A stretch of 64,000 nt of DNA from Niallia circulans (GTDB lineage: Bacteria; Bacillota; Bacilli; Bacillales; Cytobacillaceae), in assembly GCF_007273535.1 (NCBI RefSeq), contig NZ_RIBP01000004.1, positions 2,332,001-2,396,000 on the forward strand, in the 5' to 3' direction. Below are positions 1-64,000 of the stretch, piece after piece. Each line of letters begins with the position of its first letter. Position 1 is the stretch's first letter. A model generated the notes under the pieces. That model did no database searches. It was not told the DNA's origin and saw only the letters and a program-made list of their open reading frames with translations. A program made the translations under genes and the position numbers.

Positions 1-78
1 ACGAAAGAAAAACAAGAAGAAATCATCCAGTTTGGAAGGGATTATGCGAAGAAATTCCTGCGAACATGGACGTACTAA
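1..78 (+). CDS. C-terminal end of an unidentified protein (possibly the patatin-like YqhO)
   Basis: The first 25 codons are open from the window edge in frame 1 and end at TAA 76-78, with a terminal peptide finishing KKFLRTWTY. Only the C-terminus is present, so no domain can be judged. In B. subtilis the neighbour of yqhP/yqhQ is yqhO, a patatin-like phospholipase, and an aromatic-rich end is compatible with it. That identity rests on gene order only and is weak. Confidence 0.4.
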   Translation, partial: TKEKQEEIIQFGRDYAKKFLRTWTY

Positions 79-203
79 AAAAAAAAACCGAGCCTGCTCA
101 TTGGAGAAGGTCGATTTTTTTTTACGGCACTTGGCTTATTTTGAAATTAGAAGCATTTATATTAGGCAAAAAGGATGCAGGGATTTGCCTTCTTTAAAAC
201 AGG

Positions 204-581
204 TCAAAATGTTGCCCGGTTTTTCTTTTTGCTCTTTTTTCCTTCGATAACAGTCAAGTGTGCACTGCTTGCGCTTCTTTTTTTGCCCTTGAAGGTTGCT
301 GTTTTTACTTGCGCACCTTGTTTAGGCAATATTTTTCCTTTTGTGTGCTGTTGTCTTTTCTTTGATCTTTTTGCCGCTTTAACAAAAGCTTTTTGCTCTT
401 TTCTTTCAGGGCTAGCTTTGGAAAATCGTCTAACAATAAACCAGATGAGCAGTCCAATAACAACTAATGAAAGTATGTTTTGCATAAACCCAACAGGATT
501 GGAAACGACAGATGATACTAATCCTATTAAAGCGAATAAGCAGACAATCCCAATAACAAGAAAAGGAATTCGATTCTTCAA
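204..581 (-). CDS. yqhP: YqhP / SA1362-family small membrane protein
   Basis: A protein of about 125 residues with two hydrophobic segments near the N-terminus (about residues 3-22 and 30-50) followed by a very basic, Lys/Arg-rich cytoplasmic tail ending KKSKKKNRATF. The start is taken as TTG at 581, because the GGGAGGTGG ribosome binding site lies just upstream of it; an in-frame ATG further upstream would leave the Shine-Dalgarno inside the gene. Size, topology and position next to yqhQ match YqhP of B. subtilis, a conserved Bacillales protein of unknown function. Convergent with the partial gene at the left edge. Confidence 0.75.
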   Translation of the reverse strand: MKNRIPFLVIGIVCLFALIGLVSSVVSNPVGFMQNILSLVVIGLLIWFIVRRFSKASPERKEQKAFVKAAKRSKKRQQHTKGKILPKQGAQVKTATFKGKKRSASSAHLTVIEGKKSKKKNRATF

Positions 582-746
582 GAAAAGCCACCTCCCTAAA
601 AGCATGATGAGCATTTTTTACAACTTTTAAACTTCTATTAAAAAAAGTTTATTCACATCATTTAATTTTGTTGCTTTAATGAAGCGCTAAACAAAAGATT
701 TTTTTAAAAGCCTTACATTAAGCTATATCCCCGAATTTTAAGGATG

Positions 747-1685
747 TTAATCTGCTGCAAGAATGGCTTTTTCCGATTCTTCTTCTCTGCGCTTTAATTC
801 CTTAAAGGAATAGATGGCTACTTCCACCTGATCGTCAGTCGGCTCTTTTGTTGTTAAAAGCTGCAGCCAAAGACCTGGCAAGCCTAAATATTTCAATACA
901 GGAATATTGCGCAGTTTATTAGTTAATTGAAGTACTTCAAACGAAATACCAAGGACAACAGGAATTAACGCAATCCTGCTTAATATCCGTTCTATAAAGG
1001 AGTCTGTTGGGAAAAGTAAATAAAGAAATAAACCAACAAACACTGTAAATAATATAAAGCTGCTTCCACAACGATAATGAAGTCTTGACTGTGCTTGCAC
1101 ATTTTCGACCGTAATTTCTTTGCCGTTTTCAAATGCATTTATGACTTTATGCTCTGCTCCATGGTATTGAAATACGCGTTTAATGAGAGGAGTCAGAGAG
1201 ACAAAGTAAATATAACCAAGTAAAAGAAGAAGCTTGAAGAAGCTTTCAAGTAATATTTGAGCAACGTGTCCGCTGATAACAGGCTTGAAAAATTCCGCTA
1301 AAAAGGCTGGTACTAATGTGAAGATGAATTTACCAAACAGGAAGGAAAGGATTCCAATTGCTGCAACTCCTAAAATCATCGTCATTTTGGAGGGTTCTTT
1401 TTCTTCTAACTTTACGTCTTCACTTGGGTCGACATCATAGCGATCTGTTGAGAAGTTTAGATGCTTTGTCCCATTCCCGCTCGATTCAATAATAGCGACA
1501 ATCCCTCTAATGAAGGGGATTTTTTTTAGTTTGGTCAGCTTCGGGTTATGTTTTCTCGGCAAATGAAAATAATCAATGGATTGATCCTTGCGCCTTATTG
1601 CAGTCACGTAATGATTTTTGCCGCCAAACATGACGCCCTCAACTACTGCCTGTCCTCCGAATACTGGTTTTTGCTCATTTGACAT
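747..1685 (-). CDS. yqhQ: DUF1385 membrane protein YqhQ
   Basis: 312 residues. The N-terminus carries the characteristic GGQAVVEGVMFGG stretch of the DUF1385 family, followed by a soluble region, four or so hydrophobic segments between about residues 100 and 260, and the conserved YHGAEHKVINAFE motif near residue 175. The C-terminal tail is hydrophilic. The molecular function of this widespread Firmicutes family is not established. It is transcribed divergently from yqhR, with about 215 bases between the starts, as in B. subtilis. The family call is firm; no role is inferred. Confidence 0.9.
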   Translation of the reverse strand: MSNEQKPVFGGQAVVEGVMFGGKNHYVTAIRRKDQSIDYFHLPRKHNPKLTKLKKIPFIRGIVAIIESSGNGTKHLNFSTDRYDVDPSEDVKLEEKEPSKMTMILGVAAIGILSFLFGKFIFTLVPAFLAEFFKPVISGHVAQILLESFFKLLLLLGYIYFVSLTPLIKRVFQYHGAEHKVINAFENGKEITVENVQAQSRLHYRCGSSFILFTVFVGLFLYLLFPTDSFIERILSRIALIPVVLGISFEVLQLTNKLRNIPVLKYLGLPGLWLQLLTTKEPTDDQVEVAIYSFKELKRREEESEKAILAAD

Positions 1686-1901
1686 GAATATTTACACCAA
1701 CCTCAGGTTAAATTAGGGTGGAAAAGCAAATGCTTAATTGTTTTCTCTGTTGGATGGATATGTTGTTCCATCACTATAAATTCCCCTATTTACATATTAC
1801 TAAAAATTTAGAGAAACAACTAGCCTAACGAATTTTAAGTAATTTATAGGTCTTATTACAGAGAAGAAAGCTAAAATATTCATAGCAGGAGGCATATGGA
1901 A

Positions 1902-2444
1902 ATGACAAAGGAAAACGAAGCGGAAAATCACAGTGGAATAGCAAAAGAGCCATCCATGCATTTCATTACACTTGTTATATGGACAGGGCTATTTGGGGGA
2001 ATATTTTGGTCCTTCATGGGATTTCTCGCTTATTATTTTAATATGACGGAAATAAGACCGAATGTCATATTGGAGCCGTGGGCAATCGGAAGCTGGAAAA
2101 CTGGTTGGCTTGGGACACTTATAAGTATTGGAGCAATCGGGTTCTTTTCTGTAATGGCTGCATTTGGGTATTATCTTTTACTTAGAAAATTCAAGTCCTT
2201 TTACATTGGCGTCGGTTTTGGAATAATGGTATTCGGTGTGGTTTTCATCATTTTAAATCCTATTTTTCCGAGCATCAAGCCATTTATGCAGCTTAGTTTA
2301 GACACGATAATCACTTCTATATGCCTTTATGTGCTGTGGGGAGTGTTTGTCGGCTATACGATTTCTTATGAAGAAAGTGAAATTAGAACGAAGAAACAAA
2401 AAGAAAACAAACGTGAGGCGAACATTTCGGGTAGTGAAGGATAA
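1902..2444 (+). CDS. yqhR: YqhR conserved membrane protein
   Basis: About 180 residues with four predicted membrane spans (roughly residues 25-45, 70-90, 100-120 and 130-150) and short charged ends. It matches YqhR of B. subtilis in size, topology and position; the function is unknown. Two in-frame ATGs exist, at 1896 and 1902. The AGGAGG at 1887-1892 is only 3 nt from the first but 9 nt from the second, so 1902 is preferred. In B. subtilis the next gene is aroQ (yqhS); here a terminator and then yqhT follow directly. Confidence 0.85.
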   Translation: MTKENEAENHSGIAKEPSMHFITLVIWTGLFGGIFWSFMGFLAYYFNMTEIRPNVILEPWAIGSWKTGWLGTLISIGAIGFFSVMAAFGYYLLLRKFKSFYIGVGFGIMVFGVVFIILNPIFPSIKPFMQLSLDTIITSICLYVLWGVFVGYTISYEESEIRTKKQKENKREANISGSEG

Positions 2445-2457
2445 TTAATATATGATA

Positions 2458-2486
2458 GAATGTTCTACATGAGCATTCTTTTTTTT
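2458..2486 (+). terminator. Terminator after yqhR
   Basis: A short hairpin (GAATGT paired with GCATTC, 9-nt loop) is followed by eight T residues, just after the yqhR stop. Confidence 0.65.
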
Positions 2487-2579
2487 AGCATTGCCAATGT
2501 TCAGAAGCTTTTACATAAATTCTATCATTTTAGTGGAATAAAATTTTAGTAAAAAATTAGTATCGGGGAGAGAACCATA

Positions 2580-3641
2580 ATGGAGAAATTAACGAAATTA
2601 CGGGAAGCTTTAGCAACTGCTGGTGTGGATGGTATTGTTATTGCCAGCAATTATAACCGCCGCTATATCAGTAACTTTACTGGTTCTGCTGGTGTTGTGT
2701 TAATCAGTGGAGAGGGAGCTAAATTCATTACAGACTTCCGCTATACAGAACAGGCTGCTAGTCAATGTGTTGGTTTTGACATTGTTAAGCACAGTGGTCC
2801 AATTCAAAAGGAAGTGGCAGAACAGGCGGAAAAATTAGGGATCAAAAAGCTTGGTTTTGAACAGGATTATTTGACTTTTACTGAATACAGACTGTATGAA
2901 GCTGTATTTAATGGCGAACTAGTTCCTGTTTCTGGTCTTGTGGAAAAGTTACGCTTGATTAAGACTAGGGAAGAGATTAAGATATTAAAGGAAGCAGCGG
3001 AGATCGCAGATGCCGCTTTTGCCCATATCCTTAAGTTTATTAAGGTTGGGAAGACAGAACTGGAAGTATCGAATGAATTAGAGTTTTTTATGAGAAAAGC
3101 AGGTGCGGTATCATCGTCCTTTGACACGATTGTCGCTTCTGGAACTAGATCTGCATTGCCACATGGTGTGGCGTCAGAAAAGCTAATCGAAGCAGGCGAT
3201 TTTGTGACAATGGATTTCGGGGCATATTATAAAGGATATGTGTCTGATATGACGAGAACAGTTGCCGTTGGCAAACCAGACGAAAAGCTAAAGGAAATAT
3301 ATGATATTGTCCTCCAAGCTCAGTTAAAAGGAATGGAAGGTATTAAACCGGGACTTACTGGCATTCAAGCTGATGCATTGACACGTGATTACATAAGTGC
3401 GCATGGATATGGTGAGTATTTTGGCCACTCTACAGGTCATGGAATCGGTTTAGAGGTCCATGAAGGACCAGGGCTTTCTTCTAAATCAGAGACAGTTCTT
3501 GAGTCAGGCATGGTTGTAACGGTTGAACCAGGCATCTATATTCCAGGTCTGGGCGGGGTTCGCATTGAGGATGATACTATCATAACAGATGATCATAATG
3601 AAGCTTTAACCCATTCACCAAAAGAATTGATTATTTTATAG
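2580..3641 (+). CDS. yqhT: Xaa-Pro aminopeptidase family (PepP-like) YqhT
   Basis: 353 residues, the usual size for Bacillus YqhT. An N-terminal creatinase-like domain (about 1-125) precedes a pita-bread M24 catalytic domain. The metal-binding pattern is visible: [17 protein letters not shown] (about 209-225, two Asp), the His of [17 protein letters not shown] (about 282-298), the Glu of VEPGIYIPG (about 315) and RIEDD (about 329). Family knowledge: dinuclear Mn/Co aminopeptidases that release N-terminal residues ahead of proline, probably cytosolic since no signal peptide is visible. It sits 20 bases upstream of efp, as in B. subtilis, and is probably cotranscribed with it. Confidence 0.93.
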
Positions 3642-3661
3642 GATTAACAGGAGGATCATTT

Positions 3662-4219
3662 ATGATTTCAGTAAACGATTTTAAAACAGGTTTAACAATT
3701 GAAGTGGATAACGGAATTTGGCGTGTATTGGATTTCCAACATGTTAAACCAGGAAAAGGCGCTGCATTCGTACGTTCTAAATTGAAAAACCTTCGTACAG
3801 GAGCAGTTCAAGAAAAAACGTTCAGAGCAGGCGAAAAGGTTGCAAAAGCACAAATTGATAACCGTAAAATGCAATACTTGTATGCAAGCGGTGATCAACA
3901 TGTGTTCATGGACCAAGAATCTTATGACCAAATTGAGCTTTCTGCAGATGCAATCGAATACGAATTGAAGTTCTTGCAAGAGAATATGGAAGTATATATC
4001 ATGATGTACCAAACAGAAACACTTGGTGTTGAGCTTCCGAATACAGTAGTGCTTGAAGTAACAGAAACAGAGCCTGGTATTAAAGGTGACACTGCTTCTG
4101 GTGGAACAAAGCCTGCCATTTTAGAAACTGGCCTTTCTGTGCAAGTTCCTTTCTTCATCAACCAAGGCGACAAATTGATCATCAATACAGCTGAAGCGAG
4201 CTATGTATCTCGCGCGTAA
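3662..4219 (+). CDS. efp: Elongation factor P
   Basis: 185 residues, full length. The N-terminal KOW-like domain carries the tip loop [15 protein letters not shown] with Lys32, the residue that is 5-aminopentanolylated in B. subtilis EF-P. The C-terminus has the two OB-fold domains, including [18 protein letters not shown] and [14 protein letters not shown] relieves ribosome stalling at polyproline stretches. AGGAGG lies 8 bases before the ATG. In B. subtilis yqhV and spoIIIAA follow; here about 2.5 kb of other genes intervene and yqhV is absent. Confidence 0.97.
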
Positions 4220-4463
4220 TTTTAGTTTACGGTTTTTACCATTTGCGTTTCAAGAATGGATGCTGTATTATATAAATATAAACGCTGCGTTGTACGTTAT
4301 CGTATGAAGTTTCAACCTTTATCGTTAATTAGGGAGTTCTATATTAAAGAAGGATCAGCATGCCTTATGACTAGCTCATTAGGACATATGAAGAAATCTT
4401 TTGCGAACACCCACCTGGTGGAGCAGGTTTTGAAACTCCATACACCTAAGCGGCAAAGGCGGC
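4220..4463 (+). other. Intergenic stretch after efp with potential RNA structure
   Basis: No convincing gene is present. The second half (about 4358-4460) has several nested complementarities: TGCC..TTA near 4360 with TAAGCGGCA near 4448, ACCTG with CAGGT, and TGGAG with CTCCA, which partly exclude one another. It runs straight into a strong terminator hairpin at 4464-4498. This could be a small RNA or a 3' UTR structure, but I do not recognise a known RNA family. The remainder (4220-4350) is AT-rich and featureless to me. Confidence 0.25.
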
Positions 4464-4498
4464 AAAAAAGAAGAGAACATTGTTCTCTTCTTTTTTTT
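4464..4498. terminator. Bidirectional terminator between efp side and the M23/LysM gene
   Basis: A 12-bp perfect stem (AAGAAGAGAACA with its complement) is flanked by A and T runs on both sides, so it can serve the plus-strand efp transcript and the minus-strand peptidase gene. Confidence 0.85.
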
Positions 4499-4522
4499 GT
4501 GCAAATAAAAGTACTTATGCAG

Positions 4523-5107
4523 TCAGCCTTCAGGAATGACAAGCTTTTGACCTGCATAAATTTGGTTAACATTTTGAATATTATTCGCTTCAGCAATCGC
4601 AGAAACTGAGACACCGTATCGTTGGCTTATTGCTGATAGTGTGTCACCGGCTGCAATCGTATAAGATTTAGCAGGTGTGCTTGGAGCAGAGTTTTGCTGG
4701 TTTTGGCTTTCATCTAAATAAGGAAGCGGATTAACTGCATTTGATTTAGCGCTATTCCATCTTCCACGATGAAGTTCAAAATGCAGATGCTGTCCTGTCG
4801 ATTGGCCAGTGTTGCCCATAACGCCAATAGTTTGTCCAGCTTTGACTCTTTCACCAACAGAAACCCTTCTTGAACCAGAACGCATGTGAGCATAAACAGT
4901 TTCCCAAACCTGTCCACCAAACTGATGGACAATCATGATGCACTCCCCGTAGCTTGAGGAAACATAGGAGCGAGAAACAGTCCCATCAGCTGCAGCTGCA
5001 ATCGGGTTTGTGCCAGATTTCGCAAAGTCAACTCCAAAGTGCTTGTTAGCACCAGTAGTTCGGAAAGGGTTGCTGAGATTGGTAACGGATGTTGGTCGCC
5101 TAAACAT
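4523..5107 (-). CDS. M23-family metallopeptidase with C-terminal LysM domain
   Basis: About 194 residues. An N-terminal M23 (LytM-type) domain shows the zinc motifs HFGVDFA (H-x3-D) and HLHFEL (HxH), preceded by GNTGQSTG. After a short linker rich in N, Q, S and P comes a single LysM domain (YTIAAGDTLSAISQRYGVSV...QIYAGQKLVIP, about residues 145-192). The start is the ATG at 5107, 6 nt after GGAGGTG; a longer TTG start would bury that site. Family knowledge: such enzymes cut peptide cross-bridges in peptidoglycan. There is no signal peptide, which is odd for a wall hydrolase and recalls phage lysins or spore and mother-cell enzymes. Not in this position in B. subtilis. Confidence 0.85.
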   Translation of the reverse strand: MFRRPTSVTNLSNPFRTTGANKHFGVDFAKSGTNPIAAAADGTVSRSYVSSSYGECIMIVHQFGGQVWETVYAHMRSGSRRVSVGERVKAGQTIGVMGNTGQSTGQHLHFELHRGRWNSAKSNAVNPLPYLDESQNQQNSAPSTPAKSYTIAAGDTLSAISQRYGVSVSAIAEANNIQNVNQIYAGQKLVIPEG

Positions 5108-5177
5108 GGAAATCACCTCCAAGATATGTTATGCACAAAAGAGGAGGGAAGCTTGGACACTTATTCTTTATAAAAAG

Positions 5178-5213
5178 AAAAAAAGGCACAGCTTAAAGTT
5201 GCTGTACCCTTTT
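5178..5213 (-). terminator. Terminator of the alkaline phosphatase gene
   Basis: On the minus strand an imperfect stem (GGGTACAGC with GCTGTGCC) is followed by seven T residues, just after the phoA stop. Confidence 0.7.
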
Positions 5214-5221
5214 GTATATGC

Positions 5222-6589
5222 TTAATTTCCAAAGTCATAGCCTTTCATATTAGCAATAATCTTTGAAATATCTGTATTATCAATGACTCCATGGAACTTT
5301 TCTGCACCTTTTCCATAAGCAAATAAAGCAATCATATTCCCTGTATGGCCTCCTGTTGTGTGGCTGAGCTGCTGTGTAGTGCTATCCAGTATGCCAGCAT
5401 GATAATGGCTGGCAATAATTCTTCCTATTTCTCTGCCGACCTTTTGCTCTGGATAAATACTGCCATCTTTCTTTTTAATACTTTCCTTAAAATGCACCAA
5501 TTCTTCGTTTGTTAGCTTCACATTTGCGTATTTTTGAAAAACCCTCATAATACTTTCTGTTGAATAATCTTTTGTGTTCGCATCCTTTGTTAATTTTTGC
5601 GCCATTAATTCTGGTGTTATTTGAATGTTCTTTAATGCCTTAATGTCCATCGGTTCTGTTACCGAAATCCCCATTGTTTCATGATCTGCTGCAACGATCA
5701 CTAAAGTGTCCTGCCGTTTTTGTGCCCATTCCACACAGTATTTGACAGCTTCATCAAACTCAATCGTTTCTTTCCATATACTTGTTATATCAGTCGAGTG
5801 AGCAGCATGATCAATTCTTGCGCCTTCTATAACAGCGAAAAATCCCTTATTACCGTTTACAAGGGCTTCAATTGTTTTACCAGCCATCTCTGTCAATGTT
5901 GGCTCCGTGCTTTTTAACTCCTTTCGATCTTGTTTAAAGGAAAGGTGTTTGCTCGCAAAAAGACCAAGTAGTTTGTCTCCATTTGCTGAGGCAAGCTCGT
6001 TTTTTGATGTGACAAATGTGTAGCCTTGAGCTTTGTATTTTTTTATTAATTCCCTGTTTTTCCCGAAGTACATAGACCCGCCGCCCATAACGACGTCAAT
6101 GTTGTTTTCTAATTGCTGCCTCGCAATTTCCTCCTGATCTGCCCATCTATCCTTAACGCTAGCTGTAAAGCTTGCCGGAGTGGCATCTGTCACACTGTTA
6201 GTCGAAACGATTCCAGTTTTGTTTCCATTTGCCTTAAAAACATCAAGGATGCTTGGAGAGTTTTTCCCATCCTTTGTCATTCCAATCATGCCATTGTTTG
6301 TTTTCTTTCCAATAGCGATGGCAGTTCCTCCTGCTGCTGAATCTGTCACATTATTATTTGCAGAGTACGTTTTGACAAGGGCGGTGTTGGGCAGTGTTTG
6401 CAAAAATAACCTGCCTTCTTTTCCATGCTCAAATAAACTCGCTATTTCCATTTGGCCAAGACCCATTCCATCCCCAATCAACAGAATGACATTTTTCGGA
6501 CCGTTTGCTGCTAAAGCATAAGGCGAGCTTCCAAAAGCCATCCAAATAGTGAGAAGCAGACAGATGCAGCGGAATAATTTTGTTTTCAT
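5222..6589 (-). CDS. phoA: Secreted alkaline phosphatase
   Basis: 455 residues, close to PhoA and PhoB of B. subtilis. A Sec signal peptide is clear (MKTKLFRCICLLLTIWMAFG, then cleavage after YALA). Catalytic landmarks: GDGMGLGQME near the mature N-terminus, the nucleophile motif DSAAGGTAIA (Ser in about 93-102), zinc ligands in IDHAAHS and AADHETMG, and TGGHTG near the C-terminus. It hydrolyses phosphomonoesters outside the cell to supply phosphate. Whether it is closer to PhoA or PhoB cannot be told by eye. It is divergent from the spoIIIA operon and not in this place in B. subtilis, so this two-gene block is a local insertion. No Pho box was identified with confidence. Confidence 0.93.
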   Translation of the reverse strand: MKTKLFRCICLLLTIWMAFGSSPYALAANGPKNVILLIGDGMGLGQMEIASLFEHGKEGRLFLQTLPNTALVKTYSANNNVTDSAAGGTAIAIGKKTNNGMIGMTKDGKNSPSILDVFKANGNKTGIVSTNSVTDATPASFTASVKDRWADQEEIARQQLENNIDVVMGGGSMYFGKNRELIKKYKAQGYTFVTSKNELASANGDKLLGLFASKHLSFKQDRKELKSTEPTLTEMAGKTIEALVNGNKGFFAVIEGARIDHAAHSTDITSIWKETIEFDEAVKYCVEWAQKRQDTLVIVAADHETMGISVTEPMDIKALKNIQITPELMAQKLTKDANTKDYSTESIMRVFQKYANVKLTNEELVHFKESIKKKDGSIYPEQKVGREIGRIIASHYHAGILDSTTQQLSHTTGGHTGNMIALFAYGKGAEKFHGVIDNTDISKIIANMKGYDFGN

Positions 6590-6689
6590 GCTAAAAGACT
6601 CCTTTTTAAGTAACTGTTTTTTATAGCTTTTGGAATCTGCCAGCTTTTTAGTCGTAATTATAAAACTGCTTAAGAAAGAGAACAGGCAG

Positions 6690-6717
6690 TCATATTATTG
6701 TTCTTCGTGCATACATT
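6690..6717 (+). promoter_or_regulatory. Sigma-E promoter of the spoIIIA operon
   Basis: TCATATT (6690-6696), a 13-nt spacer and CATACATT (6710-6717) fit the sigma-E consensus (kmATATT, 13-15 nt, CATACAnT) almost perfectly. It lies about 70 bases ahead of the chosen spoIIIAA start. B. subtilis spoIIIA is known to be sigma-E dependent. Confidence 0.8.
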
Positions 6718-6785
6718 TTAATAAGTCGCATTGTAAGCCAGTGATTTTAGTGAGTTGGACAACCTTAAAAAAGGAGAAAAGCGCT

Positions 6786-7709
6786 GTGAACACATTCTAT
6801 TCATTCTTGCCCAAAAAAATAGCTGATCAACTACTCACACTCTCTCCTGCTGAAAGAGAGCGAATAGAAGAAATCAGAATCCGGATTGGGAGGCCATTAG
6901 AAATATCTCTTCATGACGGTGTACGATTTATCGATATGGAAATGACGAAGGAGGATGCCTTTCAGTTTCTTAATAAACTCAGTCATTACTCTGTTTATAC
7001 GATTGATGAAGAGCTGAAGAGGGGCTACATCACCGTCGAAGGCGGCCATCGCATTGGTCTTGCAGGTAAAGTTATCTTAGAGGAAAGTTCAGTCAAGGCG
7101 ATTAGGGATATAGCTTCCTTTAATGTGCGCATAGCAAAGGAGAAAATTGGCTCTGCAGAACCATTCGCCCCGTTTCTCTATAATGGAGCAAAATGGCTGC
7201 ATACGATGATTATTGGGCCGCCACAAACAGGGAAGACCACAATTTTACGAGATTTAGCAAGAATTGTCTCAACAGGACATGCGTTGCACAACATCCCAGC
7301 CCTTAAGGTCGGTATTGTCGACGAAAGGTCTGAAATAGCAGGCTGTTTGGATGGCATTCCTCAGATGACGTTTGGAACAAGGGTAGATGTTCTTGATTCC
7401 TGTCCAAAGGCAGAAGGAATGATGATGATGATTCGTTCCATGAGTCCCAATGTCCTTATTGTCGATGAAGTTGGCCGCAAGGAGGATGGAGAGGCTATTT
7501 TAGAAGCTGTTAACGCAGGTATTCAGCTGATGATGACTACACACGGCACTTCCTTTGAGGAAATTAAAAACAGACCAACACTTAAACCGATTATGGAATC
7601 GGGAATTTTTGAAAGATATGTAGAGTTGAGCAGGGCAAATGGTCCGGGCACTGTTAGTGCTATCAGAAATGGACATGGACAGATCTTAAGGGAAATGAAG
7701 GTGATGTAA
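6786..7709 (+). CDS. spoIIIAA: Stage III sporulation protein AA (ATPase)
   Basis: 307 residues, the same length as in B. subtilis. It resembles type II/IV secretion ATPases: Walker A GPPQTGKTT at residues 144-152, then a Walker B-like segment NVLIVDEVG and a conserved MTTHGTS. It is the cytosolic (mother-cell) motor of the SpoIIIA-SpoIIQ channel that keeps the forespore active after engulfment. The start is the GTG at 6786 with AAAGGAG 8 nt upstream. Longer in-frame starts upstream would lie before the sigma-E promoter. First gene of an eight-gene operon; the spoIIIAB ATG directly follows the stop. Confidence 0.97.
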   Translation: MNTFYSFLPKKIADQLLTLSPAERERIEEIRIRIGRPLEISLHDGVRFIDMEMTKEDAFQFLNKLSHYSVYTIDEELKRGYITVEGGHRIGLAGKVILEESSVKAIRDIASFNVRIAKEKIGSAEPFAPFLYNGAKWLHTMIIGPPQTGKTTILRDLARIVSTGHALHNIPALKVGIVDERSEIAGCLDGIPQMTFGTRVDVLDSCPKAEGMMMMIRSMSPNVLIVDEVGRKEDGEAILEAVNAGIQLMMTTHGTSFEEIKNRPTLKPIMESGIFERYVELSRANGPGTVSAIRNGHGQILREMKVM

Positions 7710-8225
7710 ATGATGAAGATAATTGGTGCAATCATCATTATAGCCACCACAAGCCTTGGAGGAATGGAAATAGCAAGATCATTTAGTGAAAGACCTAAGC
7801 AGCTTAGGCAATTGAAATCGGCTTTGCAGTCTTTAGAAGCAGAAATTATGTACGGTCATACACCACTGCATGAAGCGGCTAGACGTTTAGCTGAGCAGCT
7901 CCACCAGCCCTTGAGCACTTTTTTTGATAATTTTTCGCAAAAGCTCATGACAGAAGAGACAACGGTAAGGGATGCTTGGACAACCTGTCTTGATGACATT
8001 TGGAAAAGGACGGCAATGAAAAAGCCTGAATTGGAAATCATGAAGCAGTTTGGTGAAACGCTCGGCAGACATGACAGGGCTTCCCAGCAGAAACAAATTA
8101 TGCTGACACTAACTCATATCGAAAGAGAAGAGCAAGAAGCAAGAGACCATCAATTGAGATATGAAAAAATGTTTAAGAGCTTAGGCGTGCTTTCAGGGCT
8201 ATTGATTGTCATTTTATTGATGTAG
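7710..8225 (+). CDS. spoIIIAB: Stage III sporulation protein AB
   Basis: 171 residues, as in B. subtilis. An N-terminal hydrophobic segment (about 2-20), a central helical cytoplasmic part containing LQSLEAEIMYGHTPL, and a C-terminal membrane segment give a layout like GspF/T2SS inner-membrane platform proteins. Part of the mother-cell membrane channel complex. The ATG abuts the spoIIIAA stop, with its ribosome binding site inside the upstream gene, which suggests translational coupling. Confidence 0.97.
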   Translation: MMKIIGAIIIIATTSLGGMEIARSFSERPKQLRQLKSALQSLEAEIMYGHTPLHEAARRLAEQLHQPLSTFFDNFSQKLMTEETTVRDAWTTCLDDIWKRTAMKKPELEIMKQFGETLGRHDRASQQKQIMLTLTHIEREEQEARDHQLRYEKMFKSLGVLSGLLIVILLM

Positions 8226-8242
8226 GTTTAGGAGGAGACATA

Positions 8243-8449
8243 ATGGGTTTAGAGGTGGATATTATCTTCAAGATAGCTGGTGTCGGCATCGTTGTTGCTT
8301 TTTTGCACACGATACTAGACCAGGTTGGAAAAAAAGAATATGCACAGTGGGTAACATTATTTGGCTTTATCTATATTTTATTTATGGTTGCCAACATCGT
8401 AGATGACTTATTCCAAAAAATCAAATCGGTTTTCTTATTTCAGGGATAA
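8243..8449 (+). CDS. spoIIIAC: Stage III sporulation protein AC
   Basis: 68 residues with two membrane segments separated by a short polar loop (LDQVGKKEYAQW). Length and sequence are typical of SpoIIIAC. AGGAGG lies 8-9 nt before the ATG. A small integral membrane component of the SpoIIIA channel, homologous to part of SpoIIIAD. Confidence 0.96.
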   Translation: MGLEVDIIFKIAGVGIVVAFLHTILDQVGKKEYAQWVTLFGFIYILFMVANIVDDLFQKIKSVFLFQG

Positions 8450-8463
8450 AGGGGGATACGATC

Positions 8464-8853
8464 ATTGAGATTCTTCAAATAGTCGGGATTGCCCTTATTT
8501 CGACCTTTTTAGCCTTAATCATAAAAGAGCAAAAACCCAATATCGCCTTTTTGCTTGTTGTTTTTGTCGGCTGTGTTATTTTTCTATTTCTCGTTGATCA
8601 AATTGCTTCCATCATTGAAATGGTGGAAAGCATCGCTCTTAATGCGAAAGTGAATACCGTTTATGTGGAAACAATCTTAAAGATTATCGGTATTGCTTAT
8701 ATTGCTGAATTTGCTGTCCAAATAACGAAGGATGCTGGACAAGGTGCAATAGCATCCAAAATTGAATTGGCAGGGAAAATTTTAATCTTGGCAATGGCTG
8801 TGCCTATCCTCACAGTCCTTGTAGAAACAATCATTAATATGATTCCAAATTAG
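8464..8853 (+). CDS. spoIIIAD: Stage III sporulation protein AD, probable ATT start
   Basis: About 129 residues (133 in B. subtilis) with four membrane segments and the conserved VYVETILKIIGIAYIAEF and KDAGQGAIASKIELAGK stretches. No ATG, GTG or TTG occurs in frame between the spoIIIAC stop and codon 30 (TTG at 8551). Starting there would remove the whole first membrane segment EILQIVGIALISTFLALII, which aligns with the B. subtilis N-terminus. A strong AAAGGGGG (8448-8455) sits 8 nt before ATT 8464 (ATC 8461 is the alternative). The rare start is inferred from ribosome-binding-site position and homology. Member of the spoIIIA operon. Confidence 0.88.
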   Translation: MEILQIVGIALISTFLALIIKEQKPNIAFLLVVFVGCVIFLFLVDQIASIIEMVESIALNAKVNTVYVETILKIIGIAYIAEFAVQITKDAGQGAIASKIELAGKILILAMAVPILTVLVETIINMIPN

Positions 8854-8883
8854 GTGTAAGATGTTTAATCTTGGGGTGAACTA

Positions 8884-10101
8884 ATGAAAACGAAACTAAA
8901 AATTGTACTAGTATTCTTATTCACATTCTTTTTATTCATTAATCCAGTTGTACAAGCAGAATCTCCTCAAGACGATACAGAAGAAGAAGCAACAACGAGT
9001 CAGGCATTTAGCCCGGAAGAGGTCGTTCAATCCCAAATTGACAGTCTTGATTTAACAGAGCTGAAAGGTTTTTGGGAAAGCATAACTAATGAGTATGGAG
9101 GCTATCTGCCAGAGATTCAGAAGGGAAGTCTCTATGACTTTATTAAGGGCGAGAAGGATTTTGACTTCAGTATGTTTTTCTCTGGCTTGACGAAGTTTAT
9201 CTTTCATGAGGTTGTCGTCAATGGCAAGCTGCTTGGATCGCTTATTCTATTGACTGTTTTCAGCATGCTGCTTCAGATGCTGCAAAACTCCTTTGAAAAC
9301 AGCTCCATTAGTAAGGTAGCTTATTCTATTGTGTTTATGGTCTTGATTATTTTAGCACTTAATAGCTTTCACGTCGCGATTACCTATGCCAATGAAGCGA
9401 TCACCACCATGACAAGCTTTATTTTGGCACTCGTGCCGCTCTTGCTTGCATTAATGGCAGCATCAGGTGGTGCGATATCGGCAGCGTTTTTCCATCCTGT
9501 TATTCTGTTTTTAATGAATACAAGCGGCATGCTGATTTCCTACATCGTATTACCGTTATTGTTCTTGTCCACATTGCTGCATATTGTCAGCAGTTTATCA
9601 AGTCAGTATAAAGTGACACAGCTAGGTAATTTGCTGCGCAATATCAGTATAGGCATTCTTGGGATATTTTTGACGATCTTCTTAGGCGTCCTATCTGTCC
9701 AAGGAATATCAACTGCTGTTACAGATGGAATTACATTGCGGACAGCTAAATTTGTGGCAGGGAATTTTATTCCAGTAATAGGCAGGATGTTCACAGATAC
9801 CGCTGATACTGTTATAAGTGCTTCTCTGTTGCTGAAAAATACAGTCGGTATTGCCGGTGTTGCCATCCTTTTAATCATTGTTGCTTTTCCGGCATTAAAA
9901 ATTCTCGTCATCTCGATTATTTATAAATTTGCAGCAGCATTGCTGCAGCCGCTTGGAGGGGGTCCTGTCATCAACTGCCTGGACATTATCAGCAAAAGCG
10001 TTCTGTATGTTTTTGCAGCCTTGGCAATTGTTTCTCTCATGTTCTTTTTAAGTCTTACCGTTATCATCGCTGCAAGCAATGTGACGATGATGATGAAATA
10101 A
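8884..10101 (+). CDS. spoIIIAE: Stage III sporulation protein AE
   Basis: 405 residues. A cleavable-looking N-terminal signal (about 1-25, ending VVQAES), an acidic soluble region, then about seven membrane segments with the conserved FKHP-like SAAFFHPVILFLMNTSG and LQPLGGGPV motifs. This is the polytopic export-gate-like component of the SpoIIIA complex in the mother-cell membrane. Spacing to spoIIIAF is a few bases, consistent with one transcript. Confidence 0.96.
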   Translation: MKTKLKIVLVFLFTFFLFINPVVQAESPQDDTEEEATTSQAFSPEEVVQSQIDSLDLTELKGFWESITNEYGGYLPEIQKGSLYDFIKGEKDFDFSMFFSGLTKFIFHEVVVNGKLLGSLILLTVFSMLLQMLQNSFENSSISKVAYSIVFMVLIILALNSFHVAITYANEAITTMTSFILALVPLLLALMAASGGAISAAFFHPVILFLMNTSGMLISYIVLPLLFLSTLLHIVSSLSSQYKVTQLGNLLRNISIGILGIFLTIFLGVLSVQGISTAVTDGITLRTAKFVAGNFIPVIGRMFTDTADTVISASLLLKNTVGIAGVAILLIIVAFPALKILVISIIYKFAAALLQPLGGGPVINCLDIISKSVLYVFAALAIVSLMFFLSLTVIIAASNVTMMMK

Positions 10102-10115
10102 GGTAGGTGAATAAT

Positions 10116-10736
10116 ATGAGTTTTATAACAGAATGGGTTACTAATATCATTCTATTTGTTTTGCTGGCGACAGTGATTGATATGCTGCTGCCGAATTCTA
10201 CGTTTCAAAAATACGCAAAGCTCGTTTGTGGTCTTTTGCTGATCACCGTTATCCTGACACCAGTGTTTAAGCTTGTTTCAGGTGATTTTGAAAAAGTGCT
10301 TGAGGCAGCTACTATCAATCTTCCAGAAGAAAAAAATATAGAAAATTCGATAGAATCGCAAAAAAAAGAAATACAAGCATCACTTGATGAATATACATTA
10401 GAAAAAATGGCTGTCCAACTGAAGGAGGATGCCAACAAGGAGTTGATAGCAGACTACGGAGTCGAAATAGATTCCATTAAACTATCGTTAAATGATCAAT
10501 CAAAAGAAAGCTTTCCAGACAATTTAGACAGACTTGTCCTAGTCCTGAAGGAGGCGGATGAGGAGTCACAAGGGGCAGTGGAAGCAGTCAGTCCTGTATC
10601 CATTGACACACAGCAACCCCTTCCAGAAAGCAGTGGCAAAGAACAAGTGGATACAGCTAATATTGTTTCATTTCTATCAGGTAAATGGGATGTGCCAGAA
10701 GGTAACATCGCCATTCTAGCTAAAGGAGGGGAGTAG
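10116..10736 (+). CDS. spoIIIAF: Stage III sporulation protein AF
   Basis: 206 residues, the same length as in B. subtilis. Two N-terminal membrane segments (about 5-25 and 38-58) are followed by a soluble intermembrane-space domain. The start is the ATG at 10116 giving MSFITEWV, as in the B. subtilis protein; AGGTAGG is about 8 nt upstream. A GTG nine bases earlier overlaps the ribosome binding site and is unlikely. It anchors rings of the channel in the mother-cell membrane. Confidence 0.95.
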   Translation: MSFITEWVTNIILFVLLATVIDMLLPNSTFQKYAKLVCGLLLITVILTPVFKLVSGDFEKVLEAATINLPEEKNIENSIESQKKEIQASLDEYTLEKMAVQLKEDANKELIADYGVEIDSIKLSLNDQSKESFPDNLDRLVLVLKEADEESQGAVEAVSPVSIDTQQPLPESSGKEQVDTANIVSFLSGKWDVPEGNIAILAKGGE

Positions 10737-10743
10737 TGCAGAT

Positions 10744-11430
10744 ATGGAAAAAGACAATGACAAGGATAAGGATAAGGCCACGGATAAAGATAAGGCACAA
10801 GGTCCGATTACTTTTCTAAAAAAAATGCTGTCTGGCAACAACAACAAAAAGCAAGGGAAGGCCCAGTATTTAATTATTGTTGTATTGTTCGGGGCTGCCA
10901 TTATGCTGTTAAGCAACATGTTCTTTAAAGATGGGAACGCAGATGTTTCAGCTTTTAATCAAAACGAGGCAGCAAGCACAGACCAGGCAGAAGAGGTATT
11001 TGGTCAGAAATCCGGCAATTCAACAGACATTACTGATTACGAAAAACTCTACACAGATCAAATCAAAGACGCGATCAATGCAATGGCTGGTGTGAAGGAT
11101 GCAGTTGTTTATGTCAATATTGATGGCTCTGAGACGAAGGTGTATGAAAAGAATAAGACCAATTCAAGCCAGACAACACAAGAAGAGGATCCTCAGGGCG
11201 GAAAGCGAACTGTCGAAGAAAACTCCTCAGAAGAGAGTTTGGTAACAGTGCCAAATGGAGATAAGCAAGTTCCAATTGTTGTGGAAACGAAGAAGCCGAC
11301 AATTAGAGGTGTTCTTGTCATTGCAAAAGGAGCTGAAAATATAAAAGTGAAAAGCATGATAGTTGAGGCGGTTACAAGGGCATTGGATGTCCCAAGCCAC
11401 CGGGTATCTGTTCAAGCAAAACAAAATTAA
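10744..11430 (+). CDS. spoIIIAG: Stage III sporulation protein AG
   Basis: 228 residues. A very charged N-terminal cytoplasmic tail of repeated D-K pairs (DNDKDKDKATDKDK), one membrane segment (about 38-58), then a ring-building soluble domain with IKDAINAMAGVKDAVVYVNIDGSE and the C-terminal VKSMIVEAVTRALDVPSHRV. Family knowledge: SpoIIIAG forms a large ring in the space between the mother cell and forespore membranes, related to secretin/EscJ rings. The Asp/Lys-rich tail is unusually repetitive. Confidence 0.96.
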   Translation: MEKDNDKDKDKATDKDKAQGPITFLKKMLSGNNNKKQGKAQYLIIVVLFGAAIMLLSNMFFKDGNADVSAFNQNEAASTDQAEEVFGQKSGNSTDITDYEKLYTDQIKDAINAMAGVKDAVVYVNIDGSETKVYEKNKTNSSQTTQEEDPQGGKRTVEENSSEESLVTVPNGDKQVPIVVETKKPTIRGVLVIAKGAENIKVKSMIVEAVTRALDVPSHRVSVQAKQN

Positions 11431-11443
11431 GGGGGATTCATAA

Positions 11444-12007
11444 ATGTTATTGAAAAAGCAAACGGTATGGTTATTGACAATGTTAAGCTTAGTGGTTGTA
11501 TTGACAGTGTATTACACAACATCACCAGAACAGACAAATGAATTTGCGACAACAGAAGACGCAGCGAAGGAAAACACAGCAAAAGAAGAAGCAGCTACTG
11601 AAAATGCGAAAGGAGATGCTGCGGCAGAGGATGGCAGCTCTGTATCAACGATTGCCTCTGACGAAGTATTTGAAGAAATGAGATTGCAATTGGATGAACA
11701 GCGCAGCAAACAAGAAGAGCAGCTGACTGAAACAATGTCAGAAGCAAAAACAGCTGAGGAAAAAAGCGCGGCTCAAGACAAAATTGAGGAGCTGCAAAAG
11801 CTGTCTGATAATGAAAAAATGATGGAAACACTGATTAAAGCGGAAAATTATGATGATGTGCTTGTCCGTGCTGTTGACGGAAAAGTAAATGTAACTGTAA
11901 AAGCTGGCGAGCTATCTGCTGAAGCAGCCAATGATATCGTCCAATTAGTTAGAGAAAACTTAAACCAGCCAAACGCCTTTGTTGCAGTGAAAATCGATCC
12001 TAAATAA
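11444..12007 (+). CDS. spoIIIAH: Stage III sporulation protein AH
   Basis: 187 residues, shorter than the B. subtilis protein (218), mainly in the linker. One N-terminal membrane segment (about 8-25), an Ala/Glu-rich low-complexity linker (about 35-65), then the EscJ/YscJ-like domain (about 75-187) that pairs with SpoIIQ from the forespore. Conserved parts include EMRLQLDEQRSKQEEQL and the C-terminal LVRENLNQPNAFVAVKIDPK. Last gene of the operon, followed by a terminator. Confidence 0.95.
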   Translation: MLLKKQTVWLLTMLSLVVVLTVYYTTSPEQTNEFATTEDAAKENTAKEEAATENAKGDAAAEDGSSVSTIASDEVFEEMRLQLDEQRSKQEEQLTETMSEAKTAEEKSAAQDKIEELQKLSDNEKMMETLIKAENYDDVLVRAVDGKVNVTVKAGELSAEAANDIVQLVRENLNQPNAFVAVKIDPK

Positions 12008-12011
12008 GAAA

Positions 12012-12052
12012 AAAGGCAAAAAGGGAAGACAGCTTTCCTTTTTGCTTTTTTT
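12012..12052 (+). terminator. Terminator of the spoIIIA operon
   Basis: GGCAAAAAGGGAA and TTTCCTTTTTGC form a long stem followed by a run of T residues, right after spoIIIAH. Confidence 0.85.
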
Positions 12053-12087
12053 TATTTTTGTCAGAAGAAAAAATGATGTGAATAGTT

Positions 12088-12111
12088 ATTTTCTGCAGAA
12101 AATGGTATGAT
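12088..12111 (+). promoter_or_regulatory. Palindrome and extended -10 upstream of accB
   Basis: A perfect 16-bp palindrome ATTTTCTGCAGAAAAT (12088-12103) runs into an extended -10 element TGGTATGAT (12103-12111). The palindrome would cover the spacer of this promoter and could be an operator. No regulator is assigned. Confidence 0.4.
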
Positions 12112-12168
12112 AATTTAGCAGAAGGAATAAATAACTGCAAGAAAAATGATACTGAATGATAGAAGTGG

Positions 12169-12198
12169 TTGAACTATTAGAAGGTCTTATCGTATGAT
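12169..12198 (+). promoter_or_regulatory. Probable sigma-A promoter of accBC
   Basis: TTGAAC (12169-12174), 18-nt spacer and TATGAT (12193-12198), about 45 bases upstream of the accB start. Confidence 0.5.
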
Positions 12199-12243
12199 AT
12201 TAGTATCTAGTCATAAAGAATTGTAATGAAGGAGTGCAAAAGC

Positions 12244-12726
12244 ATGTTAAAAATAGAAGAAATCAAGGATCTGATTAACCTTATCAACGATTCAAACATT
12301 AGCGACTTCGTATATGAAAATGAAGGAGCGAAAGTAGAAATCAAAAAAAATCGTCCTGAGGTTCAAGCAATCGCAGCTGTAAGTGCACCTGCACCTATAC
12401 AGCAGATTCAAGCAGTTCAGCCGCAAGCAGCACAAGTAGTCCAAGAAGAAGCGGCTCAAGCTCCTGCGGTAAGCTCAAATGAGAACTTACATAAAGTAAC
12501 TTCGCCGATGGTAGGAACTTTCTATCAATCTGCAACACCTGATGCACCTGCATATGTGTCTGTTGGAGATAAAGTGTCAAAAGATACAGTAGTATGTATT
12601 GTGGAGGCAATGAAGCTATTCAACGAAATCACTGCAGAGGTTGAAGGGGAGATTGTCGAAATTCTTGTTAAAGACGGCGAGCTAGTAGAATACGGTGAAC
12701 CTTTATTTTTAGTGAAGGCTCTGTAA
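12244..12726 (+). CDS. accB: Biotin carboxyl carrier protein of acetyl-CoA carboxylase
   Basis: 160 residues. An N-terminal domain, a Pro/Ala/Gln-rich flexible linker (about 40-80) and a C-terminal biotinyl domain with the EAMKL motif; Lys124 is the biotinylation site. The ATG at 12244 is preceded by AAGGAG with good spacing; an ATG 18 bases earlier contains that site itself. It carries the CO2 from biotin carboxylase to the carboxyltransferase in the first step of fatty-acid synthesis. Operon with accC and yqhY, as in B. subtilis. Confidence 0.97.
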
Positions 12727-12742
12727 AGAGAGGGTTTAACAT

Positions 12743-14101
12743 ATGATTAAGAAGCTATTAATCGCAAACAGAGGAGAAATAGCGGTACGGATTATCAGAG
12801 CGTGCCGTGAAATGAATATTGAAACGGTAGCAGTATTTTCAGAGGCGGACAGAGAAGCCCTTCATGTTCAGCTCGCAGATGAAGCTATTTGCATCGGGCC
12901 GACTTCCTCTAAGGAAAGCTACTTGAACTTTACAAATATTATCAGTGCAGCAATGCTGACTGGCAGTGATGCAATCCATCCTGGTTACGGATTCTTGGCA
13001 GAAAATGCCGACTTCGCAGAGCTTTGCCGTGATTGCAACATAACTTTTGTGGGACCAAGTCCAGAAGCCATTAATAAAATGGGAACAAAAGACGTTGCGA
13101 GAGAAACAATGCGCGAAGCTGGTGTTCCGATTGTGCCAGGATCTCAAGGCATCATAAAGGATGTGGAGGAAGGCATCAGTCTTGCAGAGAAAATTGGCTA
13201 TCCTGTTATCATTAAAGCAACTGCAGGCGGAGGCGGTAAGGGTATCCGTGTTGCAAGAACAGAAGAAGAGCTTATCAACGGAATTAACATCACTCAACAA
13301 GAAGCTTTAACAGCTTTCGGTAATGCTGGTGTTTACTTAGAGAAGTTCATTGAAGACTTCCGTCATGTTGAACTGCAAGTACTTGCTGATAACTACGGCC
13401 AAGTAATTCATTTAGGTGAAAGAGACTGTTCTATTCAAAGAAGACTGCAAAAGCTTTTGGAAGAGACTCCTTCACCAGTATTGACAGAGGAAATTCGTGA
13501 AAGAATGGGTGCAGCTGCAGTTAAGGCAGCAGAAGCTGTGAAATACAGCGGTGCAGGCACGGTTGAATTTATTTACGATTACCAAAATCAACAGTTCTAC
13601 TTCATGGAAATGAACACTCGTATTCAAGTAGAGCATCCTGTTACAGAAATGGTAACGGGTATTGATTTGATAAAAGAGCAAATACTAGTAGCATCTGGAA
13701 AACCATTGGCTGTAACGCAAAAGGATGTTGAATTTAATGGATGGGCGATAGAATGCCGTATCAATGCTGAAAATCCTGCAAAGAATTTCATGCCGTCAGC
13801 TGGAAAAATCAATATGTATCTTCCGCCAGGTGGTTTAGGTGTTCGTGTTGATTCTGCAGCATATCCAGGCTACACAATCCCGCCATACTATGACAGTATG
13901 ATCGCGAAGGTGATTACATATGGCGCGACAAGAAATGAAGCAATCGCACGTATGAAGCGCGCACTTAGTGAATTTGTTATTGAAGGCGTTCATACAACAA
14001 TCCCGTTTCACTTGAAACTCCTTAATCATGAAAAATTTGTAGAAGGAAACTTCAACACAAAGTTTTTAGAGATGTATGATTTGATGAAATCCGAAGATTA
14101 A
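12743..14101 (+). CDS. accC: Biotin carboxylase subunit of acetyl-CoA carboxylase
   Basis: 452 residues, full length. Pre-ATP-grasp domain with [23 protein letters not shown]-grasp domain with the glycine-rich loop [10 protein letters not shown] (about 160-169), the [14 protein letters not shown] catalytic segment (about 290), and the C-terminal biotin-carboxylase domain with ECRINAENP. It carboxylates the biotin on AccB using ATP and bicarbonate. It starts 16 bases after accB and is followed 14 bases later by yqhY. Confidence 0.98.
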
Positions 14102-14115
14102 AGGGAGGAACCAAA

Positions 14116-14523
14116 ATGAGCGAATCAACTATTTTAGATATGAACCAGGAATACACTGGCTTGGGAAAAGTGGAAATTGCTCCTGAAGTCATCGAAGTAA
14201 TCGCTGGGATTGCAGCATCTGAAGTGGAGGGTGTAGCCCAGATGAGAGGAAACTTTGCTTCTGGAGTTGTGGAAAAGCTGGGTAAAAAGCTGCACAACAA
14301 AGGAGTTAAAGTGGAGCTCGCTGAAGATGGCATAAAGGTGGATGTCTATTGTGTGATGAACTTTGGCATTTCCATCCCGCAAGTCGCACAGCAAATACAA
14401 GATAATATTCGCCAAACACTGCTTAATATGACAGCGTTAGTAGCGGAAGAAATTAATATACATGTGGTTGGCGTTCAGTTTGAGAATGCGAAACAAGACA
14501 CAGAAACACAGCAAGAGATGTAA
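14116..14523 (+). CDS. yqhY: Asp23/Gls24-family protein YqhY
   Basis: 135 residues with the Asp23/Gls24 (DUF322) signature: IEVIAGIAASEVEGVAQMRG, a central GVKVELAEDGIKVDVYCVMNFG and INIHVVGVQFEN. It is conserved directly downstream of accBC. In B. subtilis, loss of YqhY perturbs acetyl-CoA carboxylase activity and selects acc mutations, so a role in tuning acc is likely but the mechanism is unknown. AGGAGG is close before the ATG. Confidence 0.93.
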   Translation: MSESTILDMNQEYTGLGKVEIAPEVIEVIAGIAASEVEGVAQMRGNFASGVVEKLGKKLHNKGVKVELAEDGIKVDVYCVMNFGISIPQVAQQIQDNIRQTLLNMTALVAEEINIHVVGVQFENAKQDTETQQEM

Positions 14524-14551
14524 ATAAATAAGCTGCTTTGAGGATATGCTT

Positions 14552-14620
14552 AACTTTTTCTACATATAGCGTTCCAAGCTATGTGTAGAAAAAGCTGCAA
14601 TGGCTCTTGGCAGCTTTTTT
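14552..14620 (+). terminator. Double hairpin terminator after yqhY
   Basis: A long stem (CTTTTTCTACATATAGC with GCTATGTGTAGAAAAAG) is followed directly by a second stem (AAGCTGC with GCAGCTT) ending in a T run. The first may be a processing or structural element and the second the real terminator. Confidence 0.8.
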
Positions 14621-14816
14621 AGTGCGGAAAGTTTCCAAAAGTTTAATGGTGAATAGAAGTTTCTGTCTATATATGCTATTATCTTTTTAGCATGTTAAGA
14701 TGGTAATAGGAAAATGGCCGAATGACATAATGATAAAGAGTCCAAGACATGGATTCTTTAAAAGAATAATGGACAAGCATGTTTTACATGCAAGTGTTTA
14801 AAGGAGCATAAAAGAA

Positions 14817-15206
14817 ATGAAAAGAAGAACGGCAAGAGAAAAGGCGCTTCAAGCGTTATTTCAAATTGACCTAAGTGAAATAGACAAGAATGAAGCAATC
14901 ATCCATGCACTTGATGGCGAAAAGCCGGATGTATATCTGTCTGCACTTGTTAATGGAGTACTAGACCACCAAGTGTCAATTGATGAGCAAATAAGCAAGC
15001 ATTTGGAAAATTGGACAATCGACAGAATTGCCAATGTAGACAGAAATCTTTTAAGAATTTCTGTTTATGAACTTTTATATGGTTCCGAGGAAGTGCCGGC
15101 AAATGTTGTCATTGACGAAGCGGTAGAAATTGCAAAAGCATATGGTGACGACAAGTCCAGCAAGTTTGTTAATGGACTGCTTTCCAAAATCAAAAACAGT
15201 TTGTAA
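14817..15206 (+). CDS. nusB: Transcription antitermination factor NusB
   Basis: 129 residues, typical. All-helical NusB fold with MKRRTAREKALQALFQIDLS at the N-terminus and the conserved IANVDRNLLRISVYELLY and VIDEAVEIAKAYGDDKSSKFVNG stretches. It binds boxA with NusE (S10) to keep RNA polymerase processive on rRNA operons. Preceded by a 290-base gap carrying the yqhY terminator. In B. subtilis folD follows; here it is absent and xseA follows after a hairpin. Confidence 0.97.
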   Translation: MKRRTAREKALQALFQIDLSEIDKNEAIIHALDGEKPDVYLSALVNGVLDHQVSIDEQISKHLENWTIDRIANVDRNLLRISVYELLYGSEEVPANVVIDEAVEIAKAYGDDKSSKFVNGLLSKIKNSL

Positions 15207-15262
15207 AGTTTATGAATAGGGAATAGAAAGAATCGTTCACAATAGAGATACGCGAACACATT

Positions 15263-15295
15263 AAAGGGAAAGCAGATATACTGCCATTCCCTTTT
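15263..15295 (+). terminator. Hairpin between nusB and xseA
   Basis: AAAGGGAA and TTCCCTTT, with an inner CAG/CTG pair, form a stem followed by only a short T tract. It sits exactly where folD would lie in B. subtilis. Weak terminator or attenuator. Confidence 0.5.
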
Positions 15296-15317
15296 ATCCT
15301 GTAAGGGAGCGTTTAAA

Positions 15318-16661
15318 ATGGAAAATAGGTATTTGACAATACAAGCTTTAACGAAATACATAAAAAGAAAATTCGACGCCGATCCCCATTTGCAGCATGT
15401 CCATGTTAAGGGCGAAATATCAAATTTCAAACAGCATAGCAGTGGACATATGTACTTCACCTTAAAGGACGATAAGGCAAGAATCCTTGCTGTCATGTTT
15501 GCGAGAAGTGCCCAAGGGATGAAATTTAAGCCGGAAAACGGGATGAAGGTCCTTGTGAAGGCTTCCGTTACTGTGTATGAGCAAAGCGGCCAATATCAAA
15601 TGTATGTTCAAGAAATGAGTCCAGACGGTATCGGCGACCTGTATTTGGCTTATGAACAGCTTAAGAAGAAGTTGGAGGCAGATGGACTGTTTTCTGCCGC
15701 TCATAAAAAACCTATCCCTAAATATCCTGATACGATTGGGATTATCACTTCTCCAACAGGTGCAGCTATCAGGGACGTACTTATTACCATCAAAAGGCGA
15801 TATCCAATTGCCAAAATCATCATTTTTCCCGCCCTTGTGCAAGGAGAAGCAGCAGCACCATCTATCGTGAAAGCTATCGGCAAGGCTAACAGCATGGAAG
15901 CCCCGCAAATCGACGTATTGATTGTCGGTAGAGGTGGAGGGTCCATTGAAGAGCTTTGGGCATTCAATGAGGAAACGGTAGCAAACGCGATTTTTGCCTC
16001 TTCCATCCCTATTATTTCTGCTGTTGGTCATGAAACAGACTTTACAATCGCTGACTTTGTAGCAGACCTAAGAGCACCGACGCCAACAGGAGCAGCCGAA
16101 ATGGCAGCACCACATATGGAGGAGCTTATGGAAAGGCTGCTAACAAGAAAAGCCAGATTAATTCGGGCAACAAAGGAAAGAGTCGATAAGGAAAAGAACA
16201 GGCTTGGAAAAATGGAAAAATCCTATGCTTTTCGTTATCCAAAATTGCTGCTTGACCAAAAAATGGAGCAATTGGACAGGCAAAATGAATTATTACAGCG
16301 CAATATAAATAAACTGTTTTTGCTTAAAGAGGAAAAGCACGAGGTAATCACAAGACGTCTTAACAGAAGTCATCCGCAAGAGCTGCTGCATAATGCAGAC
16401 AAAAACAGAGTTAATTTGGAAAAGAACCTCGTCCGAAACATGAATCTAATACACCAGAAAAAATTACATATGTTCCAATCGGTTATTGGGAAAATGGATG
16501 CGTTAAGCCCGTTGAAAATAATGGAAAGAGGCTATAATCTGGCTTATTCTCCTGAGGGGAAATTGATTTCCAGCATCAAGCAGGTAAAAGAGGATGAACA
16601 AATTGAACTGCGTCTTTCTGATGGAACAGTGGAGGCACGTGTAACATCTATTAAGGAGTGA
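15318..16661 (+). CDS. xseA: Exodeoxyribonuclease VII large subunit
   Basis: 447 residues. N-terminal OB-fold (about 1-100, with [22 protein letters not shown]), the catalytic core with [16 protein letters not shown] (about 138) and [17 protein letters not shown] (about 203), [27 protein letters not shown] motif (about 235), and a long C-terminal coiled coil ending in the family tail. It degrades single-stranded DNA to oligonucleotides together with XseB. First gene of xseA-xseB-ispA. Confidence 0.97.
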
Positions 16662-16668
16662 AAGAACG

Positions 16669-16899
16669 ATGTCTAAAAATGGATTGTCTTTTGAAGAAGC
16701 AATGGAAGAGCTAGAGAAAATTGTAGAAAAGCTTGAAGAGGGAGATGTTCCTCTTGAAGAAGCAATCAATACATACAAAAGAGGCATGGAACTGTCTAAG
16801 TTTTGTCATGATAAATTAAAAAATGTGGAAGAGCAGCTTGCAGAAATTGTGTTAGACAATGGGCAAAAAGAAGCTTTCTCCATAAACGAGGAGGAATAA
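16669..16899 (+). CDS. xseB: Exodeoxyribonuclease VII small subunit
   Basis: 76 residues with the XseB pattern [20 protein letters not shown] followed by [19 protein letters not shown]. Helical-hairpin subunit that decorates the XseA coiled coil. It is 7 bases after xseA and 4 bases before ispA, so the three genes are almost certainly cotranscribed. Confidence 0.97.
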
Positions 16900-16903
16900 G
16901 CGA

Positions 16904-17788
16904 TTGTCTGATCTCTCTTTAACAGCTTTTACAAACAAATATAAGAAACTTGTAGAACAGGAACTGAAACACAGTGTATCACAGCTGGCAGCACCAGAAA
17001 TTATCTTGGACTCGATGCATTATTCACTTTCTGCTGGAGGAAAAAGAATTCGTCCATTGCTAACCTTTGCGACAATGTCTGCATTCGGAAAAGATCCGGA
17101 AACGGGTATGCTTCCTGCAGCAGCAATTGAAATGATACATACGTATTCATTAATTCACGATGATTTACCAAGCATGGATGATGATGATTTGCGAAGAGGC
17201 ATACCAACAAATCATAAGGTTTACGGAGAAGCAATTGCTATATTAGCTGGTGATGCGCTTTTAACATATGCTTTTCAGCTAGTGACCGCAATGAAATTTG
17301 ATGCTGAAACAAAAATAAAAGTGCTTGAAATTATCGCTAAAGCTGCAGGTGCAGAAGGCATGGTTGGCGGACAGGTTGGAGATATAGAAGGTGAAGGGAA
17401 AAAACTTTCTAAAGAAGACCTTGAATATATTCACGTTCACAAAACCGGGAAAATGCTTGAAGCAAGCATCCTGGTAGGCGCAGTCCTTGCAGGTGCGGAT
17501 AAGGAGCAGATGGAGCTTTTGACAAGCTTTGCCTACCACTTAGGTCTTGCTTTCCAAATAAGAGATGACATTTTGGATGTGGAAGGTGATGAAGAGCTGA
17601 TTGGCAAACCGCTTGGTAGTGATGTGCATAATCATAAGAGTACATACCCTGCTCTTTTAACAATGGATGGTGCTAAAAAAGAGCTGACATACCATATAGA
17701 TGCTGCTAAGGAAAAACTTAAAGAGCTTTCACTTAAAACGGGGCTTTTGGAGGAAATGACTGAACTAGTCGGGAATCGCAACAGCTAA
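16904..17788 (+). CDS. ispA: Farnesyl diphosphate synthase / polyprenyl synthetase
   Basis: 294 residues. Both aspartate-rich motifs are present: DDLPSMDDDDLRRG (first, about 86-99) and FQIRDDILDVEGD (second, about 220-232). It condenses IPP with DMAPP/GPP to farnesyl diphosphate, precursor of undecaprenyl and menaquinone side chains. The start is TTG at 16904 with GAGGAGG about 9 nt upstream. In B. subtilis dxs follows closely; here about 400 bases with a terminator and a promoter separate them. Confidence 0.95.
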   Translation: MSDLSLTAFTNKYKKLVEQELKHSVSQLAAPEIILDSMHYSLSAGGKRIRPLLTFATMSAFGKDPETGMLPAAAIEMIHTYSLIHDDLPSMDDDDLRRGIPTNHKVYGEAIAILAGDALLTYAFQLVTAMKFDAETKIKVLEIIAKAAGAEGMVGGQVGDIEGEGKKLSKEDLEYIHVHKTGKMLEASILVGAVLAGADKEQMELLTSFAYHLGLAFQIRDDILDVEGDEELIGKPLGSDVHNHKSTYPALLTMDGAKKELTYHIDAAKEKLKELSLKTGLLEEMTELVGNRNS

Positions 17789-17888
17789 ATCGTGTTTAAT
17801 GCAGGAAGAATAAGGGTATATAGTGAGGAAGAAACCGCTTTATACAAGACGATTTAACCTTATACATGAAGAATATGCTGATATGTGG

Positions 17889-17919
17889 CCGCTATCACTT
17901 TGTGTTAGCGGTTATTTTT
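17889..17919 (+). terminator. Terminator after ispA
   Basis: CCGCTATCAC and GTGTTAGCGG form a 10-bp stem with one mismatch and a TTT loop, followed by TTATTTTT. Confidence 0.8.
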
Positions 17920-18052
17920 AGGAGCTTTATGTTAAAATAATCTTATATGCACTTTTGACCGAGAAACGGTTCAAATGGAGAAATCGCACCAACAGATCCT
18001 TTAACCACATAATAAGGCCTATATAGAATTACTTCCTATTAAGGATGGTTGA

Positions 18053-18062
18053 ATGGTATAAT
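18053..18062 (+). promoter_or_regulatory. Extended -10 promoter of dxs
   Basis: TGGTATAAT is a consensus extended -10; the matching -35 is poor (TTCCTA). The transcript would have a leader of about 130 bases. The stretch 17789-18199 otherwise shows only the ispA terminator. Confidence 0.5.
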
Positions 18063-18199
18063 ACATATTTAACATGTATAGCTAGTAATAACACGAAAGA
18101 TTATACTTAGCATACATAACAATAAATTAACGTAAAAAGTAAAAATAAGCGCAAATTCATAATATAAGGTTTAAATTGAATGAAAGAGAGTTGTTAACG

Positions 18200-20092
18200 A
18201 TGGATTTATTGTCAATAAAGAATCCAGCCTTTCTAAAAGACTTATCAATGGAAGAACTCGAGAAGTTGAGTGAAGATGTTCGTACGTTTTTAATAAATAC
18301 CTTGTCGACGAAAGGCGGACATATCGGCCCGAATCTTGGAGTTGTCGAATTGACAATTGCTTTGCATAAGTGCTTTGACAGTCCGAAGGATAAATTTATA
18401 TGGGATGTTGGCCACCAAGCTTATGTCCACAAAATTTTAACTGGTAGAGCGAAGGATTTCGATACATTAAGACAGTATAAAGGAATGTCTGGCTTCCCGA
18501 AAATGAATGAGAGTGAGCATGATGTATGGGAAACAGGCCATAGCTCTACTTCATTGTCAGCCGCAATGGGAATGGCTGTCGCAAGAGATTTAAAGAAGGA
18601 AGACTCCTTTGTGGTGCCAATCATCGGTGATGGTGCCTTGACTGGCGGAATGGCTTTAGAAGCATTGAACCATATTGGTGACGAAAAAACGAATATGATT
18701 GTCATTCTTAATGACAATGAAATGAGTATTGCACCAAATGTAGGTGCATTACATCATGTACTTGGTAGATTAAGAACTGCCGGCAAATACCAATGGGTAA
18801 AAGACGAGCTTGAAATGCTGTTGAAGAAAATTCCAGCAGTCGGTGGAAAGATGGCCGCAACAGCAGAAAGAATCAAGGATAGCTTAAAATATCTGCTTGT
18901 TTCCGGTGTGTTTTTTGAAGAGCTTGGATTTACTTACTTAGGTCCAGTGGACGGCCATAATTATGAAGATTTAATCGAGCATTTAAATTATGCTAAAAAA
19001 ACAGAAGGACCAGTTCTTTTGCACGTAATAACGAAAAAAGGCAAAGGATATTCTCCTGCTGAAGAGGATAAGATCGGAACATGGCATGGAACAGGCCCTT
19101 ATAAAATTGAAACAGGTGCTATTGTGAAGCCTGTCAATACTGCACCTGCTTGGAGTAAGCTTGTTAGCGATACAGTGCTTAAGCTTGCAAGGAAGGATGA
19201 AAGAATTGTTGCGATAACACCAGCAATGCCTGTTGGCTCTAAACTGGAAAGCTTTGCAGCAGAGTTTCCAAATAGAATGCTTGATGTGGGGATTGCTGAA
19301 CAGCATGCTGTTACTTTGGCAGCAGGGCTTGCCACGCAAAATATGAAACCATTTTTAGCGATTTATTCCACATTCCTGCAAAGAGCGTATGATCAAATGC
19401 TTCACGATGTGTGCAGGCAAAACCTAAACGTCTTTATCGGGATTGACCGTGCTGGTCTTGTTGGAGCAGATGGTGAAACACATCAAGGTGTTTACGATAT
19501 TTCTTTCTTGCGTCATATGCCGAACTTAGTACTAATGATGCCAAAGGATGAAAACGAAGGGCAGCATATGGTAAATACGGCCATTTCATATGATGCTGGT
19601 CCGATTGCAATGCGTTTCCCTCGTGGTAATGGACTTGGTGTCCCAATGGATGAGGAATTAAATTGTATCCCAATTGGATCATGGGAGGTTCTGAGAGAGG
19701 GAAGCGACGTAGCAATCTTGACTTTTGGAACAACAATTGGAATGGCAATGAACGCAGCGGAAATTCTAGAAAAGCAAGGAACATCTGTGAAGGTAATAAA
19801 CGCAAGATTTATTAAACCATTAGATGAAGCGATGCTTACGGAATTGTTCAAGCAGCAAATGCCAATATTAACGATAGAAGAGGCAGTTCTTCAAGGTGGA
19901 TTTGGAAGCTATGTGCTTGAATATGCACAAGAAACTGGCTTTGGTTCCACTGTGATTGACAGAATGGGAATTCCTGATCAGTTTGTTGAGCATGGGGATG
20001 TAGATTCCTTATTAGCAGAAATTCACTTAACAACAGACGAAGCAGTTAAAAGAATTAACTCGATTGCGAGAAAAAAACAAAAAAGGGCTTAG
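18200..20092 (+). CDS. dxs: 1-deoxy-D-xylulose-5-phosphate synthase
   Basis: 630 residues. Thiamine-diphosphate binding motif [16 protein letters not shown]...ILNDNEMSI (about 145-180), conserved [12 protein letters not shown] at the N-terminus and the transketolase-like pyrimidine domain with [17 protein letters not shown] (about 365). It condenses pyruvate and glyceraldehyde 3-phosphate in the first step of the MEP isoprenoid pathway. The start MDLLSIK is chosen by alignment with the B. subtilis protein; an in-frame TTG at 18176 is possible, and neither start has a strong ribosome binding site. tlyA follows 7 bases later. Confidence 0.97.
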
Positions 20093-20099
20093 ATAATAA

Positions 20100-20918
20100 A
20101 TGAAGAAAGAACGCATTGATGTTTTATTAGTGGAGCAAGGATTATTTGAAACAAGAGAAAAAGCAAAAAGAGCGATTATGGCTGGAATCGTCTATTGCGA
20201 CGAAGAGAGATTGGATAAACCAGGAGAAAAAATCGCCGTGGAATCCAAGCTCACAGTGAAAGGAAAAACACTTAAATATGTAAGTCGCGGTGGCTTGAAG
20301 CTCGAAAAAGCACTTGAGGTGTTTGATTTAACTGCAAAAGATAAAGTATTGCTGGACATTGGCGCGTCAACAGGCGGCTTTACAGATTGTGCTTTGCAAA
20401 ACGGTGCAAAAATGTCCTATGCATTAGATGTCGGTTATAATCAGCTGGCTTGGAAGTTAAGACAGGATGAAAGAGTTATTGTAATGGAGCGCACGAATTT
20501 CCGGTATGTAACTCCTGCAGACTTGCAAGGGGAAATGCCAAACTTTGCATCGATCGATGTGTCGTTTATTTCATTAAAGCTGATTCTTCCTGTTTTAAAA
20601 ACCTTACTTGCTTCAGGCAGCGATATTATTGCATTAGTAAAGCCGCAATTCGAAGCAGGCAGAGAGCAAGTCGGCAAAAAAGGAATTGTCAGGGATAAGA
20701 AGGTGCATGCAGATGTGCTGGAAAGAATCATTGCATTTTCCAAAGAAGAAGGCTATCAAATCAAAAACCTTTCCTTCTCACCGATAACAGGCGGTGATGG
20801 CAACATTGAATTTCTGCTTCATCTTCACTGGTCAGAACTTGGTGCAGAAGACAATTTAGTTGATGTAAATGCAGTGGTTGAAAGTGCACATGAGGAATTG
20901 AAGAAAGCAAAGCAATAA
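20100..20918 (+). CDS. yqxC: TlyA-family rRNA methyltransferase / hemolysin A (YqxC)
   Basis: 272 residues. N-terminal S4 RNA-binding domain (about 1-60, MKKERIDVLLVEQGLFETREKA region) and an FtsJ/RrmJ-type SAM methyltransferase with the motif I sequence LLDIGASTGGFTDCAL (about 83-98) and VKPQFEAGR (about 181). TlyA proteins 2'-O-methylate cytidines of 16S/23S rRNA; the B. subtilis orthologue is YqxC. It sits between dxs and argR as in B. subtilis. Confidence 0.93.
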   Translation: MKKERIDVLLVEQGLFETREKAKRAIMAGIVYCDEERLDKPGEKIAVESKLTVKGKTLKYVSRGGLKLEKALEVFDLTAKDKVLLDIGASTGGFTDCALQNGAKMSYALDVGYNQLAWKLRQDERVIVMERTNFRYVTPADLQGEMPNFASIDVSFISLKLILPVLKTLLASGSDIIALVKPQFEAGREQVGKKGIVRDKKVHADVLERIIAFSKEEGYQIKNLSFSPITGGDGNIEFLLHLHWSELGAEDNLVDVNAVVESAHEELKKAKQ

Positions 20919-20934
20919 GTTAATAAGGACTCTT

Positions 20935-20967
20935 CCAAAGGAATAAGTTCAACTTATTCCTTTTTGG
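20935..20967 (+). terminator. Terminator after yqxC
   Basis: CCAAAGGAATAAGTT and AACTTATTCCTTTTTGG form a near-perfect stem with a T run in its descending arm. Confidence 0.8.
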
Positions 20968-20968
20968 A

Positions 20969-20996
20969 TTGCAAAAGAATACATACAAATTATAGA
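20969..20996 (+). promoter_or_regulatory. Promoter of argR with a possible ARG box
   Basis: TTGCAA (20969-20974), 16-nt spacer, TATAGA (20991-20996). The -35 and spacer contain TGCAAAAGAATACA (20970-20983), 11 of 14 positions of the TGMATWWWWATKCA arginine box, which would allow autoregulation. Confidence 0.4.
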
Positions 20997-21156
20997 ATAA
21001 AGATACAATGAAATTACAAGGATATAGCAGTTTTTTGTCGAAATATAGGAATAGAGCCTAAACGCCATAATTTCAGGCTTAAGGAGTGGACAGCGAGCTT
21101 GCTTCACAAATCCAAAAAAACAAGTGGACAAAATGTCCATTAAAGGAATGATAGTA

Positions 21157-21606
21157 ATGAATAAAGGACAAAGGCATATAAAAATTAGGGATATTATCTC
21201 CAATAATGAAATAGAAACACAGGACGACCTTGTCGACGAGCTGAAAAATGCTGGATATAATGTAACACAAGCAACGGTTTCCAGAGATATTAAGGAGCTG
21301 CATCTTGTAAAGGTACCTCTGCAGGACGGACGATATAAATACAGCCTTCCAGCTGATCAGCGTTTTAACCCACTGCAGAAATTAAAAAGGACATTAATGG
21401 ATGCATTTGTAAAAATCGATTCTGCCGGCAATTTACTTGTATTAAAATCATTGCCAGGAAATGCCCAAGCGATAGGCGCATTAATTGATAATTTAGATTG
21501 GGAGGAAATTCTCGGAACTATTTGCGGTGATGACACATGTCTGATTATCTGTCGCACGGCAGAGGATGGCCAAACAATTACAGATCGTTTTCTTGAAATG
21601 CTGTAA
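21157..21606 (+). CDS. argR: Arginine repressor ArgR/AhrC
   Basis: 149 residues, the same length as B. subtilis AhrC. N-terminal winged helix [20 protein letters not shown] with the recognition-helix stretch [17 protein letters not shown], and a C-terminal hexamerisation/arginine-binding domain with [15 protein letters not shown] and [14 protein letters not shown]. It represses arginine synthesis and activates catabolism with arginine as corepressor. The ATG at 21157 has AAAGGA 9 nt upstream. An artPQR-type arginine transporter lies 20 kb downstream in this window. Confidence 0.97.
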
Positions 21607-21621
21607 AAGAGGTGACAAATT

Positions 21622-23310
21622 TTGCTTAATGAATTATCTATCAAAAACTTTGCCATTATTGAATCACTTGCCGTCTCCTTCCGTAAGGGATTAACGGTTC
21701 TGACAGGGGAAACAGGTGCTGGGAAATCGATGATTATTGATGCGATTAATCTGCTTGTTGGCGGAAGAGGCTCCGCAGAATTTGTTCGTCATGGAGAGGA
21801 AAAGGCAGAAATTGAAGGGCTGTTTTACATTGAAAATGGACATCCTTGTTTTCAGAAGATGCAGGAATTTGGTATAGATATTGAAGAAGGTACGATTATC
21901 CTTAGAAGGGATATTTCTGTTTCCGGCAAAAGTGTTTGCCGTATTAACGGGAAGCTTATAACAATCTCCACATTAAGAGAGATAGGCTCAAGTCTTATTG
22001 ATATACATGGCCAGCATGAGCATCAGGAATTGATGGATGAAACAAAGCATCTCATGCTTCTTGATACGTATGCAGCTTCCGAACTTGCACCTGTATTTAA
22101 GGAATATGAAGGATTATTCCGTACGTATGCGCAAACACAAAAAAAATTGATGAACTTGACTGAAAACGAACAGCAGATGGCACATCGTCTCGACTTACTA
22201 ACATTTCAGCACCAAGAAATCATCAATGCAAACTTACAGAAAAATGAAGATGAAGAACTGCTGGAGGAAAAAAAGCGGCTCGGCAACTTTGAAAGAATTT
22301 TCGAAAGCATCCAAACAGGCTACACAGCCTTAAAGGGTGAGCAAAAAGGGCTTGATTGGCTTGGCGAAGTGATGGGCCATATGGAGGAAGCTGCAAGTCT
22401 TGACCCGGAATATGCAGATATTTCAGAGTCTGTTTCTAACAGCTTTTATATTCTTGAGGATGTTGCAAGCAGGCTGAGAAACAGCCTTGATTATCTCGAA
22501 TATGATCCTGAACGGCTGAACAGTATTGAAGCAAGGCTGAATGAAATAAATTCACTTAAGCGGAAATATGGGAAATCTGTTGATGAAATACTAGAATATG
22601 CAGCTAAAATTGAGGAAGAGCTTGAAACACTCCAAAATAAAGAAACACATATTGATATGCTCGAAAAGGAATTATTGAGCATTAAAAAGGATTTACTTGT
22701 CGAAGCAAATGAACTTAGCTCACTTCGCAAAAAAGCAGCTATTCGATTAACAGACGATATTCATCAAGAGCTGAAAGAGCTGTATATGGAGAAAACCGTC
22801 TTTGAGGTTAGATTTAACTCAGACGAGGATAATATCTCCAGAGCGGGGATGGATCAAGTGGAATTTTATATTTCTACAAATCCAGGCGAACCGCTTAAGC
22901 CTTTGTCTAAAATCGTCTCAGGTGGAGAGCTGTCGAGAATGATGCTCGCGTTAAAGAGTATTTTCTCAAAGCATCAAGGTGTCACATCGATCATTTTTGA
23001 TGAGGTGGATACAGGCGTAAGCGGCAGAGTCGCACAGGCGATCGCAGAAAAAATCTCAAGCGTCTCCGCTGGCTCTCAAGTGCTTTGTATTTCCCATATG
23101 CCTCAAGTAGCGGCAATGTCTGATACGCATCTGTATATTGCGAAAGCTATTCATGATGGAAGGACATCAGCAACGGTTACACCATTGGAAACACAGGATA
23201 AAATAAAGGAAATTGCGAGAATGATTTCCGGTACTGAAATAACGGATTTAACAAAAAAACATGCAAAAGAGCTGTTAAAATTGGCCCAAAAGGTCAAGAA
23301 TAAAAGATAG
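21622..23310 (+). CDS. recN: DNA repair protein RecN
   Basis: 562 residues. SMC-like ATPase: Walker A GETGAGKS at residues 29-36, a long coiled coil (about 150-375), then the ABC signature LSRMMLALK after VSGGE and the Walker B IIFDEVDTGVSG. It is among the first proteins to gather at double-strand breaks. The start is TTG at 21622, 7-8 nt after GAGGTG. Slightly shorter than the B. subtilis protein (576). Next to argR, as in most Firmicutes. Confidence 0.97.
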   Translation: MLNELSIKNFAIIESLAVSFRKGLTVLTGETGAGKSMIIDAINLLVGGRGSAEFVRHGEEKAEIEGLFYIENGHPCFQKMQEFGIDIEEGTIILRRDISVSGKSVCRINGKLITISTLREIGSSLIDIHGQHEHQELMDETKHLMLLDTYAASELAPVFKEYEGLFRTYAQTQKKLMNLTENEQQMAHRLDLLTFQHQEIINANLQKNEDEELLEEKKRLGNFERIFESIQTGYTALKGEQKGLDWLGEVMGHMEEAASLDPEYADISESVSNSFYILEDVASRLRNSLDYLEYDPERLNSIEARLNEINSLKRKYGKSVDEILEYAAKIEEELETLQNKETHIDMLEKELLSIKKDLLVEANELSSLRKKAAIRLTDDIHQELKELYMEKTVFEVRFNSDEDNISRAGMDQVEFYISTNPGEPLKPLSKIVSGGELSRMMLALKSIFSKHQGVTSIIFDEVDTGVSGRVAQAIAEKISSVSAGSQVLCISHMPQVAAMSDTHLYIAKAIHDGRTSATVTPLETQDKIKEIARMISGTEITDLTKKHAKELLKLAQKVKNKR

Positions 23311-23317
23311 AACAAGG

Positions 23318-23348
23318 AAACCCCTGTTTAACAGGGGTTTTTATTTTT
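23318..23348 (+). terminator. Terminator after recN
   Basis: AAACCCCTGTT and AACAGGGGTTT with a T-rich tail. Confidence 0.9.
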
Positions 23349-23552
23349 AATATGAAAAGAATCTTGTAGGAGATTTTAACTATTAGGTAAAGGGCATTTT
23401 GCTTAATCCGTTATTCACGTTTTACAAAATTGCTATTACTAACCAAAGTGTGCAGGTTTTTTATAGTTTTTACAGTAATAAATGACCACCATGCAGGCAA
23501 ACTTATATATAAGCCAAGAATTTGGTGATTAGAAGCGAGGAGAGTGAATGAT

Positions 23553-24845
23553 ATGAAAATGGATTTCCTAAGAAAAATAATTGGTGGAATTCTCCTTGTT
23601 TCATTAATTTCTATAAGCTTTAACAAACCCTTTCAAGAATATCTTCATATCCCAAAAAGCGTCACTATCTTTGAAGGCCAGAATACAGTGATAAGCAGTT
23701 CATCCATACCCGCATCAAGCATGGTTACGGAGGATAACTCAGTCGTTGCCCTAAGTCAAGATGAAGGGGAGTATTCGCTGCATGGTGAAGAGAATGGTAA
23801 AAACGAGATGGTTTTAGAGCTGGCAGGCTTTCCGGTTAAAAAGGTTGATGTGAATGTTTTAAAAGACTTTAAAGTAATCCCCGGCGGACAATCTATCGGG
23901 GTGAAGTTAAATTCAGTTGGCGTACTGATTGTTGGACATCATCAGGTGAATACGGTTGAAGGCAAAGCATCACCAGGTGAAAAAGCAGGCATTAAAGTAG
24001 GAGATATGATTACAGAAATCAATGGCAAAAAAATTGAAAAGATGGCAGATGTGGCACCATTTGTCCAAAGTGCAGGAGAAACAGGAGATCCGCTTAACTT
24101 AACAATATTACGTGACAAAGACACAATCAAAACTAAATTAGAACCTTTAAAGGAAAAAGGTTCCGACACATTTAAATTAGGCTTGTATATTAGAGATTCA
24201 GCAGCTGGCATTGGAACGATGACGTTCTATCATCCTGAATCAAAAAAATATGGAGCTTTAGGTCATGTTATTTCTGATATGGATACGAAAAAACCAATTG
24301 TCGTGGATGACGGTGAAATTTTACGATCAACGGTCACTAGCATTGAAAAAGGTGAAAATGGCAACCCAGGTGAAAAGCTGGCACGCTTCTCCTCTGACAA
24401 GGAAGTAATCGGCAATATAACAACAAACAGCCCATTTGGAATTTTTGGAGAACTAAATAGGGGAATGACAAATGGAATTATGGATAAAGCTATGCCAATC
24501 ACCTTATCAGATCAGGTGAAAGAAGGACCAGCCCAAATTCTAACTGTTGTTGATAATGATGAAGTGAAGCTATTTGATATTGAAGTGGTCAGCTCTGTAC
24601 CGCAAAAGTTCCCAGCAACAAAAGGAATGGTCATCAAGGTAACAGACAAAGAGCTTCTCAAGAAAACGGGAGGCATTGTACAAGGAATGAGCGGAAGCCC
24701 AATCATTCAAGACGGCAAGCTGATTGGTGCCGTTACCCATGTGTTCGTTAATGACCCGACAAGCGGTTATGGTGTCCATATCGAATGGATGCTGAATGAA
24801 GCAGGAATTGACATATATGAAAAAGGAAAGCAAAAAGCTTCCTAA
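23553..24845 (+). CDS. spoIVB: SpoIVB serine peptidase (sigma-K checkpoint)
   Basis: 430 residues. An N-terminal membrane/signal segment (about 6-22), a PDZ domain (about 110-205, around [20 protein letters not shown]) and an SA-clan S55 peptidase domain with [16 protein letters not shown] (catalytic His) and [15 protein letters not shown] (catalytic Ser in GMSGSP). It is secreted from the forespore and cleaves SpoIVFA to allow pro-sigma-K processing. The ATG at 23553 is better spaced from GAGGAG than the GTG nine bases earlier. Upstream of spo0A as usual, but here menA lies between them. No sigma-F/G promoter could be called with confidence. Confidence 0.96.
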
Positions 24846-24851
24846 AGAGAG

Positions 24852-24882
24852 AAAAAGCGCACCCTTTACGGTGCGCTTTTCC
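24852..24882. terminator. Bidirectional terminator between spoIVB and menA
   Basis: AAAAGCGCACC and GGTGCGCTTTT form a perfect 11-bp stem between convergent genes; its right edge touches the menA stop. Confidence 0.9.
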
Positions 24883-25800
24883 TTATAGTTTTGAGAAGAT
24901 AAAATCAAGCAGGATGCCGATTCCTAAAAACAATCCAAAAAATGTATTCGTTTGTGCCGTTGATTTCATCGCAATTGGAGTTTCACTGCGGCTTCCTTTG
25001 AAGCCTTTAATTGCTTGAATCGGTTTTTTAATGCTAAGAAACACAATTAATAACCACGGACTGCTGATACCAAATATTACAAGGCCAAGAATCCAAACAT
25101 AAGAGATGATAAACAATGCAGCAAGAAGCTGAACAGCTTTTTCAAATCCCATTAAAATGGCAATTGTTTTTCGGCCGCCAAGTGTATCTTCTTCAATATC
25201 TCTTATATTGTTAGATAAGTTGATGCATCCGATTAAAATCGCAATTGGTACTGATATTAAAATGCTTTGTTCATTAACAAAACCTGTTTGAATATAGAAG
25301 GAAATCAAAATGAAGATTGTTCCCATGCAAATCCCTGAAAATAACTCACCAAATGGCGTATATGCGATAGGAAGCGGCCCGCCTGTATAAAGATAGCCAA
25401 TAGCCATTCCTAACACCCCAACAAGGGCAATCCACCAGCTCGTGCTCATGCAGATATATACACCAAGCAATAGGGAAGCAGTATATAAGGCAATCGCCAA
25501 ATTCATTACTGTTTTTGGTTTCATACCATGCCTTACAATAGCTCCACCAATTCCAACTGAATCAGCTGTATCCAATCCCCTTATGAAATCATAGTATTCA
25601 TTGAACAAATTTGTGGCTATTTGAATGAACAAACAAGCAAATAACATGGCTAAAAACAAGCCAGTATGAATCTGTTCATATTGTAATGCTAAAACTGTCC
25701 CAATAAAAACGGGAACAAAAGAAGCAGTTAACGTGTGTGGTCTCGTCAGCTGCCACAATACTTTATGTGTGGGCTGATCGTGCTTTGCAACATTTTCCAT
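24883..25800 (-). CDS. menA: 1,4-dihydroxy-2-naphthoate polyprenyltransferase
   Basis: About 305 residues with eight or nine membrane segments. UbiA-family aspartate-rich motifs are visible: NLFNEYYDFIRGLDTAD (first) and NNIRDIEEDTLGGRKT (second). The N-terminal WQLTRPHTLTASFVPV is typical of MenA. It attaches the isoprenoid tail to DHNA in menaquinone synthesis. The start at 25800 has AAAGGA upstream; a longer reading adds about 34 residues without support. In B. subtilis menA lies elsewhere, so its place between spoIVB and spo0A is a local rearrangement. Confidence 0.95.
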   Translation of the reverse strand: MENVAKHDQPTHKVLWQLTRPHTLTASFVPVFIGTVLALQYEQIHTGLFLAMLFACLFIQIATNLFNEYYDFIRGLDTADSVGIGGAIVRHGMKPKTVMNLAIALYTASLLLGVYICMSTSWWIALVGVLGMAIGYLYTGGPLPIAYTPFGELFSGICMGTIFILISFYIQTGFVNEQSILISVPIAILIGCINLSNNIRDIEEDTLGGRKTIAILMGFEKAVQLLAALFIISYVWILGLVIFGISSPWLLIVFLSIKKPIQAIKGFKGSRSETPIAMKSTAQTNTFFGLFLGIGILLDFIFSKL

Positions 25801-26039
25801 GAAAAAAATCCTTTCTTTAAAACCATTTCTAAAAGTACAATATGTGAAAGTCCACCTTATATAATAACTTAAATTTCCTATCAGCAACAAGAGCGTATTC
25901 ATAAAATCGCCATATTTTTTTAGTTATAAAAATCTAAAATGGTTTGTTTTCTTTGATGATACTTAAAAATATATGGTGTTTATGATTTATTTCTTTATTA
26001 TTACCATATAAAGGGTGTATAATGAATCTATAAAGATTA

Positions 26040-26046
26040 TTCGACA
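26040..26046 (-). promoter_or_regulatory. Candidate distal 0A box upstream of spo0A
   Basis: TTCGACA, the complement of the consensus 0A box TGTCGAA. The surrounding stretch 25801-26221 contains no gene and is the spo0A control region. Confidence 0.5.
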
Positions 26047-26140
26047 AATGTTCATCGAGGGAAGTAAAATGGCGAATGAGGTCGAAAATGAGAGAATACA
26101 TGAGAAAAAACGAGTTTTTCTATATTTTTTTATAAAATCA

Positions 26141-26169
26141 AAGGAATTTTAGTTACTTTGTCGAAATTG
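26141..26169 (+). promoter_or_regulatory. Sigma-H promoter with overlapping 0A box, spo0A Ps
   Basis: AAGGAATT resembles a sigma-H -35 and CGAAA(T), 13-14 nt later, a sigma-H -10 (HGAAT). The -10 overlaps a perfect 0A box TGTCGAA (26159-26165). This mirrors the B. subtilis Ps promoter, where Spo0A~P feeds back on its own gene. Confidence 0.6.
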
Positions 26170-26221
26170 TCATTTAGAATAAATAAATAGAGAGATATGG
26201 ATATTGAGGAGGAAACTATCA

Positions 26222-27016
26222 TTGAAGAAAATACAAGTATGTGTCGTCGATGACAATAGAGAGCTTGTTGGATTGCTTGAGGAGTACATAAGTTCTCAAG
26301 AGGATATGGAAGTTGTCGGTATTGCTCATAACGGACAAGAATGTTTGGAATTATTGGAAGACATTCAGCCTGATGTAATGCTTTTGGATATCATTATGCC
26401 TCATTTGGACGGTCTGGCAGTTTTAGAAAGAATGAAGCAGCTGAATATTCCTTCGATACCAAACGTTATTATGCTTACAGCCTTCGGACAAGAGGATGTT
26501 ACGAAAAAAGCCGTTGATCTTGGCGCATCCTATTTTATTCTTAAACCATTCGATATGGACTATCTAGCAAGCCATATCCGCCAAGTAAGCGGCAAGTCAA
26601 ACAGTTTTGTTCGCAAAAGCTCAACATCCACTTCCTACAGATCACAGCAAGAGCAAAAACCAAGAAATCTTGATGCAAGCATCACAAGCATTATCCATGA
26701 AATTGGCGTACCAGCACATATTAAAGGATACCTTTATTTAAGGGAAGCAATCTCCATGGTTTACAACGATATCGAATTGTTAGGATCCATCACAAAAGTA
26801 CTTTACCCTGACATCGCTAAAAAATACAATACGACAGCAAGCCGTGTAGAGCGGGCAATTCGCCATGCTATTGAAGTTGCTTGGAGCAGAGGTAACATCG
26901 ACTCCATCTCCACATTGTTCGGCTACACTGTCAGCATGTCCAAAGCAAAACCAACGAACTCAGAATTTATCGCGATTGTGGCAGATAAGCTGAGATTGGA
27001 GCATAAGGCTTCTTAA
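26222..27016 (+). CDS. spo0A: Sporulation master regulator Spo0A
   Basis: 264 residues. Receiver domain (1-125) with Asp10-Asp11, the phosphorylation site Asp56 in [11 protein letters not shown], Thr in MLTAFG and Lys in ILKPFD; a Ser/Gln-rich linker (about 125-148); and the highly conserved DNA-binding effector domain with [20 protein letters not shown]. The final output of the phosphorelay; it controls entry into sporulation. Start TTG at 26222 with GAGGAGG upstream, as in B. subtilis, which also uses an unusual start here. A -35/-10 and 0A boxes precede it. Confidence 0.99.
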
Positions 27017-27131
27017 TAGAAGTGGACGTGTTTAAAACAAAGTTTTGATTAGTAAGATGTTGATTATCCACAATGGTGCCTGGAGTGACCAAATAAATAA
27101 ATATCCATACTAATCAGTTATTATTATTTGT

Positions 27132-27192
27132 AAAAGCACTTCCTGGTTATTGAGTTTGTAATGAACTTAATAAACAGGAAGTGCTTTTTTCT
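27132..27192 (+). terminator. Terminator after spo0A
   Basis: AAAAGCACTTCCTG and CAGGAAGTGCTTTT form a perfect 14-bp stem with a large loop and a T run. The rest of 27017-27362 is AT-rich with no gene visible. Confidence 0.85.
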
Positions 27193-27313
27193 TTTTAAAA
27201 TTTATTTTCTTTTTCGAATTACAACTGTTAGCGAACAAACAATCCATTCGCAAAGGATAATTTTCTAGGTGGTGTTTGTATATATGCACATCTTTTCATT
27301 CTTTTTTAATCAA

Positions 27314-27340
27314 TAAAAAAAACGGCTTTAATAAGCCGCT
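27314..27340 (-). terminator. Terminator of the 95-residue hypothetical gene
   Basis: On the minus strand AGCGGCTT and AAGCCGTT with ATTA loop are followed by eight T residues. Confidence 0.8.
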
Positions 27341-27362
27341 AATTGTACTAACCGTATTAATA

Positions 27363-27650
27363 TTAATTACTAGGTAAATATTTTTTATCCATTTTAACGG
27401 CAATAATAGCTAAAAACTTCTGTACGGTCATACTTTCCTCTGCTTTTGTGTACCAAGATAACTTAGAGCCATAATCTTGCCCATCATAATTTACGCTGCG
27501 GGGCGTATAGCTTTTTAATTTAGATGTTTCGGTGTAATCAAAATCAATAATTAAAAACTTGCCGTCTTGTGTTTCCATTTTAACAACATATCTAGGACGT
27601 GTGTAGTCAGGTTTGTACTTTGTCCCTATAATTTTAGCTTTAGTTCTCAT
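27363..27650 (-). CDS. Hypothetical protein, 95 residues
   Basis: I do not recognise this protein. It is soluble, basic and rich in Tyr and Lys (for example RPRYVVKMETQDGKFL and SKLSWYTKAEESMTV) with no signal peptide or membrane segment. Coding status is supported by a good AAAGGAG 7 nt before the ATG at 27650, a proper terminator after the stop, and absence of any competing gene. It lies in an accessory stretch between spo0A and the malic-enzyme cluster, an area not conserved with B. subtilis. Confidence 0.7.
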   Translation of the reverse strand: MRTKAKIIGTKYKPDYTRPRYVVKMETQDGKFLIIDFDYTETSKLKSYTPRSVNYDGQDYGSKLSWYTKAEESMTVQKFLAIIAVKMDKKYLPSN

Positions 27651-28000
27651 AATGATCTCCTTTATCGGGATTAACACCTACCACAAGTAATAGTAGAGAA
27701 ACAAGAAATTTACTAAAATTATTTAAAGTGCTTATGGACAAGCATACCATAGAAAATTTAATTAGTACATTTAAGGCGAAATATGGCTTCTTTAGGTTAG
27801 TAAAATCTTTTTCCCGTTCATAAGTAGAATGTGATAAACAGAGCAGCTGTAAAAGTTAGAGATTATTTTGCTCGATTCGAGCATAAAGGTCGTAATATAA
27901 GATAGAAAAAACTCCTTGCTTTCATAAGCACGGAGTTTTTATTTTGACGAAATAGAGTCCTGAAAATAGCTGGAAAATCCTTATGTAAGTAAAAAAAGTA
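27651..28000. other. Gene-free accessory stretch with one terminator and one palindrome
   Basis: No open frame with a credible ribosome binding site. It contains the palindrome TGCTCGATTCGAGCA (27869-27883) and a terminator-like hairpin at 27905-27941 (AAAACTCC..TGCT with AGCA..GGAGTTTT and T run), which suggests a transcript, or the remnant of a gene, ends there. Confidence 0.4.
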
Positions 28001-28031
28001 AAAAAAGAGACCGTGTGTTAAAGCGGTCTCC
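28001..28031 (-). terminator. Terminator of the HxlR-type regulator gene
   Basis: On the minus strand GAGACCG and CGGTCTC pair and are followed by TTTTTTTACTTTTTTT. Confidence 0.8.
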
Positions 28032-28045
28032 AAGTTGGGCTGGAA

Positions 28046-28366
28046 TTACATCCATTTTTTTGCCCATAATTCTACTACATCCAATGCTTTGCCTAGTTCA
28101 TGGCCTTTTTTTGTTAAGGAATATTCGGTGCGTATCGGTCTTTCTGTAATAACATTGCGAATGACGATGCCGTGATGCTCAAGATCCTTAATTCGTTCAT
28201 TAAGCATACGTTTGCTGAGATCTGGAATAAAGCTGTGGATTTCGCTGAATCGCTTCGGTTCATCCATCAGTGCATGAATAATAAGGCCAGTCCACTTCTT
28301 ACTGATGAATTGGTACAGCTTCTCCACCTTTTCGCTTAAGTTACGCGGAGTCTTTTCTTCGCTCAT
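28046..28366 (-). CDS. HxlR/DUF24-family winged-helix regulator
   Basis: 106 residues. The family signature is clear: KKWTGLIIHALMDEPKRFSEIHSFIPDLSKRMLNERIKDLE (recognition helix around SKRMLNERI) and the wing GIVIRNV..RPIRTEYSLTKKGHEL. There is no Cys near the N-terminus, unlike the redox sensors HypR and YodB. The ATG at 28366 is 9 nt after a GAGG; other in-frame starts upstream are less likely. It is divergent from the malic-enzyme gene and could control it, but that is inference from position. Confidence 0.9.
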   Translation of the reverse strand: MSEEKTPRNLSEKVEKLYQFISKKWTGLIIHALMDEPKRFSEIHSFIPDLSKRMLNERIKDLEHHGIVIRNVITERPIRTEYSLTKKGHELGKALDVVELWAKKWM

Positions 28367-28516
28367 TTCATTCATCCTCATTTTTTTAGTTATTAATGAT
28401 AACCAATATATTATAAATAACATAGTTAAATAATTAAAAAAATCACCCTCACTTACATAATATCATATAAAACGGTTTCATTAAATTGGTTTGTGACAAT
28501 TCTGTGGCAGTGACCG

Positions 28517-28545
28517 TTGACGAAGAAAAAATAGGGGAGTAATAT
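28517..28545 (+). promoter_or_regulatory. Sigma-A promoter of the malic-enzyme gene
   Basis: TTGACG (28517-28522), 17-nt spacer, TAATAT (28540-28545). Downstream, before the ATG, lies a run of overlapping repeats around AACCAGTTAAC and TAACCAAG that could bind a regulator. Confidence 0.6.
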
Positions 28546-28606
28546 CTGTAACGTAAATTAACCAGTTAACTTTAAGTAACCAAGTTGAAGGAAGAAGGAA
28601 TAGAAG

Positions 28607-30304
28607 ATGAGCAAAGTTATTTTCTTAGAAAAAGACGGTTCCATTCATACAGCATTGAAAGGTAAAGATGTTCTAGCAAATCCATTGCTGAACAAAGGAG
28701 TTGCCTTTACAGAAAAAGAAAGAGAGGAGCTTGGCCTAAACGGTATCTTGCCTCCGGCTGTGTTGACTCTTGAAGAGCAAGTGCAAAGAGCATATGAGCA
28801 ATTCACATCAAAGTCGACTAATTTAGAGAAAAACAATTCATTAAATGATTTGTTTAATCGTAATGTCGTTTTATATTACAGACTTTTGACAGATCATTTA
28901 AGTGAAATGCTGCCAATCGTTTACACACCAACTGTTGGTCAATCCATCCAAGAATACAGCCATGAATACCATCGTCCAGGTGGAGTTTACTTATCTATTA
29001 ATGATTTAGACGGTATTGAGCAAGCTCTTGCTAATACAGGCGCTTCTTCAGACGATATAGATTTGATCGTAGCAACAGACTCTGAGAGCATTTTAGGTAT
29101 TGGTGACTGGGGCGTTGGCGGTATTAATATCGCAATCGGAAAATTAGCTGTTTATACTGCTGCAGCTGGTATCCATCCTAAACGTGTATTACCAGTAGTG
29201 CTTGATGCAGGTACAAATAATGAAAAACTAATTAACGACCCATTATATATCGGTAACCGTCATGAAAGAATTCGCGGTGAAAAATATAATCAGTTCATTG
29301 ATGCTTATATCGAAAAATCCCTTGAAATGTTCCCGAATGCATTGCTGCACTGGGAAGATTTCGGTAATGTAAATGCTCGTCATATCATTGAAAAATATAA
29401 AGATAAAGTATTAACATTCAATGATGACATTCAAGGAACTGGTGCTGTTACATTGGCAGGTATTCTTTCAGGCCTGAAAATCAAAAATGAATCATTGAAG
29501 GACCAACGCATTCTAGTATTTGGACCAGGCGCTGCAGGTATTGGAAACGCAGACCAAATGAAAGATACTATGGTTCTTGCAGGTTTGACAGAGGAAGAAG
29601 CATGTGCAAGATTCTGGGCTGTCGATCATAGAGGTCTCTTAACAGATGGAATGGACGGAATTTTAAGCTTCCAAAAACCATATGTACGTCCTGAAGCTGA
29701 AGTTGCTGATTGGGAAAGAGAAAATGGCATCATTACATTAATGGAAACAGTTAAACATGTGAAGCCAACTATCTTAATTGGTACTTCAGGTGTTGCTGGT
29801 GCATTCACAGAAGCAATCGTTAAAGAAATGGCTAAACATGTGGAGCGTCCAATTATTATGCCAATGTCCAATCCAACTCACCTTGCAGAAGCAGTTCCTG
29901 CAGATTTGATTGAATGGACAGACGGTAAAGCATTAATCGCAACTGGAAGCCCATTTGATGCTGTCGAATATAAAGGTGTAAGCTACGAAATTGGACAATC
30001 CAATAATGCTTTCGTATTCCCAGGCCTTGGTCTTGGTTCGATTGTAGTTAAATCAAAATTAATCACAGACAGCATGTTTATTGCGTCTGCAGATGCAGTT
30101 GCGAAGCTTTGCGATACAAATAAAGAAGGAGCTTCCTTGCTTCCAAGCATTACGCAGCTTCGTGAAGTTTCCTATGAAGTAGCAGTTGCTGTTGCAAAAG
30201 CAGCGATTGCAGATGGTGTTGCACAAAGCGTTCCTGCAAATGTTGAGCAAGCAGTGAAGGATGCTATGTGGTATCCAGTATATAAAGATATCGAAGTACT
30301 ATAA
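28607..30304 (+). CDS. maeA: NAD-dependent malic enzyme (malate dehydrogenase, oxaloacetate-decarboxylating)
   Basis: 565 residues, the long malic-enzyme type (MaeA and MalS of B. subtilis). Features: PVVYTPTVG (catalytic Tyr, about 105-113), [21 protein letters not shown], the metal-binding EDFGNVNA and [10 protein letters not shown], and the second dinucleotide fold [13 protein letters not shown]. It converts malate to pyruvate and CO2 with NAD+ reduction. The AEC transporter 190 bases downstream matches the maeA-ywkB arrangement of B. subtilis, where malate induces both. MaeA versus MalS cannot be decided by eye. Confidence 0.93.
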
Positions 30305-30327
30305 GAATAAAGTGTTCAAGAAGTAAG

Positions 30328-30393
30328 GCTTTAAAGGAGCGGCTTTTAATCGTAGATAATCGATTAAAAGCCGAGCTTATTGCCTTTAAGAGC
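30328..30393 (+). repeat. Large two-tier hairpin between malic enzyme and transporter
   Basis: A perfect 13-bp stem (CGGCTTTTAATCG, 30340-30352, with 30361-30373, 8-nt loop) is nested inside an outer stem (GCTTTAAAGG, 30328-30337, with CCTTTAAGAGC, 30383-30393). No immediate T run follows. It may be an attenuator, an RNA processing or stability element, or a weak terminator. Confidence 0.6.
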
Positions 30394-30498
30394 AGTCTCA
30401 CTTATTTTTTGAATGAATAAAAACCTACTTTTCTAATAGGTGAAGTAATAGTTTAATGAGCTTAGTTATAACACGCTATATTTTGGGGGATTTGAATT

Positions 30499-31455
30499 AT
30501 GGGTATAGGTCAAATATTTATTATATTAATACCAATTTTCTTTGTCATTATTTTAGGATACTTGGCAGGATATTTTAAGAAGTTTGATGCAGCATCATCT
30601 AAAGGTCTGAACACACTTGTTACAAAGTTTGCATTGCCTGCGCATTTATTTGTCGGGATTACAACAACGTCTAAACAAACTTTAATTGATAAATGGCCGT
30701 TCTTTGTAACGATGTTCATTGGAATTATCGGCTTCTATATTGTTCTTTTACTGATTTCACGTTTCGTATTTAAAACAGCTACAACTCCAGCATCTATGTT
30801 TTCTTTAAATTCTACGCAACCATCCTTTGCATTTATGGGTATCCCTGTACTGGGGAGTATCTTTGGTGCAGATGCAGTAGCAATTCCTATTGCAATAACT
30901 GGTGTAGTAGTTAATGCTCTTCTTGATCCTTTGGCTAGTATTATTGGTACAATTGGCCAGTCAAGTGCCAATGCTAAGGAAAAGGGACAAAGCTTGTGGA
31001 AAGTAACGATTTCTTCTATTCTGCATGGATTGTCTGAACCACTTGCATGTGTACCGTTACTTGGTGTCGTTTTAATTCTTTGCGGTTTCCATTCACCAGA
31101 CATATTGGCAGACAGCTTAGACGAAATTGGTTCAATCACTTCAGGTGCTGCTTTGTTTGCGATTGGTGTAACTATCGGTATCCGTAATATTAAGTTTAGT
31201 AAAATTGCCATCGGGATTGCCTTCATTAAAGCGATTATTCATCCATTAGCGATGGTTCTGATTGCTCTTATGATGGGATTATCGAAAACAGATATGACAA
31301 ATGCCATTCTATTGGTTGCTTTCCCAGGATCAGCAGTTGCTGCCATGATTGCAACAAGATTTGAGACATTGGAAGCTGAAACAGCATCTTCCTTTGTCCT
31401 TAGTGCAATCCTTTCCTTAATTACATTACCAATCTTCTTATCTTGGTTAATGTGA
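30499..31455 (+). CDS. AEC-family (auxin-efflux-carrier-like) malate permease
   Basis: 318 residues with ten predicted membrane segments in two groups of five separated by a short hydrophilic loop (about 155-175), the AEC family pattern. Recognisable parts are [18 protein letters not shown] near the N-terminus, [22 protein letters not shown], and the C-terminal [16 protein letters not shown]. Members beside malic enzymes (YwkB, MleP, MdcF) move malate or related dicarboxylates. The substrate here is inferred from the neighbouring malic enzyme. Confidence 0.9.
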
Positions 31456-31468
31456 CGAACACAAAACG

Positions 31469-31720
31469 AGGTCGGGGCATAAATATATAAGCCTTAAGTC
31501 GAAACCGAACTATTTTATCGATAATAGTTCGGTTTTTTTATTTAGTGTTTTGTTAAAATCAATAATAGAAAATCTTAGTGCATTCGAGCGGAGGACACTC
31601 AAAGCTAGGGGCATCGGTAAATTACGAGTACGAGGATGCGCTCGCAATGAACCGTAAAACCATTCACCAATAATAAACAAAAGTGCTATGTTAGTTAGTT
31701 GCATTTTTTTTGTGTCTTTT
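31469..31720. repeat. Dispersed repeat, copy 1 (diverged)
   Basis: It starts near GAGGTCGGGGCATAA. It carries the hairpin CCGAACTATT/AATAGTTCGG (31505-31532) with a T run, which also ends the transporter transcript. The core block 31577-31661 follows (TTAGTGCATTCGAGCGGAGGACACTC... GCAATGAACCG). It resembles copies at 54930 and 61765 but has lost the terminal repeats. The remainder of 31456-31967 holds only the csp promoter and leader. Confidence 0.6.
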
Positions 31721-31827
31721 GGGATGGTTAGTGATGTATGGTTCCAGCACCTTTTGGTTTTTTTATCATTGATTTTAATAAAAAGTGTAAAAATTATTAA
31801 GCTTTTTGTAAACTTTGATGGAAAAGT

Positions 31828-31856
31828 TTGCTTTCGGATGGTTTACCTGTTAATAT
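31828..31856 (+). promoter_or_regulatory. Promoter of the cold-shock gene with long leader
   Basis: TTGCTT (31828-31833), 17-nt spacer, TAATAT (31851-31856). The resulting 5' leader is about 105 nt, typical of cold-shock mRNAs whose leaders act as thermosensors. Confidence 0.55.
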
Positions 31857-31967
31857 AAAGGAGACTTATTTTTGTTCGAAGTATATAGTTAGGGAAAACA
31901 TTCTTTATTATTATGGTAGAGCAAGGATAGTAATACATAGTGTGTGAAACACTTAGGAGGAAACAAA

Positions 31968-32168
31968 ATGGCTACAGGTAAAGTAAAATGGTTCAACGCT
32001 GAAAAAGGATTTGGTTTCATCGAAACTTCAGAAGGACAAGATGTATTCGTACATTTCAGCGCTATTCAATCTGAAGGTTTCAAAACTTTGGATGAAGGAC
32101 AAGAAGTTTCTTTTGACATAGAAGAAGGACAACGCGGACCTCAAGCTGCTAACGTTACTAAAGCTTAA
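31968..32168 (+). CDS. Cold-shock protein (CspA family)
   Basis: 66 residues, a single cold-shock domain. RNP1 KGFGFIE and RNP2 VFVHFSAI are intact, and the protein ends [10 protein letters not shown]. Nucleic-acid chaperone that melts RNA structure at low temperature. The ATG at 31968 follows TAGGAGG; an upstream in-frame ATG is not used because it precedes the ribosome binding site. Codon use looks highly optimised, as expected for an abundant protein. I do not assign CspB, C or D. Confidence 0.97.
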
Positions 32169-32180
32169 TTAACTTCAACA

Positions 32181-32214
32181 AAAAAAGACTCTAACTTTTG
32201 TTAGAGTCTTTTTT
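32181..32214 (+). terminator. Terminator after the cold-shock gene
   Basis: AAAAAAGACTCTAAC and TTAGAGTCTTTTTT form a strong stem. Confidence 0.9.
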
Positions 32215-32258
32215 ACTACAATTGAGTCTATATTATTCTAGTTTAGGAGTGTGTACCC

Positions 32259-32981
32259 ATGACATTGATATTCGCCCATAGAGGTTACTCTGCACGTTTT
32301 CCTGAAAATACAATGAGAGCATTTACAGAGGCAGAAGGGTCTTTGGCAAACGGGATAGAATTGGATGTTCAACTGACAAAGGATGGCGAGATAGTCGTTA
32401 TTCATGATGAAACAGTGGATCGTACGACAAATGGAACTGGATATGTAGTAGACTATAATTTTTCTGATTTAAGGAAATTACAAGCTTCCTATAAATTTAC
32501 AGGCAGTAAAGTACAAATACCTTCATTAAGAGAAGTATTTGAATGGATGCAAGGCAACAAACTTTTATGCAATATAGAATTTAAAAATAATAATATCCCT
32601 TATGAAGGGCTGGAAGAGAAAACAATCGCACTTATAAGAGAATTTGGATTAAGTGACAGAATTATTTTTTCATCCTTTAATCATTACAGCATGGTTCACA
32701 GCTACCGGATTGCGCCTGACATAGAGACAGCGGTACTTATGTCTGACAGGATATATCAGCCGTGGATTTACGCAGGAGCAATGAAAGCAAAAGGAATCCA
32801 TCCTAATTACAAAAGGATTACTACTGCTATGGTAGAGCAAGCTGAAAAAAATGGCATTCAGGTTAGACCATATACAGTGAACGATCCTAAAAAGATGAAT
32901 GAATTCATTCAAGCAGGCATTTCAGCCATCATAACAGATGAACCGGTAGAAGCTAGAAGTATACTCGAAGCTTCCCGTTAA
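32259..32981 (+). CDS. yqiK: Glycerophosphodiester phosphodiesterase YqiK
   Basis: 240 residues. GDPD signature: AHRGYSARFPENTMRAF at the N-terminus (catalytic His, Arg, Glu), ELDVQLTKDGEIVVIHDETVDRTTNG (metal ligands and second His) and IEFKNN. It cuts glycerophosphodiesters to glycerol 3-phosphate and an alcohol. There is no signal peptide, so it is cytosolic, like B. subtilis YqiK, which also lies between spo0A and bkd. Starts at ATG 32259 with GGAG upstream. Confidence 0.94.
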   Translation: MTLIFAHRGYSARFPENTMRAFTEAEGSLANGIELDVQLTKDGEIVVIHDETVDRTTNGTGYVVDYNFSDLRKLQASYKFTGSKVQIPSLREVFEWMQGNKLLCNIEFKNNNIPYEGLEEKTIALIREFGLSDRIIFSSFNHYSMVHSYRIAPDIETAVLMSDRIYQPWIYAGAMKAKGIHPNYKRITTAMVEQAEKNGIQVRPYTVNDPKKMNEFIQAGISAIITDEPVEARSILEASR

Positions 32982-32992
32982 TAGGATTGTGC

Positions 32993-33024
32993 GAACCTGT
33001 AAAAAGTTGCAGGTTCTTTTTATT
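32993..33024 (+). terminator. Terminator after yqiK
   Basis: GAACCTG and CAGGTTC with a following T run. Confidence 0.85.
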
Positions 33025-33086
33025 TTTTATAATGTAAGCGTTCTAAAATAAGTAATTGTCTGAATAAATAAATATTAAGAAAAAAT

Positions 33087-33115
33087 TTGCATGGATTTGC
33101 AAAAGTGTTTATAGT
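33087..33115 (+). promoter_or_regulatory. Sigma-A promoter of the bkd operon
   Basis: TTGCAT (33087-33092), 17-nt spacer, TATAGT (33110-33115). No GG-N10-GC (-24/-12) element was found in the 150 bases before bkdR. The dyad TTTGCA-N6-TGCAAA (33086-33103) overlaps the -35 and the spacer. Confidence 0.7.
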
Positions 33116-33154
33116 ATAGATATGAAATAAATTGCACGGTAGAAAATATGATGA

Positions 33155-33175
33155 TGCAAAAAGTGAGGTTTTGCA
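33155..33175 (+). promoter_or_regulatory. Dyad enclosing the bkdR ribosome binding site
   Basis: TGCAAAA and TTTTGCA are perfect complements separated by AGTGAGG, which includes the Shine-Dalgarno; the right arm abuts the ATG at 33176. The arms repeat the TTTGCA/TGCAAA motif at the promoter, which suggests a DNA operator, but an RNA hairpin presenting the ribosome binding site in its loop is equally possible. Confidence 0.5.
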
Positions 33176-34813
33176 ATGGATCTGTCTTATCAATCAATAG
33201 AGCAATCCATCTTTCAGGAATTAAAAGAAGCTGTCATCCTGATTGATAAACACGGTAAAATCGTTTGCTATAACCAACAGGCTAAAGTTGTTGCTCAAAG
33301 CCAGCACAACCGGGAATTATCGATGCATGCACATATTCTTGACGTATTTCCAAAAAGTGAACTGATGAGAGTTCTGCAGACAAAAAAGGCGGAAATAAGA
33401 AAAATATTTCGTTTAAGTGACAAGCTGTCTGTTCACGTATCCCGTTTTCCCCTTTTAGATAAAGGTGGAGAACTGCTCGGCGCAGCAGCTATCATACAAC
33501 AGGACGGAGCTTCTGCAGAAAACAACTGGCAGATTGATGAATACATACAAGAAGGAATGCAGACAGTTCTGCAACATACATCACAGGCTTTTGTAATTTT
33601 GAATGAACAAGGATTTACTATCTTGCAAAATCCTGCACACGAGAATTTTTTGCTCACGCTGCAAAAAGACAGCGGAGCAGAAGCTGTTTGGAAACAGAAG
33701 CTAGAAGAGGTTTGTAAGAAGACATTGCAAACAAGACGGATGGTCGAAGAGAAGATAAGGGGCAAATCAATTGAAGGCAGTATTAAATGTCTTCCTAACT
33801 TGATAGATGGCGTGCTAAGGGGCTGTATTCTGTTCATTGACCATAATGTGGAGCAAGCAGAGCTCAGGAAAAAACTAGAGCAATCAAGAAGAATAATTCG
33901 CGCTTTGGAAACGCAGAGCAGATTCAAGGATTTTACAATAAATTCTCCGAGAATGAAAATGGCGGTCCAGCAAGCGAAAATTGCTGCAGACATGGATTAT
34001 CCCGTTTTTTTGAGAGGGGCTGCAGGAACAGGCAAGAAGATGCTTGCTAATGCTATCCATAATGACGGAAAAAGAAAATATCAAGCATTTACTGCTGTTG
34101 ATTGTTTGAAGGATGAGCAAAAGCTTGCAGACTATTTGGGCAGGATGAGTAGCAAGGATATTTCCAGTCATCCGCAAGGAACCGTCTATTTTAAAAATAT
34201 TACAGCTTTATCTTTGACCAAGCAAATGCAGCTGCATCAAATTGTTCTTAACAGTCAGGAAAATGCGGCTGTCTACCGTTTGATTGTTTCTTCTGATGTA
34301 AATGTAGAAACAGCTATGCTAGATGGAGCCTTTCAAAAAGAGCTTTATTATGACCTGCTGCAAACAAGCATCCATATGCCAGCATTAAAAGAAAGAAAAG
34401 AAGACATCGCTCCACTTGTTAAAGAGTGGATTCAGATTGGCAATGAGGAATACGGAAGCTGTATAACATCGATTGACCCAGCAGCAATGGAAGTGCTGCA
34501 AAATTTTCCATACAATAATAATTTTAAGGAATTGCGGGCAAGTTTAGAGCATTCACTAGCAAAATTAGATAGAGGGATTACTACTTTAAGTGAAAGTCAT
34601 CTTGCTTTTTTCGCAAATGCCAAGAACAGCCATGCAGAAAGCAATCCTGAGATTGGGGATAAGCCTCTTTCTGAACTGGTCGAAGAATATGAAAAGGTCA
34701 TTATACAAAAAACAATGGCTGAGCTTGATGGAAACAAGACGCTTACCGCAAAAAAATTAGGTTTATCCGTTCGGAATTTATATTATAAATTGGAAAAATA
34801 TCAATTAAACTAG
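33176..34813 (+). CDS. bkdR: BkdR-like regulator with degenerate sigma-54 AAA+ domain
   Basis: 545 residues (BkdR of B. subtilis is 692). Two PAS-like sensor regions (about 8-115 and 125-220), an AAA+ domain (about 255-475) and a C-terminal Fis-type HTH (NKTLTAKKLGLSVRNLYYKLEKYQLN region). Walker A GAAGTGKK is kept. The ELFG...GAFTGA segment that contacts sigma-54 is missing, Walker B reads GTVYFKNI instead of GTLFLDEI, and the arginine-finger region is FQKELYYDLL instead of FREDLYYRL. It probably cannot activate sigma-54 promoters and may act as a sigma-A repressor or activator, like TyrR. It heads the bkd operon; buk follows after about 30 bases. Confidence 0.88.
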   Translation: MDLSYQSIEQSIFQELKEAVILIDKHGKIVCYNQQAKVVAQSQHNRELSMHAHILDVFPKSELMRVLQTKKAEIRKIFRLSDKLSVHVSRFPLLDKGGELLGAAAIIQQDGASAENNWQIDEYIQEGMQTVLQHTSQAFVILNEQGFTILQNPAHENFLLTLQKDSGAEAVWKQKLEEVCKKTLQTRRMVEEKIRGKSIEGSIKCLPNLIDGVLRGCILFIDHNVEQAELRKKLEQSRRIIRALETQSRFKDFTINSPRMKMAVQQAKIAADMDYPVFLRGAAGTGKKMLANAIHNDGKRKYQAFTAVDCLKDEQKLADYLGRMSSKDISSHPQGTVYFKNITALSLTKQMQLHQIVLNSQENAAVYRLIVSSDVNVETAMLDGAFQKELYYDLLQTSIHMPALKERKEDIAPLVKEWIQIGNEEYGSCITSIDPAAMEVLQNFPYNNNFKELRASLEHSLAKLDRGITTLSESHLAFFANAKNSHAESNPEIGDKPLSELVEEYEKVIIQKTMAELDGNKTLTAKKLGLSVRNLYYKLEKYQLN

Positions 34814-34843
34814 CTGCTTATAAACAAAGGAGGATTGTCAAAG

Positions 34844-35938
34844 ATGAAGAAAAAGCATCGCATATTAATCATAAATCCGAAAGCAGACCTAACGGCTATT
34901 GCATTATATGAGAATGAAGTACCCATCTTTGAACAATCTATCATACAGGAGGATACAAAAAGTTATCCTGCTGTCTCCCTTCAAGCACCAGCTCGGACCA
35001 AGAAAATTCTTGATTTTCTTTTGTCAGAAGGCATTAACCTTTCGAAAATTAATGCTGTTGCCGGCAGAGGCGGGCTGTTAAAGCCAATCAAAGGCGGTAC
35101 ATACATGGTTAACGACGAGATGCTAGAAGATTTGAAAGCTGGTGAAAGAGGAGAGCATGCCTCCAATTTGGGAGGAATTATTGCTGCAGAGATTGCTGGT
35201 GGATTGAATATCCCGGCATTCATTGTAGATCCTGTTGTCGTTGATGAGCTAGATGATGTTGCAAGGATATCAGGTTATCCGCTCATCTCAAGAAAAAGTG
35301 TATTTCATGCACTGAATCATAAAGCGTGCGGAAGAAGAGCTGCCATGGAGCTCGGCAAGCGCTATGAGGACTGTCATTTTATTGTGGCGCATCTTGGCGA
35401 TGGTATAACGATAGGAGCACATAAGCAAGGCAAGGTTATTGACGTGAATAATGGATTAAATGGAGAAGGGCCTTTCAGTCCTGAAAGAGCAGGCAGTCTC
35501 CCACACGGAGATTTGATTGACCTTTGTTATTCAGGTAAATACAGCTACAAGGAAATGAAAGAGCAATTGCTGTACCATGCAGGGATTTCAGGCTATTTAA
35601 ATAAGAAGGATCTCAGCCAATTAGAGGAAGGCATGAAGGGTGGGAGCGAGCAGGATGAACTCGTTTTCCGTGCATTAGCGTATCAAGTAGCGAAGGAGAT
35701 CGGGAGTGCGAGCACAGTCCTGTCAGGTCGAATTGACGCGATAATTTTAACTGGGGTGATGGCATACAGCCATTTACTCGTTGAGGAAGTTGTCAAAAGA
35801 ATAAATTGGATTGCAGATGTGTTTACATATCCAGGTGAAAATGACATGCAATCACTTGCGAACGGCTGTTTACGTGTGCTTCGCGGTGAAGAGCAAGCAA
35901 AAGAATATACACATAAAGTTGGAGTAACAGGAGAGTGA
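34844..35938 (+). CDS. buk: Butyrate kinase
   Basis: About 364 residues of the acetate/butyrate kinase (ASKHA) family: RILIINPKADLTAIALYENE near the N-terminus, VAGRGGLLKPIKGGTY, HLGDGITIGAHKQGKVIDVNN-type phosphate-binding region and ILTGVMAYSH. It makes ATP from branched acyl phosphates derived from branched-chain amino acids. The ATG at 34844 is 10 nt after AAAGGAGG; a TTG nine bases earlier is too close. The usual partner gene ptb (phosphotransbutyrylase) is not in this operon. The lpdV frame opens before the buk stop. Confidence 0.94.
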   Translation: MKKKHRILIINPKADLTAIALYENEVPIFEQSIIQEDTKSYPAVSLQAPARTKKILDFLLSEGINLSKINAVAGRGGLLKPIKGGTYMVNDEMLEDLKAGERGEHASNLGGIIAAEIAGGLNIPAFIVDPVVVDELDDVARISGYPLISRKSVFHALNHKACGRRAAMELGKRYEDCHFIVAHLGDGITIGAHKQGKVIDVNNGLNGEGPFSPERAGSLPHGDLIDLCYSGKYSYKEMKEQLLYHAGISGYLNKKDLSQLEEGMKGGSEQDELVFRALAYQVAKEIGSASTVLSGRIDAIILTGVMAYSHLLVEEVVKRINWIADVFTYPGENDMQSLANGCLRVLRGEEQAKEYTHKVGVTGE

Positions 35939-35943
35939 ATGAT

Positions 35944-37365
35944 ATGGCTAATGAATATGATTTAGTTATTTTAGGAGGAGGTACTGGCGGCTATGTTGCC
36001 GCAATTCGCGCCTCTCAATTAGGTCTTAAAACAGCCATCGTCGAAAAAGGCAAGCTTGGCGGAACATGCCTGCATAATGGCTGTATCCCAAGCAAAGCAT
36101 TATTGAGAAGTGCAGAAGTTTATGCCACTACAAAAAAAGCAGAGGACTTTGGTGTACTTACTAGCGATGTGAGTCTTGACTTTGGAAAAGTCCAAGCGAG
36201 AAAGGCTGGGATTGTCCAAAAGCTTCATAGTGGTGTGCAATATTTAATGAAAAAAGGCAAAATAGACGTTTATGAAGGAAATGGAAGAATCCTTGGTCCT
36301 TCCATCTTCTCACCAATACCAGGAACCATCTCGGTGGAAATGAATAATGGAGAAGAAAATGAAATGCTGCTTCCGAAAAACGTCATTGTTTCTACTGGTT
36401 CAAGACCAAATACATTGCCAGGACTAGATATTGATGGTAAGTATGTTCTCAGCTCTGAGGAAGCATTGAAAATGGAGGAGCTACCTAAATCAATTCTTAT
36501 CGTCGGCGGCGGTGTTATTGGAGTGGAATGGGCTTCTATGCTTGCTGATTTTGATGTCGATGTTACGGTGATTGAATACAGTAACACAATTATTCCGACA
36601 GAAGATAAAGAAATTAGCTTAGAGCTGAAAAAACAGCTTGAAAAGAAGGGTGTTAAGGTCGTCACAGGTGCTAAAGTACTGCCTGAGACAGTGGAGAAAA
36701 AAGAGCAAGTTTCCATCCAAGCCGAATTAAAGGGCGAAAAGGTATTTTTTGCTGCTGAAAAGCTGCTTGTGTCGGTTGGAAGAATTGGCAATGTAGAAGG
36801 CATTGGGTTAGAGAATACAGATATTATTGTGAACAATAATAAAATAGAAGTAAATGACCATTTCCAAACAAAGGAATCACATATTTACGCGATTGGAGAT
36901 GTAATCGGTGGTCTGCAGCTTGCCCATGTTGCTTCTCACGAAGGGATGAAGGCTGTTGAGCATATTGCAGGAATGACGCCTGAGCGTCTCGATTACCAAA
37001 AAATCGCCAAATGTATTTATACACATCCTGAAGTAGCAAGCATTGGCTATTCGGAAGAAGAGGCTATTGCAAAGGGCTTTGAGGTGAAAAAAGGGAAGTT
37101 CTCCTTCCAAGCAATCGGAAAGGCGTTAGTATATGGCGAACAAGAAGGCTTTGTCAAAATAATCGCAGACCGTCAAACAGATGACATATTAGGTGTTCAT
37201 ATTATTGGTCCACATGCGACAGATATGATTTCAGAAGCGGCACTAGCGACGGTGCTTGACGCGGCTCCGTGGGAAATTGGAGCAACCATACATCCTCACC
37301 CGACATTGTCGGAAGCAATCGGAGAGGCTGCGCTTGCAGTCGATGGAAAGGAGATACACGGATGA
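35944..37365 (+). CDS. lpdV: Dihydrolipoyl dehydrogenase (E3) of the branched-chain complex
   Basis: 473 residues. FAD-binding LVILGGGTGGYVAAIRASQLG, redox-active disulfide GGTCLHNGCIPSK (two Cys), NAD-binding ILIVGGGVIGVEWASMLADF, and the C-terminal active-site HPHPTLSEAIGEA. It re-oxidises dihydrolipoyl-E2 and reduces NAD+. The ATG at 35944 is preceded by AGGAGAG; the start follows the buk stop by 5 bases. Confidence 0.96.
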   Translation: MANEYDLVILGGGTGGYVAAIRASQLGLKTAIVEKGKLGGTCLHNGCIPSKALLRSAEVYATTKKAEDFGVLTSDVSLDFGKVQARKAGIVQKLHSGVQYLMKKGKIDVYEGNGRILGPSIFSPIPGTISVEMNNGEENEMLLPKNVIVSTGSRPNTLPGLDIDGKYVLSSEEALKMEELPKSILIVGGGVIGVEWASMLADFDVDVTVIEYSNTIIPTEDKEISLELKKQLEKKGVKVVTGAKVLPETVEKKEQVSIQAELKGEKVFFAAEKLLVSVGRIGNVEGIGLENTDIIVNNNKIEVNDHFQTKESHIYAIGDVIGGLQLAHVASHEGMKAVEHIAGMTPERLDYQKIAKCIYTHPEVASIGYSEEEAIAKGFEVKKGKFSFQAIGKALVYGEQEGFVKIIADRQTDDILGVHIIGPHATDMISEAALATVLDAAPWEIGATIHPHPTLSEAIGEAALAVDGKEIHG

Positions 37366-37418
37366 TGCAAATAGTAGGGGATAATAAAGTAAGACAAGGA
37401 AATGTAGGAGGTAATAAA

Positions 37419-38411
37419 ATGGTAGAAAAACGCCATTTACAGGCAGGATTAACAGATGAGCAAGTACTTGAAATGTATAGATATATGCTTTTGGCACGCC
37501 GTATTGATGAAAGAATGTGGCTGTTAAATCGTTCAGGTAAAATTCCATTCGTTGTTTCATGCCAAGGGCAAGAAGCAGCTCAGGTAGGTACAGCATTTGC
37601 TTTTGACAGGGCGAAGGATTATTCACTGCCGTATTATCGTGATTTAGGGGTTGTGCTTGCATTCGGACAAACACCAAAGGAAATTATGCTTCAAGGGTTT
37701 GCTAAGGCAGAGGATCCGAACTCAGGCGGCAGACAAATGCCAGGACATTTCGGGCAAAAGAAAAACCGGATCGTAACTGGTTCTTCACCTGTAACGACAC
37801 AGGTTCCGCATGCTGTCGGAATTGCATTGGCAGGAAAAATCGAGAAAAAAGACTTTGTTACATATGTAAGCTTTGGAGAAGGATCTTCCAATCAGGGTGA
37901 TTTCCATGAAGGAGCCAATTTTGCTGGAGTGCATAAACTTCCTGTCATTTTCGTTTGCGAAAATAATAAATATGCTATTTCTGTTCCAATTGAAAAGCAA
38001 TTGGCTTGTGAAAATGTTTCTGATAGAGCAATCGGCTACGGCATGCCTGGTTATACAGTCGATGGTAATGATCCAATCGAAGTATACCGTGTCACAAAAG
38101 AAGCAGTTGACAGAGCAAGAAGAGGCGAAGGACCAACTTTAATTGAGACAGTTTCATACCGCTTAACGCCTCACTCTTCTGACGATGATGATAGAGCATA
38201 TAGAGGCCGTGAAGAAGTGGCAGAAGCAAAAGCGAAGGACCCAGTGATTACATTCAAGCAATACTTATTAGACACAGGTGTTCTGACAGAAGATATGGAT
38301 AAAGAGCTTAATGCTGACATGATGCAAATCATTGATGATGCAACAGAATACGCAGAAAAAGCTCCATATGCAAAACCTGAAGATGCGATGAATTATGTGT
38401 ACGGGAATTAA
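37419..38411 (+). CDS. bkdAA: Branched-chain 2-oxoacid dehydrogenase E1 alpha
   Basis: 330 residues, the same length as in B. subtilis. Thiamine-diphosphate motif SFGEGSSNQGDFHEGANFAG...ENNKYAIS, the E1-alpha hallmark GRQMPGHFG, and YRLTPHSSDDDDRAYRG. With BkdAB it decarboxylates the 2-oxoacids of Leu, Ile and Val. The ATG at 37419 has GGAGG; a longer in-frame reading runs into lpdV and is rejected. Confidence 0.96.
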   Translation: MVEKRHLQAGLTDEQVLEMYRYMLLARRIDERMWLLNRSGKIPFVVSCQGQEAAQVGTAFAFDRAKDYSLPYYRDLGVVLAFGQTPKEIMLQGFAKAEDPNSGGRQMPGHFGQKKNRIVTGSSPVTTQVPHAVGIALAGKIEKKDFVTYVSFGEGSSNQGDFHEGANFAGVHKLPVIFVCENNKYAISVPIEKQLACENVSDRAIGYGMPGYTVDGNDPIEVYRVTKEAVDRARRGEGPTLIETVSYRLTPHSSDDDDRAYRGREEVAEAKAKDPVITFKQYLLDTGVLTEDMDKELNADMMQIIDDATEYAEKAPYAKPEDAMNYVYGN

Positions 38412-38425
38412 GGGGGAAAGAAATA

Positions 38426-39409
38426 ATGGCAGTTATTTCATATATTGATGCAGTTACAATGGCCATCAGAGAAGAGATGGAAAGAGATGATAAGGTATTT
38501 ATTTTAGGTGAGGATGTTGGCGTTAAAGGCGGCGTATTTAAGGCAACAACCGGATTATATGAACAGTTCGGTGAAGCAAGAGTTATTGATGCACCACTTG
38601 CAGAATCTGCGATTGCAGGTGTCGGCATCGGTGCAGCAATGTACGGAATGAAGCCTATTGCTGAGATGCAATTTGCTGATTTCATTATGCCGGCAGTTAA
38701 CCAAATAGTCTCAGAGGCGGCGAAAATCCGTTATCGTTCTAACAATGACTGGACTTGTCCAATTGTTATTCGTGCACCATACGGCGGAGGCATCCATGGC
38801 GCTCTTTATCATTCCCAATCAGTAGAAGCAATGTTTGCGAACACACCAGGATTGAAAATTGTTATGCCTTCTACACCTTATGATGTGAAGGGGTTATTAA
38901 AAGCAGCTGTCCGCGATCCTGATCCTGTATTGTTCTTTGAACATAAACGTGCCTATCGTTTAATTAAAGGTGAAGTACCGGATGATGATTATGTGCTGCC
39001 AATCGGCAAGGCAGATGTAAAGCGTGAAGGCGAGGATATCACCGTCATTACATACGGATTGTGCGTCCATTTCGCTCTACAGGCAGCAGAAAAGCTTGCT
39101 GAAGACGGGATTTCTGCACATGTATTGGATTTACGCACTGTTTATCCGCTTGATCAAGAAGCAATTATTGAGGCTGCTTCAAAAACAGGTAAAGTACTCC
39201 TGATTACAGAGGACAACAAAGAAGGAAGTATCATCAGTGAAGTTGCAGCGATTATTGCTGAAAATTGCCTATTTGACTTAGATGCGCCGATTATGAGACT
39301 TGCAGGTCCAGATGTTCCAGCAATGCCTTATGCACCGACAATGGAAAAACACTTCATTATCAGCCCAGAAAAAGTCGAAGCTGCAATGCGCAAGCTGGCA
39401 GAATTTTAA
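38426..39409 (+). CDS. bkdAB: Branched-chain 2-oxoacid dehydrogenase E1 beta
   Basis: 327 residues, the normal length. Transketolase-like pyrimidine domain with FILGEDVGVKGGVFKATTGL, DAPLAESAIAGVGIGAAMYG, and RAPYGGGIHGALYHSQSVEA; C-terminal transketolase domain with VLDLRTVYPLDQEAI and GPDVPAMPYAPTMEK. It forms the alpha2beta2 E1 component with BkdAA. 14 bases separate it from bkdAA. Confidence 0.97.
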   Translation: MAVISYIDAVTMAIREEMERDDKVFILGEDVGVKGGVFKATTGLYEQFGEARVIDAPLAESAIAGVGIGAAMYGMKPIAEMQFADFIMPAVNQIVSEAAKIRYRSNNDWTCPIVIRAPYGGGIHGALYHSQSVEAMFANTPGLKIVMPSTPYDVKGLLKAAVRDPDPVLFFEHKRAYRLIKGEVPDDDYVLPIGKADVKREGEDITVITYGLCVHFALQAAEKLAEDGISAHVLDLRTVYPLDQEAIIEAASKTGKVLLITEDNKEGSIISEVAAIIAENCLFDLDAPIMRLAGPDVPAMPYAPTMEKHFIISPEKVEAAMRKLAEF

Positions 39410-39435
39410 TTGGCTAAAGGATAAGGAGGGATACT

Positions 39436-40713
39436 ATGTCCAGTGAAAAAATAACAATGCCAAAGCTTGGCGAAAGTGTAACAGAAGGAACAATCAGCAA
39501 ATGGCTGGTTTCTGTCGGTGACACTGTCAAGAAGTATGAACCATTGGCTGAGGTTATGACCGATAAAGTAAATGCAGAAATACCATCATCCTTTACAGGG
39601 AGTGTAAAGGAGCTGATTGCAGGTGAAGGAGATACACTACAGGTTGGTGAAGTCATCTGTATCCTTGATGTCGAAGGAGAAGAGGAAGTAACAGTAGTGA
39701 CCCCAAGCCAGCAAAAGGATGAGAGCAGCAAGGAAGAGAAATCTGTTTCTAATAAAGCTAGATATTCTCCAGCTGTGCTCCGTCTGTCACAAGAAGCGGG
39801 TCTTGATCTGAGCCAGATAAAAGGCACAGGAATGGGCGGGAGAATTACAAGGAAGGACGTCCAAGCTGCTATTAGCGGCGGACAGAAGCCAAAGCAAGAT
39901 TTGCAGGTACCTACAAAAGCACCAGTCGTGCAAATGGAAGTACAATCAGAGCCTGTCGTAACACAAGCACCTACCCAGCAACAGGAGCCAGTCGTGCAAA
40001 TACAAACAGCTCCTGGTGATGTGGAGATTCCTGTGACTGGAATCCGCAAGGCTATTGCTGCCAATATGAAAAAGAGCAAGCATGATATACCGCATGCATG
40101 GACGATGATTGAAGTGGATGCAACGAAACTGGTGAATTACCGCAATGAAGTGAAGGATTCCTTCAAAAAGGACGAAGGCTATAATCTTACATATTTTGCG
40201 TTCTTTGTTAAGGCGGTTGCCCAAACACTGAAGGAATTTCCGGAAATCAACTCAACATGGGCTGGTGATAAAATTATCCGCAAAAAGGATATTAATATCT
40301 CCATCGCTGTTGCGACAGAAGATGCTTTATACGTACCAGTGATTAAAAACGCAGATGAAAAGTCACTAAAAGGAATTGCCAGAGAAATTACAGAGCTTGC
40401 TGCTAAAGCAAGAAAAGGTACATTGCAGCTTCACGAAATGGAAGGCGGTACCTTTACGGTCAATAATACTGGTTCATTCGGTTCTATTCAGTCAATGGGG
40501 ATTATCAATCATCCGCAAGCAGCCATTTTACAAGTAGAATCAATTGTGAAAAGACCTGTTATTAAGGACGGCATGATTGCGATTAGTGATATGGTGAATT
40601 TATGCATGTCACTTGATCACCGTGTGCTTGACGGGTTAGTGTGCGGAAGATTTATGCAGCGTTTGAAGGAAAGACTCGAAAACACTACAAAAGAATCAAC
40701 GCCAATCTATTAA
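39436..40713 (+). CDS. bkdB: Branched-chain 2-oxoacid dehydrogenase E2 (lipoyl acyltransferase)
   Basis: 425 residues. N-terminal lipoyl domain with the lipoylated Lys in MTDKVNAEIPS (about residue 44), a peripheral-subunit-binding domain (SPAVLRLSQEAGLDLSQIKGTGMGG.. region), a Gln/Pro/Val-rich linker with a repeated VVQ(M/I)..P unit (about 155-190), and the catalytic domain with NHPQAAILQVESI and the active-site His in SLDHRVLDG. It transfers branched acyl groups to CoA. Last gene of the bkd cluster. Confidence 0.97.
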   Translation: MSSEKITMPKLGESVTEGTISKWLVSVGDTVKKYEPLAEVMTDKVNAEIPSSFTGSVKELIAGEGDTLQVGEVICILDVEGEEEVTVVTPSQQKDESSKEEKSVSNKARYSPAVLRLSQEAGLDLSQIKGTGMGGRITRKDVQAAISGGQKPKQDLQVPTKAPVVQMEVQSEPVVTQAPTQQQEPVVQIQTAPGDVEIPVTGIRKAIAANMKKSKHDIPHAWTMIEVDATKLVNYRNEVKDSFKKDEGYNLTYFAFFVKAVAQTLKEFPEINSTWAGDKIIRKKDINISIAVATEDALYVPVIKNADEKSLKGIAREITELAAKARKGTLQLHEMEGGTFTVNNTGSFGSIQSMGIINHPQAAILQVESIVKRPVIKDGMIAISDMVNLCMSLDHRVLDGLVCGRFMQRLKERLENTTKESTPIY

Positions 40714-40823
40714 TCGGATGCAAACATATTAATTGAAAGTTAATCGTCAATTGATAATAATAAGATATGATGAGTGATTTGGACAATTATGTTCTAAACA
40801 AATATATCGGAGGGGGCAAAATA

Positions 40824-41261
40824 ATGAATATCGATTTCAATTTATTCATGAACGATGTTGTTCGCCAAGCACGCCAAGACATGGAAGAAGCAGGTTATAC
40901 AGAGCTTACTACACCTGAATCAGTGGATGAGGCATTCGCTAAAAAAGGAACAACATTAGTGTTGGTTAATTCTGTTTGCGGATGTGCAGGAGGGATTGCA
41001 CGTCCAGCTGCTGGATATTCGTTGCATTATAAAAAGAAACCAGATCATTTAGTGACTGTTTTCGCAGGCCAGGATAAGGAAGCAACAGAAACAGCGAGAG
41101 CCTACTTCACAGGATATCCGCCATCCTCGCCGTCCTTCGCATTATTAAAAGATGGGCAAATTGTAAAAATGGTAGAGCGCCACGAAATCGAAGGGCATGA
41201 CCCAATGGAAGTAGTCGGCAAACTGCAGCATGCGTTTGAAGAATATTGTGACGAAGTATAA
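40824..41261 (+). CDS. brxB: Bacilliredoxin BrxB (YqiW)
   Basis: 145 residues, as in B. subtilis YqiW. The CGC redox motif is at residues 52-54 in [10 protein letters not shown]. It removes bacillithiol from S-bacillithiolated proteins, passing it on to BSH and YpdA. GGAGGGGG precedes the ATG at 40824. Located after bkd, as in B. subtilis. Confidence 0.95.
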
Positions 41262-41277
41262 CTCTGAATACTAAGAC

Positions 41278-41309
41278 AAAAAGCAGTGGAGAAAATCCTC
41301 TGCTTTTTT
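41278..41309 (+). terminator. Terminator after brxB
   Basis: AAAAGCAGTGGA and TCCTCTGCTTTTTT form a stem with one mismatch. Confidence 0.85.
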
Positions 41310-41318
41310 CTTTGAAAA

Positions 41319-41333
41319 CTTTTTCAGAAAAAT
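41319..41333 (+). promoter_or_regulatory. Possible CodY box upstream of artP
   Basis: CTTTTTCAGAAAAAT matches 12 of 15 positions of the CodY motif AATTTTCWGAAAATT. It is about 50 bases upstream of a plausible promoter (TTGTAT, 17 nt, TATAAG near 41376-41404). Confidence 0.3.
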
Positions 41334-41501
41334 AGTTCTATTCTATCTATCAGAAATTTATTTTTTTAATGAATTTGTATAAAGTGTATTGAATAATTAT
41401 AAGTTTGTGTTAAAATTCATATAGTTGTATGAATATAAATCTCATGAGAAAAGAAAATCAACGCGAAAATACATCATTATGATTATAGGGGGAAAACTTT
41501 A

Positions 41502-42272
41502 ATGAAGAAACTAATGGCACTTATGCTGTTGATGATAGCGATTTTAGCAGGTTGTGGTACAAGCGCAGATGATAAAAACAGTGATGGATCTGAAAAGAAA
41601 GAGCTTATTATGGGTACATCTGCTGACTATCCTCCTTTTGAATACATCGATTCAGCGAAAAGTGAAGAAATCATCGGATTTGATATTGACTTAGCAAATG
41701 CACTTGGTGAAAAACTAGGCTATACAATTAAAGTAAAAGATTTTGATTTCAGCGGCTTGATTCCAGCAATCCAAGCAGGTCAAGTAGACTTGGTAATGTC
41801 AGGAATGTCTCCAACACCTGAAAGAAAAGAAAATGTTGATTTCAGTGACATCTACTATACGGCTCAAGACTTAGTAATCACGAAAAAAGACAGCAACATC
41901 AACAGTGTAGAAGATTTAAAAGGTAAAACAATCGGCGTACAGCTTGCATCGATCCAAGAAGATGCTGCGAAAGAAATTGCAAAAAACGTGGATGTGAAAG
42001 TGGAAAACCGTGACCGTATTCCGCAATTGGTAGAAGAAATTAAAGCTGGCAGATTCGATGCTGCAATCATTGAAGATGTAGTAGCACAGGGATACTTGAA
42101 GAAGGATGATTCTTTAAGCTCATTTACTGCAACAGAGGCAAATGATGATGCAGGTTCTGCAATTGCCTTCCCGAAAGACAGTTCAATGACAGAAGAGTTC
42201 AACACTGAATTGAATAAAATGAAAGAAAACGGCGAATTAGATAAGTTAATTGTTAAATGGTTTGGTAACTAA
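41502..42272 (+). CDS. artP: Amino-acid (arginine-type) ABC transporter substrate-binding lipoprotein
   Basis: 256 residues. Lipoprotein signal peptide with lipobox LAGC (Cys about residue 19), then a family 3 solute-binding fold: GTSADYPPFEYID, IIGFDIDLANALGEKLG, MSGMSPTPERKENVDFS. B. subtilis ArtP (YqiX) is the closest gene in this position. The expected ligand is arginine or another basic amino acid. Followed by a terminator-like hairpin before artQ, which would favour excess binding protein over permease. Confidence 0.94.
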   Translation: MKKLMALMLLMIAILAGCGTSADDKNSDGSEKKELIMGTSADYPPFEYIDSAKSEEIIGFDIDLANALGEKLGYTIKVKDFDFSGLIPAIQAGQVDLVMSGMSPTPERKENVDFSDIYYTAQDLVITKKDSNINSVEDLKGKTIGVQLASIQEDAAKEIAKNVDVKVENRDRIPQLVEEIKAGRFDAAIIEDVVAQGYLKKDDSLSSFTATEANDDAGSAIAFPKDSSMTEEFNTELNKMKENGELDKLIVKWFGN

Positions 42273-42289
42273 TATAAATAAATAGCTTA

Positions 42290-42337
42290 AATAAGAAAAA
42301 CGTTTAAAGAGGCACTCTTTAACGTTTTCTTATTTTT
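42290..42337 (+). terminator. Partial terminator between artP and artQ
   Basis: AAGAAAAACGTT..AAAGAG and CTCTTT.AACGTTTTCTT form a long stem followed by ATTTTTT. The distal genes must read through it or have their own promoter. Confidence 0.7.
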
Positions 42338-42357
42338 TGAAAGGATTGAGTTATAGA

Positions 42358-43017
42358 ATGGAATTGGATTTTCAACAGTTTATTCCATCCCTTCCTTTTC
42401 TATTAAAAGGAATTACTGTTACATTAAAAATTGTATTTGTTGCCGGGATTTTGGGCTTTGTATTAGGTATTGTTCTATCAATTTTAAAAATAAGCAAATT
42501 TCCAGTATTAAGCTGGATTGCTGATGCGTATACGTCTATTTTTAGAGGAACACCGCTTGTCCTTCAATTAATGATTATTTATTACGGTACACCGCAGATT
42601 ACTGGTGTACAAATTGAACCGGCAGCAGCTGCAATTCTGTCATTTGGATTAAACTCTGCAGCATATATTTCTGAAATTATCCGTGCAGGGATTCTTGCTG
42701 TTGATAAAGGTCAGAAAGAAGCAGCACTTGCTCTTGGAGTTAACAACAGACAGGCAATGTTTGATTTAATCCTTCCCCAAGCACTGAAAAATATTTTTCC
42801 AGCACTTATAAATGAGGCAGTATCTCTGACAAAAGAATCAGCGATTGTTACTGTTATTGGTGTTACGGATATTATGAGACGAGCTTATATAATGGGTGGA
42901 GACAAATTTTCTTATTTCGAACCATTATTGTTGGCAGGGGTAATTTATTATGTAATGGTAATGGTGCTGACATTGCTTGCGAAGGTTCTTGAAAGGAGAA
43001 TGAGAAGAAGTGATTAA
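42358..43017 (+). CDS. artQ: Amino-acid ABC transporter permease
   Basis: 219 residues, the same length as B. subtilis ArtQ (YqiY). Five or so membrane segments and the permease EAA loop [22 protein letters not shown]. The N-terminal [16 protein letters not shown] is typical of the HisMQ family. The ATG at 42358 is preferred; TTG codons upstream overlap AAAGGA. The gene overlaps artR by 8 bases. Confidence 0.95.
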
Positions 43018-43732
43018 TGTTCAACAATTGCATAAATCATTCGGTTCCTTACATGTCTTGAAAGGAATCTCAACAGAAATAAAAAAAGGCGAGGTTGTGA
43101 CAATTATTGGACCATCTGGTTCTGGTAAATCCACTTTCCTGCGCTGCTTGAATTTATTAGAGGTGCCTACTGAGGGTAAAATTTTCATTGATAATGTGGA
43201 AGTTACTGCTAAGAAGGCTAACATAAAAAAAATGAGAGAAAATGTCGGCATGGTGTTTCAGCATTTTCATCTTTTCCCGCATAAGACTGTTTTGCAAAAC
43301 GTTACGTATGCACCGATTAAAGTAAAAGGCATCAGCAAATCAGAGGCTGAAAAGCTTGGAATGGAATTGCTCACAAAAGTCGGCTTGGCTGAAAAAGCAA
43401 ATGAATACCCAAGTCGTCTGTCAGGCGGACAAAAACAAAGGGTAGCCATTGCCAGAGCGCTTGCAATGAATCCTGAGGTTATTTTGTTCGATGAACCAAC
43501 TTCAGCTCTTGACCCTGAAATGGTTAAAGAAGTTTTGGAAGTTATGAAGTCACTTGCGAATACAGGTATTACCATGCTGATTGTGACACATGAAATGGGA
43601 TTTGCCAGAGAAGCTGCAAGCCGAGTTCTGTTTCTTGATGAAGGATCAGTTGTTGAGGATGCACCACCTGCTGAGTTTTTCTCCAATCCAAAAAGTGCCA
43701 GAGCAAAAGAATTTTTGGAAAAAATGCTATAA
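43010..43732 (+). CDS. artR: Amino-acid ABC transporter ATP-binding protein
   Basis: 240 residues. Walker [10 protein letters not shown] (about 34-42), Q-loop [13 protein letters not shown], signature [15 protein letters not shown], Walker [15 protein letters not shown] and H-loop VTHEM. It drives uptake through ArtQ with ArtP. Starts at GTG 43010, inside the end of artQ, indicating translational coupling. Confidence 0.97.
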
Positions 43733-43736
43733 TATC

Positions 43737-43769
43737 AAAAGCTGTCTTGATACAAGACAGCTTTTTTTT
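43737..43769 (+). terminator. Terminator after artR
   Basis: AAAAGCTGTCTT and AAGACAGCTTTTTTTT with a short loop. Confidence 0.9.
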
Positions 43770-43836
43770 CGTCTTACAAAAACTCGTATAAAAACGAAAT
43801 GCAAGCACACACTAGTAACTAAAAAGGGTGGGTGCA

Positions 43837-44349
43837 ATGCTGAAATTATTGGCAGGTCTGCTGCTGGGATTATCCCCGCTTTGGCCTCTTGGAGATAATC
43901 CCCTGCCAGGAGATCCATTCCTTATCATCAACAAAAGTACAAATGAATTGACTGTAATTGATGATAACCGAGTGCAGACCGTTATTAGTGTCGCGACAGG
44001 GAAAAGGGATGAGCTGACACCAGAAGGCTTATTCACCGTCACAGTAAAAGCAGAGAATCCTTATTACCGAAAGAAGAATATTTTGGGCGGAGATATAAAA
44101 AACCCACTTGGCACGAGATGGATTGGATTTGATGCTGAAGGAACAGACGGAAGAACATATGGAATTCACGGGACAAATAATCCCGCTTCCATTGGGTCTT
44201 ATGTGTCAGAAGGTTGCGTAAGAATGCAAAATGAGGTTATTGAATCCATTTTTCAAACAGTACCACTTGGAACGAAAGTATTAATTACTGATTCCAAACA
44301 AGGCTCAGAGGCTTTAGCGATTGATTACGGTGCAATTAATCAAAAATGA
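43837..44349 (+). CDS. L,D-transpeptidase (YkuD domain)
   Basis: 170 residues. A short N-terminal hydrophobic segment (MLKLLAGLLLGLSPLWPLG) suggests export or membrane anchoring. A YkuD domain follows with the signature IHGTNNPASIGSYVSEGCVRM (catalytic Cys in EGCVRM). Such enzymes form 3-3 cross-links or attach proteins in peptidoglycan; in spore formers they often act on the spore cortex. There is no LysM domain, unlike B. subtilis YkuD. The ATG at 43837 is 8 nt after AAGGGTGGG. Confidence 0.92.
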   Translation: MLKLLAGLLLGLSPLWPLGDNPLPGDPFLIINKSTNELTVIDDNRVQTVISVATGKRDELTPEGLFTVTVKAENPYYRKKNILGGDIKNPLGTRWIGFDAEGTDGRTYGIHGTNNPASIGSYVSEGCVRMQNEVIESIFQTVPLGTKVLITDSKQGSEALAIDYGAINQK

Positions 44350-44359
44350 GTTAGATAAT

Positions 44360-44406
44360 AAAAAAAGCTGATTTTAGCCTAATAGCGCTAAAATCAGCTT
44401 TTTTTT
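44360..44406. terminator. Bidirectional terminator between the L,D-transpeptidase gene and prli42
   Basis: AAAAAAAGCTGATTTTAGC and GCTAAAATCAGCTTTTTTTT form a long perfect stem with an 8-nt loop. It overlaps the prli42 stop codon. Confidence 0.9.
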
Positions 44407-44500
44407 AGAAAAGCATACCTATACCAATCAGCAAGGTTGATATCAACATGATGAAAATCATTAAGTAGACAACGAATTTCTGAAATTTTTTATTTCTCAT
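44405..44500 (-). CDS. prli42: Prli42-type stressosome-associated membrane miniprotein
   Basis: 31 residues beginning MRNKKFQKFVVYLMIFIM and ending LIGIGMLF. A basic N-terminal tail (RNKKFQK) is followed by one membrane helix. GGAGGAATTT gives a well-placed ribosome binding site 3-8 nt before the ATG at 44500, and a terminator starts at its stop. Length, the NKK..K..V..M pattern and topology match Prli42 of Listeria, a 31-residue protein that anchors the stressosome to the membrane, with relatives throughout Bacillales. The identity comes from memory of that family and was not searched. It is on the opposite strand to its neighbours. Confidence 0.85.
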   Translation of the reverse strand: MRNKKFQKFVVYLMIFIMLISTLLIGIGMLF

Positions 44501-44661
44501 AAATTCCTCCAATTACTCTCTCTATGTCCTTTTATTTTACTAGGAAAAGCATAAAGTAACAACTATAAAGAAATTTCCAACAAACTTAGAGATTATATTT
44601 CAAACATTTGCTACTTTAGGTGTATACTAATAAAGTGAGTAATTATTTGGAGGAACGAAAT

Positions 44662-45786
44662 ATGATTAATAATGAACGTTTATTAAACCAATTTTTGGAG
44701 CTTGTACAGGTTGATTCTGAAACAAAATATGAAAAAGAGATTTGTGCATTGCTTAAAGGTAAATTCGAGGCACTTGGCTTAGAGGTGTTTGAAGATGATA
44801 CAACAGCAGTAACTGGCCATGGCGCAGGAAACTTGATTTGTACCCTTCCAGGTACTGTCGAGGGAGCAGATCCGATTTATTTCACTTCGCATATGGATAC
44901 TGTAGTACCAGGTGTTGGCATTAAGCCTTCTATTAAGGATGGTTATGTCGTAACAGACGGCACGACTATTTTAGGTGCTGACGATAAAGCAGGTCTTGCA
45001 GTTATGCTGGAGGTTATCACTGTTTTAAAAGAGCAGTCTATTTTGCATGGTACGATTCAGTTTGTTATAACAGTTGGGGAAGAGTCAGGTTTGGTTGGTG
45101 CAAAAGCTCTTGACCCATCATTGGTTAAGGCTAAATACGGCTATGCATTAGACAGTGATGGAAAAGTTGGGAATATTGTCGTTGCTGCACCAACACAAGC
45201 AAAAGTGAAAGCAACAATCCTTGGAAAAACAGCGCATGCTGGTGTAGCACCAGAAAAAGGTATTTCCGCTATTACCATAGCGTCAAAGGCGATTTCTAAG
45301 ATGCCGCTTGGCAGAATAGACAGTGAAACAACAGCGAATATTGGGCGTTTCGAAGGCGGACAGCAAACAAATATCGTTTGTGATCATGTGGATATATTAG
45401 CAGAAGCTCGTTCCTTGATTGCTGAGAAAATGGAAGCTCAAGTGGAAAAGATGAAGAATGCATTTGAGTCTGCTGCAAAAGAAATGGGCGGCCAGGCGAT
45501 TGTCGATGTGGAAGTGATGTATCCAGGCTTTAAGTTCGGTGAAGGAGACCATGTTGTTGAGGTTGCTCGTAAAGCTGCAGCAAAAATCGGCAGAAGCTGT
45601 GAATTACAGCAAAGCGGTGGCGGCAGTGATGCTAATGTCATTTGTGGTTTTGGCATACCTACAGTGAACCTTGCTGTTGGCTATGAGGAAATACATACAA
45701 CAAATGAAAGAATGCCGATCGAAGAATTAAATAAATTGGCAGAAATGGTTGTAGCAATCATCGAAGAAGTTGCAGCAAATAAATAA
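44662..45786 (+). CDS. yqjE: M20 peptidase, PepT-like (YqjE)
   Basis: 374 residues. M20 metal ligands and motifs: FTSHMDTVVPG (His), GADDKAGLAVMLE (Asp), GEESGLVGA (catalytic Glu pair), ALDSDG, and HTTNE near the C-terminus. A lid/dimerisation domain lies at about 180-290 (AKVKATILGKTAHAG). Tripeptidase-like cytosolic aminopeptidase; the exact substrate is not known for YqjE. GGAGG precedes the ATG at 44662; an in-frame ATG 42 bases upstream lacks a site. Confidence 0.93.
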   Translation: MINNERLLNQFLELVQVDSETKYEKEICALLKGKFEALGLEVFEDDTTAVTGHGAGNLICTLPGTVEGADPIYFTSHMDTVVPGVGIKPSIKDGYVVTDGTTILGADDKAGLAVMLEVITVLKEQSILHGTIQFVITVGEESGLVGAKALDPSLVKAKYGYALDSDGKVGNIVVAAPTQAKVKATILGKTAHAGVAPEKGISAITIASKAISKMPLGRIDSETTANIGRFEGGQQTNIVCDHVDILAEARSLIAEKMEAQVEKMKNAFESAAKEMGGQAIVDVEVMYPGFKFGEGDHVVEVARKAAAKIGRSCELQQSGGGSDANVICGFGIPTVNLAVGYEEIHTTNERMPIEELNKLAEMVVAIIEEVAANK

Positions 45787-45793
45787 TTGATAG

Positions 45794-45829
45794 AAGCACT
45801 TCCCCTTTTATGGGGAAGGCTTTTTTTCT
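45794..45829 (+). terminator. Terminator after yqjE
   Basis: AGCACTTCCCC and GGGGAAGGCT with a T run. Confidence 0.85.
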
Positions 45830-46011
45830 TTGATTTACTATCCAGAAATAATAGTCGGAATATTGAAGAATAATATGTTGCCCGTTTTGCTTATGTAGGA
45901 ATTAGGCTTTTTTATAGAGGAATTCAATGAAAATTAGTATAATAATACTAGGTAGATTCCGAAATTATTGATTATACATAAAAGTTTATAGAGAAAGCGG
46001 GAGAAAAACGA

Positions 46012-46488
46012 ATGATAGAAGCTATAGATAAAGCCGTTATATTTCAAGTAGGAAGTGGCGAATACGCTATTTCCATCCAGAATGTTATATCCATTGAAAA
46101 AGAGGAGAATATAACTAGTGTTGCCCAGCTGCCATCCTATGTAATTGGTATAACGAAGGTGCGAGATGAGCTGATTCCAGTGATTGATCTTGAAAATATC
46201 TTATATAACAAAACATCTTCGTCATCAGAGCATAACAGACTGATTGTCATCAGACAGGAGGAACTGTCATTTGCTGTCCTGGTTCATGCGGCGAAAGAAA
46301 TAATTGACGTAAAAGCCGAGATGGTTAAGCAAGCAGGCCTGTCCGTTTACCAAAAGACAAGTTATTTTACTGGTGTTTTAAACATAGAGGATGATCGCTT
46401 AATTATGATGATTGATCCGAAAAATTTACTTGATTCACTTGCAGGCCTCAACGATATCAAGGATTATATGAATAAACAGCCTGTGTAA
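46012..46488 (+). CDS. Orphan CheW-domain protein
   Basis: 158 residues, essentially one CheW domain: VIFQVGSGEYAISIQNVISIEKEENIT, LPSYVIGITKVRDELIPVIDL and FTGVLNIEDDRLIMMIDPKNLL. No receiver domain, so it is not CheV. CheW links chemoreceptors to the CheA kinase. Here it stands alone, 10 bases before polYA and far from any visible chemotaxis gene, so it may be a second coupling protein or serve another receptor array. B. subtilis has yqjF and yqjG in this position instead. Confidence 0.88.
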   Translation: MIEAIDKAVIFQVGSGEYAISIQNVISIEKEENITSVAQLPSYVIGITKVRDELIPVIDLENILYNKTSSSSEHNRLIVIRQEELSFAVLVHAAKEIIDVKAEMVKQAGLSVYQKTSYFTGVLNIEDDRLIMMIDPKNLLDSLAGLNDIKDYMNKQPV

Positions 46489-46510
46489 AAGATGAGGATT
46501 GGTGGGTGCT

Positions 46511-47770
46511 ATGAAGGAGTTCTATCCGAAAAAAGGCAGAGTAATTTTGCATGTTGATATGAACAGTTTTTATGCATCTGTAGAAATGGCATATGACCCT
46601 GAGTTAAAGGGAAAGCCACTTGCTATTGCTGGCAATGTTGAGGAACGTAAAGGGATTATCATTACTTGCAGCTATGAGGCCAGAAAATTTGGCGTGAAAA
46701 CAACGATGCCTTTATGGGAAGCGAAAAAACTGTGTCCTAATATGATTATTAAGAAGCCCCAGTTTGACAGATATCGAACTGCCTCTGTTGCCATGTTTGA
46801 TATTTTGCGTGAGTTCACCGACTTAGTTGAGCCTGTTTCCATTGATGAGGGTTATCTTGATATTACAGAAAGTTATCAATTGGGAACACCGCTTGAAATA
46901 GCGGAAACTATCCAAAAAAGAATATACGAGAGACTTGATTTGCCATGCAGTATTGGGATTGCTCCTAATAAATTTCTTGCCAAAATGGCGTCGGATTTTA
47001 AGAAACCGATGGGGATCACGGTATTGCGGAAAAGAGATGTTCCTTCTGTGCTTTGGCCACTTGCTGTGGAGGAAATGCACGGAATTGGCAAGAAGACAGG
47101 CGAAAAGCTTAGGAGTCAAGGAATTGAGACAATTAAGGCGCTTGCTGAGGCTGATTCTATCCAGCTGAAGGGTTTGCTCGGTATAAATGGGCCACGGCTT
47201 AAGGAACGGGCAAATGGAATTGATAGCAGACATGTCGATCCGCAAAGTGCCAATGAATTTAAAAGTATCGGTAACTCAACGACCCTTGCTAAGGATACAT
47301 CAAACCAGCAGGAGCTATTTCAAACAATAGCTGAGCTGGCACACAAAGTCGCAACGCGCATGAAGCGCAAGAAAGTCCACACAAAGGGGATAAGCATAAC
47401 AATCCGCTATAGTAACAGAAAGAGCTTCTCAAAAAGTAAAAAGCTGAATAATCCGCTTAAGTCAGAAAGTGATTTAATAGAGGTCAGTAAAGAACTATTT
47501 CTGCAGGCCTGGGATGGAAATCCGATTAGACTGCTTGGCATCACTGCGACAGACTTAGTAGAAAACAACCATGTTGCAAAACAGCTAGACTTGTTTTCCT
47601 TTGAGAAGGAAGCGGAAAAAGAACCGCTATGGAAAACAATTGAACAGCTGAAGGAGAAGTACGGCACGAAGATTATTGAACCTGCCTCTGAGCGAAATGG
47701 AATATCAAAATCGGATGAGGATGTTGGAACTCAAACCAGTTTTAACAAAGATTTCCTCCAAGGAAAGTAG
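46511..47770 (+). CDS. polYA: DNA polymerase IV (Y-family, YqjH)
   Basis: About 419 residues. Y-family catalytic motifs: VDMNSFYASVEMA (first Asp), PVSIDEGYLD (Asp-Glu pair), the thumb with MHGIGKKTGEKL and GINGPRLKERANG, a little-finger domain and a C-terminal beta-clamp motif QLDLFSF. Translesion polymerase. It lies between the CheW gene and gndA; in B. subtilis yqjH (polYA) also precedes gndA (yqjI). GGTGGG precedes the ATG at 46511. Confidence 0.96.
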   Translation: MKEFYPKKGRVILHVDMNSFYASVEMAYDPELKGKPLAIAGNVEERKGIIITCSYEARKFGVKTTMPLWEAKKLCPNMIIKKPQFDRYRTASVAMFDILREFTDLVEPVSIDEGYLDITESYQLGTPLEIAETIQKRIYERLDLPCSIGIAPNKFLAKMASDFKKPMGITVLRKRDVPSVLWPLAVEEMHGIGKKTGEKLRSQGIETIKALAEADSIQLKGLLGINGPRLKERANGIDSRHVDPQSANEFKSIGNSTTLAKDTSNQQELFQTIAELAHKVATRMKRKKVHTKGISITIRYSNRKSFSKSKKLNNPLKSESDLIEVSKELFLQAWDGNPIRLLGITATDLVENNHVAKQLDLFSFEKEAEKEPLWKTIEQLKEKYGTKIIEPASERNGISKSDEDVGTQTSFNKDFLQGK

Positions 47771-47828
47771 TTTTTAAGATAATTTGCTTTTTGAGAAAAT
47801 TTTTTTCAGAATTTCGATGAAAGTTTGT

Positions 47829-47856
47829 TTGGAATGAGCTAGAATAGTTGTATAAA
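47829..47856 (+). promoter_or_regulatory. Candidate promoter of gndA
   Basis: TTGGAA (47829-47834), 16-nt spacer, TATAAA (47851-47856). Confidence 0.45.
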
Positions 47857-47931
47857 TAGTAGAATCTTGCTAAAGTAAAGTGAATTCAACTATAAAGCTA
47901 AGGATACATAGTTTAGAAGGGACGTTAAAAG

Positions 47932-49341
47932 ATGACAAAACAGCAATTTGGGGTTATTGGTTTAGCAGTAATGGGTAAAAACCTTGCTATGAACATCGAA
48001 AGCAGGGGCTACACTGTTTCAGTATTCAACCGTTCTAAAGAAAAAACGGAAGAAATGCTGCAAGAAACAGAAGGCAAAAACATTTTCGGAACATACACAA
48101 TGGAAGAGTTTGTGCAATCATTGGAAGTGCCTCGTAAAATCATGCTTATGGTTAAAGCAGGCCCAGCAACTGATGCTACAATCGAACAATTAAAGCCATT
48201 GCTTGATAAAGGCGACATTGTTATTGATGGAGGAAACACTTTCTTCGTAGATACGCAACGACGCAACAAGGAACTAAGTGAGCTTGGAATCCACTTTATC
48301 GGAACAGGTGTATCCGGTGGGGAAGAGGGAGCTCTTAAAGGGCCTTCTATCATGCCTGGTGGACAAAAAGAAGCTTATGAGCTTGTAGCTCCTATCTTCC
48401 AAGATATTTCCGCTAAAGTGAACGATGAGCCTTGTACAACATACATTGGTCCAGACGGTGCTGGCCACTATGTAAAAATGGTTCATAACGGAATTGAGTA
48501 TGGAGATATGCAATTAATCTGTGAAGCATACTTCATCATGAAGCATGTTCTTGGCCTTGAAGCTCAAGAATTGCATGAAGTGTTTGCTGACTGGAACAAA
48601 GGCGAGCTTGACAGCTACTTGATCGAAATCACTGCAGATATCTTCACTAAAGTGGACGAAGAAACTGGTAAACCGCTAGTTGACTTGATTCTTGACACTG
48701 CAGGCCAAAAAGGTACTGGTAAATGGACAAGCCAAAGTGCATTAGACTTAGGTGTTCCGCTTCCAATGATTACTGAATCAGTATTTGCACGCTTCATTTC
48801 TGCAATGAAAGACGAGCGTACAAAAGCTAGCAAAGTATTGACTGGACCAGAAATCAAAGCATTCACTGGCGATAAAGCAGCATACATTGAGTCTGTTCGC
48901 AAAGCGCTATACTTGAGCAAGATTGTTTCTTATGCGCAAGGTTTCGCGCAAATGAGAGCTGCATCTGAAGAATATAACTGGGATCTTAACTACGGTGAGA
49001 TTGCGATGATTTTCCGTGGGGGCTGCATTATTCGTGCGCAATTCCTACAAAAAATCAAGGATGCTTATGACCGTGACCCAGAATTGAAAAACCTATTGCT
49101 TGATCCTTACTTCAGCGATATCACTGAGCAATACCAATCTGCACTTCGTGAAGTAATTTCAGGTGCTGTATTAAACGGTATTCCTGTACCAAGCTTTGCT
49201 GCTGCACTAGCTTACTTTGACAGCTACCGTACAGAAACACTTCCAGCAAACCTTCTCCAAGCACAACGTGACTATTTCGGTGCGCACACATACCAACGCA
49301 CTGATAAAGAAGGCGTATTCCACACGAACTGGATGAAATAA
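47932..49341 (+). CDS. gndA: 6-phosphogluconate dehydrogenase (NADP, decarboxylating)
   Basis: 469 residues, full length. N-terminal NADP fold ([21 protein letters not shown], with NRS at about 34), GGNTFFVDT, the substrate motif [17 protein letters not shown], catalytic Lys in [19 protein letters not shown], and the C-terminal helical domain with [15 protein letters not shown]. It converts 6-phosphogluconate to ribulose 5-phosphate. With zwf 2.7 kb away this gives the oxidative pentose phosphate branch. Confidence 0.98.
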
Positions 49342-49346
49342 TAAGC

Positions 49347-49383
49347 TAAACAAAAAAACACCTATATGGTGTTTTTTTGTTTG
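49347..49383. terminator. Bidirectional terminator between gndA and the phosphoesterase gene
   Basis: AAACAAAAAAACACC and GGTGTTTTTTTGTTT form a perfect stem between convergent genes. Confidence 0.85.
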
Positions 49384-49390
49384 CTTGCTT

Positions 49391-50503
49391 TTATACGAAT
49401 TCAACATCAATACATACAATTTCCGAACGGCTTCCTAAACGAACCGGAGGCCCCCAAAAGCCATATCCAGACGATACGATTGCATGAAGCTGCTCCTTTT
49501 GTTTATAGCCCCAATCAAGTTCAAATACCCTTCTTGTAATGAAATGATTTGGTGCCATTTGACCTCTATGTGTATGGCCAGATAAGGATAAATCGATGCC
49601 CTCCTCCATTGCTTGCACTAACTCTGCAGGCTGGTGGTCCATCATAATAATAGGAAGATCAGCTGACTTTTGTTTAACCAGTTCCTTGATAGGTAAGCGC
49701 TTTGTATCTGTTTTATCTTTTCTGCCTATCAGGATAAACCGGTCATCAATGACTTCTGTCTCATCCATTAAAATTTTTACACCGACTCGATTCATTTCCT
49801 CCAAAAACTCCGGAATTTTTTTGCCATAATATTCATGGTTTCCTAGCACGCCGTATACTCCTAACGGAGCCTCTAATTCCATCATTTTATCGCCCATTTT
49901 TTTACGGAGAAAGGGAATAGGGTCATCATCAATAATATCGCCAGGAAAAAGAATAATATCCGGTGTTAATCCATTGATTTGCTCAACAAGACGGTTTAAA
50001 TGAGCATTGCCTGAAAGTGTGCCGAAATGCATATCTGATGCCATCGCTATTCTCAGCTTACTTGGTTTTGCAGCTGTTTTCGGTATCATAAGTTCATATT
50101 GTCTGATAACAGGAGAGTACGCATTATAGCTCCCGGCAATCAGTAAATAGGCAAATGCTATAAAGGTGACAATCCCAATAATGGCAATTGTTTTATCAGC
50201 ATCTGTATATCTTGAAATAATGAATGCAGACAGATCTGCTAATGGCAGGATAAGGACAGCATATTGAAGAAAACCGAGCCAGTAGGAACCGACAATTCGG
50301 AATACAGGAATGGACCGAATGAGATGGCCGACAAAATACGAATAAGCGACGATAAGCAGTAAAGCTGTCAAAACAGGGACATAAACATTTGGAAGTAATA
50401 CTTTAAGCCATGTGAAAATATTCCAGCCAATATAGAAAATAATTAAATTATACAGAAGAAACACGAGTAAGAACTGTAAGACTATTTTTGTTTTTCCCAT
50501 CAA
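49391..50503 (-). CDS. Membrane-anchored metallophosphoesterase
   Basis: 370 residues. Four or five N-terminal membrane segments (within about 1-145) precede a calcineurin-like phosphoesterase domain: MASDMHFGT (D-x-H), FPGDIIDDDP (GD), GNHEYYG (GNHE), MMDHQPAE and SGHTHRGQ (GHxH). YkuE- or YpbG-like proteins of Bacillus have this makeup; the substrate is unknown. The start is TTG 50503, with an ATG next to it at 50500; GGGAG is 10-13 nt upstream. Confidence 0.9.
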   Translation of the reverse strand: MMGKTKIVLQFLLVFLLYNLIIFYIGWNIFTWLKVLLPNVYVPVLTALLLIVAYSYFVGHLIRSIPVFRIVGSYWLGFLQYAVLILPLADLSAFIISRYTDADKTIAIIGIVTFIAFAYLLIAGSYNAYSPVIRQYELMIPKTAAKPSKLRIAMASDMHFGTLSGNAHLNRLVEQINGLTPDIILFPGDIIDDDPIPFLRKKMGDKMMELEAPLGVYGVLGNHEYYGKKIPEFLEEMNRVGVKILMDETEVIDDRFILIGRKDKTDTKRLPIKELVKQKSADLPIIMMDHQPAELVQAMEEGIDLSLSGHTHRGQMAPNHFITRRVFELDWGYKQKEQLHAIVSSGYGFWGPPVRLGSRSEIVCIDVEFV

Positions 50504-50537
50504 ACTTCGAAAACTCCCATCATTTTGATAAGTACAT

Positions 50538-50568
50538 AAAAACGTGAAATCGAGGATTTCACGTTTTT
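50538..50568 (-). terminator. Terminator of zwf
   Basis: AAAAACGTGAAATC and GATTTCACGTTTTT form a perfect 14-bp stem with a 3-nt loop after the zwf stop. Confidence 0.85.
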
Positions 50569-50587
50569 AATATTATTATAAGTATAA

Positions 50588-52093
50588 TCAGCAGACATCT
50601 ACTTCAAACTGGCTAAGCGGCCACCAGAAGAAGCCATCCTTTTCAAGCAGTTCATCTGCTTCCTTCGGTCCCATGCTGCCAGCAGCATAGTTAGGGAAGT
50701 TTTCAGCAGCTGTGCTTGACCAGCTTTGTGAGATTTTATCAACATAGCTCCAAGAAAGGGCTACCTCGTCCCAGTGGGTAAAGTTAGTTGCATCGCCATG
50801 AATGCTGTCATCAATCAACTTTTCATATGCTTCAGGTGTATTGATGCTTGCAATGCCTGTGTTAGCATAGCTTAATTTTATTGGTGTTGCTTCCATATTT
50901 TGACCAGCTTTTTTAGCATTTAAATGCAACGTAATACCTTCTTCTGGCTGAATATGAATCACAAGCAAGTTTGGAGTCAGTGCTTGATCTTTTTTATCGT
51001 AAAGGTTCATCGGGATGTCCTTGAACTGAACAACTATTTTAGTTGATTTTGATTCAAGGCGTTTTCCTGTACGGATGTAAAAAGGAACTCCAGCCCAACG
51101 GAAGTTATCAATCATGACTTTTCCGGCTACAAATGTTTCTGTTTGTGATGCTGGATTAACCATTTGTTCTTCTCTGTAGCCTGGTACCTCTTGGTCTTCA
51201 ACAAGTCCTTTTCCATACTGGCCTCTGACAAAGTAGTTCTTTACGTCTTCCCCTTCGACTGGGCGCATCGCACGGAATACCTTAACCTTCTCAGAACGGA
51301 TTTCGTCAGGTGTCAGACGAATTGGCGGCTCCATTGCAAGCAGTGCAACCATTTGCAGGATATGATTTTGCACCATATCACGAAGTGCTCCACTAGTTTC
51401 ATAGTATCTGCCTCGTTCTTCAACACCCAATACTTCACTGGAAGTAACTTGAATATTGCTGATATAGCGGTTATTCCAAAGGTTTTCGAAAATGGCATTA
51501 GAGAAACGGATCGTTTCAATATTTTGTACCATTGCTTTTCCTAAATAATGGTCAATTCGGTATACTTCATTTTCAGCAAAAGCTGTCCGGATTTGTTCAT
51601 TCAGCTCTTTTGCAGATTCTAAGTCATGGCCAAATGGCTTTTCGATGATAAGGCGCTTAAAGCCTGAAACGTCTGTAAGACCATCCTCTTTAAGATGGAT
51701 AGCAATCGGGCCAAAGAATTCAGGTGCCATTGCCAGATAGAACACACGGTTTCCACCTAAACTGTATTTATTATCCAAGTCGTCTGCGATGTTTTTCAAA
51801 GCAGCATAAGAGCTGGAATCAGTAACATCATGTGAATGGTAGCAGAAGTGAGAAGCAAATGCTTCTAAATCCTTGCTTCCATCAATTGCATCAGCGACAG
51901 AGTTCACTACATTTTGTTTGAACTGCTCATCCGTTAACGTTCTTCTTCCAACACCAACGACAGCAAAGCGGGAAAGCTTGCCTTTTTGATACAGTCGGTA
52001 AAGGGAAGGAAACAGTTTTCTGTTTGCCAAATCTCCAGTTGCCCCAAAAATCATGATTAACGCAGTAGAATGTTGATTTTGATTCACGTACAT
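50588..52093 (-). CDS. zwf: Glucose-6-phosphate 1-dehydrogenase
   Basis: 501 residues. Nucleotide-binding FGATGDLANRKLFPSLY at the N-terminus, the active-site RIDHYLGK, the coenzyme/substrate motif IEKPFGHD, and RTGKRLESK. It oxidises glucose 6-phosphate to 6-phosphogluconolactone with NADP. The ATG at 52093 is only 2-3 nt from AAAGAGGT, while the GTG at 52087 is 8-9 nt away, so the protein may really begin two codons later. Divergent from rnz. Confidence 0.97.
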   Translation of the reverse strand: MYVNQNQHSTALIMIFGATGDLANRKLFPSLYRLYQKGKLSRFAVVGVGRRTLTDEQFKQNVVNSVADAIDGSKDLEAFASHFCYHSHDVTDSSSYAALKNIADDLDNKYSLGGNRVFYLAMAPEFFGPIAIHLKEDGLTDVSGFKRLIIEKPFGHDLESAKELNEQIRTAFAENEVYRIDHYLGKAMVQNIETIRFSNAIFENLWNNRYISNIQVTSSEVLGVEERGRYYETSGALRDMVQNHILQMVALLAMEPPIRLTPDEIRSEKVKVFRAMRPVEGEDVKNYFVRGQYGKGLVEDQEVPGYREEQMVNPASQTETFVAGKVMIDNFRWAGVPFYIRTGKRLESKSTKIVVQFKDIPMNLYDKKDQALTPNLLVIHIQPEEGITLHLNAKKAGQNMEATPIKLSYANTGIASINTPEAYEKLIDDSIHGDATNFTHWDEVALSWSYVDKISQSWSSTAAENFPNYAAGSMGPKEADELLEKDGFFWWPLSQFEVDVC

Positions 52094-52194
52094 GGACCTC
52101 TTTTCTATATATATGTATGGATCTCAATGCTTTTATCTCCAATGGTGTTGATCTTGCCATGTTTTCTCTATGGTAAGCATCTTACAGGTATAGA

Positions 52195-52223
52195 ATTTTA
52201 GCTGACTAAAATCATTTTAGCAA
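52195..52223 (-). promoter_or_regulatory. Candidate zwf promoter with overlapping dyad
   Basis: On the minus strand TTGCTA, 17-nt spacer, TAAAAT. The dyad ATTTTAG-CTGA-CTAAAAT (52195-52212) covers the -10 and could be an operator. Confidence 0.4.
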
Positions 52224-52352
52224 ATATTATGTTTGAATATTTGAAAATTTTAGTTAAGTAGGCAGCCTCTACGTCCATACCTAAAAAATATGTTGTCTTT
52301 TTAGATATTACATGATAATAGGGAAACTTACTAGGAAAAAGTTTTAATATAT

Positions 52353-52381
52353 TTGGATTAGGTCATTTTTTGCATTATACT
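52353..52381 (+). promoter_or_regulatory. Sigma-A promoter of rnz
   Basis: TTGGAT (52353-52358), 17-nt spacer, TATACT (52376-52381), about 100 bases ahead of rnz. The rest of the 389-base zwf-rnz gap is AT-rich without genes. Confidence 0.6.
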
Positions 52382-52482
52382 GCTAGTATCAACGGTTATT
52401 TTGTGCAAATTTTACAATGTTAGCATACATAACCACTAATATAGGTAAACAAGAGAAAATGAGAAAGAAGTGAATGGTTTTT

Positions 52483-53433
52483 ATGCAATTAACATTTTTA
52501 GGAACTGGTGCTGGAATACCAGCAAAAGCGAGGAATGTGACAAGCATCGCGTTAAAGCTGCTCGAGGAAACAGGGAGCATTTGGCTATTTGATTGTGGTG
52601 AAGCGACACAGCATCAAATTTTACATACGAATATTAAGCCGCGAAGAGTGGAAAAGGTGTTTATTACTCACCTCCATGGTGATCATATATACGGTTTACC
52701 CGGCTTTTTGGCAAGCAGGTCCTTTCAAGGCGGAGAATCTCCACTGACTGTTTACGGTCCAAAAGGCATTGCAGACTATATTGCTGTCAGCTTGAAGGTC
52801 AGTCAAACTTATTTGAAATATGAACTGAATATAGTTGAAGTTAATGAGGGCATAGTTTTAGACGAAGATAAGTTTTTTGTCGAAGCGAAAATGCTAGAGC
52901 ATGGTGTGCAAAGCTTTGGTTATCGGGTTGTTGAGAAGGATCGGCCAGGCGGACTATTGACAGAAAAATTGGCGGAAATGGGAGTTAAGCCTGGACCACT
53001 ATTCAGAGAAATTAAAGCAGGCAAGCAAGTAACCCTCGAAAATGGCATCATCATTGACGGAAAGGACTTTGTTGGTCCTAGTATACAAGGTAGAATAGTG
53101 ACGATTCTCGGTGATACAAGAAGCTGTAATGCTGCTATTGAATTGGCAAAAGCAGCAGATGTCCTAGTGCATGAAGCTACATTTTCAGAAAAAGAAGCGG
53201 CAATAGCTGGCGAGTATTATCATTCAACAGCAGGACAAGCCGCAACGAATGCGAAGGAAGCAGGCGTGAAATGCTTGATTCTCACACATATCAGTGCGAG
53301 ATACGATACTGTTGAAACTTTGCTTGAGGAGGCACAAGCAATCTTTCCTGCTTCATCTGTAGCGGAGGACTTTAAAGAGTATGAAATTCCAGCTTATAAA
53401 GAAGAGCAAGCAAATGGAGAGGTGAAGAAATGA
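52483..53433 (+). CDS. rnz: Ribonuclease Z
   Basis: 316 residues. Metallo-beta-lactamase fold with the N-terminal [29 protein letters not shown], the zinc motif [19 protein letters not shown] and LTHISARY. It trims the 3' trailer of tRNAs lacking encoded CCA. The ATG at 52483 (MQLTFLGTG) aligns with the B. subtilis start. Its last bases overlap the yqjQ start (ATGA). Confidence 0.96.
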
Positions 53434-54221
53434 GAGACTTACAAGGCAAGAATATTATCATAACAGGTGCATCCTCCGGAATTGGAGAAAGGCTGGCTGA
53501 GAATGCTGCAAAGCTTGGTGCTAGGCCAGTCCTTATCGCAAGATCTGAAGACAAGCTGAAGGAAATTGCGGCGAGAATTCAGAAAGATACAGGTGTAGAG
53601 CCCCTGTATTATGTGTTGGATGTAAGTGATTTGGATAAAGTCCGCGAGGTTTTTGCGGAAATATATAAACAGGTAGGCTTTGTCGATATTCTCGTCAACA
53701 ATGCTGGATTCGGTGTTTTTGAGTATTTGCATGAAACGGATATGCAGGATATGGAAAGTATGTTTGCGGTTAATGTGCTCGGTCTTATTTCGTGTACAAA
53801 AGAGGTTCTGCCAACTATGCTGCAGGAGAACAAGGGGCATATAATTAATATTGCTTCACAAGCCGGCAAGCTTGCCACTGCAAAATCATCTGGTTATTCT
53901 GCAACAAAGCATGCTGTTTTAGGCTTCACTAATAGTCTCCGGATGGAGGTTGCCAAAACTGCTATTCATGTGTCTGCGGTTAATCCTGGTCCAATTGATA
54001 CGAACTTCTTTGAAATAGCAGATAAGTCAGGAAACTATGTAAAGAATGTGCAGAAATTTATGCTAACAACCGAATACGTAGCGGACCGTATTACGGCACT
54101 GCTTTTAAAGCCAAAAAGAGAGCTGAACCTGCCAGGGTGGATGAATGCAGGCAGTATCCTGTACAGTTTATTTCCGCGCATAGCAGATAGGGTGATGGGC
54201 GGCATGCTTGATAAAAAATGA
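53430..54221 (+). CDS. yqjQ: Short-chain dehydrogenase/reductase YqjQ
   Basis: 263 residues. Classical SDR: nucleotide-binding [19 protein letters not shown] (about 12-30), NNAGFGVFE, catalytic Tyr-Lys in [10 protein letters not shown] (about 155) and the PGPIDTNF segment. The substrate is unknown. Overlaps rnz by 4 bases, as in B. subtilis, so the two are cotranscribed. Confidence 0.94.
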
Positions 54222-54257
54222 GCTGTAAATAGGGGAGTCGGAAATAAACAGCTATAT

Positions 54258-54307
54258 GCAGTCTGTGTGCAGTAACATCCATTTGCACAGCAGTTCTTTT
54301 TTTAGTG
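54258..54307 (+). terminator. Probable terminator after yqjQ
   Basis: CTGTGTGCA and TGCACAG pair with one bulge and are followed by TTCTTTTTTT. Confidence 0.55.
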
Positions 54308-54411
54308 TTAAATGGTAGTATCCTACTAGATTTTATTATATACTAGTTTCAATCTGTAAGGGAAAAGCTTCTATATTGGAAGCATTATTGGGATAGAAAG
54401 AGGGAGACAAC

Positions 54412-54927
54412 ATGGAAAAAGCGACATTTGCAGGCGGATGCTTTTGGTGTATGGTAACACCTTTTGATGAGCTTCCTGGAATTGGCGGTATAGTGTCAGG
54501 CTATACGGGCGGACATATCGAAAATCCTACATATGAGCAAGTGAAAACAGGAACTACTGGACATGCAGAAGTGGTAGAGATCACCTTTGATCCAGCGTTA
54601 TTTCCATACGAAAGACTGTTGGAACTGTATTGGCAGCAAATTGATCCAACAGACAGCGGCGGACAATTTCATGACAGAGGCTCTCAATATCGCACGGCGA
54701 TTTATTATCATAATGAAAAGCAAAAACAGCTGGCAGAGGAGTCGAAAAAGGCAATTGAAGACAGTGGTCGCTTCAAAAAGCCAATTGTTACGGAAATTGA
54801 GCCTGCTGTCACTTTTTATCCTGCTGAGGAGTATCACCAAGACTATCATAAGAAAAACAAGCAGCATTATAAAGAGGACAGAGAAAAGTCCGGCAGAGAT
54901 GACTATATAAACGACCATTGGAAGTAA
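54412..54927 (+). CDS. msrA: Peptide-methionine (S)-S-oxide reductase
   Basis: 171 residues. Catalytic motif GGCFWCM at about residues 8-14, then [26 protein letters not shown], and the [21 protein letters not shown] core. Reduces methionine S-sulfoxide in proteins. No second Cys is evident in the C-terminal half apart from the N-terminal motif, so recycling may rely on the 1-Cys route or on thioredoxin directly. MsrB is not fused or adjacent. Not in this place in B. subtilis. Confidence 0.96.
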
Positions 54928-54929
54928 GA

Positions 54930-55250
54930 AAAAAGAGGCTGGGACATAAGTAAGTGAATCTGCATAAAAACCGAACTACTTAATCAACCAATTATTAAAT
55001 AGTTCGGCTTTTTTGTGTTTTTTAGTTTTAATACACTGATTAGAAAACTTAGTGGAATGGAGCGGAGGTCACTCGACTCCTGCGGGAAATAGAGGAAAGG
55101 CTTAGACCCCGCAGGCGATGCAGTGCAATGAAACGAACTAATTTTAAACCCATATACTATTTAGTCACGTGCTTCTTTTTTCAAATTTAGATGTAATTTT
55201 ATTATTCGTGTTTAGAAAGGTTATCTTTTGTTTTGTCCCAGCCTCTTTTT
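54930..55250. repeat. Dispersed repeat, copy 2, bounded by 17-bp terminal inverted repeats
   Basis: The element begins AAAAAGAGGCTGGGACA (54930-54946) and ends with the exact complement (55234-55250). Inside are a hairpin CCGAACTA/TAGTTCGG (54971-55007) with a T run and a core block (55051-55138) with CTCCTGCGGG paired with CCCCGCAGG. No gene is present. It lies 2 bases after the msrA stop and serves as its terminator. It resembles MITE-like intergenic repeats common in Bacillaceae. The stretch 55251-55331 has nothing recognisable. Confidence 0.8.
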
Positions 55251-55331
55251 CGTTCCAATATTAAAATTCTGTTTGCAAAAGTTTCAGAGCTTCAAACAAT
55301 CTTAAGCACTCTCTAATAAAGCATCTGCCTA

Positions 55332-56246
55332 TTATTTCATAACGTACTCCTGCAAAAAGTCATCAATTACTTGTTCGTATTCTTGCTTATTTTCATTATA
55401 GCTTTGAGCATGGAACCCGTTTAATGCAAGAAAAAGCTTCTTCGGTCCCTTTTTCTTTTCGAACAGCTTTTGTGTCATTTCAGGCAAAATAAAGGTGTCC
55501 TTTTCACTATGAATAAATAGCATTGGCTTCTCAATTTTATCAATTACAGCAATTGGGGAGACTTGGCGGATAGAATATCGCTGTCTGGCCCGCAGGACCA
55601 AATCAGCAATTGGCAGGAACAGATTTCCCGGCACCTTCATTTCAGCCTTGACTAAATGGTTCAATTGTTCACCAAAGTCGGAGAAAGGACAATCAGCAAT
55701 ATAAAAATCAGCTCCGTCCTCAACCATGCCAGCATATAAAATCATCGTGGCCGCACCCATTGACTCCCCGTGAATTCCTAAAAGAATGTCTTCGCCTTTA
55801 TCCGCCTTTAACCAATCAACAACCGCCTTTAAGTCGAATTTCTCAAAATGACCGAAGCTTGTTGTTTTACCGCCAGACTCGCCGTGCCTGCGATGATCAT
55901 AAATAATGACATTAAATCCTCTTTCTATAAACATATTCATATATTTGACGGAATTTAATTTGTTTTCTGTTACTCCATGAGCAATAATAATGTAGCACTT
56001 ATTTGGATATGGCTCTGTAGCAATTGCTTTTAACATATAGCCGTAAGGAGACGGAATACTTATTTCCCTTTTTTTTAATGTCTCCAATGTCACAGGATCA
56101 AGCCTTCCGGCGGCTTTTTCTCTGTTAAATATAAATTCGTCCTCTTTTTTCTTCATATACATCAACCTATTTGTACAGTAAACACCGATGGATGTAAAAA
56201 ATATCAAGAATGAAAAGAAATAGCGAAAAAATTTTTTCACATTCAT
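55332..56246 (-). CDS. yqkD: Alpha/beta hydrolase YqkD
   Basis: 304 residues. One N-terminal membrane anchor (about 6-24), then an alpha/beta-hydrolase fold: IIAHGVTENKLNS, YDHRRHGESGG, nucleophile elbow GIHGESMGAA (Ser), acid FIHSEKDTFI and the His in GFHAQSY. Substrate unknown; orthologous in position to YqkD of B. subtilis. Divergent from the OsmC gene. Confidence 0.93.
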   Translation of the reverse strand: MNVKKFFRYFFSFLIFFTSIGVYCTNRLMYMKKKEDEFIFNREKAAGRLDPVTLETLKKREISIPSPYGYMLKAIATEPYPNKCYIIIAHGVTENKLNSVKYMNMFIERGFNVIIYDHRRHGESGGKTTSFGHFEKFDLKAVVDWLKADKGEDILLGIHGESMGAATMILYAGMVEDGADFYIADCPFSDFGEQLNHLVKAEMKVPGNLFLPIADLVLRARQRYSIRQVSPIAVIDKIEKPMLFIHSEKDTFILPEMTQKLFEKKKGPKKLFLALNGFHAQSYNENKQEYEQVIDDFLQEYVMK

Positions 56247-56553
56247 TCCCCCGAATAAAATAATTTCATTTAAAAAACTACTATGAGTTTACCATTATTT
56301 TCTAAAGAAACAAAGCAGACAATAATAGAAAAATATCACCTTTTACGGTTACCGACACATATACAAAACTAAGGATACCCGTAATTTGGCAGATTTAATC
56401 AGAGACCGTGCGTTAAAAAGGTATACCCACTAAAAATAGCAGGAATAGTAACAGTATACGGCTTGTTCGATTACGTGACACACCGTTTTTCCCGAAAATA
56501 GAGCCTGTTAGTGGAGGGGAAGCGTGGAAATGAACGGGATCTAAAAAATATGT

Positions 56554-56559
56554 TATGAT
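56554..56559 (+). promoter_or_regulatory. Extended -10 of the OsmC-family gene
   Basis: TGTTATGAT forms an extended -10 with a weak -35 (TGAACG, 17 nt upstream), about 35 bases from the ATG. The remainder of the 346-base gap 56247-56592 shows nothing recognisable. Confidence 0.4.
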
Positions 56560-56592
56560 ACAAGCAAGTGCAAACAGAAAGGTTGATCATTA

Positions 56593-57042
56593 ATGGCAGA
56601 GCATCATTTTCATTTAAAGGCGAACTGGCCTGGGCTTCGCAATGATATCGGTACAATTGAAAGCGGGAACTTAAAAACGCAAATTTCTATCCCGCAAGAA
56701 ATGGATGGGCCAGGTGTCGGGACAAACCCTGATGAAATGCTTTTAGGTGCGGCAGCAACTTGTTTCATTATAACGTTGGCTGCTATGATGGAAAGAAGCA
56801 ATTTAAACAAAAAAAGCTTAAACCTAGAATCGGAAGCGATTGTTGACGTGACAAACGGTATCTTTACATATAAAGAGATTATCCATCGTCCGACAATAAT
56901 ATTAAACGATGAAGCGACGCAAAAAGACGTGGCGCTTGCAGCAAGGCTTGCTGAGAAAGCAGAGGCATCCTGCATGATTACAAGAGCAATTAAAGGCAAT
57001 GTTAAAGTTAGTTTGGAAGAGACGATACGAATCGGTGACTAA
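56593..57042 (+). CDS. OsmC/Ohr-family peroxiredoxin-like protein
   Basis: 149 residues. OsmC fold with GTNPDEMLLGAAATCFIITLAAM (first conserved Cys, about residue 57) and AEKAEASCMITRAIKGNVKV (second Cys, about residue 128). The two cysteines suit thiol-based reduction of organic hydroperoxides. Closest in style to the SACOL1771/YmaD subgroup. It is 18 bases upstream of yqkE, so likely cotranscribed. Confidence 0.9.
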   Translation: MAEHHFHLKANWPGLRNDIGTIESGNLKTQISIPQEMDGPGVGTNPDEMLLGAAATCFIITLAAMMERSNLNKKSLNLESEAIVDVTNGIFTYKEIIHRPTIILNDEATQKDVALAARLAEKAEASCMITRAIKGNVKVSLEETIRIGD

Positions 57043-57060
57043 ATACTAGGGGAGATCAAA

Positions 57061-57309
57061 ATGAAGAAGAAACAAAACAGACAGACAAAAAAAGAAACTA
57101 GCGACAAGCCAGTCACACTTGGAGATATGCTAAATGAACAGCTTGCCAAGCAATTAAAGGATAAGAAGCAAGAACTTAAGGTGGAAGAGGAAGAAAGACT
57201 TAAAGCAGAAGAAGCAAGAAAAAAAGAAGAACGCCGCCAAAAAGAAAAAAACAAAAGCTTTGAAGAGCTTCTGAATGATACTTCGATGAACTGGAAAGAA
57301 TTCAAATAA
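57061..57309 (+). CDS. yqkE: DUF3886 protein YqkE
   Basis: 82 residues, extremely Lys/Glu-rich, with a likely continuous helix (about 25-70: LKDKKQELKVEEEERLKAEE and following). The conserved start KPVTLGDMLNE and end FEELLNDTSMNWKEFK mark the family. Function unknown. GGGGAG precedes the ATG. The IS3 remnant begins 14 bases after the stop. Confidence 0.88.
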   Translation: MKKKQNRQTKKETSDKPVTLGDMLNEQLAKQLKDKKQELKVEEEERLKAEEARKKEERRQKEKNKSFEELLNDTSMNWKEFK

Positions 57310-57358
57310 AAACAGCAGGAAGTGAAGTGACCCCATAAAGTTAGACATGGTTAGCTCA

Positions 57359-58205
57359 TTAGGCAGCTTCTGGGGCATGAGTTCGGTATTGAACCGGACT
57401 CATGCCTTTTAATTTTGCCTTAATTCGTATGTGATTATAGTAATAAATGTAGCTCTCCAGTTCTTGTTTAAAGTGCTCCATGTTTTCAAAATCGTGAAGG
57501 TAGAATAATTCCGACTTTAATAAACCAAAGAAATTCTCCATGACTGCATTATCCAAACAATTTCCTTTTCGCGACATACTCTGTGTAATTCCATGCTGTT
57601 TTAACACGTGACGATAATTACTCATCTGATAGTGCCAGCCTTGATCCGAGTGCAGAATAGGTTTCTCTCCTTCTGGCAAATCCTCCAATGCCTGATTCAA
57701 CATCTTGGATAGGGAATAGACAGGTCTTTTTTCTACGTTATAGGCATTGATTTCCCCATTGTATAAATCAAGAATAGGAGATAGGTAAAGCTTTTGTCCA
57801 AATAAGTGGAACTCTGTCACATCAGTTACCCACTTCTCATTCGGTTTGGTTGTCACGAAGTTATGCTTTAGCACATTGGGGGCTATTTGACCTACTTTCC
57901 CTTTATAGGAACGGTATTTTTTTATCCGAACCAAGGATTTTAGCCCAAGTTGTTTCATAAGGCGTATTACCGTCTTATGATCAATATATACACCACGATT
58001 TCTTAACTCTAGGTGAATCCGACGGTAGCGATAACGCCCCTTATTCGTGTGGTATATAAACTCAATGTGTTGCTTTATTTCTATATACTTATCCGGACGT
58101 TGTATTGCTTTTAATTGATAATAAAATAATAGGTGCTTTTTGCGATACCAGCTATTTTCATTAACTCTGTTATCGGGAATGATTTCCTTAGTTCGTATAT
58201 CGCCT
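57359..58205 (-). pseudogene. IS3-family transposase orfB (frameshifted)
   Basis: The DDE integrase core is intact in the last 199 codons: WVTDVTEFH (D), LHSDQGWHYQ (D) and the E of NAVMENFFGLLKSE, ending YYNHIRIKAKLKGMSPVQY. Upstream, the N-terminal HTH_21 part (KIAGIAKSTYY) is in another frame: a T appears to be missing from the T run at about 58123-58126, giving STYYF followed by a stop, while the next codons continue as YYQLKAIQRPDK. A -1 slip at the A-rich end of orfA would normally enter orfB. Confidence 0.85.
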
Positions 58206-58718
58206 TTATTTTTTCTTGTTTTGTAGCTTTTCCCTTTCCTGAACTAAGGCATTCAACTTTTTTAAGTAGGCATTCTCCATCTTTAAACGATAGATTTCTT
58301 CTTGAAGTTCCTTTACAGAACCTTTATCTAGTGTTTTCTTTGTTTTTTTCTGCGATTTTTCACTCATAAACGGACGCCCCTGTTTCTTCGGTTTTAGAGC
58401 GTCTATTCCGCCTTCTTCAAATGCCTTCCTCCACTTTAAAGTGGTTGGTGGAGATGGGTTATTAAAGATAGCTGCTGTTTCCTTGTTAGACGTCCCAGTT
58501 TCATTCATAAATTTCAATACGTCTAGTTTAAAGTCAACGGAGTAGTTTGTATAGCGTTTTTCAAAGGCTTTTTCTCCATGTAGCTTATATTGTTTAATCC
58601 AATCTTGAAAAAGAGCATAGTTAACCCCAATTTTTCTCGCTATCGTATTTACGCCATCATCACCATCTATCTATTCCAAAACGGCACTAATTTTTTCTTC
58701 TATCGAAAATTTGGCCAT
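58206..58718 (-). pseudogene. IS3-family orfA (nonsense mutation)
   Basis: Reading from ATG 58718 (AGGTG upstream) gives MAKFSIEEKISAVLE, then TAG at 58673-58671, then a continuing frame with the HTH (GVNTIARKIGVNYALFQDWI), a basic region and a leucine-zipper-like end (ELQEEIYRLKMENAYLKKLNAL). The frame ends at 58206 in AAG AAA AAA TAA, where an A-AAA-AAA slip would lead into orfB. The early stop would leave only a truncated OrfA, unless restarted downstream. Confidence 0.82.
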
Positions 58719-58731
58719 AAAAAAGACACCT

Positions 58732-58761
58732 CCAATTGTTAGACCTTTGTCTAACAATTGG
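58732..58761 (-). repeat. Hairpin in front of IS orfA
   Basis: CCAATTGTTAGAC (58732-58744) and GTCTAACAATTGG (58749-58761) pair perfectly with a 4-nt loop. In the orfA transcript this stem ends in the ribosome binding site GGAGGTG, so read-through transcripts from outside would hide it, a known IS control strategy. Confidence 0.7.
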
Positions 58762-58792
58762 GGTGCACTTCAATGCCATTGCTGTTTTATTA

Positions 58793-59704
58793 TTATCTAT
58801 GGTCTTGATAAATGGATGCCTTGGAAGCCTCCTGAATGATTTTCAATTCATCTGGAGTAAGTGGAGCACTGTTAACAGCATGAGCATTTTCTTGCAACTG
58901 CTGGACACTGCTTGCTCCAGCAATAACTGAGGCAACTGCAGGATTAGCAAGATTATATTGTACTGCTGCTTCCAGCAAGGAATGTTTGCCTGCGAATTTT
59001 TCCTTTAATAACTCTAATGTGGAGCGAAGTTCTTCTTCCGTATATTCCATATAGCCTTTTGAAGAAAGCTTTCTCGCAAAATTGTCACTAAGCAACCCTT
59101 TTGCAACAGGTCCACGTGCAACAACACTTATGCCATTTTCATGAAGTAGCGGCAATGCTTCTTCCTCTGGACGCCTGTCCAATACACTGTATTGCATCAT
59201 AACAGATACAATATTCGAACGTTTAACATATTCCTTGATGACATTTGGACGAATGGAAGAAATGCCGTAATAACGAATATAGCCTTCTTCCTTCAATTCC
59301 TCAAACGCTTCAATCGTTTCATCAATTGGGTCATCCAATGTTCCGCCATGAAGCTGATATAAATCAATGTAATCAGTGCCAAGACGCTTGAGGCTGTTTT
59401 TGGCAGCTTCCTTTATGTGGGATTTGCTGGCATCCCATGTCCAGCCTTCTGCACCTTCCTGCCATTTATTTCCTGCTTTACTGGCAATGATGATATCCTC
59501 GCGATTTTGCTTGAAGAATTTGCCGAGTAATTGCTCATTATGTCCGAAGTCATACAAATCCGCTGTGTCAAAATAATTAATACCAGCTTCCATTGCTGCC
59601 TCCAGCACAGGGAAAGCCGTTTTTTCGTCTGTTCCTAAGCTCATGCATCCAAGACCAAGTGCAGAAATATATAAATCAGATTGTCCTAAACGGTTCTTTT
59701 TCAT
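58793..59704 (-). CDS. yqkF: Aldo/keto reductase YqkF
   Basis: 303 residues. AKR signature: LGLGCMSLGT, GINYFDTADLYDFGHNEQLLG (Asp, Tyr), IIASKAGNKW (catalytic Lys), YIDLYQLHG (His), and ISSIRPNVIKEY. NAD(P)H-dependent reductase; substrate unknown. GAGAGGTG precedes two adjacent ATGs, and the second (59704) has the better spacing. The C-terminus is about 20 bases from the IS end, so the IS lies close but does not truncate it. Confidence 0.94.
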   Translation of the reverse strand: MKKNRLGQSDLYISALGLGCMSLGTDEKTAFPVLEAAMEAGINYFDTADLYDFGHNEQLLGKFFKQNREDIIIASKAGNKWQEGAEGWTWDASKSHIKEAAKNSLKRLGTDYIDLYQLHGGTLDDPIDETIEAFEELKEEGYIRYYGISSIRPNVIKEYVKRSNIVSVMMQYSVLDRRPEEEALPLLHENGISVVARGPVAKGLLSDNFARKLSSKGYMEYTEEELRSTLELLKEKFAGKHSLLEAAVQYNLANPAVASVIAGASSVQQLQENAHAVNSAPLTPDELKIIQEASKASIYQDHR

Positions 59705-59779
59705 CATAAACACCTCTCTCATGTTAAGCTTGCCTCTTTATTTTATCGAAAAGCAGGAGCAGAAGACAAAGGATGTGCC

Positions 59780-59932
59780 CTATTTTTTGTCTTCTTTTTT
59801 TCGTTGCAGTGTATCTGCTTCTATCCAGTCTTTAACAAACTTATAGTCTTTTTGATAATTTTTGAGCATATGACGCACTTGCCAAGCCTTGCCTGTCAGG
59901 ATAATTGCGTTTTTTTGTTTGTAAATCTTCAA
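59780..59932 (-). CDS. mciZ: MciZ, mother-cell inhibitor of FtsZ
   Basis: 50 residues starting at TTG 59932 (M-K-I-Y-K-Q), with GGAGG 6 nt upstream. The segment ILTGKAWQVRHMLKNYQKDY followed by KFVKDWIEAD matches MciZ of B. subtilis (40 residues, with GKAWEIRAKLKEYG and YVKDWI); here the C-terminus has about ten extra charged residues. MciZ caps FtsZ filaments in the mother cell to block Z-ring formation during sporulation. In B. subtilis mciZ lies in this same yqkF-nudF gap. A sigma-E-like -10, CATATATT (59989-59982), lies about 50 bases upstream; its -35 is weak. Confidence 0.88.
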   Translation of the reverse strand: MKIYKQKNAIILTGKAWQVRHMLKNYQKDYKFVKDWIEADTLQRKKEDKK

Positions 59933-60027
59933 GGATTGCCTCCGTTTCCTTCCCTTTTGGAAGGGGAAATAAGTATAATGAAATATATGAAAACTGGTTA
60001 AGTGAATAGAACAGGAGTGAAACACAG

Positions 60028-60570
60028 ATGGAAAATTTAGAAGAAAAAACAATCAGCACAAAGGAAATCTTCAAAGGAAGAATTATTTCTCTGCAAGTCG
60101 ATGAGGTGCTGTTGCCGAATGGGAATACTTCGACACGGGAAATCATTAAGCATCCTGGTGCGGTAGCTGTTATTGCCATCACAGAAGACAATAAGCTTGT
60201 TGTAGTGGAACAGTACAGAAAAGCCTTTGAAAAAGCGATTATTGAAATTCCGGCAGGTAAGCTGGAAAAGAACGAGGATCCTGCTGTTTGTGCAGGCAGG
60301 GAGCTTGAGGAAGAAACAGGCTACGGCTGTCAGGACTTGGAGCATATTACTTCCTTTTATACATCACCAGGATTTGCAGATGAACTAGTTCATGTCTACT
60401 TAGCAAAAGGACTGTATAAAAAGGAAGATGCAGCAGGACTTGACGAGGATGAGTTTGTAAACCTTATGGAAATCTCATTAGAAGAAGCGCTTCAGTTAAT
60501 GAAAGAGCAAAAAATTCTTGATGCTAAAACAATGTATGCTGTTCAATACTGGCAGCTCCTTGGAAAATAA
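60028..60570 (+). CDS. nudF: ADP-ribose pyrophosphatase (Nudix)
   Basis: 180 residues. Nudix box: G...E with AGRELEEETGYG (REx2EExG core) at about residues 92-103; IEIPAGKLEKNEDP before it and SPGFADELVHVYLA after it match ADPR pyrophosphatases. Hydrolyses ADP-ribose to AMP and ribose 5-phosphate. AGGAG precedes the ATG. The next gene begins 10 bases after the stop. Confidence 0.95.
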   Translation: MENLEEKTISTKEIFKGRIISLQVDEVLLPNGNTSTREIIKHPGAVAVIAITEDNKLVVVEQYRKAFEKAIIEIPAGKLEKNEDPAVCAGRELEEETGYGCQDLEHITSFYTSPGFADELVHVYLAKGLYKKEDAAGLDEDEFVNLMEISLEEALQLMKEQKILDAKTMYAVQYWQLLGK

Positions 60571-60580
60571 GGTGACAGGG

Positions 60581-61753
60581 ATGAAACACATATTTACAGA
60601 CTTGCATATTCATATTGGCAGAACAGCAAGCGGTAAAGCTGTAAAAATAACCGGATCTCGAACCTTAACCCTATTGAATATCATTGAATATGCGAGCTTT
60701 CAAAAGGGTCTTGATATGATTGGAATTATTGATTGTCATTCGCCTGAAGTATTAATGGAAATGGATACATACATAGAAGAAGGCAGAATGACGCAAAAGG
60801 CCGGCGGCGGTCTGGAAATGGATGGTATCACAATTATTCCTGGCTCTGAGTTAGAAATATATGACGATGCTTGTAGTGGACCTATCCATGTGCTCTGCTA
60901 TTTGCCGACATTGAATGCAATGAAGGAATTTTCCTTATGGCTGTCTGGCAAAATGAAAAATATTCAATTAAGTTCACAACGTATATATGTGACTGGAATT
61001 GAGCTGCAGCGAAAGGTGAAAAACCTTGGCGGCCTGTTTATTCCTGCACACATCTTTACACCGTTTAAGAGCTTGTATGGAAGCGGTGTGAAGCGATCGC
61101 TTTCAGAGGTTTTCGATCCGTCACTTATTGATGCAGTCGAGCTTGGCTTAAGTTCGAATACAGAAATGGCAGACAATATAAAAGAACTTCATGATTATCC
61201 TTATGTAACTAATTCAGATGCCCATTCACTGGCGAAACTCGGCCGTGAATATCAAATTTTGGAGCTGAAGGAAGCATCCTTTCAAGAGCTGGAAAAAGCA
61301 CTAAAGAGGATGGATGGCAGGAGAATCGTAGCGAATTATGGGATGGACCCATTGTTAGGCAAATACCATGAAACAGTGTGCTTGAAATGTCATAAGCCCT
61401 TAGGTGAAGATGAGGCTGCTTGTAGCAGCTGTGGCCATAAAATCGTGAAAAAAGGAGTTGCTGCAAGAATTCAGGAGCTTTCATCGTGCACTACGAAGCC
61501 TGAGCGGCCACCCTATATACACCAAGTCCCACTTGAATTCATCCCAGGTTTAGGAAACAAAACACTAGAGAAGCTACTTTCCTATTTCTCAACAGAAATG
61601 CAAATCATTCATGCTGCACCATATGAAAAGCTAGCAGAAATAGTTCCAGTTAAAATAGCAGACTATATCCAAGCAGCAAGAGAAGGCAACCTGTCCCTCA
61701 CAGTAGGAGGCGGAGGCCGTTATGGAAGTGTTTATATTAAGGAAGACAATTAA
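60581..61753 (+). CDS. yqxK: PHP-domain, endonuclease Q-like protein (YqxK)
   Basis: 390 residues. A PHP metallohydrolase domain (about 1-250) begins FTDLHIHIGRT and contains GIIDCHSPE, IPGSELEI, FIPAHIFTPFKSLYG and NSDAHSLAKLG, all with metal-binding His/Asp. A zinc ribbon follows with CLKCHKPLGE and CSSCGH (about 266-287). The C-terminus has a helix-hairpin-helix-like IPGLGNKTLEKLL. Archaeal EndoQ, with the same domain order, cuts at deaminated bases; B. subtilis YqxK is the relative. The ATG at 60581 follows AAGGTGA. Operon with nudF. Confidence 0.88.
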   Translation: MKHIFTDLHIHIGRTASGKAVKITGSRTLTLLNIIEYASFQKGLDMIGIIDCHSPEVLMEMDTYIEEGRMTQKAGGGLEMDGITIIPGSELEIYDDACSGPIHVLCYLPTLNAMKEFSLWLSGKMKNIQLSSQRIYVTGIELQRKVKNLGGLFIPAHIFTPFKSLYGSGVKRSLSEVFDPSLIDAVELGLSSNTEMADNIKELHDYPYVTNSDAHSLAKLGREYQILELKEASFQELEKALKRMDGRRIVANYGMDPLLGKYHETVCLKCHKPLGEDEAACSSCGHKIVKKGVAARIQELSSCTTKPERPPYIHQVPLEFIPGLGNKTLEKLLSYFSTEMQIIHAAPYEKLAEIVPVKIADYIQAAREGNLSLTVGGGGRYGSVYIKEDN

Positions 61754-61764
61754 TAAGCAAAACA

Positions 61765-62075
61765 GGCAGGAAGTAAGTATGTAACCTAATCCAAAACCGA
61801 CCCATTTTTTGATTAATGGGTCGGTTTTTTTGCGTTGTAGGTTCTCTTAATTACAATTATTAAGGATTTTAGTGGAATGGAGCGAAGGCCACTCAACTAC
61901 TAAGGGAAATAGAGCCGATTTAGCTCACATAGGCGAGGGCGAGCGCACAATGATACGAACAGAACTAATTTTTAAAGCCATACTCTATTTGATAATTTCA
62001 TGCTCTATTGTCTCAAATTAGAAATTATTTTTCGTGTTTAGAAAAGTTATATTTTATCTCCTCTCTTTTTAGCAT
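61765..62075. repeat. Dispersed repeat, copy 3 (diverged)
   Basis: It contains the hairpin CCGACCCATT/AATGGGTCGG (61797-61824) with a seven-T tail, which ends the yqxK transcript, and a core block (61871-61961: AGTGGAATGGAGCGAAGGCCACTCAA ... ACAATGATACGAAC, here split into parts). The 3' part (TCGTGTTTAGAAAAGTTATATTT) matches copy 2. The terminal repeats are eroded. The rest of the gap to spoIIM (62076-62194) has no gene; CATATGCT at 62134 could be a sigma-E -10 but no good -35 was found. Confidence 0.65.
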
Positions 62076-62194
62076 AAAAACTGGACTCTATAAGCTAAAT
62101 ATAATTTGGTAGAAAAATACTAGAGTTACTAGTCATATGCTGCGCTCTTGTTTCATAGAATGAAATAACAGATTGGCACAGAGGAGAGATAGCA

Positions 62195-62863
62195 ATGAAA
62201 AAAAATAAGTACCAGAACATTCTAGCAAATCATTTTCGAGAACATTCCTCCATTTATTTATTTATTGCAGTGTTGTTTTTAATGGGTGTCATATTTGGTG
62301 CAATTGTGGTTAATAGCCTGACATTAAGCCAAAAAGAAGATCTTTTCTATTATTTATCACAATTTTTCAGCCAAATTTCTAACGGCAAGGTTGCAGACAG
62401 CAAAGACTTGTTTATTCAGAGCTTTTCTCATAACAGTAAATTCATCGGCTTAATGTGGCTTCTAGGCATTTCAATTATTGGGTTGCCTGTTATTCTCATT
62501 TTATTATTTATAAAAGGAATGGTAGTTGGCTTTACAGTCGGATTTTTAGTGAACCAAATGGGATGGAATGGCTTTTTACTTTCCTTCGTTTCTGTATTAC
62601 CGCAAAATATCATTATCATTCCTGTGTTCATTATATCTGCAACATTAGCTGTGTCATTCTCCTTCAAGATGATCAGACAGCAATTTATGAAAAAAATGGG
62701 AGAACCGATGCTTCCGCTATTCGGGCGATACATGGTATTGTTGGTTGGGGCGATTGTTTCTTTAGTGATAGCTGCAGGTGTTGAAGCGTATATTTCTCCA
62801 GGGTTAATGAAATCCATTGTGAATATGGTTAACTCATTTATAGGCGGCTTTAGTTTATATTGA
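62195..62863 (+). CDS. spoIIM: Stage II sporulation protein M
   Basis: 222 residues with five predicted membrane segments and a conserved VLPQNIIIIPVFI stretch after GFLVNQMGW. Part of the SpoIIDMP peptidoglycan-remodelling machine that drives engulfment; it scaffolds SpoIIP and SpoIID in the mother-cell membrane. GAGGAGAGA precedes the ATG. Followed by fur, as in B. subtilis. Confidence 0.95.
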   Translation: MKKNKYQNILANHFREHSSIYLFIAVLFLMGVIFGAIVVNSLTLSQKEDLFYYLSQFFSQISNGKVADSKDLFIQSFSHNSKFIGLMWLLGISIIGLPVILILLFIKGMVVGFTVGFLVNQMGWNGFLLSFVSVLPQNIIIIPVFIISATLAVSFSFKMIRQQFMKKMGEPMLPLFGRYMVLLVGAIVSLVIAAGVEAYISPGLMKSIVNMVNSFIGGFSLY

Positions 62864-62868
62864 ATAAA

Positions 62869-62883
62869 TTATAATGATTTTAA
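62869..62883 (+). promoter_or_regulatory. Candidate PerR box upstream of fur
   Basis: TTATAATGATTTTAA matches the PerR box TTATAATnATTATAA at all but one position. A second, weaker match TTATAATAATTTTTA lies at 62909-62923. fur is a known PerR target in B. subtilis. Confidence 0.6.
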
Positions 62884-62947
62884 ATAACGAATAATTATTG
62901 ATTCTTATTTATAATAATTTTTATTAGGATTCTAATCCTTCTTCTGT

Positions 62948-62953
62948 TATAAT
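62948..62953 (+). promoter_or_regulatory. -10 element of the fur promoter
   Basis: Perfect TATAAT, with a weak -35 (TTAGGA) 18 nt upstream. Confidence 0.5.
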
Positions 62954-62986
62954 GATATGGACAGTGGCTAGGGAGGGACTTTCGGA

Positions 62987-63436
62987 ATGGAAAGTAGAAT
63001 AGATAGAATAAAAAAGCTGTTGCATTCTTCGAGCTATAAATTGACTCCTCAGAGAGAAGCAACAGTGAGGGTTTTGCTAGAGAATGAAGAAGACCACTTA
63101 AGTGCAGAAGATGTTTACCTCCTTGTAAAAGAAAAATCGCCCGAAATTGGATTAGCAACAGTTTACCGGACTTTAGAACTTCTGACTGAGCTGAAAATCG
63201 TTGATAAAATAAATTTCGGTGATGGTGTTTCTAGATATGACTTACGACAAGAAGGTGCAGCTCACTTTCATCATCATTTAGTATGCATAGAATGTGGTGC
63301 TGTTGACGAGATTCAAGAGGATTTATTAGGAGATGTTGAAAAAGTAGTTGAACGTGACTGGAATTTTAAAATAAAAGATCACCGTTTAACCTTTCATGGA
63401 ATATGTCATCGCTGCAATGAAAAAAGTGCAGATTAA
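62987..63436 (+). CDS. fur: Ferric uptake regulator Fur
   Basis: 149 residues. Winged-helix N-terminus with KLTPQREATVRVLLENEEDHLSAEDVY-type helices and EIGLATVYRTLELL (recognition helix); metal-binding HFHHHLVCIECGAVDEI (about 95-111) and the second CxxC in GICHRCNE. Fe(II)-dependent repressor of siderophore and iron uptake. The HHHLVCxxCG form and the spoIIM-fur-yqzK-xerD context point to Fur rather than PerR or Zur. Confidence 0.95.
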   Translation: MESRIDRIKKLLHSSSYKLTPQREATVRVLLENEEDHLSAEDVYLLVKEKSPEIGLATVYRTLELLTELKIVDKINFGDGVSRYDLRQEGAAHFHHHLVCIECGAVDEIQEDLLGDVEKVVERDWNFKIKDHRLTFHGICHRCNEKSAD

Positions 63437-63447
63437 AAAAAGAATGA

Positions 63448-63478
63448 GAAACCTTTTTCATATGGAGAAGGTTTTTTG
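63448..63478 (+). terminator. Terminator after fur
   Basis: GAAACCTT and AAGGTTTTTT form a stem with a large loop. Confidence 0.75.
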
Positions 63479-63568
63479 ATTTGTTTCATAGAATAGGCTC
63501 TATTATAGGTATATTTTCTCCGTAAACTGGCATAGCTTTTAATAAGAAACTAGTTTGGAGGAAAATCT

Positions 63569-63796
63569 ATGCTGCAATGGTCTAAAGTTGTCTTTCGGAC
63601 AGCAAAGGTATTTTTGCTTTTTGTTGGATGTACGATTCTTTTTTATTATGCACTTATATGGTTTAATGAAGAATATCAGGATTTTCATCGCTATGATGAA
63701 CCGTCTGGAGCTGCTGTGAAAGTGAGCGGTGATGGGGAGGCTGAAGAGTTTTCCTGGAGAGAACGAATATTTCTTTTTTTCTTAAATGGGGAGTAA
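63569..63796 (+). CDS. yqzK: DUF4227 small membrane protein YqzK
   Basis: 75 residues. One membrane helix (about 10-30, KVFLLFVGCTILFYYALIW) and a conserved C-terminal tail HRYDEPSGAAVKV...WRERIFLFFLNGE. Conserved in Bacillus between fur and xerD; function unknown. GGAGG precedes the ATG; xerD begins 7 bases after the stop. Confidence 0.9.
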   Translation: MLQWSKVVFRTAKVFLLFVGCTILFYYALIWFNEEYQDFHRYDEPSGAAVKVSGDGEAEEFSWRERIFLFFLNGE

Positions 63797-63802
63797 TGAT
63801 AA

Positions 63803-64000
63803 ATGGAACAACAGCTTAAGGACTTTATGCATTATTTATTAGTGGAAAAGGGTTTGGCAAAAAACACACTAGTTTCTTATGAAAGGGATTTAAAATCCTA
63901 TTGCAAGTATATAAGAGACATAGAACAAATTGGCCTTACTGATATTCAACGCGCACATATCGTTCGATTTTTGGGGTTTTTGAAGGATAATGGGAAGTCC
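63803..64000 (+). CDS. xerD: Tyrosine recombinase XerD (N-terminal part)
   Basis: 66 codons before the window ends. The N-terminal core-binding domain is recognisable: MEQQLKDFMHYLLVEKGLAK, then NTLVSYERDLKSYCKYI and IVRFLGFLKDNGKS. With XerC (CodV) it resolves chromosome dimers at dif. GGGGAG lies 9 nt before the ATG. Position after yqzK is conserved. The catalytic domain is outside the window. Confidence 0.93.
   Translation, partial: MEQQLKDFMHYLLVEKGLAKNTLVSYERDLKSYCKYIRDIEQIGLTDIQRAHIVRFLGFLKDNGKS

Follow-up and report, generated by a model that had tools for sequence, protein, structure and literature searches.

A BkdR homologue without the GAFTGA loop in Niallia circulans, probably a sigma-54-independent regulator of the bkd operon

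The bkdR gene of Niallia circulans lies in the 64,000-nucleotide stretch of DNA analyzed here (the window) and encodes an AAA+ and HTH protein of the EBP type, i.e., a homologue of sigma-54 activators, that has no GAFTGA motif. It is probable that a former sigma-54-dependent activator has become here a sigma-54-independent, promoter-proximal regulator, most likely a repressor, of an operon transcribed from a sigma-A-type promoter. A sigma-54-independent role was already proposed in a preliminary description of this DNA, and it is supported by the absence of the loop, of a sigma-54 gene and of a -24/-12 promoter; judging from the genomes compared, the sigma-54 independence of this BkdR appears near certain. 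The evidence from the promoter and from a putative operator, which was beyond the reach of that description, points to repression at a promoter of the sigma-A type. The features discussed below are collected in Table 1.

Table 1. Features of the bkdR region of Niallia circulans (positions in the window)
Feature	Position	Strand	Basis or remark
Inverted repeat TTTGCA-N6-TGCAAA overlapping the -35 (perhaps second half-sites)	33086..33103	+	sequence
-35-like hexamer TTGCAT, sigma-A-type promoter	33087..33092	+	sequence; 17-nt spacer to the -10
-10-like hexamer TATAGT	33110..33115	+	sequence
Putative BkdR operator ATGAAATAAATTGCAC	33122..33137	+	about +1 to +16 from the predicted start site
bkdR, degenerate sigma-54-activator homologue	33176..34813	+	ORF, ATG start, 545 aa; family matches, alignment
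First PAS-like domain (residues 1-112)	33176..33511	+	CitA PAS match, residues 4-106
Second PAS-like domain (residues 113-222)	33512..33841	+	alignment with relatives whose PAS Pfam calls
Walker A GAAGTGKK, kept (residues 281-288)	34016..34039	+	alignment
Loop L1 with GAFSGA deleted here	34124..34177	+	alignment
Walker B remnant GTVYFKNI (residues 335-342), DE replaced by KN	34178..34201	+	alignment
Arginine-finger region FQKELYYDL, without the two R of FREDLYYRL	34331..34357	+	alignment
C-terminal region with Fis-type HTH (HTH_8, residues 502-542)	34667..34810	+	best conserved part
bkdR-buk gap, 21 nt, without -24/-12 promoter	34814..34834	+	
buk, butyrate kinase	34835..35938	+	TIGR02707; ORF opens at TTG, ATG at 34844
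lpdV, dihydrolipoyl dehydrogenase	35935..37365	+	TIGR01350
bkdAA, E1 alpha	37419..38411	+	start uncertain (ORF from 37269); top NCBIfam match under cut-off
bkdAB, E1 beta	38426..39409	+	NF006667 over cut-off
bkdB, E2	39436..40713	+	best NCBIfam matches are acyltransferases, under cut-offs

The protein is an orthologue of the BkdR group by descent: its gene stands before buk, lpdV, bkdAA, bkdAB and bkdB, and its AAA+ fold, Fis-type HTH and PAS-like domains align over the full length with BkdR orthologues. The closest named relative is the protein of Niallia taxi (94% identity), and the Pfam matches are Sigma54_activ_2 (64.8 bits), Sigma54_activat (N-terminal part only), AAA_lid_14 and HTH_8. 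The motifs were read in an alignment of 68 BkdRs, made of the Niallia protein and 67 others, with B. subtilis BkdR itself standing outside it. The motif strings quoted in the preliminary description (GAAGTGKK, GTVYFKNI and FQKELYYDLL, the last at residues 386-395) are all present in the open reading frame, and the interpretation given to them there holds: Walker A is retained, Walker B has no DE since the FLDEIG of sigma-54-bearing relatives is YFKNIT here, and the arginine finger is lost. The columns of GAFS/TGA contain 'KD' and gaps in the Niallia protein, and no GAFTGA was found anywhere else in it; BkdRs of sigma-54-bearing genomes in which the loop is intact read GAFSGA, with GAFTGA in one of them. 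Sensor II, which is WPGNVREL in the relatives, reads YNNNFKEL here. Retention of the Fis-type HTH and of the PAS sensors had also been proposed and is supported, for the first PAS-like domain by a PDB sequence match to the cytoplasmic PAS of CitA (E 6.9e-6 and 9.4e-6) and for the second by the alignment; the Pfam search of this protein gave no PAS match. The suggested likeness to TyrR stands as an analogy only, and membership in that family does not, as the NCBIfam TyrR model gives 89.8 bits against a cut-off of 576. In addition, an N-terminal domain of about 110-120 residues that is present in the sigma-54 relatives is missing from Niallia BkdR. In one of these relatives (L085) the domain, residues 1-110, begins by eye like a nucleotide-binding Rossmann-type fold, and no Pfam match covers it.

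The loss of the motifs is not an error of sequencing, which is excluded because two other Niallia BkdRs (G176 and G177), 94 and 93% identical to the protein described here, show the same motifs. Nor does it look like decay, since the dN/dS values are low: 0.090 and 0.098 against these two proteins, and 0.09-0.17 over the full protein length in the seven pairs for which they were computed. A functionless relic, whose gene is still present but decaying, would account for the disappearance of Walker B, the arginine finger, sensor II and the N-terminal domain and for the poor conservation of the lid, where only 9 of 81 columns are invariant. We nevertheless consider such a relic very improbable and a pseudogene disfavored in view of the dN/dS values, of the HTH region (among 11 Niallia proteins, 35 of its 48 columns do not vary), of the frames that are open in all 13 Niallia genomes and in loop-less genomes of five other families, and of the operator, which is kept in 26/26 loop-less loci tested.

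The genome (5.46 Mb in four contigs, 99.15% complete) gave no match to the sigma-54 family PF04552 in a search in which the B. subtilis and E. coli controls matched. The preliminary description had left to be checked whether close relatives share the loss of the loop and whether their genomes keep sigL: the loss is common to all 13 BkdRs of Niallia (understood here as GTDB genus g1, 13 genomes), and no sigma-54 gene is found in this genome. Sigma-54 is present in 179 of the 193 genomes of the GTDB family and in 2 of the 13 Niallia genomes, and the only family members outside Niallia that are without it are G028, G162 and G183 (94, 85 and 80% complete). In these three, BkdR retains GAFSGA and the -24/-12 promoter, and thus they look like assembly gaps; the present genome does not. 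The usual place of rpoN is directly before the cggR and gap genes in all ten sigma-54-bearing family genomes fetched, with clpP on its other side in nine of them. The cggR gene was found in every Niallia genome (13/13), and a tblastn search with native RpoN over these loci and 1.5 kb on each side gave nothing at E<=10; where the genes at cggR were printed, for six of the 13, clpP adjoins cggR in four and other genes do so in two. The idea that the assembly merely misses a sigma-54 gene, with which BkdR would cooperate in some unusual manner, could appeal to the completeness falling short of 100%, but it is hardly credible: it is already contradicted by the absence of sigma-54 from 11/13 Niallia, by the usual site, which the assembly contains without rpoN, and by the less complete G028, G162 and G183, which keep loop and promoter, unlike this genome.

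The two Niallia genomes that have rpoN (G172 and G168) carry a divergent gene, 38% identical to a native RpoN of the family and located away from cggR, and for these reasons the genes look re-acquired; nine other native RpoNs are 57-73% identical to the same reference. BkdR is still loop-less in both genomes. The rpoN of G172 lies about 18 kb from a 918-residue activator that has GAFTGA and is located among sugar genes (517 bits with NCBIfam DagR, below the cut-off of 1400), and that of G168 about 4 kb from a 498-residue activator with GSFTGS. The loop of the activator near each of these sigma-54 genes (L088-L090) looks intact, as if gene and activator had been gained as a module.

Loss of the loop is not confined to Niallia. 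A survey of the order, covering 397 genomes at least 95% complete drawn from a larger group, found sigma-54 in 348 and none in 49. An intact BkdR was used as a query against 19 named genomes of these 49 and against G028, G162 and G183: 11 of the 19 have a BkdR, loop-less in each case, and the other eight gave none at E 1e-30. The controls were 27 genomes with a sigma-54 match (a weak one in G473), 21 of which gave BkdR at E<=1e-110; G183 was searched again in this set and a second hit of G209 was left out. Together these make 71 loci: 13 of Niallia, 23 of other family genomes (19 of the best-scoring loci and four others), three of the incomplete assemblies, 11 of the sigma-54-less genomes and 21 controls, with L154, L159 and L171, which stand outside the 68-sequence alignment, read separately and counted. 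L1 with GAFS/TGA is intact in 44/71 loci, 41 with sigma-54 and three in the incomplete assemblies. It is lost in 27, of which 22 are without sigma-54 and five are G172, G168, G473, G222 and G231; G294, which reads GELSGA, is placed among the losses, as its F is missing. In other words, apart from the three incomplete assemblies, the loop is lost in 22/22 BkdRs of sigma-54-less genomes, and an intact GAFS/TGA in the BkdR of a seemingly sigma-54-less genome can serve as a sequence test for an assembly gap (3/3 cases). The P-loop GxxGxGK is kept in all 27 loop-less proteins (the picking of ORFs required a P-loop, and no BkdR locus was dropped for want of one), Walker B DE in 12 and FREDL-Y/F-YRL in three (G210, G263 and G275). 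Within the loop-less set the loop is always gone, the catalytic motifs are gone in some proteins and the P-loop in none, and retention of the P-loop without the catalytic motifs offers a natural test of nucleotide binding alone in the EBP family. Two Niallia BkdRs (L078 and L079, of G170 and G173) keep Walker B DE while the loop is lost.

The operon behind bkdR has changed together with the protein. A -24/-12 promoter, called when at least 10 of 12 consensus letters matched with GG and GC required, follows bkdR in 43/44 loci with intact L1 versus 0/27 loop-less loci (Fisher p 1e-18, a value that ignores kinship), the single intact locus without it being that of G503. No such promoter was found before the bkd genes described here: with at most one mismatch allowed the window has 7 matches against 7.5 expected by chance, and the only one in the bkd genes is inside buk on the opposite strand. 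The gap after bkdR measures 57-262 nt in loci with intact L1 (median 131, n=43, as the gap of G006 leaves its contig) and 1-58 nt in loop-less loci (median 20, n=27), so that in the latter the catabolic genes are directly behind bkdR; in the operon described here the gap before buk is too short to accommodate a promoter. Because of these short gaps the bkd operon seems to be run from the bkdR promoter, unless there is a promoter inside bkdR. In the sigma-54 relatives the activating site and the -24/-12 promoter lie in this gap, which is mostly followed by ptb and bcd. Two ORFs of ptb and bcd size lie between bkdR and buk in 7/8 printed sigma-54 loci (one ORF in L080); the pair of L085 encodes a phosphate butyryltransferase (match over the cut-off) and a Glu/Leu/Phe/Val dehydrogenase. 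The ORF after bkdR in Niallia is of buk size (357-371 residues) in 11/13 genomes and lpdV in G170 and G173, and the genome described here has one PTA/PTB family gene, away from the bkd operon. Judged by eye, a ptb-like ORF is directly behind bkdR in 10 of the 11 genomes of other sigma-54-less families, and a buk-like one in G249.

In front of bkdR there is a predicted sigma-A-type promoter, whose TTGCAT hexamer is at the same place in 13 Niallia upstream regions, followed by a candidate operator. In the sigma-54 relatives the bkdR stop is often followed, at a distance of about 10 nt, by a site ATGAAA/ATGCAA-N4-TTGCA. Such downstream sites (42 loci, best 80%) were used to make a weight matrix, which was run on the 150 nt upstream of bkdR, with 400 dinucleotide shuffles per locus and with L021, L171 and L135, for which no start was found, left out; the matrix of the intact loci finds the putative operator of Table 1 with a shuffle p of 0.002. 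The upstream site is present at p<=0.05 in 40/42 intact and 26/26 loop-less loci, and at p<=0.01 in 37 and 21, respectively, values that are not independent because the loci are related and that come from a motif test that is not blind, its seed having been picked by eye after both regions were seen. No upstream site was found in two of the 42 intact loci, G028 (p 0.855) and G220 (p 0.840), and the site is weaker in six f40 genomes (p 0.010-0.045). In the loop-less loci it starts 1-11 nt after the -10 hexamer chosen by the script, and there the downstream site is mostly gone, with a median score of -1.7 and a maximum of 17.0, the median of intact loci being 16.9. The single match of ATGMAANNNNTTKCAY in the window is the putative operator, a result that is not significant alone, as 22 of 100 shuffles had at least one match. 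Genome-wide, ATGAAA-N4-TTGCAY occurs three times, at the bkdR promoter, inside an ORF and in a stretch where no ORF of at least 80 residues was called, versus two occurrences in a backward-read control, and for this reason we make no claim of a wider BkdR regulon. Another inverted repeat, TGCAAAA-N7-TTTTGCA at 33155-33175, surrounds the ribosome-binding site, and its arms are one base longer in G172 and G174. An RNA hairpin around the start codon was rejected, as the folding is no better than that of shuffles (z 0.68).

The operator-like site after the -10 is also found before bkdR in most relatives that still use sigma-54. The ancestral BkdR may have already bound this upstream site and limited its own synthesis with it. 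Once the sigma-54 promoter was gone, the autoregulatory operator would have remained as the sole control of the operon, and BkdR on about +1 to +16 would block RNA polymerase. The affinity of BkdR for DNA could be set, without ATP hydrolysis, by a ligand bound to the PAS domains and a nucleotide in the kept P-loop. The position of the site, about +1 to +16 and just behind the -10, is typical of repressors, and it is from this position and from the precedent of SoxR, described below, that we infer repression. If the ancestral activator bound DNA better with its ligand, the result might be co-repression instead of induction; it could also be that the upstream site tunes the level of BkdR only. 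Alternatively, BkdR may activate the sigma-A RNA polymerase directly at the bkdR promoter. This is how the NtrC of R. capsulatus, which is without GAFTGA, is reported to act through sigma-70 (PMC10274813, in the part available), and the TTTGCA-N6-TGCAAA repeat does overlap the -35 in this genome and in four relatives (G176, G177, G172 and G174). We regard such activation as unlikely, since the repeat is not kept in the other Niallia regions and the site that is conserved follows the -10.

How often and in which order did these losses occur? A tree of lpdV, bkdAA, bkdAB and bkdB (51 genomes, 1556 columns) places the loop-less genomes in several clades, namely Niallia (support 100), G275 with G304 (100), G205 with G249 (97), G263 with G222 (100), the f40 group (100, joined by G294 at 52) and G210. 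Fitch parsimony gives five changes, and there are six clades in which all members have lost the loop. The nodes that part f19, f31, f40 and the intact f28 genome have weak support (46-58), and if the weakly parted groups are treated as one event, with GTDB families as a guide, there are four losses; the tree would thus fit four to six separate losses of the loop in the GTDB order. We lean towards a set route that was taken on each of these four to six occasions, and perhaps by a RocR-like activator too, in which loss of sigma-54 turns a self-repressing activator into a repressor. The -24/-12 promoter and the activating site would be lost and the operon would fuse to bkdR; in the protein, L1 would decay first and Walker B and the arginine finger later, and the P-loop would stay as a nucleotide-binding switch.

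A reversed order, in which BkdR was uncoupled first (switch of promoter, then loss of the loop) and sigma-54 was lost later, when it had fewer clients, is compatible with the same end state, does not exclude the reading preferred here, and has a smaller though substantial probability. It would suit G503 (L159/L195), which has sigma-54 and GAFSGA, is without the -24/-12 promoter and is sister to the loop-less f14 pair of G205 and G249 (support 89), as well as G222 and G231, which carry sigma-54 while their BkdR is loop-less. The state and the position of G503, a possible living intermediate, suggest that the promoter can go first. Against the reversed order, some of the sigma-54-bearing cases look re-acquired: both Niallia genes are divergent and at other sites, and the gene of G231 (L205) is 42% identical to the same native RpoN and not beside clpP or cggR, a weaker point as G231 belongs to another family.

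Other activators of sigma-54-poor genomes show similar damage. The genome described here has two further EBP homologues, L001 on contig C4 (loop ASFTEE, Walker B EN), adjoining a PutP-like symporter gene, and L002 on contig C3 (PrpR_N type, loop absent, Walker B KN), adjoining a dapA-family gene. The remaining Niallia EBPs that were read, with three hits in G168, G170 and G172 left out, have a damaged loop, except L041 and L055, both of which come from the two Niallia with divergent sigma-54; L053, a further EBP of G168, reads GMLAGV. In three sigma-54-less genomes of other families (G294, G263 and G298), a second activator (L139, L140 and L141) is also without GAFTGA and adjoins an aldehyde-dehydrogenase-type gene that is rocA-like by eye. 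Should these activators be RocR, arginine use may be a further case of this conversion.

Transcription from sigma-54 promoters depends on a dedicated activator, and therefore loss of sigma-54 should silence the operons that depend on it. The route suggested here, by which an operon may survive this loss, is the reuse of the activator's self-repression site as the control of the whole operon. Since there are several occurrences and possible living intermediates, the order of the steps is testable.

In B. subtilis, BkdR responds to isoleucine and valine. There and in B. thuringiensis the bkd operon serves the use of these two amino acids and is controlled by sigma-54 and BkdR, which, like the Niallia protein, is encoded before the bkd genes and has two PAS domains and an AAA+ domain (PMC4428206, available part). 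Orthology with BkdR rests on synteny with the sigma-54-bearing relatives. Unlike the BkdRs of these two species, the Niallia protein has no GAFS/TGA, Walker B DE, arginine finger or N-terminal domain, and its operon is without the -24/-12 promoter and without ptb and bcd.

The hosts of TyrR, DhaR, HupR, VpsR and the NtrC proteins of R. capsulatus and Caulobacter keep sigma-54, and a sigma-54 match was obtained in E. coli and in a Caulobacter replicon. As far as the available parts of PMC3162934 and PMC10274813 go, GAFTGA-less EBPs acting at sigma-70 promoters are already known: TyrR and DhaR of E. coli, HupR and NtrC of R. capsulatus, VpsR of V. cholerae and Caulobacter NtrC are, like BkdR of Niallia, descendants of EBPs that lost the sigma-54 loop. 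Among the literature matches listed, taken in their available parts and with the original B. subtilis bkdR paper (PMC93617) outside this scope, we found no report of a BkdR without GAFTGA, of repeated conversion or of operon rewiring. Unlike in the TyrR, HupR and VpsR group, loss of the loop accompanies here the loss of sigma-54 and of the -24/-12 promoter of the operon, and it recurs across lineages. Fusobacterium nucleatum and Jannaschia sp. are sigma-54-less and have an EBP with a damaged GAFTGA (Francke et al. 2011, PMC3162934, in the part available); one residue is reportedly replaced in their EBPs, whereas the change in Niallia is a deletion of the loop together with a rewiring of the target operon. 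Finally, SoxR of B. thuringiensis is an EBP that represses its own sigma-54-independent promoter via its activator site (according to the accessible part of PMC4941409). SoxR has kept its sigma-54 role, whereas for BkdR of Niallia the putative self-repression site is all that remains.
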